This document shows, one piece after another, positions 1-40,925 of a DNA stretch of 40,925 nucleotides. The stretch lies in assembly GCA_017551725.1 (NCBI GenBank), contig JAFZKY010000043.1, forward strand, positions 1 through 40,925. The letters are read 5' to 3'. The DNA is from Bacteroidales bacterium (lineage in GTDB: Bacteria > Bacteroidota > Bacteroidia > Bacteroidales > WCHB1-69). A program made the position numbers and the translations under genes. The notes under the pieces are model-generated. The model made no database searches. It was not told where the DNA came from and was given only the letters and a program-made list of their open reading frames with translations. Each line of letters starts with the position of its first letter. Position 1 is the first letter of the stretch.

Positions 1-1
1 G

Positions 2-1384
2 AAAAACATCCTCGTTCGTGAGGAAACCAATCCCGAAGATGTGGAAGGTATGCGTGCCGCTACAGGTATTCTGACCGCTCGTGGTGGTATGACCTCTCAC
101 GCCGCATTGGTTGCCCGTGGTTGGGGTAAATGCTGCATCGTAGGTTGCGACGCCGTTCATATCGACATGAACGCCCGTACCGTGAACATTGCCGGCAAGA
201 CCTTCAAAGAAGGCGACCTGCTGAGCTTGAACGGCTCCAAAGGTTGGGTATATGCCGAGGAGGTGAAGATGATCGACGCCACCGAGAACCCGCTCTTCCA
301 GGAGTTTATGCAGCTGGTGGACAAATACCGCAAGATGGGTGTCCGCACCAATGCCGACAACCCCGCCGACGCACAGACGGCCATCGACTTCGGTGCTGAA
401 GGTATCGGTCTGTTTCGTATCGAGCACATGTTCTACGGCGAGAACAGCGAGAAACCGCTGGAGAAGCTGCGCAACATGATTCTGGCCAGCACCAAGGAAG
501 AGCGCATCGCCGCTTTGGACGAGCTGGAGCCCTATATCAAGGATGCTGCCAAGGGCACGCTGAAGGTGATGGACGGCAAGCCGCTCACATTCCGTTTGAT
601 GGATCCCCCGTTGCACGAGTTCGCCCCGCAGGGTGAGGAGAAGATGATGGAGGCCGCCAAACGCCTCGGCATCAGCTATGAGGATGTGAAGAAGCGCGTG
701 GATTCCCTGCATGAGGTCAACCCGATGATGGGCTTGCGCGGTGTGCGTCTGGGCATCATCTATCCCGAAATCACTCGCGTGCAGTTCCGCGCCCTGTTCA
801 GCGCCACTGTCGAGCTGATGAAGGAGGGTATGCACCCGATGCTGGAGATCATGGTCCCGCTGACCATCAACGCCGCCGAGCTTCGCAACCAGAAGGCCAT
901 CGCCAATGTGGTGAAAGCGGAGGTGGAGAAGGAATACGGCATCACGTTCGAATACAAGTTCGGCACGATGATCGAGATTCCGCGCGCCGCGCTCGTGGCC
1001 AACCAGATTGCCGAGGTGGCCGAGTTCTTCTCCTTCGGCACCAACGACCTCACCCAGATGACGTTCGGTTTCTCCCGCGACGACGTGAACGCCATCGTGA
1101 AGACCTACGTGGAAGAGAAGATCATCCCCGCCGACCCGTTCAACAACTTCGACACGGAATGTGTGGGCGAGCTGGTGAAGATCGGCATCAACCGTGGACG
1201 TTCCACCCGCGAAAACCTCAAGTGCGGTGTGTGCGGCGAGCACGGTGGTGACCCCACGGCGGCCGAGTTCTTCTACAAAGCGGGCATGAACTATGTGAGC
1301 TGCAGCCCGTTCCGCGTGCCGGTGGCCCGTCTGGCCGCCGCCCAGGCCGCGATCAAGAACGAGAATTGCTGCTGCGGCAAGTAA
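2..1384 (+). CDS. ppdK: Pyruvate, phosphate dikinase, C-terminal part (5' end outside window)
   Basis: Catalyses the reversible interconversion of pyruvate, ATP and Pi with PEP, AMP and PPi in the cytoplasm. The open frame runs in from the left edge, so about 460 residues are visible, roughly the C-terminal half of a ~900-residue enzyme. The GTG at 41 is an internal valine, not a start. Visible parts are the phosphohistidine swivelling domain, with the catalytic His in GGMTSHAALVARG, and the PEP/pyruvate TIM barrel. The barrel shows GLRGVRLG, EIMVPL, MIEIPRAAL, FGTNDLTQMTFGFSRDD and the catalytic Cys motif CGVCGEHGGDP. It ends in a Cys-rich tail (CCCGK). A strong intrinsic terminator follows. 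Family assignment is very secure. Confidence 0.97.
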   Translation, partial: KNILVREETNPEDVEGMRAATGILTARGGMTSHAALVARGWGKCCIVGCDAVHIDMNARTVNIAGKTFKEGDLLSLNGSKGWVYAEEVKMIDATENPLFQEFMQLVDKYRKMGVRTNADNPADAQTAIDFGAEGIGLFRIEHMFYGENSEKPLEKLRNMILASTKEERIAALDELEPYIKDAAKGTLKVMDGKPLTFRLMDPPLHEFAPQGEEKMMEAAKRLGISYEDVKKRVDSLHEVNPMMGLRGVRLGIIYPEITRVQFRALFSATVELMKEGMHPMLEIMVPLTINAAELRNQKAIANVVKAEVEKEYGITFEYKFGTMIEIPRAALVANQIAEVAEFFSFGTNDLTQMTFGFSRDDVNAIVKTYVEEKIIPADPFNNFDTECVGELVKIGINRGRSTRENLKCGVCGEHGGDPTAAEFFYKAGMNYVSCSPFRVPVARLAAAQAAIKNENCCCGK

Positions 1385-1414
1385 TCAATCATTCCTACAT
1401 ATTATAATATAGTG

Positions 1415-1445
1415 CGGACCCGCCCCCATGGACGGGTCCGTTTTA
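1415..1445 (+). terminator. Intrinsic terminator of ppdK
   Basis: Perfect 8-bp GC-rich stem CGGACCCG (1415-1422) / CGGGTCCG (1433-1440) with a 10-nt loop, followed by TTTT. It lies 30 bp after the ppdK stop. Confidence 0.9.
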
Positions 1446-1467
1446 TGTATGGAAAGGCTATTTTTCG

Positions 1468-1475
1468 TACTTTTG
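1468..1475 (+). promoter_or_regulatory. Bacteroidota -7 box for pcm
   Basis: TACTTTTG matches the Bacteroidota sigma-ABfr -7 consensus TAnnTTTG, 19 bp before the pcm ATG. No clear -33 TTG was seen. It directly follows the ppdK terminator, so pcm is probably transcribed independently. Confidence 0.7.
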
Positions 1476-1494
1476 CAATCTCTAACACAAATAC

Positions 1495-2139
1495 ATGACC
1501 GACAACTATCTATTATTGGGAGCGAAGAAACGCTTGATTGAGGAACTGCGCGAAAAGGGCATCTCCGACGAGCAGGTGCTGAAAGCTTTTGACAAGGTGG
1601 AGCGTCACCGGTTCGTGGAGTCGTTCCTCTGGCCGAAAGCCTACCAGAATGTGGCCCTCAAGCTGCTGAACGGGCAGACCATCTCGCATCCCTATACCGT
1701 GGCCTTCCAATCCCAGCTGTTGCAGATACAGAAAGGCGACAAGGTGCTGGAGATCGGCACGGGGTCGGGATTCCAGGCGGCCATCCTCAGCGCGATGGGC
1801 GCGAAGGTTTATACCATTGAAAGACAGGAACTGCTCTTCCGGAAGACCAGCGCCTTGCTGGAGGGAATGGACAAGCGTATTGTTACCTACCTGGGCGACG
1901 GGTATCGCGGACTGCCGGAACTTGCCCCTTTCCAGAAAATCATCGTCACCTGCGGCGCCCCCGACGTGCCCTCTGCGTTGCTTGACCAGCTGGCCGTGGG
2001 CGGCAAGATGGTGATTCCCGTGGGCGATGCGTCGCACACGATGAAGCGCATCACCAAACTGGATGATAATTCGTTTGAGGAAGAAACTTTCGGGGATTTT
2101 CTCTTTGTCCCTATGCTGAAAGAGGTTGTTAGAAAATAA
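1495..2139 (+). CDS. pcm: Protein-L-isoaspartate O-methyltransferase
   Basis: Uses SAM to methylate L-isoaspartyl residues that arise in damaged proteins, starting their repair to aspartate; cytoplasmic. The 214-residue length is normal for bacterial PCMT. Visible features are the family segment GQTISHPYTVAFQSQLL (about residues 60-76) and the SAM-binding glycine loop VLEIGTGSGFQ (84-94). An acidic residue ends strand 2 (YTIERQ), followed by the PCMT-typical IIVTCGAPDVP and GGKMVIPVG segments. The ATG at 1495 sits just downstream of a good -7 box and no earlier in-frame start fits. It converges with the beta-propeller lipoprotein gene, with only a few bases between the stops. Confidence 0.95.
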   Translation: MTDNYLLLGAKKRLIEELREKGISDEQVLKAFDKVERHRFVESFLWPKAYQNVALKLLNGQTISHPYTVAFQSQLLQIQKGDKVLEIGTGSGFQAAILSAMGAKVYTIERQELLFRKTSALLEGMDKRIVTYLGDGYRGLPELAPFQKIIVTCGAPDVPSALLDQLAVGGKMVIPVGDASHTMKRITKLDDNSFEEETFGDFLFVPMLKEVVRK

Positions 2140-2144
2140 TTCTG

Positions 2145-3215
2145 CTATTCCTGCTTGAACACGATGCTCCCCGGATTTATGTCAACGGGGAATGAGAATT
2201 TCTTTTTTCCCTGGGCGGAGAAACAATACACATCACCCGTCACCGTGTAGTTGTAGGCATCGGAGATGTAGATGTCGCCAGTTATGGGATTGGTGGCGAT
2301 GCAGAAAGGCGTTTGCAGCACCGTGCCGTCGGTGATGAAATTCTCGGTTGACAGCTTGTCGGTCAATAAGTCCATGGTCCGGATCCACGAGTCGCCAGAG
2401 TCGTAGTCGTAGCTGTAGATGTACGCGGTGTGCTGGTGGATGGCCATTCCTAACACGTTGATATTGTATGTCTTGACGATATTGTCGCTGTAGGTGTCTA
2501 TTTTGTGGAGATTGTAGGGGATGTTGCCGTAGTTGCCTCGGGATTGCACGAACACATAGCGGTCGTTGTAGGGTATCACCAGGCAGGGGTTGATGGCCAC
2601 AGGGATAGTCTTGACGACAGAGAAGCTGTTGATGTCGATGACAGTAACGGTGGAGTCGTAGTTGGGGTAGTTCAGTCCGCCGGAATTGGCCACGTAGATT
2701 TTGTTGTTGCACACGCAGATGCCTTCAGGGTTCTCTCCGCAGCGTACTGTGCCGTCCACGGTCAGCGTGGCAGTGTCGATGCGCACTACGTCGCCGTCAA
2801 AGCAGCTGACGTATGCCTTGCCCTCGTGGAAGGCGATGCTCCGTGGTGATTTGCCCGACAGGGAGATGGCCATGATGGATTGCAGGCTTTTGGCATCCAT
2901 AACCTCCACGCGGTGGGAGTTGTTTACCACGCAATAGAGCTTGGAGCCGTAGATTTTAAGGTCGTTGCCCGTGTCGCCCAGGCCGCGCCCGTTGGTGACA
3001 CGGAAGGCATCGTCGGTGATCAGCCCGGTGGCGAGGTCGTAGAATGTGATGGTGCTGTTGTTGAGTTGGAAGTTGCCCTGGTTCAAGACCAGCACACCCG
3101 TGGTGATGGGATTGGGGGTTGGTTGGGGTGGATTGCAGGAGGAACAGAGGCCGAAGAAGGCCGTAAGCAGCAGGACTGTTTTACATAAAAGATGTTGTAG
3201 AGAGGATTTTATCAT
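2145..3215 (-). CDS. BtuG-like / DUF5074 beta-propeller surface lipoprotein
   Basis: A 356-residue protein with a hydrophobic N-terminus ending in a Cys-rich stretch (LCSSCNPPQP), consistent with a lipoprotein signal with a relaxed lipobox. The rest consists of YVTN/YncE-like blades, for example LKIYGSKLYCVVNNSHRVEV, NKIYVANSGGLNYPNYDSTV and ITGDIYISDAYNYT. These resemble, from memory, the BtuG family of surface cobalamin-binding propellers. The gene lies 18 bp downstream of a TonB-dependent receptor on the same strand, so the two are probably co-transcribed and act as an outer-membrane receptor plus extracellular ligand-capturing lid. The ligand is not shown: no cobalamin riboswitch or corrinoid gene is nearby, so vitamin B12 is only a possibility. 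Confidence 0.75.
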   Translation of the reverse strand: MIKSSLQHLLCKTVLLLTAFFGLCSSCNPPQPTPNPITTGVLVLNQGNFQLNNSTITFYDLATGLITDDAFRVTNGRGLGDTGNDLKIYGSKLYCVVNNSHRVEVMDAKSLQSIMAISLSGKSPRSIAFHEGKAYVSCFDGDVVRIDTATLTVDGTVRCGENPEGICVCNNKIYVANSGGLNYPNYDSTVTVIDINSFSVVKTIPVAINPCLVIPYNDRYVFVQSRGNYGNIPYNLHKIDTYSDNIVKTYNINVLGMAIHQHTAYIYSYDYDSGDSWIRTMDLLTDKLSTENFITDGTVLQTPFCIATNPITGDIYISDAYNYTVTGDVYCFSAQGKKKFSFPVDINPGSIVFKQE

Positions 3216-3233
3216 AGTAGTATAAAGATATTA

Positions 3234-5729
3234 TTAGAATTCAATGGAAAATTTCACATTCACGAGTCTGCCGGTCAGATAGTTGGGCACGGCAAACTGG
3301 GATCCGCTGATGTCGGTGACCCAGAAGTGGGAAGATATGTTGGAGGTTCCCAGCAGGTTGAAGACTTCGATATAGACGCCGGCGTTTTTGATGCTGCGCA
3401 CGAATTTGGACTTGTTGCGCATACGGTCGCGGCTCTGTTCCAGGAACATGAAGGAGGCGCCGAGATCTACGCGGCGGAACCACGTGTCGCGCAGCACCCG
3501 CATGTAGGCCGGCGAGTTGGGTGCGCCGTAGGGCAGTCCCGAGGCGAAGACGAAGTTCAGATGCACGCGGAACTGCGGGTATCCGGGTATGTGGTCCTGG
3601 AAGAAGAGGTTGAAGGCCACGCGCTGGTCGGTGGGACGTGGAATGTAGCCCGGCTCCACGCGGTTGCCCTCGTTGTCGATGTAGTAGTCGCCGATGATGT
3701 CCTCCGCCGTCTTCATCAGCGACACGGAGAACCATGACTCGAGCCCGCGCACGAACTCGCCGCTGAGTTTCAGGTCCAGTCCCGTGGCATAGCCCTTGGC
3801 ATCGTTCTCGCCGCTATAGATGATGCGCACGTTGTCAACCGTGTAGGAGATGAGATGGTCCATGTACTTGTAGTATGCCTCGGCGGTGAACTTGAAGGGG
3901 CGTCGCCAAATCAGGAAGTTGTACTCCGTGCCAGCCACCACATGGACGGAACGTTGCGACTTGATGTCGCGGTTGAGGCTGCCGTCGGGACGGCGCATCT
4001 CGCGGTAGAAGGCCGGCTGGTAGTAGAGCCCGGTTTTCAGCAGGAAGCGCCAGTCGTGCTTCCAGTGTGGGTCGTAGGTGAAGGCGAGGCGCGGCGAGGC
4101 CGTGAACTCCTTTTTGTTGAGGGTCCAGTAGTGGAAGCGTACGCCAGCATTGAGGATGTAGTGGGGCAGGGTGTCATCGTCGATTTTCCAGACATCCTGC
4201 ACAAAGCCTGTGAAACGCACGGTGTTGAGCAAGTTGCTGCAGTTGAGGTAGTCGTGCTCGCCGAAGGCGAGAATGCGGGAGGGGTCGTCCAGCGGGACGG
4301 ATACGCCGGGCGTGTTGTGCGTCATGGGCAGCGTGTACCCGGAGGAGTCGCGCATGGTCCACTCCTTGATGTGGTCGTTGATGTATTCATTTTGCGCTTT
4401 GAAGCCCCAGCTCAACAGGTTGGAGTGGGGGAGCTTGTGGTCGCCGAGGAGGTTGGCCGCCGACACCACCGAGGTGATGGCGTTGCGGGCGTGCTCCAGG
4501 TAGGTGCCGTAGGCGCGCACGGAGACCTCTTGCGCTATCTCACCGTCTTCGTTGCCAAGGTCCGCCTCGATGTCGCTCAGGAAATATTGGCTCTGGATAT
4601 CGTAGCGCTCGCTCTCCTTGGCGAAATAGGAGGAGAGGATGAGCCTGAGGTGGCTCCGGTCGTCAGGCCGGTAGTGGAAGGTGAGCCCGCCGAGGTAGTT
4701 CTCGTAGCGGTCCAGCTCCTGCCCATCGTAATAGACGGTCACTCGCTTCATGTTCTCGATGGAGCCCCAGGTGGTGGTTCGGTCTTCCGGCTGGTAGAGG
4801 TAGCTGTTGATGGAGAAGTTGCCCAACAGGCTGATGCTGAATTTTTTGCTGATGTCCCAATTGAGGAGCATCTGCGTGTCGAAGAAACGGGGCTTAAAGT
4901 CGCCGTGGGTCTCCAGTGATTTCAGCAGATAGGCGTTGGAGTGGAACCGAAGGCCCACCAGGAAGGAGAATGTGCTATCTACTTTGCCCTCCGCGTGGGC
5001 GGTGGCACCCAACATGCTGGCGGAGACAGAGCCTCCGTACTGCGTGGGGGTCTTGTATTGCACGTCCAGCACCGACGACATCTTGTCGCCGTATCGGGCC
5101 TCGAAGCCGCCGGCGGAGAAGATGACGTTGCCGGTGAGGTCGGGGTTCACGAAGCTCATGCCCTCCTGCTGGGCGCTGCGCACCAGGAAGGGACGGTATA
5201 TCTGGATGTCGTTGACAAAGATGAGGTTCTCGTCGTAGTTGCCGCCGCGCACGTTGTACTGGGTGCTCAGCTCGTTGGTGGAGGAGATGCCCGGCATCAT
5301 CTTGATCAGAGACTCCATGCCGCCTCCGGGAGAGGGCATCTGGAAGGAAAGTTTGGGGTTGACTTGGATGTATCCGGCCTCCGCCTTGCTCCGTATGTTG
5401 ACCTGCTGCAGCCTGTTGCCGACGGTCTGCAACGTGATCGTCAGGTTGCGTGTCTCCTTCGATTTTAGGCGAAGCGTGATGATGGTGTCTTTGTGGCTGA
5501 TGTGCTGGATGTGGAGGTTGAGGTCGGTGTTTTCCGGCACGGTAAGCGAGAAATGCCCGTATTCGTTCGTGATGGTCTGGAGGTTGTGGTTCAGCACATG
5601 TACCACGGCGTTCTCCACCGCCTGCCCGTCCGGATCATACAGCACGCCCTTGATTATGGATTTCTGCGCATGGGAAATACTAGCGGTCAGAAACAACAGG
5701 CATAATATCAGGAGGGTGCGTATGTTCAA
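3234..5729 (-). CDS. TonB-dependent receptor with carboxypeptidase-regulatory-like N-terminal domain
   Basis: An 831-residue outer-membrane active transporter energised by TonB. The signal peptide is roughly residues 1-22 (ends SHAQ). A CarboxypepD_reg-like beta-sandwich follows (GVLYDPDGQAVENAVVHVLN ... YGHFSLTVPE). The plug domain comes next (SLIKMMPGISS, STQYNVRGGNYDENLIFVND), then a long 22-strand-type barrel ending in an aromatic residue (KFSIEF). The start is TTG at 5729-5727; no in-frame ATG precedes the signal peptide. The plug differs from compact BtuB-type receptors. It is followed directly by the beta-propeller lipoprotein gene, suggesting a receptor/lid pair. Upstream it is insulated from rpmB by a terminator. 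Substrate unknown. Confidence 0.9.
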   Translation of the reverse strand: MNIRTLLILCLLFLTASISHAQKSIIKGVLYDPDGQAVENAVVHVLNHNLQTITNEYGHFSLTVPENTDLNLHIQHISHKDTIITLRLKSKETRNLTITLQTVGNRLQQVNIRSKAEAGYIQVNPKLSFQMPSPGGGMESLIKMMPGISSTNELSTQYNVRGGNYDENLIFVNDIQIYRPFLVRSAQQEGMSFVNPDLTGNVIFSAGGFEARYGDKMSSVLDVQYKTPTQYGGSVSASMLGATAHAEGKVDSTFSFLVGLRFHSNAYLLKSLETHGDFKPRFFDTQMLLNWDISKKFSISLLGNFSINSYLYQPEDRTTTWGSIENMKRVTVYYDGQELDRYENYLGGLTFHYRPDDRSHLRLILSSYFAKESERYDIQSQYFLSDIEADLGNEDGEIAQEVSVRAYGTYLEHARNAITSVVSAANLLGDHKLPHSNLLSWGFKAQNEYINDHIKEWTMRDSSGYTLPMTHNTPGVSVPLDDPSRILAFGEHDYLNCSNLLNTVRFTGFVQDVWKIDDDTLPHYILNAGVRFHYWTLNKKEFTASPRLAFTYDPHWKHDWRFLLKTGLYYQPAFYREMRRPDGSLNRDIKSQRSVHVVAGTEYNFLIWRRPFKFTAEAYYKYMDHLISYTVDNVRIIYSGENDAKGYATGLDLKLSGEFVRGLESWFSVSLMKTAEDIIGDYYIDNEGNRVEPGYIPRPTDQRVAFNLFFQDHIPGYPQFRVHLNFVFASGLPYGAPNSPAYMRVLRDTWFRRVDLGASFMFLEQSRDRMRNKSKFVRSIKNAGVYIEVFNLLGTSNISSHFWVTDISGSQFAVPNYLTGRLVNVKFSIEF

Positions 5730-5795
5730 GGAAAAAAGGGTTTTAAAATGACGAACTATATACGGACAATTATATAAATTATTGTATGGGTAAAA

Positions 5796-5832
5796 TAAAA
5801 AAAGCTGCTGTAATAAGATTTACCACAGCAGC
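5796..5832 (-). terminator. Intrinsic terminator of rpmB
   Basis: Stem GCTGCTGT (5804-5811) / ACAGCAGC (5825-5832) with a 13-nt loop. Reading the minus strand, it is followed by a run of seven T. It lies 24 bp beyond the rpmB stop and upstream of the TonB receptor gene. Confidence 0.88.
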
Positions 5833-5855
5833 TTGTAGCATTCGTAGGGGTAAGA

Positions 5856-6089
5856 TTATAAGATTCCCTTTTCGGAGGCTTCCACCAGGCATTTGTAGAT
5901 GCCCTTCTTGTTGATGTTACGCATACCGTGGGCGGAAACTTTCAGCCAAACCCATTCATCCAATTCCGGCACGTAGAACTTCTTGGTGTGCAAGTTGGGG
6001 TGGAATCTTCTCTTGGTTTTGATATTAGAGTGGGAAACATTATTACCAACCACCGTCTTTTTTCCTGTAATTTGACAAATTCTTGACAT
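5856..6089 (-). CDS. rpmB: 50S ribosomal protein L28
   Basis: Structural protein of the large ribosomal subunit. The 77 residues are of normal length, with the canonical start [11 protein letters not shown], the [17 protein letters not shown] motif and the C-terminal [15 protein letters not shown] segment. It has its own well-formed promoter and is closed by a terminator directly after the stop, so it is monocistronic here. In many Bacteroidota rpmB is followed by rpmG (L33) and a small DUF4295 gene; neither is present here. Confidence 0.97.
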
Positions 6090-6137
6090 GTTCTCTATCG
6101 TTTTTATTGATTAATAATCCTTTTTAGATTTGGGCGG

Positions 6138-6168
6138 CAAAAGTACAAAAAAAATCATTAAGTCACAA
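6138..6168 (-). promoter_or_regulatory. Promoter of rpmB
   Basis: On the minus strand TTG (6168-6166) is followed after 20 nt by TACTTTTG (6145-6138), a near-ideal Bacteroidota -33/-7 pair. It lies 49 bp before the L28 start. Confidence 0.8.
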
Positions 6169-6198
6169 CGGGTTGGATTTATTTTTTTCAAACACTCC

Positions 6199-9100
6199 TT
6201 ATTCCTCTAATATGCAGCGTATCGAATATCCAAAATGGCCTGGACTTTGTTCTTCTTCCAGCCGGGAGCAGGGGAATAGGATGGAGAAGAAGGGGATGTT
6301 TTCGGAGTTTTCGTCGCCGGAAGTGGACCAGAAGCGTGTTTCGCCGAGCAGGTTTTCGAAGCGTTTGCGGTCGCCGTTGAAGAAGCCGGCGGGTAATGCC
6401 GAGAACTGAGTGCTGTTGTGCCCGCCGCTGTCGTTGATCCAGTATAGAGGTGAGCGGAGCGCGTCGGATCCATATTGGCTCAGGGCGTCGTACTGTTCCC
6501 GCTCGGGCAGGTACCAGCCGTCGGGACAGATGCCGCGGTGGTGCCCGCCGGCGGTGAGGCTGTCTTTCATGAGGCTGTCCATGGCATCGCGCCAGGTGTA
6601 CAGGTTGCCGAAGATGCGGACGTTCTCCAGCGTGTCGGGGTACATGTCGGAGGCATACCCCATGACGATTGGGATTTCGCGCCCGTCAGCGTAATGCGTT
6701 GATTCCAAGTTGCGTTGTGTCCAGCAGTAATGGTCAATGCGCACGGCCGGATAGATGTTGCCGTCGTAGTCCACCGCGTCGGGGCAGGGTATGTTGGCCC
6801 ACGGGTCCCGGATGCGTACCTGCACGCTGTCGCGAAGAACGCCGCACCCGCTGCCCATAATCTCAATGCGGTACATACCTTCGTCGGTCATGGACAACAG
6901 CAGGTCCACGTCGCGTTGCTGGCTTTCGAATCCGTCGGGTCCCGTCCAGTGATAGGTGAACTCTTCCCGCGCAAGGCCGTGCAGGTGGCAGGTGTCGCCC
7001 ACCTCGTATGTCGGGATCGTGTCGCCGTCCTCCAGCCAGCATTTCCGGATGGATTCCATGTCGCTGACGCGGAAGTTGGTGAGGAAATGCGCGTTACAGC
7101 CGTCTTCCATGCGCACCGACATGGCCTGCATGAAGCTCAGCGGCACGTGTTCAAAATAGCCTGTGTTGTTCTGGGCGATCAGCGGCCCCTCGCCGTCAGA
7201 TTGTGCGTAAAGATAATAGCTGTATGGATCGGTGCCGCCCCTCGCCTTGGAATGGACAAACCCCGTGGTGTCGGCGCTGTTGCACACGTAGGAGTACAAG
7301 TACTTGAAATCCAGCGTGGCCCCGTCCCAGTGGATGACGGTGTCCACATGGTAGCACGGGTTTCCCGGCAGGGAGAGGTCACCACCCGGCGGCAGCGTGT
7401 ACATGCTGAGCCGGTAGTCGCCGGCCACGCCCACCTGCATGGGCTCCCCCTTGACGACGGCGTTTGCGGAGTGTATGATGGAATCCCCCAGATAGACTTG
7501 GAAATAGGTCTGCAGGTTCTGGCCCCCTTTGGCAAATTGTCCCGCCACGGGCGTGATCTCCAGTTTGGTGCATTGCCGCTGGAACCGGTAGGCGGGCGGC
7601 TCGACAACCTCCGGCGACTCATGGAAGAAGTCCTGCACGAGGGTGTCTCGGCTCTGATTGCAGGCCGAGGTGATCACCCACGTGTACTGTCCGTTGGCCA
7701 GGCCGGTGTCGCTGAGTAGCAGCAGCGGACAGTTGGATCCTTTGTATTTGTAGGAAACGATTTGGATGTCAGCAAGATTGTTGCTGTCTTGACGGTGGAT
7801 GGTCAGATGGCCGAGAGAGTCCGCCCGTGCTGTGAAATTGTAGAAATTGCCGCGCGGACTGCCCGCCAATTCTACTGTGACATTGCGATAAGATGCGCGG
7901 AGTGTGCCGTTTTCAGAGCGGACCAGCCCGTAGGCTCCGTAGCCTTGGAATACCCCGACGCCGTAACGTCCGTTGGGACAGTACTCCTTGAAGTCATGCG
8001 TGGCGGAGCCCCACTCGTAATGGGAAAAATGCGAGGAGATACTTCCTGTCGGTTGGGGTTTATATACAATTGTTGTGGCGTAAATTGGACACCCCAACGC
8101 ATCCGTCAGCTCTATAATCAGCGTGTCGCCGGCCTGCACGCCCGATGTCACGTAGGAGGATATGTACCAGGAGTAGTGATGGGTGGACTCCATGTCGCGG
8201 AAAAGCACCGTGTCGGTGGTGGCGTTCGTGACCTTCCATTTTACGGGCAGGGTGATGTAGCTGTGGTATCGCATCCCGACGGTGCTGTTCGGGATGCCAT
8301 GTTGCTCATCCACCAGCGTGTAGGCTTTTTCGCTGGGATGGTTCAGCGAGTCGGCGGGCATGACGAGGTTTTCCGGGACAAGTCGATCGGCGAACAGCAA
8401 CAGTCCCGTGATCACGTCCTTGTAGCGCGCCGACTGTTTTCCGCAGGTGTCATAATATTCTTGCGACTGCAAAACCAGACGGGTCTCGGTCAGCAGATTG
8501 GCCATAATGTTGCCTTGGGGGTAAATGGTGAAATGGAACTCCAGCAGCGTGTCCTCACATGTCTTGGGCCGTAGTTGCATCGTGATGGGTTTGAACCAGA
8601 TGTCCCCGTAACAGCGGGCCTGAAACACGGTGTCATGGATGAAGGTGCCTTGTGTGGAAGAGGGGGGCAGGTTGTACCAGCGGGTGGTGTCAGGGCCTGT
8701 CAGGATATCGGGGTGTATGAAGCGATATTCGTAAATGGCTTCTTCGGAAAAATGATAGTAGTCGTCGTTGCTTTCGGTGGAATAGGCTTCTGCCAATATG
8801 TTCTTGAGTGTGATGACGTTATGGGAGTATATGTCGCCGCTGCTGTTGCGAAGCAGGAATCGCTGGTTGCGCAGATTGTAGCGGATTTCCGGCACGGGAG
8901 CGAACAGCACGGGCATGTAATACCCGCAAGCGTCGTGGCACAGGAAACGGTATTCGCCGGCAGGCAGACTATCTATAGTGTAGTAGTCGTGGAAATCGTA
9001 GCGAAGCGGGTCGTTGCCGGAGTGCTGCGGCTCCGAAAAGGTGACGCTGCGCCAAAAGAGGGTGTCGCCGCCTACAATCCGGCTGATATCTACGGTGTAG

Positions 9101-9645
9101 GGGAGGGTGCCGCGTTCGATTTTCAGTTGGATTCTGCCGGTGGGACGGCATCGCAGGGAGGGTACCGTGCCGTAGGGATGCTCCAGGGTGAACAATGGGT
9201 ATATCACGCCGCTGACAGGGTGCTCATAGTCGCTCTCTATCAGGATATTGTCCACGGAGTCGGCCACCACGAGATAGGCCTGCTCCTGCGGCAGGCCGGT
9301 ATGGCACAGCGCCGACACGCGCACCTTGTATCGGCCGGGCCGCAGGTGCGTCACGGACGGGCGCGAGCTTTCCATGATGGAGTCCTCACCCGCGTATGGG
9401 ATGTAGGCGTACCGGATCTGCGACAGCTGCGACCCCGCCGTGTCGTGCAGGATGCAGTGAATCTCCCCGTCGGCTTGGCATCGCGCACGAATCGCATTGA
9501 CTTCCAGGCGTATGGAACAGTTTTGCCCCAAGATGCCATTGATGCAAAATAAAGAATTAATTGTTAAAAATGCACGAAAAAAAACGGAGAGCCGTCTGAC
9601 TCTCCGTTGCGTGCTGTTGCCGTTTTTTGATTTTAGTGGTAACAT
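6199..9645 (-). CDS. Giant secreted surface protein with C-terminal FISUMP domain
   Basis: About 1148 residues from the ATG at 9645. A TTG at 9684 extends the frame but is part of the -7 box, so it is rejected as the start. The N-terminus is basic (RRVRR), then hydrophobic (FFRAFLTINSLFCINGILGQ), consistent with a signal peptide. The body is beta-rich with SprB-like repeats (ERGTLPYTVDI, ARGGTDPYSYYLYA) and an Ig/PKD-like segment near the end (DEGMYRIEIMGSGCGVLRDSV). The last ~200 residues form a FISUMP (Fib_succ_major) domain: GNLYTWRDAM, ICPDGWYLPEREQYDAL, FSALPAGFFNG, RFWSTSG and the terminal YSIRCILEE. Probably a cell-surface or adhesin-like protein; the function of FISUMP domains is not established. 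No type IX C-terminal signal was recognised. Its first codons contain a terminator-like hairpin. Confidence 0.8.
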   Translation of the reverse strand: MLPLKSKNGNSTQRRVRRLSVFFRAFLTINSLFCINGILGQNCSIRLEVNAIRARCQADGEIHCILHDTAGSQLSQIRYAYIPYAGEDSIMESSRPSVTHLRPGRYKVRVSALCHTGLPQEQAYLVVADSVDNILIESDYEHPVSGVIYPLFTLEHPYGTVPSLRCRPTGRIQLKIERGTLPYTVDISRIVGGDTLFWRSVTFSEPQHSGNDPLRYDFHDYYTIDSLPAGEYRFLCHDACGYYMPVLFAPVPEIRYNLRNQRFLLRNSSGDIYSHNVITLKNILAEAYSTESNDDYYHFSEEAIYEYRFIHPDILTGPDTTRWYNLPPSSTQGTFIHDTVFQARCYGDIWFKPITMQLRPKTCEDTLLEFHFTIYPQGNIMANLLTETRLVLQSQEYYDTCGKQSARYKDVITGLLLFADRLVPENLVMPADSLNHPSEKAYTLVDEQHGIPNSTVGMRYHSYITLPVKWKVTNATTDTVLFRDMESTHHYSWYISSYVTSGVQAGDTLIIELTDALGCPIYATTIVYKPQPTGSISSHFSHYEWGSATHDFKEYCPNGRYGVGVFQGYGAYGLVRSENGTLRASYRNVTVELAGSPRGNFYNFTARADSLGHLTIHRQDSNNLADIQIVSYKYKGSNCPLLLLSDTGLANGQYTWVITSACNQSRDTLVQDFFHESPEVVEPPAYRFQRQCTKLEITPVAGQFAKGGQNLQTYFQVYLGDSIIHSANAVVKGEPMQVGVAGDYRLSMYTLPPGGDLSLPGNPCYHVDTVIHWDGATLDFKYLYSYVCNSADTTGFVHSKARGGTDPYSYYLYAQSDGEGPLIAQNNTGYFEHVPLSFMQAMSVRMEDGCNAHFLTNFRVSDMESIRKCWLEDGDTIPTYEVGDTCHLHGLAREEFTYHWTGPDGFESQQRDVDLLLSMTDEGMYRIEIMGSGCGVLRDSVQVRIRDPWANIPCPDAVDYDGNIYPAVRIDHYCWTQRNLESTHYADGREIPIVMGYASDMYPDTLENVRIFGNLYTWRDAMDSLMKDSLTAGGHHRGICPDGWYLPEREQYDALSQYGSDALRSPLYWINDSGGHNSTQFSALPAGFFNGDRKRFENLLGETRFWSTSGDENSENIPFFSILFPCSRLEEEQSPGHFGYSIRCILEE
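9577..9608 (-). terminator. Terminator-like hairpin inside the 5' end of the FISUMP gene (possible attenuator)
   Basis: Arms AACGGAGAG (9583-9591) and CTCTCCGTT (9600-9608) form a perfect 9-bp stem with an 8-nt loop. On the minus strand it is followed by an unbroken run of T (+ strand A 9578-9584). It lies about 75-105 nt downstream of the -7 box and encodes the RRVRRLSVFF part of the predicted signal peptide. The structure is clear; an attenuator role is inference. Confidence 0.6.
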
Positions 9646-9681
9646 ATTTTTATTGTTAGTTAATGGAAATGTTTTTCGCGG

Positions 9682-9689
9682 CAAAAATA
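9682..9689 (-). promoter_or_regulatory. -7 box for the FISUMP gene
   Basis: Minus strand reads TATTTTTG, matching TAnnTTTG, 36 nt before the ATG at 9645. It overlaps the TTG codon at 9684-9682, which argues against that codon as a start. Confidence 0.6.
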
Positions 9690-9931
9690 TAAAAATAATT
9701 TAAATATTCACATTTATTGTTTAAATATTTATGGTAAAATGTTAAATTTAACAAATAATAGTTAAATTTGAAATTCAAAAAAACATGATTGGCTTTTCCA
9801 TGCCTGCCAACCACTCATCCCATCAACAATTCAGCTGTTAAACACTTCAACAATTCAACGAATTCTCACAATTCCCAACGGCCAATCAAATGAAAATCTC
9901 GAAACCTTATAGCACATCCGCGCATTTTTTG
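9690..9931. other. AT-rich divergent intergenic region between the FISUMP gene and glnS
   Basis: About 240 bp without a convincing gene. The left part is very AT-rich (TTAAAT-type runs). The right part holds two copies of CAACAATTCA, at 9824-9833 and 9848-9857 (24 bp apart), plus a related TCACAATTC at 9867-9875. No hairpin terminator, riboswitch or RNA gene was recognised. Confidence 0.5.
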
Positions 9932-9939
9932 TATCTTTG
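9932..9939 (+). promoter_or_regulatory. -7 box for glnS
   Basis: TATCTTTG matches TAnnTTTG, 36 bp before the glnS ATG. No good -33 element was seen. Confidence 0.65.
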
Positions 9940-9975
9940 CCGCTTGTTTTTCAAAACTCATAAAACACAGGCCCT

Positions 9976-11607
9976 ATGAATTTCATCGAACAGATTATTG
10001 AAGAAGACATACGCAATAACAAGAACGACGCCAAGGTGCACACCCGATTCCCGCCGGAGCCGAACGGCTACCTGCACATCGGCCATGCCAAATCCATCTG
10101 CCTGAACTTCGGCATGGCGCAGAAATACGGCGGCAAATGCAACCTCCGCTTCGATGACACCAATCCCGTGAAGGAGGACACCGAGTATGTGGACTCCATC
10201 CGCGAGGATATCCAGTGGCTGGGCTTCCAGTGGGCTGAGGAACATTACGCCTCCGACTACTTCGACCAGCTCTACGAATGGGCTGAGCAACTGATTCGCG
10301 AAGGTCTCGCCTACGTGGACGACCAGACCCAGGAGGAAATCAGCAAGGGCCGTGGCGTGCCCACCGCCCCCGGCGAGGAGAGTCCCTACCGTAACCGCAC
10401 GCCGGAGGAAAACCTGGATCTGTTCCGCCGCATGAAGGCCGGCGAGTTTGAGGACGGCAGCCGCGTGCTGCGTGCCAAGATTGATATGGCCTCCCCGAAC
10501 ATGCACTTCCGTGACCCCATCATGTACCGCATTTTGCACGCCAGCCACCACCGCACTGGCGACAAGTGGTGCATCTACCCGATGTACGATTTTGCGCACG
10601 GCCAGAGCGACTCCATAGAGGGCATCACGCACTCGATATGCACGCTGGAGTTTGAGGTACATCGTCCGCTGTACGACTGGTTCTGCGAGGCGCTGCGCAT
10701 ACATCACCCGCAGCAGATCGAGTTCGCACGCCTGAACCTCAACTATACGATTATGAGCAAGCGCAAACTGCTGCAACTGGTGAAGGAACATCATGTGAAC
10801 GGCTGGGACGACCCGCGTATGCCGACCATTTGCGGTCTGCGTCGTCGCGGCTATACCCCTGCTGCTCTGCGTAACTTCGCAGAGACGGTGGGCGTGGCCA
10901 AGCGTGACAACATCATCGATGTGTCGCTGCTGGAGTTCTGCGCCCGCGAGGACCTCAACAAGAACGCTATCCGCACGATGGCGGTGCTCGATCCGGTGAA
11001 GCTCATTATCGACAACTACCCCGACGGGCAGGTGGAGGAGATGACCGCCGTGAACAACCCCGAGGACCCGGAAGCCGGCACCCGCACGGTGCCTTTCTCC
11101 AAGGAACTCTGGATTGAGCGTGCCGACTTCCGCGAGAACGCTGACAAAAAGTTCTACCGCCTCTCCATCGACCGCGAGGTGCGCCTCAAATACGCTTACA
11201 TCATCAAATGCACGCATATTGTGAAAGATGACGACGGCAACATCACGGAAATTCATTGTACCTACGACCCGATGACCAAGAGCGGCATGCCCGACAGCAA
11301 CCGTAAGGTGAAGGCCACCATCCACTGGGCCTCCGTGCAACATGCACGCAAGGCTGAAGTGCGCCTCTTCGACCGTCTCTTCTCGGTGCCCGATCCCGAC
11401 GACTGCGAGGAGGGCCAGACATTCCTCGACCACCTGAACCCCAACTCGCTGGTGGTGAGCGAAGCCTGGATAGAACCTACCCTCACGCTGGAGAAGGCCA
11501 TGGCCATCAAGCACTTCCAGTTCGAGCGTCTTGGTTACTTCTACGCCGACCCCGACTCCACAGAAGACCGCCTTGTGTTCAACAAGACCGTAAGCCTCAA
11601 GCAGTAA
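9976..11607 (+). CDS. glnS: Glutaminyl-tRNA synthetase
   Basis: Class I aminoacyl-tRNA synthetase that charges tRNA-Gln with glutamine. The 543 residues are of normal length. The catalytic domain carries [15 protein letters not shown] (HIGH at residues 34-37), the [13 protein letters not shown] loop, and MSKRK (260-264), the family's version of KMSKS. The GlnRS-type C-terminal beta-barrel anticodon-binding region follows (about 340-543). The call is GlnRS rather than GluRS because of the PEPNG/HIGHAKS context and the MSKRK motif with barrel-type C-terminus. It has its own promoter. Downstream lies a heptamer repeat leading into a small unknown gene. Confidence 0.97.
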
Positions 11608-11630
11608 GATTCAGGAAAAGGAATTAACTA

Positions 11631-11672
11631 TTAATTGTTAATTGTTAATTGTTAATTGTTAATTGTTAATTG
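11631..11672. repeat. Tandem repeat, 6 x TTAATTG
   Basis: Exactly six uninterrupted copies of the heptamer TTAATTG (42 bp), with a degenerate partial copy just before. It fills the gap between glnS and the next gene and ends 4 bp before that gene's ATG at 11677. Confidence 0.95.
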
Positions 11673-11676
11673 AAAA

Positions 11677-12096
11677 ATGCACTGCCTCACCGACTACGAC
11701 CCCAAAGTGCTGCTCGCCTTCAATTTGAGTTTGCAGGGCGACCGGAAATTCAGTGATTTCCTGATGCAGAACGGGTATCAGGAGTTGGAGGCGTTGTCAT
11801 CGTCCATACATTCGAACATAGCGGCCCAGCAATGGCTCTTGGACAACGGTTTCCCGGAGTTCGCCGTGCTGAGTAACGCCATCGACGACGAGCCGGAAGC
11901 CATCGCTTGGCTGGAGAAGTACCATTGCGATTTCCTGTCCAAGTTTGCGGCGGCGTGCCGGAAAGACCCGGCGGCCATGCAGTGGTTCGCTGCCAACGAC
12001 CTGAAATTGTATGTCATTATCATCAGCAACATCCAGAACATCCTGATGTACCAGTCGTGGGATGCCTCCGACATACATAAGTTCCGCCGGAGCTAA
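11677..12096 (+). CDS. Small helical protein of unknown function
   Basis: A 139-residue, mostly alpha-helical soluble protein without signal peptide or membrane segment. I do not recognise the family. It contains internally similar 30-residue stretches: FSDFLMQNGYQELEALSSSI, AAQQWLLDNGFPEFAVLSNAI, and EAIAWLEKYHCDFLSKFAAA then DPAAMQWFAANDLKLYVII. This suggests three to four degenerate helical-hairpin repeats. The ATG at 11677 follows directly on a six-unit TTAATTG repeat, which occupies its leader. It could be transcribed with glnS by read-through since no terminator was seen. Its stop lies 14 bp from the convergent barrel gene. Confidence 0.7.
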   Translation: MHCLTDYDPKVLLAFNLSLQGDRKFSDFLMQNGYQELEALSSSIHSNIAAQQWLLDNGFPEFAVLSNAIDDEPEAIAWLEKYHCDFLSKFAAACRKDPAAMQWFAANDLKLYVIIISNIQNILMYQSWDASDIHKFRRS

Positions 12097-12110
12097 TGCT
12101 GTATTTCTTT

Positions 12111-12713
12111 CTAATGGTAAAAAATGACCCCGAAATAAAACCGGGGACCGGTGGGCTTCATCCATCCGGTATGTGAGATGCCGTTCAGCCAGTCGGCTTT
12201 CAATGTCAGGTGTACGGCCTTGGTGAGAATGAAGTCGCACCCTGTAAAAGGGGTGATGGCGCAGAAGACCTGTTTGTGGAAGACGGCATCTTGTTCCATG
12301 GTCCAGTCATCGGCGTTGCCGTCAAACATCAGAAAGGTTGTCAGGGAACCGCCGCCCACCGTCAGTCTCACGTAGGGCATAACGTGCTTGAAGGGCCAGT
12401 AGAACTCGCCCAACAGACCGCCCCATCCATATTTGATGTAGCTTCCGTTGCGCATTTGACGTAGCGTGGAAACGTATCCTTCTCCTCCCACCATCCAATG
12501 TCGGCCCAAGGCCACGCGGATGACACCTCCCAATCCAAAAGGCACACCCTGCGCGCGGTAGCCGATTTCCGGCAGGGTGCCCTGCAGATAGCCGGTATGG
12601 ACCATCATGCCGCCATTGAATCCCGCCACTACCTTCTGATGGGCATCCTCCTGTCCCTGCACGGAACACGCGAGCAGGAAGCCTATTAAAACCGTTAAAG
12701 CCAATTGTTTCAT
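12111..12713 (-). CDS. Small outer-membrane beta-barrel (porin-like) protein
   Basis: About 200 residues from the ATG at 12713; a longer frame from 12746 lies inside the ccsBA stop region and lacks a sensible signal peptide. The N-terminus MKQLALTVLIGFLLACSVQGQ is a cleavable signal peptide. The mature part alternates hydrophobic and polar residues with glycine/aromatic turns (GGVIRVALGRHWMVGGEGYVS, MPYVRLTVGGGS) and ends FYFGVIFYH, as expected for an 8-stranded outer-membrane barrel. It starts 10 bp after the ccsBA stop on the same strand, so it is probably co-transcribed. No specific function can be assigned. Confidence 0.7.
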   Translation of the reverse strand: MKQLALTVLIGFLLACSVQGQEDAHQKVVAGFNGGMMVHTGYLQGTLPEIGYRAQGVPFGLGGVIRVALGRHWMVGGEGYVSTLRQMRNGSYIKYGWGGLLGEFYWPFKHVMPYVRLTVGGGSLTTFLMFDGNADDWTMEQDAVFHKQVFCAITPFTGCDFILTKAVHLTLKADWLNGISHTGWMKPTGPRFYFGVIFYH

Positions 12714-12723
12714 TATCTTACGT

Positions 12724-14952
12724 TTACATATAACTGTGCATGCCACCCAAGATGAGGTTTACGCCGAAGTAGGTGATGAGCACGCTCAGGAACGCCACGA
12801 TGCCATAGATGTGGAAGAACATCGGTTTTTGAAACGATTTCCAAATTGTGTTGTGCAGCGGCATGGCGTAAACCAGCAGCGTGATCAGCGCCCACACCTC
12901 CTTCGGGTCCCATGACCAATAGCGGCCCCACGAGATGTTGGCCCACACTGCCCCGATGAAGATGCCCGCCGCCAGCAATGCCACAGCGGGGTACAACATG
13001 AGCAGGCTGATGTTCTGCAGATGTTCCAGATAGCTGGTGTTTTCCGGTTGGGTGATTCTCACCACCACCGCGCTGATGCCGTTGAGCATGATGAAAAAGA
13101 GCAGGGCGTAGGCTATCATGATGACGGTGACATGCAGGCTGAGCAATGGCGAGGTGAGCACGGGCATCAGATGAGTTACCGGCGGATTGGCGCCGCCCAT
13201 CATCTGCACCAGCAGCACGAAGCCGGTCATCAGCAGGCCCGCCGGCAAGGCCAGTTCGTACTTGTTGGCCATGAGCAGGGTGATGATGACGATACTCAGG
13301 GCCAGCAGGTTCATTGCGTCGAAACCGCCGGCCATCGGCACGTGGCCGCCGGCAATCCAGCGTAGCACGAACAACAGAGCCAGGAAGACACCCAGCAGCG
13401 TCATCCACACCATAGCCGCGCGACGGACGGGCACGGGGAGTTTTCGTCCCTTCCCTACGCAGAAGAGTGCCACCGCAAAACACAGCAGGCCCAGTGTGAT
13501 GTTGACCATCGCCAGCCATTTGCCTGCGGTCAGGCGGTTGTAGAGCCGCTCGGCCCGGTACTGCACCTTGGAAGGCACGTTTCCTAAAGCGTATTTTTCC
13601 TGATAGATTCGCGTTTTCTCAAAAACCTTATCCAACGCATCGAAATCGCCTTTCACCACATATTCTTGGCAGAGGCTCAGTTGCTTGCGGATGAAGAGGT
13701 ATTCGTCGTCGGAAATGTTGAGCGGCAGGTCGTCATTTTGCGAATACCAGGTGATGTTGTTTGTACTGTCGGCGTGGGGGAACATTTTCAGCAACTTGCC
13801 GTTGTTGAGCATTTGGATGAGTTGGAATTTTTCGTCGGCAGCCCTGTATTTTTTGCGTTGCGGGTCGCCCATGGGGAGCGACTGAATCACCTCGTCGAGT
13901 TTGTATTGTCCGTAGGCATCGCTGAAATCGATCAGACGGGCGTACTTGCCGTTGATGCCGAGTTTTTCCTGCACATAGTTGCCTTTGATTTTAAAAACGG
14001 GCTCGTCTTGCCAGTCGTAGGCGTAGAACAGCCATCCGCTGAATACCTGCTCCGGCGTGTAGCCGCGATAGCGGGCGTTGCCGCAGAGCTTGGTGGTGAA
14101 ATCCTTGGCCAAGGTCTGCAGCGGGCATACGCGGCCTTTGTACATCACATACATCTGTCCCATCTTGTCGGCACTCTCCCGGGGCAGGGTGCGGGGCTTG
14201 CTGGCTGCCTCTGCGGGCAGTGTGGCGCCAAACGTCAGGAATAGCGCGAGCAGCACGGCAGCCGGGGCCGAGGCCTTGCGCAATAATTTCCGGAACTGTC
14301 CGTCCCGCTCGAAAAACAGCCACACCAAGGCGATGAACAGCAGGATATAGCCTGCGTAGGTCACGCCCGTGCCCCAGGGGTCGTGGGCCACCGCCAGCAC
14401 GGAGTTGCCCTCTTCGTCGTAATCGCTTTGATAGAAGCGGTAGTGGCGATATTTGAGAATGCGGTTCATGGAGATGCGGGCCTCGGTACGGGTATCTCTG
14501 TCTGTGATTTGGAGATAGCTCACAAAGTCCATGGGTGAGCGGGTGCCGGGGTAAGTCTCCACCTCGAAGTGGTCGAGGATGAGCGTGAAGGGCAGTTGTG
14601 CTTCGCCGTTCCCGTGTTTTTGCTCAAGGGTAAAACGGTCGGCGGCCACCCTCGGATGCAAGGTCATCTCCCCGTGCTGGCCTGTGAGTTTGGTGAGCAG
14701 GGCACCGAGCAGGATCAGCAGTACGGCAAGGTGCAGGGTGCAGACCGCTGGCCGCCGCCAGGATTTCCCGAGCAGCAGCATGACCACCATGCCGGCGGCG
14801 GCCAGGGCCCAAAGCCCTACAAACCACCAGGTGCCGTAGATGTGCGACAATGCGTAGTCGGGACCGTGGAATTTCTCCACAAAAGTGCCTGCGGCCAAAA
14901 CGGCAATGAGGCCAACCATCAGGATGGTGAGGATATGTCGGAGGTTTTTCAT
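12724..14952 (-). CDS. ccsBA: Fused cytochrome c biogenesis protein CcsB-CcsA (ResB/ResC type, System II)
   Basis: Exports haem and ligates it to CxxCH apocytochromes at the periplasmic face of the inner membrane. About 742 residues from ATG 14952; an upstream ATG at 15009 lies within a palindrome and before the -7 box. The N-terminal ResB-like half has membrane helices around residues 5-25, 40-60 and 68-85 and a large periplasmic domain. The C-terminal CcsA half has many helices and the haem-handling WWD signature WGRYWSWDPKEVWAL. The fused arrangement is usual in Bacteroidota, often beside nrfHA; here the upstream neighbour is a broken c-type haem protein gene. Confidence 0.93.
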   Translation of the reverse strand: MKNLRHILTILMVGLIAVLAAGTFVEKFHGPDYALSHIYGTWWFVGLWALAAAGMVVMLLLGKSWRRPAVCTLHLAVLLILLGALLTKLTGQHGEMTLHPRVAADRFTLEQKHGNGEAQLPFTLILDHFEVETYPGTRSPMDFVSYLQITDRDTRTEARISMNRILKYRHYRFYQSDYDEEGNSVLAVAHDPWGTGVTYAGYILLFIALVWLFFERDGQFRKLLRKASAPAAVLLALFLTFGATLPAEAASKPRTLPRESADKMGQMYVMYKGRVCPLQTLAKDFTTKLCGNARYRGYTPEQVFSGWLFYAYDWQDEPVFKIKGNYVQEKLGINGKYARLIDFSDAYGQYKLDEVIQSLPMGDPQRKKYRAADEKFQLIQMLNNGKLLKMFPHADSTNNITWYSQNDDLPLNISDDEYLFIRKQLSLCQEYVVKGDFDALDKVFEKTRIYQEKYALGNVPSKVQYRAERLYNRLTAGKWLAMVNITLGLLCFAVALFCVGKGRKLPVPVRRAAMVWMTLLGVFLALLFVLRWIAGGHVPMAGGFDAMNLLALSIVIITLLMANKYELALPAGLLMTGFVLLVQMMGGANPPVTHLMPVLTSPLLSLHVTVIMIAYALLFFIMLNGISAVVVRITQPENTSYLEHLQNISLLMLYPAVALLAAGIFIGAVWANISWGRYWSWDPKEVWALITLLVYAMPLHNTIWKSFQKPMFFHIYGIVAFLSVLITYFGVNLILGGMHSYM

Positions 14953-14976
14953 TTTGCGGTTTCGATTTAAAAATTG

Positions 14977-14984
14977 CAAATATA
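14977..14984 (-). promoter_or_regulatory. -7 box for ccsBA
   Basis: Minus strand reads TATATTTG (TAnnTTTG), 24 nt before the ccsBA ATG. The position expected for a -33 element falls inside the adjacent palindrome (14990-15023). Confidence 0.6.
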
Positions 14985-14989
14985 TTAAA

Positions 14990-15023
14990 ATTGTAGAGAC
15001 GCGATTCATCGCGTCTCTACAAT
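14990..15023. repeat. Perfect 16-bp inverted repeat (REP-like palindrome)
   Basis: Arms ATTGTAGAGACGCGAT (14990-15005) and ATCGCGTCTCTACAAT (15008-15023) are perfectly complementary, separated by TC. On the minus strand it is followed by TTTTAATA and then the ccsBA -7 box. It could end transcription from the upstream haem-protein gene, act as an operator, or be a dispersed palindromic repeat; I recall similar GTAGAGACGCGAT palindromes in many bacterial genomes. Confidence 0.9.
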
Positions 15024-15036
15024 GGAATATTTATAA

Positions 15037-16227
15037 TTAAATGGCATTGATGAATTTGACGATGGCATCGCGGTCCGCCTTGCTGAGGTTGCGGAATTGC
15101 TCGACCGAGCGGCGGGCGTCACTCTGGACGTTGCCATGCCACATGATGGCCTCAATGACATTGCGGGCGCGGCAGTCGTGCATACGGTCGGCGGAGCCGG
15201 TGCAGATGGCGGAGAGGCCGCGGCCCCACAGCGGGGTGGTGCGGCACCAGCCGGTGCGGATGTCGTTTTGCATGTGCAGCTGGTGCTGAATCATGTCGGT
15301 ATAAGGCCATATCTTCTGGTGAGGATAGCTCGGCAGTCGGCGGTCGCCGGTGGTGAAGAAGCCATTGGGGTCGGTGAATCGGTCTGGGCCGGTGGTCCAG
15401 CTGGGACGATGGCAGTGGGCGCAGCCGATTTCGCGGAAAAGCTGGCGGCCGCGCTGGATGACGGTGTCGCTCAGGTTACGTGCGGCAGGCACGGCCAGAC
15501 CACGGTGCCAGACCATGAGGTTCACGTAGTCATCGTTGCTCATCTCGGCAGGCAGATCGCGGCTCATCAGGTAGTTGTATATGTCAGCTTCTACATCGCC
15601 GGTGTTGTATTGGGGATAATATTGGTAGAAATGGGCCTGCACATTGGGATCCTGGGAGGCCACGCGGGCATACGTTGCGGTCATGTAGTGGTAGCGGCGG
15701 TCGCCACGCGTCACGTTGGTGATGTTCCAGATGGCGTTAGCCCCGGGGCCGTCTTGCAGAGGCCCGCGTGAACACGCATACGTGAAGCGTTTGGGATGTC
15801 TCGTGTTGCCGTAGAGTCCGGTGGAAGCCCAGTCGGAGCCAGCCCACATGGCCGGGTTGAGGTGCACGCCGGCGCGATGCTCCCGCTCATATTGGGCTTT
15901 CAGTGAATCGTCTGGAATGGCATCCAGCAGACCGGTGCCGTAGATGCCGATGGTGGACTCCAGACGCACAATCTCGCTGCCGTAGGGGATGGTGGTGCCG
16001 TTGACCTCCAGCGGGACGTAGTAGGCGGTGGAGGGAATGGTGACCTGCGGGTAAATCAGACTGTAGGATTCGCCGTCGGGGAAACGGTTGCCCCACTCGT
16101 CAACGTAGTCCAACCAGCTGATTTGGATCTGCGATTCATCGATGGGCGGCGTGAAGGGTGGTGTGGCCTTGGTTTGCGGCATCCCCGTCAACGAGGAGAT
16201 GTAGTTGTCGTTCTGATGTGTAGTTTC
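15037..16227 (-). pseudogene. Di-heme oxidoredictase (DUF1111) family gene, N-terminally truncated
   Basis: Homologues are exported c-type haem proteins with two CxxCH sites. The visible frame (~396 codons from the stop at 16228-16230) begins within the family region just after the first haem domain (SLTGMPQTKATPPF, PIDESQIQISWLDYVDEWGN). It then continues normally through IGIYGTGLLDAIPDD, SRGPLQDGPGANAIWNITNV and the single remaining haem site CAHCH (bases 15409-15423), to the end. There is no signal peptide and no first CxxCH. The only in-frame start is a TTG at 16191, which would give a cytoplasmic haem protein. The ~190 bp up to the divergent promoter cannot hold the missing ~130-150 residues. 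A -7 box sits just upstream, suggesting a deletion between promoter/start and the middle of the gene. Confidence 0.75.
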
Positions 16228-16251
16228 TCATCATTCATTTTTTTTGACATG

Positions 16252-16259
16252 CAAAAATA
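16252..16259 (-). promoter_or_regulatory. -7 box upstream of the truncated DUF1111 gene
   Basis: Minus strand reads TATTTTTG (TAnnTTTG). It is followed within 20 nt by ATG codons that are not in frame with the remaining DUF1111 coding sequence, as if the original start region survives next to a deletion. Confidence 0.55.
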
Positions 16260-16418
16260 TCACGTCGTTTTTCACTACATTCTAACTAAAAATAAAGAAT
16301 CTCGGACTGGAAATAATCATTTATGAGGATAAGCGCCTTATAAATAAAAAACATTTCCAAAAGCTCTTTTTACTATTTCCCTGAAATTTCCGTGAAGATG
16401 CATATTGGAGAATTTTTT

Positions 16419-16426
16419 TACTTTTG
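16419..16426 (+). promoter_or_regulatory. -7 box for the signalling operon
   Basis: TACTTTTG matches TAnnTTTG. It lies 26 bp before the in-frame ATG at 16453 and 56 bp before the ATG at 16483. It excludes the upstream non-ATG start at 16405, which would precede the promoter. Confidence 0.7.
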
Positions 16427-16482
16427 CAACTTCAATTGGAACAGTCCTGATAATGGGATTGTTACCATTTGGGGAAATGAGT

Positions 16483-18588
16483 ATGAAAAAGAAATCGGGC
16501 AAACGGTCGTATGCCGGGCTGTGGATCATTCTGGTGGCCGCGGTGGCGTTGGAAGCCACCACGTGCATCCAGTATTTCTACAGCCGTTCCACCATTCGTG
16601 CGGAGGCGGAGCAGCGTGCGAAAAGCGAGTTGCGCCGTGCGGAACTGGAAATCAATGTGGTGACGGCCCAGATGGAGTCGGCGGTGAAGATGCTGGCCAT
16701 GCTGGCCGAACGGTACGTGGACACCCCGGATTCCATCTTCGCGGTCACGCGGGCGGTGGTGGGCTGTCTGGACAATGTCTCCAGCCTGGGTATAGCGTAC
16801 GTGCCGGATTATTTCCCGCAGTATGGACACTGGTTTGAGGTGTGCAGCAGCCGCGAACTGATGGATGGCGAACGGAAGATCTACACACGGCAGATCGGGG
16901 GCGCCGACCATGATTATTTCCAGACCGAATGGTTCCATAACGGCCTGACCATCGACACTTGCTGCTGGAGCGAACCTTATTATGATGAGCTGGGGGCCCG
17001 ACAGATGGTGGTCAGCTGCTCGTACCCGATTCGCAACGCCAAAGGTGAAATCGTGGCGGTAGCGCTGGTGGATTTGTCGTTGGAATATCTGAAAACCATC
17101 TCCGAATACCTGCAGGTCTATGCCAACAGCTATGTGTCGATCACTTCCAGTCGCGGACTGGAAATAGTGCCCTCGCCGGACACGGCCGCCGGACGCAAAT
17201 ATCACATCTTTGATGAGGAGATTGATGCTACCGGATGGCATATATCAATCATCATTCCCGAAGAGGTTATCTATGAGGATTTGAAACGTATTGGATTGAT
17301 TGTCTTGGCGTTGATGCTGATAGGATTGGGTGTGTTGGTGTTCATCATCTATCGCTCTGGACGGGATATGGTGCGCCTGATCAAATCTACTGCCCAGAAC
17401 GAGCGTATGGAGGGCGAGTTACATATTGCCCGTGCCGTCCAGATGGCCATGCTGCCCAAGTTCCAAAAGGAGAACAATAAATCAACATCGTTACCTTGCG
17501 ATATTTACGGACTTGTCAATCCCGCCAAGGAAGTGGGTGGCGACTTGTATGATTTCTATGTGAAAGAGAATACGCTTTTCTTTTGTGTCGGCGATGTCAG
17601 CGGCAAGGGCGTTCCCTCTTCCTTTGTGATGGCCACCACGCGGTCGCTTTTCCGAGCCATCTCGGCGCATGAACGGGACGTGGCCACTATCGTCAGCCAA
17701 ATGAACGATGCGATGGCGGACATGAATGAACTGAATATGTTTGTCACGTTTTTCCTTGGCAAACTGGATTTGAAGACGGGCGTGCTCCACTATTGCAATG
17801 CGGGGCATAATCCCTCCGTGTTGGTGAAGCAAGGTTCCCGTTGTGACAGGCTACCCACGATTCCCAATCTTCCGTTGGGCATTGTCTCTGGATATGCCTA
17901 TACGCCGCAAACCATCACTTTGCAAAACGATGACAAACTGTTCCTCTATACCGATGGCTTGACCGAGGCGGAAAACCGGGATAAGTCCTTGTATGGAGGA
18001 GAACGCATGATGGAAGAGATCGTCCGCATTGAAAACTCGGTCGAGGCGGACAAACGTACCGCGCGACATCTGGTTGAAGCTATGCTGGAAAGTGTCAACT
18101 GCTTTGTGGACGGCGCCGAGCAGAGCGACGACCTCACCATGTTGGCCGTTCACTACTTGAAACAGTCTGACAATAAGGTGGATGATGTATCTATGCGCAG
18201 CACCCTTGTCATGAGCAACGACATTCAGCAAATCCCCACGCTTGCCGAGTGGATTGAGAGCCTTGGTGTGCCCTCTGCCTTGAAGATGAACATCAATCTT
18301 GCATTGGAAGAAGTCGTTGCCAATGTCATGCTGTATGCCTATCCGCACGACAAGAGCGGCAAGGTGTTGATTGAGGCGGAAAAAGAAGAGAGCCGGATTA
18401 CGTTCGTCGTTTCCGACAGCGGAATCCCGTTCGACCCGACCAAGCAACCGCCTGTCGATACTACCCTTGGACTGGAGGACCGTCCGATAGGAGGCTTAGG
18501 AATACATCTGGTCCGTCAGATAATGGATCAAGTCCAATACCGCCGGGAAGGCGATAAAAACATTCTCACCCTAATCAAGAAAATATAA
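16483..18588 (+). CDS. Membrane sensor: extracytoplasmic Cache-like domain - PP2C (SpoIIE/RsbU) phosphatase - HATPase (RsbW-like) kinase
   Basis: About 701 residues from ATG 16483 (MKKKSGKR); ATG 16453 and 16477 are possible. Membrane helix ~11-33, extracytoplasmic Cache/PDC-like sensor ~34-265 (WSEPYYDELGARQMVVSCSYPI, GEIVAVALVDLSLEYL), second helix ~272-295. The PP2C/SpoIIE phosphatase (~330-545) has metal-binding motifs EVGGDLYDFY, GDVSGKG, YTDGLTEAE and SDDLTMLAV. The C-terminal GHKL ATPase has the N-box LALEEVVANVMLYAYP, SDSGIPFDP and GGLGIHLVRQIMD. Such proteins set the phosphorylation state of a STAS antagonist, which is encoded 12 bp downstream. Carrying both phosphatase and kinase, the protein could catalyse both directions of the switch. 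Domain calls are secure; signal and partner are inferred. Confidence 0.9.
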   Translation: MKKKSGKRSYAGLWIILVAAVALEATTCIQYFYSRSTIRAEAEQRAKSELRRAELEINVVTAQMESAVKMLAMLAERYVDTPDSIFAVTRAVVGCLDNVSSLGIAYVPDYFPQYGHWFEVCSSRELMDGERKIYTRQIGGADHDYFQTEWFHNGLTIDTCCWSEPYYDELGARQMVVSCSYPIRNAKGEIVAVALVDLSLEYLKTISEYLQVYANSYVSITSSRGLEIVPSPDTAAGRKYHIFDEEIDATGWHISIIIPEEVIYEDLKRIGLIVLALMLIGLGVLVFIIYRSGRDMVRLIKSTAQNERMEGELHIARAVQMAMLPKFQKENNKSTSLPCDIYGLVNPAKEVGGDLYDFYVKENTLFFCVGDVSGKGVPSSFVMATTRSLFRAISAHERDVATIVSQMNDAMADMNELNMFVTFFLGKLDLKTGVLHYCNAGHNPSVLVKQGSRCDRLPTIPNLPLGIVSGYAYTPQTITLQNDDKLFLYTDGLTEAENRDKSLYGGERMMEEIVRIENSVEADKRTARHLVEAMLESVNCFVDGAEQSDDLTMLAVHYLKQSDNKVDDVSMRSTLVMSNDIQQIPTLAEWIESLGVPSALKMNINLALEEVVANVMLYAYPHDKSGKVLIEAEKEESRITFVVSDSGIPFDPTKQPPVDTTLGLEDRPIGGLGIHLVRQIMDQVQYRREGDKNILTLIKKI

Positions 18589-18600
18589 AACCATCAATAT

Positions 18601-18903
18601 ATGACTACTGAGATTACAGCAAATGGCACGCAGTTGACGGCTGCATTCCGCGGCCGGTTGGACACGGCTGCCGCCGTGCAGACTGCGGAAGATATAAAAC
18701 CGCTGTTAGAGGCCACGAACCGGGAGATCATTCTTGATTGTTCCGAACTGGAATATATCTCCTCTTCCGGCTTGCGCATCTTTGTGACGATTCGCAAGTC
18801 GGCGGCGGAACATGGCTGCAAAGTGATAGTGCGACATTTGAATGAGGATATCTGCCAGGTTTTTATCATGACAGGTTTTATTAGTTTATTTGAAATACAG
18901 TAA
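18601..18903 (+). CDS. STAS-domain anti-sigma factor antagonist (SpoIIAA/RsbV-like)
   Basis: A single-domain, 100-residue cytoplasmic STAS protein. The core motif ILDCSELEYISSSGLRIF (about 44-61) places the conserved phosphorylatable serine at S56, immediately before Gly57, as in SpoIIAA/RsbV (SSG). In partner switches the unphosphorylated form binds its target and the phosphorylated form is released. It lies 12 bp after the phosphatase/kinase gene, and its TAA overlaps the ATG of the next gene by one base (18901-18905), implying translational coupling to the alarmone-synthetase gene. Confidence 0.92.
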   Translation: MTTEITANGTQLTAAFRGRLDTAAAVQTAEDIKPLLEATNREIILDCSELEYISSSGLRIFVTIRKSAAEHGCKVIVRHLNEDICQVFIMTGFISLFEIQ

Positions 18904-19994
18904 TGGACACATTGGATTTGCATAACCAGCTTATTCTGGATGAATATGACGCTTGTATGCCTGTGCTGCAGCGCTTTGAGCGTGTGTTGCACCATATTCT
19001 GTCGGATGTGCTGGACAAGAATGGATTGGCGGTCATCGCCGTGACCACCCGTATCAAGCAGAAGGACAGCCTGGCCGGCAAGTTGGCGGCCAAAGGACAT
19101 AAATACAGTTCGTTGACTGATGTGACCGATGTTGTCGGCGCCCGTATCATCACCTTTTATACGGATGAGGTGGACCGCATTGCGGCTGTGACGGAGCAGT
19201 CGTTTGACATTGACTGGGAAAACTCCGTGGACAAGCGACGCTTGCATGATCTGGACAGTTTTGGCTACAACTCGCTGCATTATATTTGCCGGTTGCCCCG
19301 GACGATGATATACGACGCGGACTGTCCCCAGTTGAACGAGATGCGATTCGAGTTGCAGATACGCACAAACCTGCAGCACGCATGGGCTTCCCTCAACCAT
19401 GACATTGGCTATAAGACCGGCGTGGAGATCCCGCATGAGTATGTGCGGCAGATAAACCGGCTGGCAGGTATGCTGGAGATGGTGGATGACGAGTTCAGCC
19501 GTATCCGCACGGAAATCAACGACTACCGCCGGCGTGTGCAGCAGTTGGTGCAGAACGACAAGCTGGAAGATGTGCTGTTGGACGGTGATACCTTCAACAG
19601 TTTCCTGCAGGTGCGACCGTTCGAAAAGCTCAACCGCCGCATCGCCGCCATCAATCAGGCGGAAATCCGGGAAGTGCCGTTGGGTGGCTATCTGAAAGTC
19701 CTCATCGCGCTTGGATGCCGTACGTTGGACGATGTGGTCCAGCTTAGCAAGAAGTATTCGGAAGATGCGTACGCCTTGGCCCGTTACCAGTTGGGCAATA
19801 CGGACCTGGACATCATAGCCTCTTCCGTGGGCATACAAAACATTTGCATCGTCTGCATCTTGGAACAGGGAGGCGGCAAGATTGGCCTGACACGGTTGTT
19901 CAACGCCCTCAACGGAGAGGGCCCGCAAAACGCTTTGTTGGCCGAACAGACATACAAGCAGGCCTTGAACATGCCTTTTATGAGCCGATCATGA
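18903..19994 (+). CDS. RelA/SpoT-family nucleotide pyrophosphokinase with unknown C-terminal extension
   Basis: Predicted to transfer pyrophosphate from ATP to GDP/GTP, making (p)ppGpp, or to another acceptor. The 363 residues include an N-terminal synthetase domain with the expected motifs: ATP-site RxKxxS...K (R50, K52, S56, K60), DVVGARII (D76), G-loop FGYNSLHY (Y122), and FELQIRT (E150, Q152) followed by QHAWASLNHDIGYK. There is no HD hydrolase and no TGS/ACT domain, so it is a small-alarmone-synthetase type. A helical segment (~180-220) and a ~140-residue C-terminal extension of unknown function follow. Its start overlaps the STAS stop. A separate HD hydrolase is encoded two genes downstream. 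The fold is certain; the product (alarmone or tRNA-modifying ToxSAS) is undecided. Confidence 0.9.
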   Translation: MDTLDLHNQLILDEYDACMPVLQRFERVLHHILSDVLDKNGLAVIAVTTRIKQKDSLAGKLAAKGHKYSSLTDVTDVVGARIITFYTDEVDRIAAVTEQSFDIDWENSVDKRRLHDLDSFGYNSLHYICRLPRTMIYDADCPQLNEMRFELQIRTNLQHAWASLNHDIGYKTGVEIPHEYVRQINRLAGMLEMVDDEFSRIRTEINDYRRRVQQLVQNDKLEDVLLDGDTFNSFLQVRPFEKLNRRIAAINQAEIREVPLGGYLKVLIALGCRTLDDVVQLSKKYSEDAYALARYQLGNTDLDIIASSVGIQNICIVCILEQGGGKIGLTRLFNALNGEGPQNALLAEQTYKQALNMPFMSRS

Positions 19995-20030
19995 GTGTTT
20001 TAATCAGTAACAACTATTGAGCCATCATAG

Positions 20031-20870
20031 ATGAAACCGATTCTTATTGACCTGAACGATTATGTGCGCACCGGCGAAGGAGCCAACGGCGCCAGCTATG
20101 ACCACAAAACCGACAAGTCGGTAATGCTGAAAATGTATTTCCATAATTTTGAGGCGGCCCGACTTGAACTGGATATGGCGCAGAAGGTGTATGCTTCGGG
20201 AATCCCCACGCCCGAGCCCGGGGATTTGGTGACCGACGGGGAGCGGATAGGCATACGATTCCGCCGCATTGAGGGAAAGAAGTCCTATTCCCGGGCCTGC
20301 GGCGACAATCCCGAGCGGACGGAGGAGTACGCCTGCGAGTTCGCGCGGTTGTGCAAGCGCCTGCATGCCACGCATGTGGATACCACCCAGTTTGAGAATG
20401 TCAAGGATCGTCTTTATGCGCTGTTGGAAAAAAATCCTTTTTTTACCGATGAACAAAAAGAGAAGATACGGGCGTTCATTGCCGATGCCCCCGATGCCGA
20501 CACGGCCATCCACGGCGACTTGCAGTTTGGCAACAGCATCTTTGTAGAGCGGGATGGTGTCCGCACACCCTATCTGATCGATCTCGGCGATTTCTGCTAC
20601 GGTTATCCGATGTTCGATGTGGGCATGGTCTATCTCACCTGCAAATTGAACGACGAGGAGTGGATACAGGTGCAGTCCCATATGTCCAAAGCCACGGCGG
20701 CCCGCTTTTGGGATGCGTTTGCCCGCGAGTATTTCGGTCCCGACGCGGATATGGACGCCGTGGAGAAAGAGGTGAGGATTTACGCAGGATTGAAAACCTT
20801 GATTGTTGAGCGTGACACGCACAGGCCCATGCCGGAGTTTCGCGCCATGTTGGAGGGTACAGTCTATTAA
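20031..20870 (+). CDS. Aminoglycoside-phosphotransferase-fold kinase (TIGR02172-like)
   Basis: A 279-residue cytoplasmic protein with the APH/choline-kinase fold. It shows a small N-lobe with GEGANGASYDH (nucleotide loop, ~15-25) and the lysine segment SVMLKMY. The Brenner catalytic loop is HGDLQFGN (161-168) and the metal-binding motif is IDLGDF (183-188), corresponding to the DxD/DFG position. The overall sequence resembles the family named after Fibrobacter succinogenes paralogues (TIGR02172). The natural substrate is unknown, and drug resistance should not be assumed. It sits 36 bp after the RelA-like gene and 14 bp before the HD hydrolase gene, i.e. within the same operon. Confidence 0.85.
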   Translation: MKPILIDLNDYVRTGEGANGASYDHKTDKSVMLKMYFHNFEAARLELDMAQKVYASGIPTPEPGDLVTDGERIGIRFRRIEGKKSYSRACGDNPERTEEYACEFARLCKRLHATHVDTTQFENVKDRLYALLEKNPFFTDEQKEKIRAFIADAPDADTAIHGDLQFGNSIFVERDGVRTPYLIDLGDFCYGYPMFDVGMVYLTCKLNDEEWIQVQSHMSKATAARFWDAFAREYFGPDADMDAVEKEVRIYAGLKTLIVERDTHRPMPEFRAMLEGTVY

Positions 20871-20884
20871 AGAAATGAGAAATT

Positions 20885-21472
20885 ATGGCAAATAAAAAGA
20901 TGGATACCGACCTGCTCGACCGCGCCATCGTGTTCGCGGTCAGGGCGCACCACAACACGGAACGCCGGGGCAAGGGGTTCCCGTATATTGTGCATCCGAT
21001 GGAGGCGGTGGAGATAGTGGCTACCATCACCTCCGACCAGGAGTTGTTGGCCGCCGCCGCTTTGCATGACACGGTGGAAGATACTGATGTCACGGTGGAA
21101 CAGCTGCGCCAGGAGTTCGGCGACCGCATTGCCTCGTTGGTGCAGGATGAAAGTGACAAGTCCATAGAAGGAGTGAGCGAGGCCGACAGCTGGCACGAGC
21201 GCAAGCAGGTCGCCATCGACCGGCTGGCCGCGGCTCCCCGTGACGCGAAGATCGTGGCAATGGGCGACAAGCTGAGCAACATGCGCGCCATTGCCCGCGA
21301 CTATGCGATGAAAGGCGACGCGTTATGGCAGATATTCCATGTTACCGACAGGGCCTCGCACGAATGGCATTACCGGGGCTTGGCCTCCTCGCTCAGCGAG
21401 TTGCACGACACGTTTGCCTACCGGGAGTTTGTGGCTTTGGTGGAACAAGTGTTCGGTAGGGAAGAGGAGTAA
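20885..21472 (+). CDS. HD-domain (p)ppGpp hydrolase, Mesh1/SpoT-like (small alarmone hydrolase)
   Basis: A 195-residue, single-domain metal-dependent phosphohydrolase. All SpoT/Mesh1-type residues are visible: RRGKGFPYIVHP with H37, LHDTVEDT with H61, D62, E65 and D66, and GDKLSNMRA with D128 and N132. It therefore looks active and would remove the 3'-pyrophosphate from (p)ppGpp. The C-terminal ~50 residues are helical. It is the last gene of the five-gene operon and is followed by a probable terminator at 21513-21557. Pairing with a separate synthetase in one transcript recalls split Rel modules and ToxSAS/hydrolase toxin-antitoxin pairs. Confidence 0.9.
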   Translation: MANKKMDTDLLDRAIVFAVRAHHNTERRGKGFPYIVHPMEAVEIVATITSDQELLAAAALHDTVEDTDVTVEQLRQEFGDRIASLVQDESDKSIEGVSEADSWHERKQVAIDRLAAAPRDAKIVAMGDKLSNMRAIARDYAMKGDALWQIFHVTDRASHEWHYRGLASSLSELHDTFAYREFVALVEQVFGREEE

Positions 21473-21512
21473 CAATTTACAATTAACAATTAATATTAAT
21501 AATTGGGATTGG

Positions 21513-21557
21513 AGGGTGTTTGAGCCGTTTGACCAGCGGTCATGAATCACCCTTTTT
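21513..21557 (+). terminator. Probable terminator of the signalling operon
   Basis: Outer stem AGGGTG (21513-21518) / CACCCT (21548-21553), inner stem TGACC (21530-21534) / GGTCA (21538-21542), then TTTTT to 21557. The stem is interrupted, so confidence is moderate. Upstream, 21473-21500 is a run of ACAATTAA-type AT-rich sequence. Confidence 0.5.
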
Positions 21558-21603
21558 CAGTATTCGATATTTATTCATTAATTATGGTTCGCAAAACAAA
21601 AAA

Positions 21604-21744
21604 ATGTGTAAGGCGAACTATCTGGAAGTGCTTAAGGCTCAGGAAAGTCTGCTCTCTGCGCAGATCAGCGAGGCCACGAACCTCTACAATGGTTCCCGCG
21701 CGCTCATCGCACTCTACATCGCCCTCGGCGGCGGCACGAAGTAA
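21604..21744 (+). pseudogene. Remnant of a TolC/NodT-type outer-membrane efflux gene (3' end only)
   Basis: The last ~46 codons read NYLEVLKAQESLLSAQISEA, then NLYNGSRALIALYIALGGG. This is the characteristic C-terminal helix of RND outer-membrane factors (yLeVL.AQqsLl.Aq...y.alvaLY.alGGG). The rest of a ~450-residue protein is absent and upstream sequence is intergenic, so this is a decayed fragment. An open frame continues upstream to 21520 but that part has no family resemblance. Confidence 0.75.
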
Positions 21745-21757
21745 ATCCGCGTGTCTG

Positions 21758-21776
21758 CACGGAAATGATTTCCGTG
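21758..21776. repeat. Short perfect inverted repeat after the efflux remnant
   Basis: CACGGAAA (21758-21765) / TTTCCGTG (21769-21776) with a 3-nt loop. No T run follows on the plus strand, so it is not a clear terminator. The remainder, 21777-21867, shows nothing else recognisable. Confidence 0.6.
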
Positions 21777-21867
21777 ATCTTTGAGGTCCGCGGAAGTGGT
21801 TGATTTCATCCTTTTTTAATACCCAAAAAAGATTCTGAAATTGAGTGGATAAATCCCGCTCAAATGC

Positions 21868-21898
21868 TTTGCTGTTTGCCACTTTTTTCGTATTTTTG
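21868..21898 (+). promoter_or_regulatory. Promoter of trpS
   Basis: TTTG (21868-21871), 19-bp spacer, then TATTTTTG (21891-21898): a good Bacteroidota -33/-7 pair, 21 bp before the trpS ATG. Confidence 0.78.
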
Positions 21899-21919
21899 CA
21901 ACTCTAAAATTTTTGTAAA

Positions 21920-22915
21920 ATGGATAAAGTAGCAAGCGGCATACGGCCCACCGGTTTCCTCCATCTCGGCAACTATTTCGGTGCCTTGAGGAATTTCATC
22001 AAAATGCAGAATGAGAACAACTGCTATTTCTTCATCGCGGATTACCATTCCCTGACCACGCATCCCAACCCTACGGATCTGCGCACTAATGTGCGCAACG
22101 TGCTGATCGACTATCTGGCGGCCGGCCTGGATCCGGAGAAGGCCACCATCTACGTGCAGAGCGATGTGCCCGAGGTGTGCGAGCTGAGCCTGCTGCTCTC
22201 TATGAATGTGTATGTAGGCGAACTTCAGCGCGTGGCGTCCTTCAAGGAGAAGGTGCGCCGCCAGCCCAACAACGTCAACGCCGGACTGCTCAACTATCCC
22301 GTGCTGATGGCCGCCGACATCCTGCTGCACCGCGCCGACAAGGTGCCCGTGGGCAAGGACCAGGAACAGCATCTGGAGATGACCCGCGACTTCGCCCAGC
22401 GTTTCAACCACATCTACAAACATGAGTATTTCAAGCTGCCCGTGGCCTACAACTTCGGCAACGAATTGGTAAAGATCCCTGGCCTGGACGGCTCCACCAA
22501 GATGTCCAAGTCCGACAATGAGGGCTCCTGCATCTATCTCTCTGACGCGCCTGAAGTAGTGCGCAAGAAGATTATGCGTGCTGTCTCCGACAGCGGCCCG
22601 ACGGAGCCCGGCCAGCCCAAGTCGCAGGCTGTGGAGAACCTCTTCAGTCTCATGAAGGCCGTCTCCACTCCCGACACCGTGCAATTTTTCGAGGATCAGT
22701 ACCAAGCCTGCCAGATTCGCTACGGAGACATGAAGAAACAGCTGGCTGCCGACATGATCGCCTTCATCCAGCCCATCTACGAGCGCATCATAGAACTGCG
22801 GTCGAAAGACGATTACATCAGCAAGGTGGCCCGCATGGGTGCGGAGAAGGCCCGCGAGAGCGCGGCCAAGACTGTGCGCGAGGTGCGCGAAATCATTGGA
22901 TTCAAGGCCCTGTAA
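21920..22915 (+). CDS. trpS: Tryptophanyl-tRNA synthetase
   Basis: Class I aminoacyl-tRNA synthetase that charges tRNA-Trp. The 331 residues are of normal length. Visible motifs are SGIRPTGFLHLGNYFGALRN (HIGH-equivalent HLGN at 15-18), the FFIADYHSLTT segment, the TrpRS-specific PVLMAADILLHRADKVPVGKDQ region, and KMSKS at 194-198. The C-terminal helical domain ends in REIIGFKAL. It has its own promoter. The following VWA gene starts 12 bp after the stop, so the two are likely co-transcribed. Confidence 0.97.
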   Translation: MDKVASGIRPTGFLHLGNYFGALRNFIKMQNENNCYFFIADYHSLTTHPNPTDLRTNVRNVLIDYLAAGLDPEKATIYVQSDVPEVCELSLLLSMNVYVGELQRVASFKEKVRRQPNNVNAGLLNYPVLMAADILLHRADKVPVGKDQEQHLEMTRDFAQRFNHIYKHEYFKLPVAYNFGNELVKIPGLDGSTKMSKSDNEGSCIYLSDAPEVVRKKIMRAVSDSGPTEPGQPKSQAVENLFSLMKAVSTPDTVQFFEDQYQACQIRYGDMKKQLAADMIAFIQPIYERIIELRSKDDYISKVARMGAEKARESAAKTVREVREIIGFKAL

Positions 22916-22927
22916 TATTCCTGCATC

Positions 22928-25024
22928 ATGGCATTGCTGACAGAATTTCCCCTTTGGCTCGTGATCTTCGTCATCCTGCTCGGCGCAGGATACGCGCTTT
23001 TTCTCTATTTTAAAAACAACACCATCGTCTTTGAAAAAAAGCCGAAAATCGTCATGGCTTGCCTCCGGGGTATCGCCATGTCGTTGCTCGCGTTCCTCCT
23101 GCTGGCCCCCATGCTCAAGATGATCCGCAAGCAGGTGGACAAACCCTTGATTCTCGTTGCCGTTGACAACAGCGAGTCCGTGGTGTCGGGCAAGGATTCC
23201 GCCTACTACCGCACGGAGTATGCCAAGCAGGTACAGGAGCTGATTACCGAACTGGAAAAATCCTACGAGGTGAAAACATACACCATCGGGGACGAGGACG
23301 CGCTGCTCGGAGATGATGAACAGTTGAGCCTGGACTTTTCCGACAAGTCGTCCAACCTGGCCTCCCTTTTTGACCAGGTGGACATGGTCTATGCCAACCG
23401 CAACGTCGGGGCGATGATCTTGCTCACCGACGGCATCTTCAACACCGGCACCAATCCCTATTACAAGGCGGAAAAGGTTGACTTTCCGGTCTATACCGTA
23501 GGCTTGGGCAACACGGAGTTGACCACGGACTTCTTCATTGCCGGCATCAACCACAACAAGCAGGCCTTGAAGGGCAATTATTTCCCTGTGGAAATCAAGT
23601 TGGCCGCCAACCGGCTTTCCGGCAAAGCCGCCGAGGTGACCGTGACGGAAGGCTCCGAGGAGATTTACCATAAGAAACTGTCGCTCAACGGCAACCGCTA
23701 TTTTGAAACCATAAAATTCAATATCGAGGCCAAAAACACCGGCATCCATCATTACAAGGTCGATATCACCGAGCTGGATGGCGAGGTGACCCACAAGAAC
23801 AACCACACGCAATTCTTCGTGGAGGTGGTGGACTCGCGCGACAAGGTGGCCATCGTCTATAATTCCCCGCATCCGGACATCGCGGCCATGAAGGAGGCCC
23901 TGGAACTGACCGACAACTACGATGTGCAGGTCTTTTCCATCGCCGAATTTTCCGGCAAGCCCAGCGATTACAGCCTGGTGATCCTGCATCAGCTGCCCTC
24001 CATGACCAACTCGGCGGCAAACCTGCTGAACCAGATCCGCCAAAGCGGTACGTCGGCCCTCTATATCCTGGGGCCCCAGACCAACCTCAACACCTTCAAC
24101 GGGCTCAATGTGGGTATGAGCGTCGTGCAAAGCAAATCGCTGTCCAACAACGCGATGCCGTCATACAACGACAATTTCACCTCCTTTACCTTCTCGGAGG
24201 AATCCCGCCAGATGCTCTCCAAGTTCCCGCCCATCAAGACTATCTTCGGTACCTACAAGACCTCGGTGTCGGCCAATGTCTTCTTGTATCAGAAGATCAG
24301 CGGGGTGGACACCAAATATCCGCTGGTGGTCTTCAACAGCCACAACGGGGCGCGCTGCGGAGTGGTGGCCGGCACCGGCTTCTGGAGCTGGAAACTGTAC
24401 GACTATATGCATGCGGGCAACCATGATGCCTTCAACGAGGTGATTGACAAGATGGTGCTCTACCTGGCCGCCAAGGGCGACAAGAGCCAGTTCCGTGTGC
24501 AACACGCCGCCATCTTCGCCGAGAACGCACCCGTGGAGTTCACCGCCGAGCTGTATAACGACAGCTACGAGCTCATCAACGAGCCGGACATCAAAATGGT
24601 GATCAAGGGCAGCGGCGACACCACCTACGAGGCGCAGTTCTCCAAGCAGAACAACGGCTATTACCTGAACGTGGGCGAGCTGCCCGTGGGCAACTACACG
24701 TGGACCGCCACCACGCAGGCCGGCAAGCGCAAGCTGGAGAAATCCGGACGCTTCTCCATCCAGGAGGTGATGCTCGAAACCGCCAATTTGGTGGCCGACC
24801 ACGACCTGCTGAAGAGCATTTCCAACGTCACCAAGGGACACTTCTTCACCAAAGAGGGAATTGCTGATGTGGCCAAGGCCATCAAAAACAACGACCAGAT
24901 CAAACCCATCGCTTCCTATAGAAAACATTACTCTATGCTGCTCAATTCCTATTGGTATCTCATTGCCATCGTGCTGTTGCTCGGCATCGAGTGGTTCCTG
25001 CGGAAATGGAACGGAGGGTATTGA
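22928..25024 (+). CDS. Membrane-anchored VWA-type protein of unknown function
   Basis: 698 residues. Two N-terminal helices (~8-27 and ~42-62), a large soluble part, and a C-terminal helix (~673-690, YWYLIAIVLLLGIEWFLRKW). The soluble part starts with a VWA-like fold: LILVAVDNSESVVSGKDS resembles a DxSxS-type metal site, then AMILLTDGIFNTGTNP and FPVYTVGLG. Beta-sandwich segments follow, and a region resembling a class I glutamine-amidotransferase-like fold (VAIVYNSPHPDIAAMKEALEL, DYSLVILHQLPSM). This matches the layout of Bat-like membrane proteins of Bacteroidota. It stands between trpS (12 bp) and a DUF4159 gene (42 bp to its likely start). Role not known; the fold call is fairly secure. 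Confidence 0.75.
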   Translation: MALLTEFPLWLVIFVILLGAGYALFLYFKNNTIVFEKKPKIVMACLRGIAMSLLAFLLLAPMLKMIRKQVDKPLILVAVDNSESVVSGKDSAYYRTEYAKQVQELITELEKSYEVKTYTIGDEDALLGDDEQLSLDFSDKSSNLASLFDQVDMVYANRNVGAMILLTDGIFNTGTNPYYKAEKVDFPVYTVGLGNTELTTDFFIAGINHNKQALKGNYFPVEIKLAANRLSGKAAEVTVTEGSEEIYHKKLSLNGNRYFETIKFNIEAKNTGIHHYKVDITELDGEVTHKNNHTQFFVEVVDSRDKVAIVYNSPHPDIAAMKEALELTDNYDVQVFSIAEFSGKPSDYSLVILHQLPSMTNSAANLLNQIRQSGTSALYILGPQTNLNTFNGLNVGMSVVQSKSLSNNAMPSYNDNFTSFTFSEESRQMLSKFPPIKTIFGTYKTSVSANVFLYQKISGVDTKYPLVVFNSHNGARCGVVAGTGFWSWKLYDYMHAGNHDAFNEVIDKMVLYLAAKGDKSQFRVQHAAIFAENAPVEFTAELYNDSYELINEPDIKMVIKGSGDTTYEAQFSKQNNGYYLNVGELPVGNYTWTATTQAGKRKLEKSGRFSIQEVMLETANLVADHDLLKSISNVTKGHFFTKEGIADVAKAIKNNDQIKPIASYRKHYSMLLNSYWYLIAIVLLLGIEWFLRKWNGGY

Positions 25025-25066
25025 TGTGGGACGATGAACGACAACTATGTAAATAATTTTTTTGCT

Positions 25067-25711
25067 ATGAAAAAATATCTCTTCGGCCTGATATTATGCG
25101 CCCTGTGCCTCGCGGCCCCCGCACAGCAGATTGCCCTGCTCAAGTACAACGGTGGCGGCGACTGGTACGCCAATCCCACCTCGCTGCCCAACCTCATCAA
25201 GTTCTGCAATATCAACCTCGGCATGTCGCTTGACCTCAAACCCGCCACGGTGGAGGTGGGCAGCGCCGACATCTTCCAATATCCCTTCGTCCACATGACC
25301 GGCCACGGCAACGTGGTCTTCAGCGATGCGGAAGCCGCCAATCTACGTCTCTACCTCATGTCGGGCGGATTTCTGCACGCGGACGACAACTACGGTCTCT
25401 CCACATTTATCCGCAAGGAGATGAAAAAGGTGTTCCCGGAGCTTGATCTCGTGGAACTGCCCTTCAACCATCCAATCTTCCATCAGAAATACAAATTCCC
25501 GAACGGATTGCCCAAAATCCATGAGCACGACAACAAGCCGCCCCAAGCCTTCGCCCTCTTCTGGGAGGGACGCATGGTCTTCCTGTTCACGTATGAGTGC
25601 GACCTGGGCGATGGTTGGGAGGACTACATCGTACACAAAGACTCGGAAGCCACCCGCCTCAAAGCGTTGCAGATGGGGGCTAATATCCTGCAATACGTTT
25701 TCTGCCAGTAG
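25067..25711 (+). CDS. DUF4159-domain secreted protein
   Basis: About 214 residues from ATG 25067; an earlier ATG at 25034 would put a polar tail before the signal peptide and is less likely. Signal peptide MKKYLFGLILCALCLAAPAQ. The mature part matches DUF4159, a family with a glutamine-amidotransferase-like fold: LKYNGGGDWYANPTSLPNLI, FVHMTGHGNVVFSDAEAANL, GGFLHADDNYG, and the conserved FNHPIF with following basic/aromatic segment. DUF4159 genes commonly accompany VWA/Bat-like membrane proteins, as here. It converges with the next TonB receptor gene, 11 bp apart. Confidence 0.8.
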   Translation: MKKYLFGLILCALCLAAPAQQIALLKYNGGGDWYANPTSLPNLIKFCNINLGMSLDLKPATVEVGSADIFQYPFVHMTGHGNVVFSDAEAANLRLYLMSGGFLHADDNYGLSTFIRKEMKKVFPELDLVELPFNHPIFHQKYKFPNGLPKIHEHDNKPPQAFALFWEGRMVFLFTYECDLGDGWEDYIVHKDSEATRLKALQMGANILQYVFCQ

Positions 25712-25722
25712 GTTATAAAACT

Positions 25723-28185
25723 TTATTCTTCGCTTTCCGTCTCTTCGCTCGGGCCGCTGGTCTGCGCCTTCTTCTCCAATTCCATCTTTCCGAATCGTAG
25801 CGTGATGCCCGCGCTGATGAAACGGCTGTTGTACTTGGTGGACGACCGAACCATATAATAGGGGTTGTTTTCCGCCGTGGCCGTCTTGTTCCAGTTGAAG
25901 ATGTCTGTCACATTCAAGTGGAGGGAGATTTTACGCTTTAGCAGGTCGGCTCGAAGACCGCAGTCGATGGAGTAGCGCGGACGGGTGGTGGTGAACAGCG
26001 AGACGCTCTTGGACCGGTAGTTGGCGGAGGCGAACACCTCCAGAACTTTCCACAGCTTTGCCCAGTAGTTGAGGCGGAAACTGTAGCCCAAGTTAGAGAA
26101 GATGCGCGGGTCGGGCTCGTTTCGGAAGCGGTACTCCGAATGTTCGTAGTATATGTTGGCGTAAAAGCGGATGGTCATGAAGGTCTTCAGCCGGTAGTTC
26201 ATGTTGAACGAGGCACCGGTGTTCAAGGTGGTGCCTGCATTCACCGGCATGGTGAATGTGACCACGCGCCCGAAAATGTCGCTGTAGGCCACATCCGTCA
26301 GCGTGTTCACCTTTTGCCCAGTGTGTTTAAAATAGGCCGAAAGGCCAAGGTTGCCGAACTTGTTCACGAATTTGGTCCAGTTGAACTCCACATTGTGTGT
26401 TTGGGTGGCGTGCAGATCGGGATTTCCCATACTATACGAGTCTTCCCCGTAGCTGATGAACGGACTGAGGCGGGAGGCGTCCGGCTGGTTGATGCGGTAG
26501 GTGTAGCTCAGCCGGAAGTTGTGCATGGATTTCGTCCGGTAACTTAAATGCAAAGAGGGATAAACGTTCAGCTTGTTTTGTATGACATTGTCTTGAGGGG
26601 AGTTGAAAATCTGATACACCTCATGGTTGTAACGGACTCGCAGACCCTCTTTTATGGTGAAGTTTCCGATCTTGTGCTGGAGGGTGGCAAAAACGCTGAC
26701 GCCGCCGTTCTGGGTACGCGTGTCCTTCAGCCGCAGGGAATCCAGCAGGAAAACGTTAGCGGAGCCCGCCATCAGCGTGTCCGATGTGCTCAACCCGCTG
26801 TTCTGGCGGTAGCTGCCCTCCACCCCGACCGACAATTCATGTTTCTTTGCGAAGGGGCGGGAGTAGTCAATGCTGCCGCGAATGCTATAGTTCATGCCGC
26901 TGTTGTTTTTCTTTTTATGATAATCCATAAAATCCTGCAACATATAGTCGCGGATTTCTTCCGAATAGGAGCGGTTCTGCCCGAAATTGCCGGAAACGTT
27001 CGCTTTCAGTTCGTGGCCCTGGCGGTTAAAGCGGTGAAGGAACCACATTCCCCCGTAGCCGCCTGCCGAGAACGAGCGGTTGGCGTTGTCGGTGACGTAG
27101 GCATAAAGGCCCGCCGAAGGTTCCAGATATTCGCGACGGAACACATTCTGCGCATTGGTGTAGCGGCTCCACGACGGGTAGGTGCCTGCCCAAAAACTCA
27201 TCGTATTCAGGGTGTCGAACGTGTAGCTGCCATTGAAGCTGAAGGATGTTGAAAAACTGTGCGTTACAGACTGGCCGCTGCCATGCCCGTTGCTGGAGGT
27301 GTCGCCCTCGTGGTTGAAACGGGTGGCGTAAGATTCGCTGACGCTGTTCTGGAACGAATAGCGCCCGCTGAGGTAGAAGTTGAGCGAGAGTTTTTCGTTG
27401 GCCCACACGTAGGAAATCCACGGATTCACCTCTGGCTTGGAAGAGCCCGTCACGCCGAAGCTGATGAAACTGTTTTTCTTGATGTTGCCCGCTAAAATGA
27501 TGTTGATAATGGCATCGGCTTCCGTATTGTATTTGGCTGACGGATTGTTGATTACCTCAATGCGTTCCAGCGCGTTGGCGGGCAGCTGGCGGATAAAGTT
27601 CTTGAGATTGTCCTCCGTGAGGTTGGAAGGCTTGTCGTTCATCCAAATCTCCACCGAAGAGGCTCCGTGCAGGGTGATGTTGCCCTCGATGTCCACCTCC
27701 ACGCCCGGCGTGTTCTGCAAGGCATCGGAGGCGGTGCCCGATTGTATGGTTGGGTCGTCAGACACGTTGTACATGGTCTTCTCCCCCTCCACCATGAAGA
27801 CAGGCCGTTCCGTCACGATACTGACCTCACCCAGGGTGGTGCTCCCTTTCTTCATCGCCACCGGACGAAGGCGGATATTTGTCTCTTCCCCGCCCACGGT
27901 GACGGGCACGGTGCGCATCTCGTAGCCCATCAGCGACAGTTTCAGCAGGTAGCTGCCCGAGGGCACGTCCGCGATGGTGAAGCGTCCGTTCTGGTCGGTG
28001 ACGGTGGCGCTGGACATCGCGTGCGCTGAGTCGCCCGAGAGTAAGCCCACGGTGACGAACGCGATCCGGCTGCGGCTCGCACTGTCTATCGCCACGCCAT
28101 GCAGCGTGTAGGTGCGCTGCCCGAACAGGACCGACATGGAAAGGACGAACGCCAGCAGAAGTGGAATGCGGTGTGTTTTTGACAT
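25723..28185 (-). CDS. TonB-dependent receptor / outer-membrane protein beta-barrel family (OMP_b-brl_3 type)
   Basis: About 820 residues from ATG 28185 (MSKTHRIPLLLAFVLSMSVLFGQ, a signal peptide). The frame is open to 28287, but that part overlaps the -7 box. A carboxypeptidase-regulatory-like domain follows (LHGVAIDSASRSRIAFVTVGL ... NGRFTIADVPSGSYLLKLSLMGY). The plug has DALQNTPGVEVDIEGNITLHG, ERIEVINNPSAKYNTEADAI and NIIL. A large barrel ends near FISAGITLRFGKMELE, then an acidic, low-complexity tail (SGPSEETESEE). The PGVEVD.dG.I...G and NPSAKY motifs are typical of the TonB-receptor-like OMP_b-brl_3 group. Substrate unknown; no SusD-like partner is adjacent. Confidence 0.9.
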   Translation of the reverse strand: MSKTHRIPLLLAFVLSMSVLFGQRTYTLHGVAIDSASRSRIAFVTVGLLSGDSAHAMSSATVTDQNGRFTIADVPSGSYLLKLSLMGYEMRTVPVTVGGEETNIRLRPVAMKKGSTTLGEVSIVTERPVFMVEGEKTMYNVSDDPTIQSGTASDALQNTPGVEVDIEGNITLHGASSVEIWMNDKPSNLTEDNLKNFIRQLPANALERIEVINNPSAKYNTEADAIINIILAGNIKKNSFISFGVTGSSKPEVNPWISYVWANEKLSLNFYLSGRYSFQNSVSESYATRFNHEGDTSSNGHGSGQSVTHSFSTSFSFNGSYTFDTLNTMSFWAGTYPSWSRYTNAQNVFRREYLEPSAGLYAYVTDNANRSFSAGGYGGMWFLHRFNRQGHELKANVSGNFGQNRSYSEEIRDYMLQDFMDYHKKKNNSGMNYSIRGSIDYSRPFAKKHELSVGVEGSYRQNSGLSTSDTLMAGSANVFLLDSLRLKDTRTQNGGVSVFATLQHKIGNFTIKEGLRVRYNHEVYQIFNSPQDNVIQNKLNVYPSLHLSYRTKSMHNFRLSYTYRINQPDASRLSPFISYGEDSYSMGNPDLHATQTHNVEFNWTKFVNKFGNLGLSAYFKHTGQKVNTLTDVAYSDIFGRVVTFTMPVNAGTTLNTGASFNMNYRLKTFMTIRFYANIYYEHSEYRFRNEPDPRIFSNLGYSFRLNYWAKLWKVLEVFASANYRSKSVSLFTTTRPRYSIDCGLRADLLKRKISLHLNVTDIFNWNKTATAENNPYYMVRSSTKYNSRFISAGITLRFGKMELEKKAQTSGPSEETESEE

Positions 28186-28236
28186 CAGGCTAAAATTTTG
28201 AAACAACGGGTGTTTGACGAGGTGATATTCAAACTG

Positions 28237-28244
28237 CAAAAATA
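28237..28244 (-). promoter_or_regulatory. -7 box for the OMP_b-brl_3 receptor gene
   Basis: Minus strand reads TATTTTTG (TAnnTTTG), 51 nt before the likely ATG at 28185. It is arranged back-to-back with the bamD promoter. Confidence 0.6.
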
Positions 28245-28276
28245 AAAAAAATGAAACATCCATCGGAAATATTTTG

Positions 28277-28284
28277 TATCTTTG
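28277..28284 (+). promoter_or_regulatory. -7 box for the bamD operon
   Basis: TATCTTTG matches TAnnTTTG, 16 bp before the bamD ATG. The implied leader is very short. Confidence 0.7.
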
Positions 28285-28300
28285 CAACGTTTGATTTACT

Positions 28301-29212
28301 ATGGTTAAGAAGAGTTATAAGTTATTGATTATAATACTGTTGGCTGCTTCTGTGGATGTTTGTGCCGCGGATTTTGCGGGTGTATATTCCGAAAATGCCC
28401 GCCCAACGCTGTCGGTGCAGGACACCTCGAAGCCGTCGCAGAAGGCCGACAAACCCAAGAAGGAGCGTGCCCCCAAGGGAAGCAAGAAGGTGACGTTCGA
28501 GAGCTTCGAGGCCAACTATGCCAAGGCCATGCGTTTTTACAACAACCAGCAGTATCTGTCCGCCGCCGGCCTTTTCGAGGATTTGTATCCCTTGTCATTG
28601 GGCACCTCCCGCGCCGACACCATCCTCTTCCTGTTTGCGCATTGCTACTACATGAACGCCGACTATACGATGGCCGCCTTCCATTTCCGCGACTATGTGA
28701 AGCGCTATCCCAACAGCGACCGCACGGAGGACGCCTTCTACTACTGTATCTCCGCCATCAACAAGTCCAGCGCTGACTACAATCTGGACCAAAGCAACAC
28801 CGAATACGCCATCGAGCAGATCAAGGCTTTCCTCATTGCCTACCCCAACTCCAAACACGTGGAGGAATGTAATGTGATGTTGGACGCATTGCGTTTGAAA
28901 CTGGCCCGCAAGGATTTGGAAATCTTGAAACTGTATTATAACACAGACCATTACGAGGCGTGCCAGATTGCCGCCAAAAACTTCTTCAACGAATATTCCT
29001 ACTCTCCTTTGATGCCGGAGGCGATTTATTATCTGGTGTTGAACAATTATGAATATGCAAGAAAGAGTGTGGAGAAGAAGAAGGCCGAGCGTTATCGGGC
29101 GTGTTTGGATGCCTGCAACCGTTTGACATTGAACTACGGGGAGACAAAATATACCAAGGAGGTGGAGAAGATCGCCGCCGACGTGCAGAAACAATTACAG
29201 AAATACAATTAA
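28301..29212 (+). CDS. bamD: Outer-membrane protein assembly factor BamD (YfiO-like)
   Basis: Component of the BAM complex that inserts beta-barrel proteins into the outer membrane. 303 residues. N-terminal hydrophobic segment (~5-22) with Cys21 in VDVCAAD, not a canonical lipobox. A Lys/Pro-rich linker follows (~40-65), then TPR-type helical repeats: FEANYAKAMRFYNNQQYLSAAGLFEDLY, FLFAHCYYMNADYTMAAFHFRDYVKRYPNS, and AIEQIKAFLIAYPNSKHVEEC. The RYPNS/AYPNS motifs are typical of the family. First gene of a long operon whose order bamD-rpoZ-coaBC is characteristic of Bacteroidota. Confidence 0.88.
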   Translation: MVKKSYKLLIIILLAASVDVCAADFAGVYSENARPTLSVQDTSKPSQKADKPKKERAPKGSKKVTFESFEANYAKAMRFYNNQQYLSAAGLFEDLYPLSLGTSRADTILFLFAHCYYMNADYTMAAFHFRDYVKRYPNSDRTEDAFYYCISAINKSSADYNLDQSNTEYAIEQIKAFLIAYPNSKHVEECNVMLDALRLKLARKDLEILKLYYNTDHYEACQIAAKNFFNEYSYSPLMPEAIYYLVLNNYEYARKSVEKKKAERYRACLDACNRLTLNYGETKYTKEVEKIAADVQKQLQKYN

Positions 29213-29231
29213 CAAATCAAAAAATATTTTA

Positions 29232-29561
29232 ATGAAAGCAGCTGATTACAAAAAACTTAAGATCGATCTCTTTGCAAAGACGAAAGACATCAGACAGTAT
29301 GACAAGGAGACGGGTAATTTCTACAAGAGCATCGTCATCATGTCGAAGCGTGCGGACCAGATAGCCTCTGACCTGAAGCAGGAGTTCCAGGAGAGTTCCC
29401 AGCAGTATTCCCCGACGAATGAGTCGCTGGAGGAGGTGTACGAGAACCGCGAACAGATTGAGTTGTCCAAATTCTACGAGCAGCTCCCCAAGCCCACGCA
29501 AATTGCGTTGTACGAGTTTGAGAACAATCAGGTCTATTTCAAAGACCCCGACGTGGACTAA
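29232..29561 (+). CDS. rpoZ: RNA polymerase omega subunit, Bacteroidota (Rpb6-like) type
   Basis: Small subunit that supports RNA polymerase assembly. 109 residues. Diagnostic Rpb6/omega segments are GNFYKSIVIMSKRADQIASDLKQE, LEEVYENREQIELSKFYEQLPKPTQIAL and a final acidic tail. It lies 19 bp after bamD and 12 bp before coaBC, the usual Bacteroidota context. Confidence 0.88.
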   Translation: MKAADYKKLKIDLFAKTKDIRQYDKETGNFYKSIVIMSKRADQIASDLKQEFQESSQQYSPTNESLEEVYENREQIELSKFYEQLPKPTQIALYEFENNQVYFKDPDVD

Positions 29562-29573
29562 AACACCGCTAAC

Positions 29574-30785
29574 ATGCTGAACGGCAAACATATCGTCATC
29601 GGGATCACGGGCGGCATCGCGGCCTACAAGTCGCTGTACCTCATCCGCTTGTTCAAGAGCAACGGCTGTGATGTGCGGGTGGTGGCCACAAAGCACGCTC
29701 TGGAGTTCGTCACGCCGCTGACGATAGAGACCCTGTCGCAGAACAAGTTGTACGCCGACCTGTTCGACCCCACGGAGCATCGCGACACCCATCACATCAG
29801 CCTGGCCGACTGGGCCGACTGCATGGTGGTGGCGCCGGCCACGGCCAACATCATCGGCAAGTACGCCAACGGCATCGCCGACGACGCCCTGTCCACGCTG
29901 CTGCTCGCCCTGCAATGTCCGGTCTTCATCGCCCCGGCCATGAACGACAAGATGTTCGCCAATGCCGCCGTGCAGCACAACATCGGCCTGCTCAAGGAGC
30001 GGGGCTGCCACATCATCGACCCGCAGAGCGGATTCCTCGCCTGCGGCAGTACGGGAACCGGAAGAATGGAAGAGCCTGACCGCATTTTCACCATAGTAAA
30101 TCAACACCTTACCGCCGAACAGCGGTTTGCTGGTCAGAAAGTTCTCATCACCGCCGGTCCCACGTACGAGCCCATCGACCCTGTCCGTTTCATCGGCAAC
30201 CACTCCTCCGGCCTCATGGGATTCTCCATCGCGGAGGCCGCCGCCGAACAGGGCGCGGAAGTCACGCTGGTGACGGGCCCCACGAGCCTGCAGACGCAGC
30301 ATCCCGCCATCCGCCGCTGCAATGTGACCACCGCCTCCGAGATGTATCAGGCGTGCATGGATGTGGTGGACGAGCAGAACATCTGCATCATGTCGGCAGC
30401 TGTGGCTGACTACACGCCGGAAAATCCTGCCCCTGAGAAGATTAAGAAGCACGCCGAAGGACTAGACCTCCATCTCTGCAAGACAAAAGACATCCTGGCC
30501 AGCATCGGGAAACAGAAACGCGACGACCAGATTTTGGTGGGTTTTGCCTTGGAGACAGAGAATGAAATTGAGAATGCCCGCACCAAACTGCATACTAAAA
30601 ACGCGGATGTCATCGTTTTGAACTCGTTGCGGACCAAGGGCGCAGGCTTTAAGACCGCGACCAACCAGGTGATGATGATGACCAAGGGCGACTATACGGA
30701 AACCAGCGAACTGAAGAGCAAACGTGAAATCGCCGACGACATTCTGAACCTGGTATATAAAATAATGACTCACGAAGTAGAATAA
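29574..30785 (+). CDS. coaBC: Bifunctional phosphopantothenoylcysteine decarboxylase / phosphopantothenate-cysteine ligase
   Basis: Carries out two consecutive steps of coenzyme A synthesis, ligating cysteine to 4'-phosphopantothenate and decarboxylating the product (FMN-dependent). 403 residues. The N-terminal CoaC flavoprotein has [17 protein letters not shown], the active-site His in HISLADWAD, the PAMNDKM motif and the Cys loop [11 protein letters not shown]. The C-terminal CoaB Rossmann domain has [32 protein letters not shown] and KTKDIL. Normal length and motif content; an intact fusion. Confidence 0.97.
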
Positions 30786-30790
30786 CGACA

Positions 30791-31699
30791 ATGAAAAGGC
30801 TATTTCTCATCCTATTGTGCGCATTTGTCTGCGGCGGATTGTTCGCCCAGGACTTCCAGTGCCAGGTGTCTGTCAACGCCAATCAGGTGACTGGCGGGTC
30901 CAACACCCAGCGATACAACGATTTGCAACAGAAGCTGTACCAGTTTATCCACGATCGCAAATGGTGTCAGTACAAGCTCAAGACCAACGAGCGCATCGAA
31001 TGTGCGTTGCAGATCACGCTGACAAAAGTGTCGGGCGACGTGATGGAGGGTACCATGACCATCCTGCTCCAGCGTCCCGTATATAAGGCCAGCTACAAAA
31101 CCACGCTGCTGAATTTCCAGGACAAGCACATCCAGTTTACCTACGCCGAGGGCGACCCGCTGGAGTATGCCGACAACATGAACCTGTCGCAGTTTACCTC
31201 CCTCATTGCTTATTACCTCAATCTGTTCCTTGCCGTGGAGTTCGACAGTTTTTCACAGAACGGTGGCGCACCCTACTATGCTAACTGCCAGTCTATTGTG
31301 AATCTCAACCAGACTTCCAAGGAGAAGGGTTGGAGTGTGGCCGACAACGGACAGAGCAACCGCTATTGGATTGCAGAGAATTTCACCAACAGCCAGTACA
31401 GCAAACTGCACGATTTCTTCTACCAGTACCACCGGCTCGGCCTTGACGTGATGAGCGAAACCCCGGATGCCGGACGCGCCGTCATACTGGAGAGTCTCCG
31501 TTTGCTGCAACAGGTGAACGCACAGAAGTCCGGTCTGGCAATGGTCAAGGTTATCGCCTCCACCAAGTGCGATGAAATCGTCAACATCTTCAAGGAGGGA
31601 ATGCCCAGCGAAAAGACACAGGTGGTCAACATCATGAAGCAGATCGACCCCACCAACTCCTCCCGTTACGACGCCATCAATGCCGCTACCAACAAGTAA
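30791..31699 (+). CDS. DUF4835 family secreted protein
   Basis: 302 residues with the signal peptide MKRLFLILLCAFVCGGLFAQ, then FQCQVSVNANQVTGGSNTQR, which matches the start of DUF4835. Other typical segments are ALQITLTKVSGDVMEGTMTI, QRPVYKASYKTTLLNFQD and FTSLIAYYLNLFLAVEFDSF. Function unknown; periplasmic or outer-membrane associated. It sits between coaBC (5 bp) and recN (5 bp), the position in which this family is regularly found in Bacteroidota. Confidence 0.85.
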   Translation: MKRLFLILLCAFVCGGLFAQDFQCQVSVNANQVTGGSNTQRYNDLQQKLYQFIHDRKWCQYKLKTNERIECALQITLTKVSGDVMEGTMTILLQRPVYKASYKTTLLNFQDKHIQFTYAEGDPLEYADNMNLSQFTSLIAYYLNLFLAVEFDSFSQNGGAPYYANCQSIVNLNQTSKEKGWSVADNGQSNRYWIAENFTNSQYSKLHDFFYQYHRLGLDVMSETPDAGRAVILESLRLLQQVNAQKSGLAMVKVIASTKCDEIVNIFKEGMPSEKTQVVNIMKQIDPTNSSRYDAINAATNK

Positions 31700-31704
31700 G
31701 GCCC

Positions 31705-33396
31705 ATGCTACAGTCCCTGAAAATTGAAAACTATGCGCTCATCCACGCCGTTGAGATTCATTTTGAGACGGGATTCGTGGTGATTACCGGCGAAACCGGG
31801 GCGGGAAAATCCATTCTCATCGGGGCTTTGGCACTGATTCTCGGCAACCGCGCCGACACGGACGTGCTGTACGACAAAAATCGCAAGTGCATCGTAGAGG
31901 GCGTCTTCCATCTGGATAATCCGGATATGAAAGCGTTTTTCGACCAAAATGATCTGGATTATCAGGAAACAACCATCATCCGACGGGAAATCAACGAGCA
32001 TGGCAAGTCGCGTGCCTTCATCAACGACACGCCCGTCAACCTCACCACGCTCAAAGCCCTGACCTCACAGCTTATTGACATACACTCGCAACATCAGAAT
32101 CTGCTGCTGCAGGATTCCGGTTTCCAGATGGACATCATTGACCAATATGCCCAAACCCAATCCCTGCTGGCATCCTACAAATCATCCCTCTCGGAGTTGA
32201 AAAACACGATTCTGGAGGAAAAGCACCTCAAGGAAGCCTGTTCGCAAGCGGCATTGGAACATGATTTCCACACATTTACCATTCAGGAGATCGAAAACGC
32301 CCAGTTGCAGTCCGACGAACAGGAACTGTTGGAACAGAATCTGAACACTCTCACACACGCCGGCGACATCAAGGCCCACCTGTTCCAGGCCGCCCAACTG
32401 CTGTCAGAACAGGACAACGACAATATTTTACTGAAACTGAAAGAGATACTGCACGAGTGTCGCGCTTTGTCCGACATCGGGCCGGAGTATCGCGAGCTGT
32501 GCGACCGGCTGGATAGTACCCAGTCGGAATTGCAGGACATCGCCTACGAGATTTCCCGGAGATACGAATCCGTGGATGTGAATCCGCAGGAGATGGAACG
32601 GGTGCAGGAACGCCTGGACCTCATCTACACGCTGGAGCACAAATACCAGGTGGACAACATCCAAGGATTGTTGGACATCTTAAGCAAATTGCAGCAAGAG
32701 AGCGAGACTTATCAAGACAATCGGGAGCAACTGGAAAAGTTGGCTGAACAGATTGAGCATTTGCGTCGCGCCACGTTCGACCTGGCCCGTCAGCTTTCGG
32801 AGCGGCGTAAACGAGTGCTAAAGCAGCTGAGCGCGGACGTGGAGGCACGGCTCGTGCGGCTGGGAATGTCGGATGCGAAATTCGAGATTCTGCTGACCGC
32901 CGGCGATGAACTGCTGGTAAACGGCGTTGACCGCGTGGAATACCGATTCTCCGCCAACCGAGGCAGTGCGCCTGCGGACCTTGGCAAGGTGGCCTCCGGC
33001 GGTGAACTCTCGCGCGTGATGCTGGCGTTGAAGTCCATCATCACCGACAGCCGCCTCCTGCCGACGGTCATCTTCGACGAAATCGATACGGGCATCTCGG
33101 GCGAGACCGCCAACCGTGTCGGCGAGGTGATGCGCCTGCTGGCCGACAACCACCAGGTGGTCACCATCACGCACCTGCCGCAGATCGCGGTGCGCGGAAA
33201 CCAGCATCTGCTTGTTTACAAGGAGAACACGGAAAATCAAACCATCACAAATATCCGAAAACTGGATGACGAAGCCCGCGTGCGGGTAGTGGCCGGCATG
33301 TTGAGCGGCAACGAGCAGTCGGAAGCCGCCCTGACCACAGCGCGGGAAATGCTTCATAATACCATCACCCAAACCCTTAATGCCACGACATTATGA
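31705..33396 (+). CDS. recN: DNA repair protein RecN
   Basis: SMC-like ATPase acting in double-strand-break repair and recombination. 563 residues, normal length. Begins MLQSLKIENYALIHAVEIHF; Walker A is GETGAGKS (29-36). The middle is a long coiled-coil-forming helical region (~150-380). The C-terminal half-head carries the ABC signature ASGGELSRVMLALK, Walker B TVIFDEIDTGISGE and the H-loop region VVTITHLPQIA. Its TGA overlaps the ATG of the next gene (ATGA, 33393-33396), implying translational coupling to a small barrel protein. Confidence 0.97.
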   Translation: MLQSLKIENYALIHAVEIHFETGFVVITGETGAGKSILIGALALILGNRADTDVLYDKNRKCIVEGVFHLDNPDMKAFFDQNDLDYQETTIIRREINEHGKSRAFINDTPVNLTTLKALTSQLIDIHSQHQNLLLQDSGFQMDIIDQYAQTQSLLASYKSSLSELKNTILEEKHLKEACSQAALEHDFHTFTIQEIENAQLQSDEQELLEQNLNTLTHAGDIKAHLFQAAQLLSEQDNDNILLKLKEILHECRALSDIGPEYRELCDRLDSTQSELQDIAYEISRRYESVDVNPQEMERVQERLDLIYTLEHKYQVDNIQGLLDILSKLQQESETYQDNREQLEKLAEQIEHLRRATFDLARQLSERRKRVLKQLSADVEARLVRLGMSDAKFEILLTAGDELLVNGVDRVEYRFSANRGSAPADLGKVASGGELSRVMLALKSIITDSRLLPTVIFDEIDTGISGETANRVGEVMRLLADNHQVVTITHLPQIAVRGNQHLLVYKENTENQTITNIRKLDDEARVRVVAGMLSGNEQSEAALTTAREMLHNTITQTLNATTL

Positions 33397-34040
33397 AACG
33401 TATCGTATTGATTATTTGTTTGTTCAGTATAATGCTGCCCATCGCTAACGCGCAGCACCGGAAAGACCGTCAGGAGAAAAGATTCGTCTTTATGAGTTCC
33501 ATCGGTTTTGCCAGTGGGGCCGGCTCGATAAAGCTGCCCGACTACACGCGTACCATTGAGGACTGGAAGGTGGTGGTCAATAAGAACACGAATGTTATGA
33601 TACACCAATTTATTGGTTATCAGTTTAATAATAACTTCCAACTGGGTATCGGGGCGGGCATTGACATCTGGAAGCGCACGGCCTTTATCCCGATGTATTT
33701 GGGCATGAATGTCATCATGTTGGACAAGCGCGTGGCACCGCTGTTTTCCCTGAATCTCGGTTATAGTTTCAAATGGTATATGCAGGCCACGCCGGAAGCG
33801 GTGACCCATGTCATCCACGGAGCCGACCCGGGTCCGATGGGCGAGGCAGGCCTCGGTCTGCGCATACGCTTCAACGGACGCTTGGCCATCATGTTCACGG
33901 CATTGTACAAAGCCCAGATGACCTCCATCCGTTACACTTCCAATCCGGCCAATATGGACCACGCCTCCATCTTGACGGACGACATCAAGAAAAACCAACT
34001 GTATCATTTCGCCGGTGTACGCATCGGTCTTTTATACTAA
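33393..34040 (+). CDS. Small outer-membrane beta-barrel protein
   Basis: 215 residues with the signal peptide MKRIVLIICLFSIMLPIANAQ. The mature part has alternating amphipathic strands and turns (FVFMSSIGFASGAGSIKLP, MIHQFIGYQFNNNFQLGIGAGIDIW, APLFSLNLGYSFKWYM) and ends FAGVRIGLLY, typical of an 8-stranded porin-like barrel. No specific function recognised. It overlaps the recN stop by four bases and precedes xseB by 6 bp. Confidence 0.75.
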   Translation: MKRIVLIICLFSIMLPIANAQHRKDRQEKRFVFMSSIGFASGAGSIKLPDYTRTIEDWKVVVNKNTNVMIHQFIGYQFNNNFQLGIGAGIDIWKRTAFIPMYLGMNVIMLDKRVAPLFSLNLGYSFKWYMQATPEAVTHVIHGADPGPMGEAGLGLRIRFNGRLAIMFTALYKAQMTSIRYTSNPANMDHASILTDDIKKNQLYHFAGVRIGLLY

Positions 34041-34046
34041 AAACCA

Positions 34047-34241
34047 ATGAAAGAAGAACTTACTTACACGGAAGCCTTTGAGCAACTGCAGACCATCGTC
34101 ACCCAGATGGAGAATGCCGACATCAGCGTGGACGACCTTTCCGAAAACATCAAGAAGGCCTCCAAGTTGATCAAGATATGTCGCGACAAGCTCACCAAAA
34201 CCGAGGAGGAAGTGAATAAAACCATAGCCGAACTTTCGTAG
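34047..34241 (+). CDS. xseB: Exodeoxyribonuclease VII small subunit
   Basis: 64 residues. Family features are YTEAFEQLQTIVTQMENADISVDDLSENIKKASKLIKICRDKL (split here only by reading: TYTEAFEQL, LQTIVTQMENADIS, DDLSENIKKA) and the helical hairpin ending AELS. It associates with XseA to degrade single-stranded DNA. The large subunit gene xseA is not in this window. It lies 1 bp from the next ATG. Confidence 0.9.
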   Translation: MKEELTYTEAFEQLQTIVTQMENADISVDDLSENIKKASKLIKICRDKLTKTEEEVNKTIAELS

Positions 34242-34242
34242 C

Positions 34243-34893
34243 ATGTCCACTTTCGACCTGATAGCCCAAGATATTGAGGAATACTGCGAGGCGCACACCA
34301 CCCCGGAGGATGCTTTGTTGTACCGTCTGAACCGCCAGACACACCTGCAGACCATCAACCCGAGGATGTGCTCTGGGCAGTTGCAAGGACAGTTCCTTAC
34401 GCTGTTGTCGAAGATGATGCGTCCGAAATTCATCTTGGAGATCGGCACATTCACGGGCTATTCGGCTATCTGCCTGGCATCCGGGCTCGCTGACGGCGGC
34501 GTGTTGCACACCATCGAGTCGAATCCCGAATACGAGGACCGCATACGGGAGTACGTGGCGCAGTCTCCGGTTGCCGACCGCATCGTGCTGCATATCGGGG
34601 ATGCCAAAGAGGTGATCCCCACGCTGGAGCCTGTATGGGATCTGGTATTCATTGATGCGGAAAAAGAAGATTACCGCTTTTATTACGACTGTGTGCTCCC
34701 ACACGTCCGGCAGGGCGGTTTCATCTTGGCTGACAATGTGTTGTGGAATGGGAAAGTAACCCAAGAGCTGTCGCATCACGACCGCGACACGCAGGCCATC
34801 ATGGATTTCAACGACTATGTTCAGCAGGATGACCGCGTCCGCAACATGTTGCTGCCCTTCCGCGACGGAATTATGATGATTGAAAAACGATAA
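34243..34893 (+). CDS. SAM-dependent O-methyltransferase (PF01596, COMT/TrmR-like)
   Basis: 216 residues. Class I methyltransferase of the caffeoyl-CoA/catechol O-methyltransferase group: helical cap, then FILEIGTFTGYSAICLASGL (SAM loop), HTIESNPEYED (acidic residue at the end of strand 2), DLVFIDAEKEDYRFYYD (metal-binding Asp, DAxK-type) and GGFILADNVLWNGKV. The ADN(V/T)LW motif and lone-operon context next to trmD suggest a tRNA 5-hydroxyuridine methyltransferase (TrmR-like), which is an inference. Start at 34243 is tightly packed behind xseB. Confidence 0.85.
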   Translation: MSTFDLIAQDIEEYCEAHTTPEDALLYRLNRQTHLQTINPRMCSGQLQGQFLTLLSKMMRPKFILEIGTFTGYSAICLASGLADGGVLHTIESNPEYEDRIREYVAQSPVADRIVLHIGDAKEVIPTLEPVWDLVFIDAEKEDYRFYYDCVLPHVRQGGFILADNVLWNGKVTQELSHHDRDTQAIMDFNDYVQQDDRVRNMLLPFRDGIMMIEKR

Positions 34894-34895
34894 CC

Positions 34896-35573
34896 ATGCG
34901 CATAGATATACTCACCCTGTTTCCAGACATGTTCACCGGCGTTTTCGGCAATTCGATCCTGAAACGTGCCGTGGACAAGCAGTTGCTGGAGTTGCACACG
35001 CACAACATCCGCGACTGGACCACCGACAAGCACCACAAGGCCGACGATTATCCATTTGGCGGGGGTGCGGGTATGGTCATGATGATTGAGCCCATCGCCC
35101 GCTGTATCGAGGAGCTTCAGAGCGAGCGCACGTATGACGCCATCTACTTGATGGCTCCCGACGGCACGCCCTTCAACCAGCACAAGGCCAACCAGATGTC
35201 GATGCTGAACAACATCATGCTCCTGTGCGGGCATTACAAGGGTGTGGACGAGCGCGTGCGTGAACTGTTTGTCACGGAGGACATCAGCATTGGCGACTAT
35301 GTGCTCTCCGGCGGCGAGATTGCGGCCATGGCCATTACCGACGCGCTGGCCCGCATCATCCCCGGGGTCATCAACGACGGCACGTCGGCCCTCTCCGACT
35401 CCTTCCAGGACGACCTGCTCTCGGCGCCAGTCTATACCCGTCCGGCGGACTTCCGCGGGCACCGCGTGCCCGACGTGCTGCTCTCCGGCAACGACAAGCT
35501 CATCGCCGAATGGAAGATGGAGCAGCAAATGCAGCGAACCAAAGACCGAAGACCTGATCTGTTGAACAAATGA
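34896..35573 (+). CDS. trmD: tRNA (guanine-N1-)-methyltransferase
   Basis: Methylates G37 of several tRNAs using SAM and so prevents frameshifting. 225 residues. SPOUT trefoil-knot enzyme with MRIDILTLFPDMF at the start, DDYPFGGGAGMVM (53-63), the knot motifs LLCGHYKGVDERV (109-121), IGDYVLSGGE (132-141), and the catalytic/C-terminal segment YTRPADFRGHRVPDVLLSG. Slightly shorter than the E. coli enzyme but complete. Its stop overlaps the next ATG (ATGA, 35570-35573). Confidence 0.97.
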   Translation: MRIDILTLFPDMFTGVFGNSILKRAVDKQLLELHTHNIRDWTTDKHHKADDYPFGGGAGMVMMIEPIARCIEELQSERTYDAIYLMAPDGTPFNQHKANQMSMLNNIMLLCGHYKGVDERVRELFVTEDISIGDYVLSGGEIAAMAITDALARIIPGVINDGTSALSDSFQDDLLSAPVYTRPADFRGHRVPDVLLSGNDKLIAEWKMEQQMQRTKDRRPDLLNK

Positions 35574-36859
35574 GAAAGTTTTTACAGGATATTTTCACGA
35601 AAAACGGACATTTCAATGTCTTTTACGCGCTGCTCCTGCTGGCGGCGGTCACCTTGCCGATGACCACCTACCTCATGCTGCCTATCGCCATCCTGATGCT
35701 TCTCAACGTTGTCATCGAATGGAACTGGCGGCAGAAATGGCAGAATGTACGGCATCACAAGGCCATCCCGTCGTTTTTTATCTTCCTCTCCCTGTATCTG
35801 ATTCCGTTTATCGGCCTGATATTGTCCTTCAACAAAGGCCGGGCCATGAGTTGCTTCGACTGCTATCTCTGGTTCCTGGTGGCTCCCATCTGCCTGACCT
35901 ACGACCCGGAATTGTTCTCCAACAGGCGTATTCGTATTGTCCTCAAATACTTTGCCTTCTCCACGGTTTTGCACGCCTGCATCCTGTTGGGTACCGCCAC
36001 GTACCGGCTGTTGAAAACGGGCGACACCGGCGCGTTCTACTACATGAAGCTCTCATTCCTGCGTCATCCCTCCTACGTGGCCATGTATTGCACCTTCACG
36101 TTTTTCCTGTTGCTCTATTTTATACATCATTATAAAAAAATCCTCTCCCTGCCCAGTGTGATAGCCATCATTTTGTCGCTCATCATACTGCTCACTGTGA
36201 TTGTTCTACTGCAATCCAAAGCCGGATTGATCGTGTTTGCCATACTGACGGTCACATGGTTCGTGTATTTTATTTGCCATGTGCAGCACAAGCTGGTATG
36301 GGGAGCTCTGTTTTTGGCACTTACTGTCGGACTGGGGTTCTTGGTCTTTCGCACGGATGTGCTGCCGGTCAATCGTTTGCAGGAAACCATCACGCAGGTG
36401 CAGCATCATAAGGTGAAGCCTTACGGTCATGGCAGCAGCGAGATCCGGCTTACCGTGTGGAAGTCCACCCTTGAGATTATCAAGAAGAACCTGCCATGGG
36501 GGGTGGGCACGGGCGACGCCACGGACGAGCTTAGCCTGAACGCCATCCACAAGAACTACACCAACCTCATCGGCCATAAATTCAACGCGCACAACCAATA
36601 TCTCCAGACCTTGCTCACGGTCGGCATTCCCGGGTTGATTATCCTGCTTACCTACTGTTTTTATCCGTTGTATTTTTCTATACGGAAAAAAGACATGCTG
36701 TATCTTTCATTTGCGGTGATTCTGATTTTCAATCTGTTGGTGGAATCGATGTTCGAGATTCGCGCGGGCGTGCAGTTCTTCGCCATCATCAATGTTCTGT
36801 TATGGCTCCTTTCGGTAAAAAAGAACCCGTTGACTGAACATAATACGGATGTTCATTGA
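35570..36859 (+). CDS. O-antigen ligase / polymerase family membrane protein (Wzy_C)
   Basis: 429 residues with ten or more hydrophobic helices (for example ~18-50, ~63-85, ~120-140, ~185-230, ~350-385 and ~395-412) and a periplasmic loop. The loop is between about 265 and 340 and has the family pattern SSEIRLTVWKSTLEIIKKN, PWGVGTGDA and KFNAHNQYLQTLLTVGIPGL; the Arg and the HNxYLQ motif are typical of O-antigen ligases and Wzy polymerases. It likely ligates or polymerises lipid-linked glycan at the outer face of the inner membrane. Translationally coupled to trmD by a four-base overlap. Confidence 0.85.
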   Translation: MRKFLQDIFTKNGHFNVFYALLLLAAVTLPMTTYLMLPIAILMLLNVVIEWNWRQKWQNVRHHKAIPSFFIFLSLYLIPFIGLILSFNKGRAMSCFDCYLWFLVAPICLTYDPELFSNRRIRIVLKYFAFSTVLHACILLGTATYRLLKTGDTGAFYYMKLSFLRHPSYVAMYCTFTFFLLLYFIHHYKKILSLPSVIAIILSLIILLTVIVLLQSKAGLIVFAILTVTWFVYFICHVQHKLVWGALFLALTVGLGFLVFRTDVLPVNRLQETITQVQHHKVKPYGHGSSEIRLTVWKSTLEIIKKNLPWGVGTGDATDELSLNAIHKNYTNLIGHKFNAHNQYLQTLLTVGIPGLIILLTYCFYPLYFSIRKKDMLYLSFAVILIFNLLVESMFEIRAGVQFFAIINVLLWLLSVKKNPLTEHNTDVH

Positions 36860-36909
36860 CGTGTGATGCCAAAATCGGTGTTTCACGGATTCTCTAATTG
36901 TTTTTTTTG

Positions 36910-36917
36910 TACTTTTG
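36910..36917 (+). promoter_or_regulatory. -7 box for the GT2 gene
   Basis: TACTTTTG matches TAnnTTTG, 23 bp before the GT2 ATG. It follows a run of T at 36900-36909. It suggests the two-gene glycan unit has its own promoter. Confidence 0.7.
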
Positions 36918-36940
36918 CATTTTAATAGCAAGAAAAAAAC

Positions 36941-37888
36941 ATGCAAAAGCCCATTTACTCCATTATCGTGTCTGTTTATAACGAGGAGGCTGTCTTGGAG
37001 CGTTTCCATCGGGAGCTTTCGGACGTGTTAGCCACGATGGATGCGGATTTCGAGTTGCTTTTTGTCAACGACGGCAGCACCGACAACAGTCGTCGGGTGC
37101 TTCGGGAGCTGATGGCTGCGGATGGTCGTGTGCGGGTCATCCACTTCTCCCGCAACTTTGGCCATGAGGCCGCCATGCTCGCCGGCCTTGACCACTGCCA
37201 GGGGGAGGCTGCCGTGTGCATGGACAGCGACTTGCAGCATCCGCCAGTGTTGTTGCCCCAAATGTTTTCGCAATACCGCAACGGCAAGGATGTGATCACC
37301 ATGATGCGCACCGACCGTGCCGATGGCGGTTTTGTCAAACGGGTTACATCCGGCCTTTTTTACCGCATGATCAACAAGATGTCGGACACACAGCTGCAAC
37401 CGGGTGCCTCCGACTTTTTCCTGTTGTCCCGCAAAGTCATCGATGTGTTGAAGACGGATTACCGCGAACGCACGCGTTTTCTCCGAGGTATCATCCAGAA
37501 TATTGGTTTTGAGCATGGTTCCATCCAGTATGAGGCTCCCTCCCGCGTGGCCGGCAACAGCAAATACTCTTTCTGGAAACTCCTCAAACTCTCCTTCTCC
37601 GCCATCGCTTCTTTTTCCAAAACACCGCTGAAAATCGGTATCTATTCAGGTTTGATATTCGTGATTCTGAGCATTATCCTGATTATCTATTCCTTAATCA
37701 TGTGGATTGTGGACACTCCTGTTTCCGGATATACCACTCTCATCATCTTCCTCAGTGCTTTTGCGGGTATCCAGCTCTTTGTTATCGGGGCCATCGGCTA
37801 CTATATCGGTTTCATTTTTGATGAGGTGAAACAGCGCCCTTTGTACATCATCCAAAGCATTGAACAAGAGCGATCTGATGACAAATAA
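36941..37888 (+). CDS. Family 2 glycosyltransferase, polyprenyl-phosphate type (DPM1/GtrB/ArnC-like)
   Basis: 315 residues. N-terminal GT-A domain: YSIIVSVYNEEAVLERFH, ELLFVNDGSTDNS, the Asp-rich site CMDSDLQHPP and the GASDFFLLSRKV acceptor-side motif, then RTRFLRGI. Two C-terminal membrane helices (~232-255 and ~265-292) anchor it in the inner membrane. Proteins of this layout usually transfer a sugar from a nucleotide donor to undecaprenyl phosphate, supplying a lipid-linked sugar to GT-C enzymes in the periplasm. The next gene, overlapping its 3' end, encodes a polytopic membrane protein that could be such a partner. Confidence 0.9.
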   Translation: MQKPIYSIIVSVYNEEAVLERFHRELSDVLATMDADFELLFVNDGSTDNSRRVLRELMAADGRVRVIHFSRNFGHEAAMLAGLDHCQGEAAVCMDSDLQHPPVLLPQMFSQYRNGKDVITMMRTDRADGGFVKRVTSGLFYRMINKMSDTQLQPGASDFFLLSRKVIDVLKTDYRERTRFLRGIIQNIGFEHGSIQYEAPSRVAGNSKYSFWKLLKLSFSAIASFSKTPLKIGIYSGLIFVILSIILIIYSLIMWIVDTPVSGYTTLIIFLSAFAGIQLFVIGAIGYYIGFIFDEVKQRPLYIIQSIEQERSDDK

Positions 37889-40187
37889 GCCGCGTAGTTG
37901 TCTTCTTAGCCATGCTAAAACGGCAGAGTTTGTCGGTGCTGTCCTGACCTTGGCCGCCACCCTGATTGTATTCCGTCTGTTTTTCGGGCCGGGCATGTTG
38001 TCCAATGCCGGTCGCAACGTCTTCTCGATGCGTTCAGAGGATATGCTCAAGGATATTTATACCACCACCTATCATACTAAATACGACCAAAGTGTCGCTC
38101 ATTGCACCGCCATGGCTTATCCGTATGGTGAGCATTATACCTATACAGGTCTGCAAATATTGGTTTCCGCGCCCTTGCAACTGTTGCAGAAAATGGGTGT
38201 GCATGATGCCTGGAAGGCCTGTCTGCCGCTCATCAATTTCTATGTCATTCTTTCTATTTTGCTGTGCTCTTTGTTCTTATATCTGTTGTTCCTTGAGCTG
38301 AAACTGCCTCCGATACCCGCGCTGTTCGGTGCCGTTTTTGTCACTTTCCTTATGCCCCAGTTGATGCGTTTGGGCGGGCATCTTACCTTGTCATACCTGT
38401 GTGTCATCCCCATGGCCTTGTATTTCATTGCCCGGCTGCACGCCACCCACCATTGGAAATGGTCTGTGTTATATGGTGTTCTGCTGCTTTTCAGCGCTTT
38501 GTCACATCCGTATTATATGGCCTTTATGGCGGACATCTCCGTAATATACATGGCCTATTTGCTGTTCACGCATAAAAAGAACCAGTGGCGGATTCCGCAG
38601 TTGGTTTTGCATTTCTTTATACAATTCATCTTGCCCGTAGCCGTTTTTTTTCTCCTCTCCTCCATTGGCGATTCAACCGTGGACAGAACGTCCGTTGCCG
38701 ATGGGATGTTCTACTACAGGGGATGTCTGTATGGGCTCTTGCTGCCATTCCATAGGCTTTTCATGATCGCCCCTCTTCGGAACATGGGTTTCATGCCACC
38801 CGAATGGGAAACCTGTTGCTATGTGGGTGTTGTGGCTCTTATCGCTTTGTTGGTCTGGGTGTTGCGTATTCTTTGGGGTTTGATTCATCTCCGTGTGACG
38901 CATCTTTTCCGTCCCACCGACAATTCCTTGCTCAATGTGTTCCTCTGGGCTTCCGTTCTGCTGTTTTTGCTGGCTTCTGTGCTGCCGATTATCACGATGA
39001 AGCATCCGGACATTCTCAACCATTTGTCGGTGTTGGCTCAACTGCGCGCCATGGGACGACTGTTGTGGCTGCCGTTCGTGACACTCAATGTGTTAGCGGT
39101 TTATTGGGTGTGGCAATGGATTTCAAGTTTCCGGAAAACAGGGTACAAGGTTGTGGTTCTCCTGTTGGTGTGTATGGCCTACAGTTATGAAATATATGCC
39201 TATTCCTTGCTGGCCACCCATTCGGAACCGTACCCTCAATGGACCGATTATGACAATAAATTGCCGGATAATCAATGGGTGTCAAAAATCAACACAGAGG
39301 ATTACCAAGCTGTTCTTTCGTTGCCTGTCTTTCATGTGGGCTCCGAGCATTACACCCTGCTTGCGCAGGATGATGCATTTAAGATCAATACGTATGTCTC
39401 CTTCAAAACGGGGCTTCCTCTGATTTGTGGTTATGGCTCACGAAGTTCTATTTCAAGATCTTACAATTGCATTGAGCTTTCTTGGGAGCCGTGGAAGGAT
39501 TACAACATCCTGCAGGATCTTCCCGATGAACGTCCGTTGCTTGTTGTCTCAATGTTGGACCAGAATCGGTTGAACCTGAATGAAAAACGGATTTTGAGCT
39601 ATGCGGATTCCCTTTTCTCCACGGATAGATTCTCGCTTTATCGCCTTCCGGTATCCCAACTGCATCAACTTTGCCAAGATTATCAGGCGGAAAGAAAACG
39701 GTTGTATTACAATGGTTTAAATGAGCATTCAGACTATTATATCCAATCTTGGGATGAGAGGAAAAATGGCTTGCTGGCGGCAAAGTGCAATCGTCCCGTT
39801 TGTCTGTATGATGACACCATCGACCATACTTGGGGTGACAGTATATGTGTTTCCTTTTGGATAACGAATTACCTTCAGGATATGATGGGTCGTAATCTCA
39901 TCTCCATATCGGCTGTTTCGGGCAATGGCGCCGTGACGAACTTGGCGTGGAATCCGATAGGTTCTTTTGTCACCGCCATCGATGGGGAAGCGGGTTTGAT
40001 TTCCATACCGGTATGTGTTCCGGACAGTACGGTGCGGATGTGCATTGTGGCCGGCAACCATAACCTGCCCACGCGGCAGGTCTTCTACGACCGCCTGCTC
40101 ATCGCCCCGCAGGGCAAGAACGTGGCCCTGCCGTGTGTTCAACAAGGTGATACCATCAAGTTGCTGAACAACATACCGTTGAGGTGA
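37878..40187 (+). CDS. Large polytopic membrane protein, probable GT-C-type glycosyltransferase
   Basis: About 769 residues from ATG 37878, which overlaps the end of the GT2 gene; a TTG at 37860 is less likely. About 12 membrane helices in the first ~440 residues, followed by a ~320-residue soluble, probably periplasmic, beta-rich domain. An early loop reads MRSEDMLKDIYTTTYHTKYD, then AMAYPYGEHYTYTGLQ. A similar acidic-plus-PYGE loop occurs in a widespread Bacteroidota membrane family. The topology and the coupling to a polyprenyl-phosphate GT2 suggest a GT-C enzyme decorating surface glycan. No exact family name can be given. Confidence 0.65.
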   Translation: MTNKPRSCLLSHAKTAEFVGAVLTLAATLIVFRLFFGPGMLSNAGRNVFSMRSEDMLKDIYTTTYHTKYDQSVAHCTAMAYPYGEHYTYTGLQILVSAPLQLLQKMGVHDAWKACLPLINFYVILSILLCSLFLYLLFLELKLPPIPALFGAVFVTFLMPQLMRLGGHLTLSYLCVIPMALYFIARLHATHHWKWSVLYGVLLLFSALSHPYYMAFMADISVIYMAYLLFTHKKNQWRIPQLVLHFFIQFILPVAVFFLLSSIGDSTVDRTSVADGMFYYRGCLYGLLLPFHRLFMIAPLRNMGFMPPEWETCCYVGVVALIALLVWVLRILWGLIHLRVTHLFRPTDNSLLNVFLWASVLLFLLASVLPIITMKHPDILNHLSVLAQLRAMGRLLWLPFVTLNVLAVYWVWQWISSFRKTGYKVVVLLLVCMAYSYEIYAYSLLATHSEPYPQWTDYDNKLPDNQWVSKINTEDYQAVLSLPVFHVGSEHYTLLAQDDAFKINTYVSFKTGLPLICGYGSRSSISRSYNCIELSWEPWKDYNILQDLPDERPLLVVSMLDQNRLNLNEKRILSYADSLFSTDRFSLYRLPVSQLHQLCQDYQAERKRLYYNGLNEHSDYYIQSWDERKNGLLAAKCNRPVCLYDDTIDHTWGDSICVSFWITNYLQDMMGRNLISISAVSGNGAVTNLAWNPIGSFVTAIDGEAGLISIPVCVPDSTVRMCIVAGNHNLPTRQVFYDRLLIAPQGKNVALPCVQQGDTIKLLNNIPLR

Positions 40188-40349
40188 TCAGTAACGACCA
40201 ATTCCCAACACTTAATAATGCCTGAGCTCATCCTGCCCGAAATGGAAAACGGAGACTCTGATGTTGTGCTCGTCCCCGTCCAGCAAGAACCATGGATTTC
40301 GGATAGGGTGGGTGGCGTTGCGCAGTGGAAGCACTATCCGCTAGAATTC

Positions 40350-40925
40350 TCATTTTTCCCGTCCGTATTTTTTATGCAGTTCGTCGAAGTATTGGTCGGG
40401 ATTAAGTTCGTATGCTCGGTCAAAACTCTCTCCAAAGTAAAGGCTGTACCGGCCCATACCTTTATAAAAATCTTCAGGTGGGTTATTAGGATGATTTTTG
40501 ATCATCTCAAAAGTTTGCTCTATCATATCCAATGCCCATGGTGAGCGATATGCCATCAAGGCTGAGAAGAAGTATCGCGAACGGGATGTGTTATGTAGTA
40601 ATATGGGATATAAAAAAGAGTCTCTGATTTCTGGCAACAATGGTTTGAACTGTTCGTGCGGCCATTCGGCGACAGCCAACAAGGCACACTCGGTCAAATT
40701 CCTTTTTTGATAATGATAATCTACGCCAGCACTTTTCGAAGTCGTGTACCAATAATAGATCCAGTCGTCATCGGATAGCCTATATTTACGCAGGTTCTCC
40801 AGTACATAAACCGTATCCTCTTCTCGTTGGAATCGTGCCAAAGCGATAAGCGCATCGCCGTCATGCTCTTCAACGTACATTCTTTTTACTATTGGATAAT
40901 ATTGGTCTTCAGTTGGCAAGGATTC
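40350..40925 (-). CDS. HEAT-like helical protein of unknown function (5' end outside window)
   Basis: At least 191 codons; the frame is still open at the right edge, so the TTG at 40919 need not be the start. Alpha-helical with alternating pairs of helices (DGDALIALARFQREEDTVYV, LTECALLAVAEWPHEQFKPL, SRYFFSALMAYRSPWALDMI), resembling HEAT/ARM repeats. Ends DELHKKYGREK. No signal peptide is visible in the part present. Base composition is lower in GC than most neighbours. I do not recognise the family; immunity-protein-like HEAT proteins are one possibility. Confidence 0.65.
   Translation of the reverse strand, partial: ESLPTEDQYYPIVKRMYVEEHDGDALIALARFQREEDTVYVLENLRKYRLSDDDWIYYWYTTSKSAGVDYHYQKRNLTECALLAVAEWPHEQFKPLLPEIRDSFLYPILLHNTSRSRYFFSALMAYRSPWALDMIEQTFEMIKNHPNNPPEDFYKGMGRYSLYFGESFDRAYELNPDQYFDELHKKYGREK

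What the first reader, a model, noticed from the sequence alone, without database searches (positions are those of the whole stretch)
16419..21557. Five-gene operon joining a partner switch (PP2C/HATPase + STAS) to alarmone synthesis and hydrolysis and an APH-fold kinase
One promoter, one probable terminator, gaps of 12, -1, 36 and 14 bp. The order is Cache-like sensor-PP2C-HATPase, STAS, RelA/SpoT synthetase domain, APH-fold kinase, Mesh1-like hydrolase. Every key catalytic residue I can check is present. In known RsbU/RsbW/RsbV systems the output is a sigma factor; here no sigma or anti-sigma gene is in the operon, and the STAS gene is translationally coupled to the alarmone synthetase. Hypothesis: the phosphorylation state of the STAS protein controls the synthetase (perhaps via its extra C-terminal region), so an external signal is turned directly into (p)ppGpp change.
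Basis: partly seen in the sequence, partly recalled or inferred. Interest (0 to 1): 0.85.

Follow-up and report, generated by a model that had tools for sequence, protein, structure and literature searches.

The report
Membrane switch wired to alarmone enzymes
A conserved gene set in Bacteroidales bacteria pairs a membrane phosphatase/kinase switch with enzymes that make and destroy stress-signal nucleotides, so an outside signal may set the cell's alarm level directly; this is inferred from gene conservation and has not been tested at the bench.

Summary
Window 16477-21472 carries five same-strand genes with the stated gaps (12, -1, 36, 14 bp): Cache-PP2C-HATPase, STAS, RelA/SpoT synthetase (SYN), APH-fold kinase (TIGR02172), Mesh1-like hydrolase (HYD). 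Expected catalytic residues are conserved. Promoter and terminator are plausible but not significant against chance.

SYN occurs in 36 of 104 family genomes and 9 of 393 order genomes. Of 49 SYN loci, 39 have STAS, 39 PP2C (38 both) and 44 HYD on the same strand within 6 kb, in several gene orders that follow three SYN clades. Of 37 family genomes with SYN or HYD, 33 have both; in the order sample the same nine have both. Natural SYN-HYD and HYD-APH fusions exist. This looks like one system, probably a mobile cassette.

Best reading: a partner switch whose output is an alarmone synthetase/hydrolase pair, analogous to SiaC-SiaD or HsbA-HsbD for c-di-GMP. Which protein touches SYN is open: STAS is favoured, but two genomes pair the HATPase with SYN without a nearby STAS. 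Product and kinase role are unknown; a toxSAS-like origin is not excluded.

The parts
16419..16426 (+). TAnnTTTG element (Bacteroidota-type -7 box, recalled), candidate promoter
   Evidence: exact match; 19 matches in window vs 14.1 expected, so weak on its own
16477..18588 (+). membrane sensor: TM - periplasmic Cache/PDC domain - TM - SpoIIE-type PP2C phosphatase - HATPase_c_2 (RsbW-type kinase) in one protein
   Evidence: Pfam; hydrophobic segments near residues 12-35 and 264-296; PP2C D356, D373, D551/D552 and HATPase E611/E612, N616, D647 at least 97% conserved in 40 sequences (renumbered to ATG 16477)
18601..18903 (+). STAS-only protein (RsbV/SpoIIAA type) with presumed phospho-acceptor Ser55 in YISSSGLR
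   Evidence: TIGR00377 above cut-off; Ser55 present in 39 of 39 SYN-linked STAS sequences aligned (L064 left out, L056 included)
18903..19994 (+). RelA/SpoT-domain alarmone synthetase (SYN) with ~150-aa C-terminal region of unknown family
   Evidence: Pfam; R50 K52 S56 K60 D76 Y122 E150 Q152 R154 invariant in 24 sequences and at least 97% conserved in 48; profile hits RelQ/RelP-type synthetases; no Pfam family on the C-terminal region
20031..20870 (+). APH-fold kinase of family TIGR02172
   Evidence: HGD...N and IDL.DF motifs conserved; no PDB relative by sequence at E 0.1; fused to HYD in L087-L090
20885..21472 (+). Mesh1/SAH-type HD-domain alarmone hydrolase (HYD)
   Evidence: R27 H37 H61 D62 E65 D66 D128 N132 at least 97% conserved in 43 sequences
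21513..21557 (+). hairpin followed by T-run, possible terminator
   Evidence: z -1.4, weak; not listed by the scan

Best explanation
A membrane partner switch whose output is an alarmone cycle. Shown from sequence: the five genes encode a transmembrane sensor carrying both a PP2C phosphatase and an RsbW-type kinase domain, a STAS protein with the usual phospho-acceptor serine, a small alarmone synthetase, a small alarmone hydrolase and an APH-fold kinase; these genes are kept together or co-inherited over many genomes of the order. Inferred: a ligand on the periplasmic Cache domain shifts the kinase/phosphatase balance on STAS Ser55; one phospho-form of STAS (by analogy with SiaC, the unphosphorylated one) binds SYN, perhaps through the C-terminal region, and changes its activity; HYD is the dedicated eraser that keeps the signal low and makes it reversible. 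The system adds an input to (p)ppGpp-like signalling separate from the long Rel encoded elsewhere in the genome. The APH kinase acts on or beside the hydrolase step; its substrate is unknown.
For: Gene set conserved and repeatedly re-arranged: of 49 SYN loci, on the same strand within 6 kb: HYD 44, HATPase 40, PP2C 39, STAS 39 (PP2C and STAS together 38), APH 29. SYN cassette proteins are one side of a branch (SH-aLRT 99) apart from 14 homologues without the cassette, split into three clades whose layouts differ. Co-occurrence: 33 genomes with both SYN and HYD, 3 SYN only, 1 HYD only, 67 neither, of 104 (Fisher 2e-22, uncorrected for kinship); order sample: the same 9 of 393. Every SYN genome of the family has a PP2C match (36 of 36; 29 of 68 without SYN). 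Of the ten loci with no same-strand STAS, nine genomes were searched whole and 9 of 9 carry a short-frame STAS and a HATPase_c_2. Fusions SYN-HYD (L058) and HYD-APH (L087-L090). The own genome has only one other STAS domain, in a 573-aa frame. Precedent: STAS-type proteins control diguanylate cyclases SiaD, HsbD, BgrR (PMC8457831, passages).
Against: Paralogous PP2C-STAS modules in these genomes sit beside other gene sets, so adjacency does not prove what STAS binds. STAS is absent from the SYN cluster in G084 and G085, where HATPase is next to SYN or PP2C. In L057 no HATPase was found in the stretch and PP2C lies over 6 kb away. In five loci (L069, L070, L075, L091, L092) switch and SYN are unlinked. 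A second HATPase_c_2 frame exists in the genome (C57) and could be another STAS partner; sigma/anti-sigma genes were not searched genome-wide. The own genome is 81% complete. Kinship among genomes inflates the statistics.
Confidence: 0.55

Rival explanations
1. RsbW-like wiring: the HATPase domain, not STAS, binds and holds SYN inactive in place of a sigma factor; dephosphorylated STAS competes for the HATPase and frees SYN.
For: G084 (L077): HATPase gene 6 bp upstream of SYN with no STAS or PP2C in the 15 kb taken; G085 (L067): HATPase-PP2C-SYN-HYD without STAS, the only STAS of that genome being on another contig.
Against: In clade A and in 4 of 5 clade C loci the HATPase is fused to the membrane PP2C, which suits a kinase/phosphatase for STAS better than a free sequestering protein; STAS is directly upstream of SYN in 24 of 49 loci.
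Confidence: 0.17
2. Co-transcription only: the switch and the alarmone enzymes answer the same stress but do not touch; STAS acts on a distant anti-sigma factor or other target.
For: PP2C-STAS modules are common and stand next to unrelated genes; in five loci the two halves are unlinked (L069, L070, L075, L091, L092); a separate HATPase_c_2 frame exists.
Against: Repeated re-arrangement with retention, tight STAS-SYN junctions in clade A, and 36 of 36 SYN genomes with a PP2C match.
Confidence: 0.15
3. A tamed toxSAS: SYN is a toxic or defence-type synthetase (making (pp)pApp or modifying tRNA) neutralised by HYD, as FaRel is by the hydrolase ATfaRel, with the switch deciding when it is released.
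For: SYN matches PADLOC candidate defence family PDC-S33 (1e-17, residues 26-163); the best-scoring of the 14 outside homologues compared (40% identity over 57% of SYN) lies near terminase and portal genes on a phage-like Bacteroides finegoldii plasmid; SYN-HYD pairing parallels faRel-aTfaRel (PMC11782079 passages).
Against: The SYN profile fits RelQ/RelP-type synthetases (3e-17 to 4e-16) far better than the two CapRel-type chains 7ztb and 9erv (0.005; chain identity recalled), which match only over profile positions 24-164; a membrane partner switch is not part of described toxSAS modules (recalled).
Confidence: 0.13

Closest known systems
SiaABCD (Pseudomonas; SiaC activates diguanylate cyclase SiaD)
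   Same: a phosphatase (SiaA) and a kinase (SiaB) set the phosphorylation of a STAS-like protein that directly controls a nucleotide second-messenger synthetase of the same operon (PMC8457831, passages)
   Different: second messenger is c-di-GMP; SiaC is DUF1987, not PF01740; kinase is a separate protein; no dedicated hydrolase or APH kinase in the operon (last point recalled)
HsbR-HsbA-HsbD (Pseudomonas) and BgrSTUWV-BgrR (Sinorhizobium)
   Same: STAS protein (HsbA, BgrV) whose phosphorylation controls a synthetase (PMC8457831, passages); HsbR joins phosphatase and kinase domains in one protein (recalled)
   Different: diguanylate cyclase output, no alarmone enzymes
RsbU-RsbV-RsbW sigma-B partner switch
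   Same: PP2C, STAS and HATPase modules with conserved active residues
   Different: no sigma factor in the cassette; PP2C and HATPase fused in clade A and most of clade C
Small alarmone synthetases RelQ/RelP and hydrolase Mesh1/SAH
   Same: same catalytic domains and residues
   Different: SYN has an extra ~150-aa C-terminal region and recurring partner-switch neighbours; a 2011 RSH survey gives Rel and RshB as the set for the 8 Bacteroidia genomes it sampled (PMC3153485, passages; its table row has a third mark that I could not assign)
FaRel-ATfaRel toxSAS module
   Same: synthetase gene next to an SAH-type hydrolase gene (PMC11782079, passages)
   Different: no partner switch described; SYN profile closer to RelQ/RelP than to CapRel

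Membership tests
Partner-switching module (RsbU/V/W type) | SpoIIE-type PP2C with metal-binding Asp residues | tested here: met
   PF07228 2e-47; Asp residues at least 97% conserved in 40 sequences
Partner-switching module (RsbU/V/W type) | HATPase_c_2 kinase with N-box Glu/Asn and G boxes | tested here: met
   PF13581 5e-27; E, N, D, G residues at least 97% conserved in 40 sequences
Partner-switching module (RsbU/V/W type) | STAS protein with phosphorylatable Ser/Thr | tested here: met
   TIGR00377 over cut-off; Ser55 in 39 of 39. Phosphorylation itself not testable here
Sigma-B/F regulatory system | sigma factor as the output gene in the operon | tested here: not met
   none among the five genes or the flanking genes typed; genome-wide sigma search not done
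Small alarmone synthetase (SAS) | RelA_SpoT domain without HD, TGS or ACT domains, catalytic residues kept | tested here: met
   only PF04607 above cut-off in the window protein; residues conserved
Small alarmone synthetase (SAS) | makes (p)ppGpp or pGpp | not testable with these tools
   needs enzyme assay
Small alarmone hydrolase (SAH/Mesh1) | single HD_4 domain with R, H, HD, ED, D, N residues | tested here: met
   (role of residues recalled)
toxSAS toxin-antitoxin (FaRel/CapRel) | toxic synthetase neutralised by partner | not testable with these tools
   needs expression test; a hydrolase gene is near SYN in 44 of 49 loci
toxSAS toxin-antitoxin (FaRel/CapRel) | closest sequence relatives among toxSAS | tested here: inconclusive
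   RelQ/RelP-type chains 3e-17 to 4e-16 vs CapRel-type 0.005 in PDB, but PADLOC PDC-S33 1e-17 and a phage-plasmid homologue
SiaABCD / HsbA-HsbD (c-di-GMP partner switch) | GGDEF diguanylate cyclase as output | tested here: not met
   output gene is RelA_SpoT
TIGR02172 kinase family | score above curated cut-off | tested here: met
   233.1 vs 228.2 bits

The most novel reading that the evidence does not exclude
A mobile, self-contained 'private alarmone' signalling cassette: a membrane-tethered partner switch directly gates a dedicated synthetase, with a dedicated hydrolase and a kinase that edits the nucleotide or the hydrolase, producing a second messenger (possibly not ppGpp) insulated from the long Rel enzyme. 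To my knowledge it would be the first partner switch with an alarmone synthetase as its output.
Probability: 0.3. Interest if true: 0.88.

Novelty: new variant of a known kind. Interest (0 to 1): 0.7.

Why it matters
How extracellular cues reach (p)ppGpp enzymes other than through ribosomes or metabolic proteins is poorly known (recalled). This cassette gives a testable direct route from a periplasmic sensor to an alarmone synthetase/hydrolase pair, extends the partner-switch-to-second-messenger principle from c-di-GMP to alarmones, and supplies several natural architectures (fusions, split genes, missing STAS) with which to work out the wiring.

Tried and rejected
Structure prediction of SYN was switched off for all sessions, so no fold search or co-folding was possible. 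The C-terminal region of SYN was instead tested by Pfam on 24 members (only scattered weak hits, for example three members to the RNA polymerase alpha C-terminal domain, best 0.018) and by profile against PDB (no match beyond the synthetase part).

The idea that the extra C-terminal domain of ABC ATPases near clade B clusters is a worn-down HATPase was tested with hhalign and not supported (probability 0.5%). Whether the Cache domain carries the amino-acid-binding dCache motif (recalled) was looked at in an alignment: the expected Arg two residues before the conserved Trp is not in the window protein, so no ligand is claimed. A plasmid or phage home for the cassette was looked for with SYN: 38 plasmid and 19 phage records match, none over 80% of its length, none at 60% identity or more. 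Distant SYN homologues in 13 stretches (L081-L085 and L095-L096 in the same order, L093, L094, L097-L100 outside it) had no PP2C, HATPase, STAS or APH profile hit in the 8-16 kb taken; L095 alone has a weak HYD-like neighbour. Papers: ten searches, mostly seen as listings, showed no description of a partner switch controlling an alarmone synthetase; the library lacks most subscription journals and all preprints, so this is not proof of absence.
Full report
THE GENES. Domain searches confirm the names: a protein with two hydrophobic segments (near residues 12-35 and 264-296) around a Cache/PDC sensor, then SpoIIE-type PP2C and HATPase_c_2; a STAS-only protein; a RelA_SpoT synthetase (SYN); an APH-fold kinase that passes the TIGR02172 cut-off; and an HD_4 hydrolase (HYD). 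The promoter and terminator are only plausible: TAnnTTTG occurs 19 times in the window against 14 expected, and the hairpin is within the range of shuffles (z -1.4).

THE GENOME. The window is contig C44 of a 2.32 Mb assembly, 81% complete. It has two RelA_SpoT genes: SYN and a long Rel (C19, 714-aa frame; its HD part also matches HYD at 31%). PF01740 finds two places: this STAS and one inside a 573-aa frame (by length probably a SulP-type transporter, inferred). PF13581 finds this HATPase and one in a 171-aa frame on C57. So the operon's STAS is the only short-frame STAS seen, but a second HATPase exists. Sigma factors were not searched genome-wide.

CONSERVATION. SYN scores 384-813 bits in 36 of 104 genomes of the family (39 match at E <= 0.001, the other three weakly). 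In an order sample 9 of 393 have it at over 390 bits, two of them in the family and seven in four other families (32 match at E <= 0.001). In a phylum sample of 395 genomes, apart from the own one, only distant matches were found (22 at E <= 0.001 with the own; best outside 152 bits, 35% identity; one covers residues 13-328 at 31%). Six further named genomes came from GTDB contigs (L024-L029). Stretches around SYN were taken and typed with profiles built here.

NEIGHBOURHOOD. 49 SYN loci were scored (36 family + 7 order + 6 named). Same strand, centres within 6 kb: HYD 44, HATPase 40, PP2C 39, STAS 39 (PP2C and STAS together 38), APH 29, amino-acid-type ABC transporter 14, DAGK/YegS-type lipid kinase 10. 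STAS directly precedes SYN (-4 to +64 bp) in 24; a DAGK lies between in 10; STAS lies downstream in 5; 10 have no same-strand STAS. Of these ten, L054 starts at a contig end, L061 is on a 6.3-kb contig, L056 has the partner-switch genes next door on the opposite strand, L067 and L077 have HATPase (and PP2C in L067) but no STAS, and L069, L070, L075, L091, L092 have the switch elsewhere. Nine of the ten genomes (G084, G085, G067, G100, G203, G386, G102, G024, G090) were searched whole and 9 of 9 carry a short-frame STAS and a HATPase_c_2. G109 (L061) was not searched.

LAYOUTS AND TREE. A tree of 48 SYN sequences (L064 left out) gives three groups, each on one side of a well supported branch (99, 99, 97): A (18 rows, the window's layout PP2C/HATPase-STAS-SYN-APH-HYD where it can be read), B (25 rows; typically separate HATPase and PP2C genes, STAS, often DAGK, SYN, HYD, often an amino-acid ABC transporter), C (5 rows; SYN-HYD-APH-PP2C/HATPase-STAS in L059 and L062, with variants in L057, L060 and L066). 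Group labels were set from layout and identity before the tree was built; loci whose layout could not be read went to A by identity or to B by default. All three occur in the window's genus and A and B also in other families, which suggests transfer of the cassette (inference). Against 14 homologues without the cassette and the own Rel, the SYN-cassette proteins form one side of a branch with support 99, though many outside branches are long. A STAS tree (54 rows, only 97 columns) needs 3 label changes against 13.4 for shuffled labels.

CO-INHERITANCE. HYD orthologues (136 bits or more) occur in 34 of 104 family genomes (98 match at E <= 0.001, the rest mostly the HD domain of long Rel). 33 genomes have both SYN and HYD, 3 SYN only (G086, G016 whose contig ends inside SYN, G102), 1 HYD only (G026, 68% complete), 67 neither. 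In the order sample HYD at E <= 1e-30 occurs in 9 of 393 genomes, the same nine as SYN (that both calls drew the same 393 is inferred from the listings). PP2C-query matches occur in 65 of 104: 36 of 36 SYN genomes and 29 of 68 others. Fisher tests give 2e-22 and 3e-10 but treat kin as independent. In G100 and G084 HYD is on another contig than SYN, so co-inheritance is not only adjacency.

FUSIONS. L058 is a single 559-aa ORF with SYN then HYD; L087-L090 carry HYD and APH in one 469-478-aa ORF. These tie SYN, HYD and APH to one process. No SYN-STAS fusion was found among the 49 loci.

ACTIVE SITES. Across the cassette members (residues at least 97% conserved) STAS keeps Ser55 (39 of 39 rows printed), SYN keeps R50, K52, S56, K60, D76, Y122, E150, Q152, R154 (48 sequences), HYD keeps R27, H37, H61, D62, E65, D66, D128, N132 (43), and PP2C, HATPase and APH keep their usual motifs. 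The functional meaning of these positions is recalled from the families; alignments to RelQ/RelP-type enzymes and SAH structures are. The SYN profile matches RelQ/RelP-type chains at 3e-17 to 4e-16 and CapRel-type chains (7ztb, 9erv; identity recalled) only at 0.005, favouring a nucleotide synthetase. Against this, SYN matches the candidate defence family PDC-S33, and a 357-aa homologue (40% identity over 57% of SYN) lies near terminase and portal genes on a Bacteroides finegoldii plasmid, so the wider family includes phage-borne members. The ~150-aa C-terminal region of SYN has no Pfam family.

WHO TOUCHES WHOM. Precedent: SiaC binds and activates the diguanylate cyclase SiaD, and STAS proteins HsbA and BgrV control HsbD and BgrR, with phosphorylation deciding (PMC8457831, passages read). 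In clade A and 4 of 5 clade C loci the kinase and phosphatase for STAS are one membrane protein, which leaves STAS as the natural mobile output, and in the window STAS-SYN is the tightest junction. On the other side, G084 has HATPase directly upstream of SYN and G085 has HATPase-PP2C-SYN-HYD, without STAS in the cluster. I put STAS-SYN contact ahead of HATPase-SYN contact, without proof.

MODULARITY. Related PP2C-STAS modules in the same organisms stand beside other gene sets: a phosphopantetheinyl transferase (L105), alginate-export-like proteins (above the Pfam cut-off in L109 and L115, below it in L105 and L106), an NRPS (L112), amino-acid-type ABC transporters (L107, L108, L110). This shows the module is re-used and warns that adjacency alone does not identify its target.

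LITERATURE. Ten library searches, mostly seen as listings, showed no paper on a partner switch with an alarmone synthetase output. A 2011 survey of RSH enzymes gives Rel and RshB for 8 Bacteroidia genomes (PMC3153485, passages). A review of STAS-only proteins has no mention of ppGpp or alarmone in its main text (PMC8256260, term search). The toxSAS paper PMC11782079 was read in passages; PMC7159879 in passages, with nothing relevant; a term search of PMC11418112 found none of the terms. That the anti-sigma factor Rsd acts on SpoT in E. coli is recalled; one search gave only a listing.

VERDICT. The cassette is a new variant of a known kind: a partner switch feeding a second-messenger synthetase, here with alarmone enzymes. 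Binding partner, product, ligand and the kinase's role remain to be measured.

Noticed in passing
L063, L064, L068, L071-L074, L076, L078, L079: A DAGK/YegS-type lipid kinase gene lies between STAS and SYN in 10 of 49 loci (Pfam on L063; profile on the others); also beside STAS in L056.
   Followed up: partly
L072:10558-11646, L064, L065, L091 and others: Amino-acid-type ABC transporter ATPases near clade B clusters carry a conserved ~110-aa C-terminal domain; the one tried has no Pfam match and the set is not supported as HATPase-like.
   Followed up: partly
L105:6822-11263, L112:7087-16001: Paralogous PP2C-HATPase/STAS modules beside a phosphopantetheinyl transferase (L105) or an NRPS (L112): possible partner-switch control of a natural-product cluster.
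   Followed up: partly
L087:6686-8098, L088, L089, L090: Alarmone-type hydrolase fused to a TIGR02172-like APH-fold kinase in one 469-478-aa protein; function unknown.
   Followed up: partly
L058:6265-7944: Natural SYN-HYD fusion with synthetase before hydrolase, the reverse of the order in long Rel.
   Followed up: partly
L121:4989-6062: 357-aa (p)ppGpp synthetase homologue, one small gene away from a terminase gene, on a phage-like plasmid of Bacteroides finegoldii; SYN also matches PADLOC PDC-S33.
   Followed up: no
G000:C57:11767-12111 (in L101): HATPase_c_2 in a short separate frame; 8 of the 9 other genomes searched whole have a similar short frame at 44-54 bits (G085 does not); partner unknown.
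   Followed up: no
L056:8758-9747: PrsW-type membrane protease gene between the SYN genes and a divergent HATPase-PP2C-STAS-DAGK set.
   Followed up: no
L095:6558-9739: Weakly HYD-like 196-aa gene overlapping an 864-aa protein with a SYN-type domain: perhaps another synthetase/hydrolase pairing.
   Followed up: no
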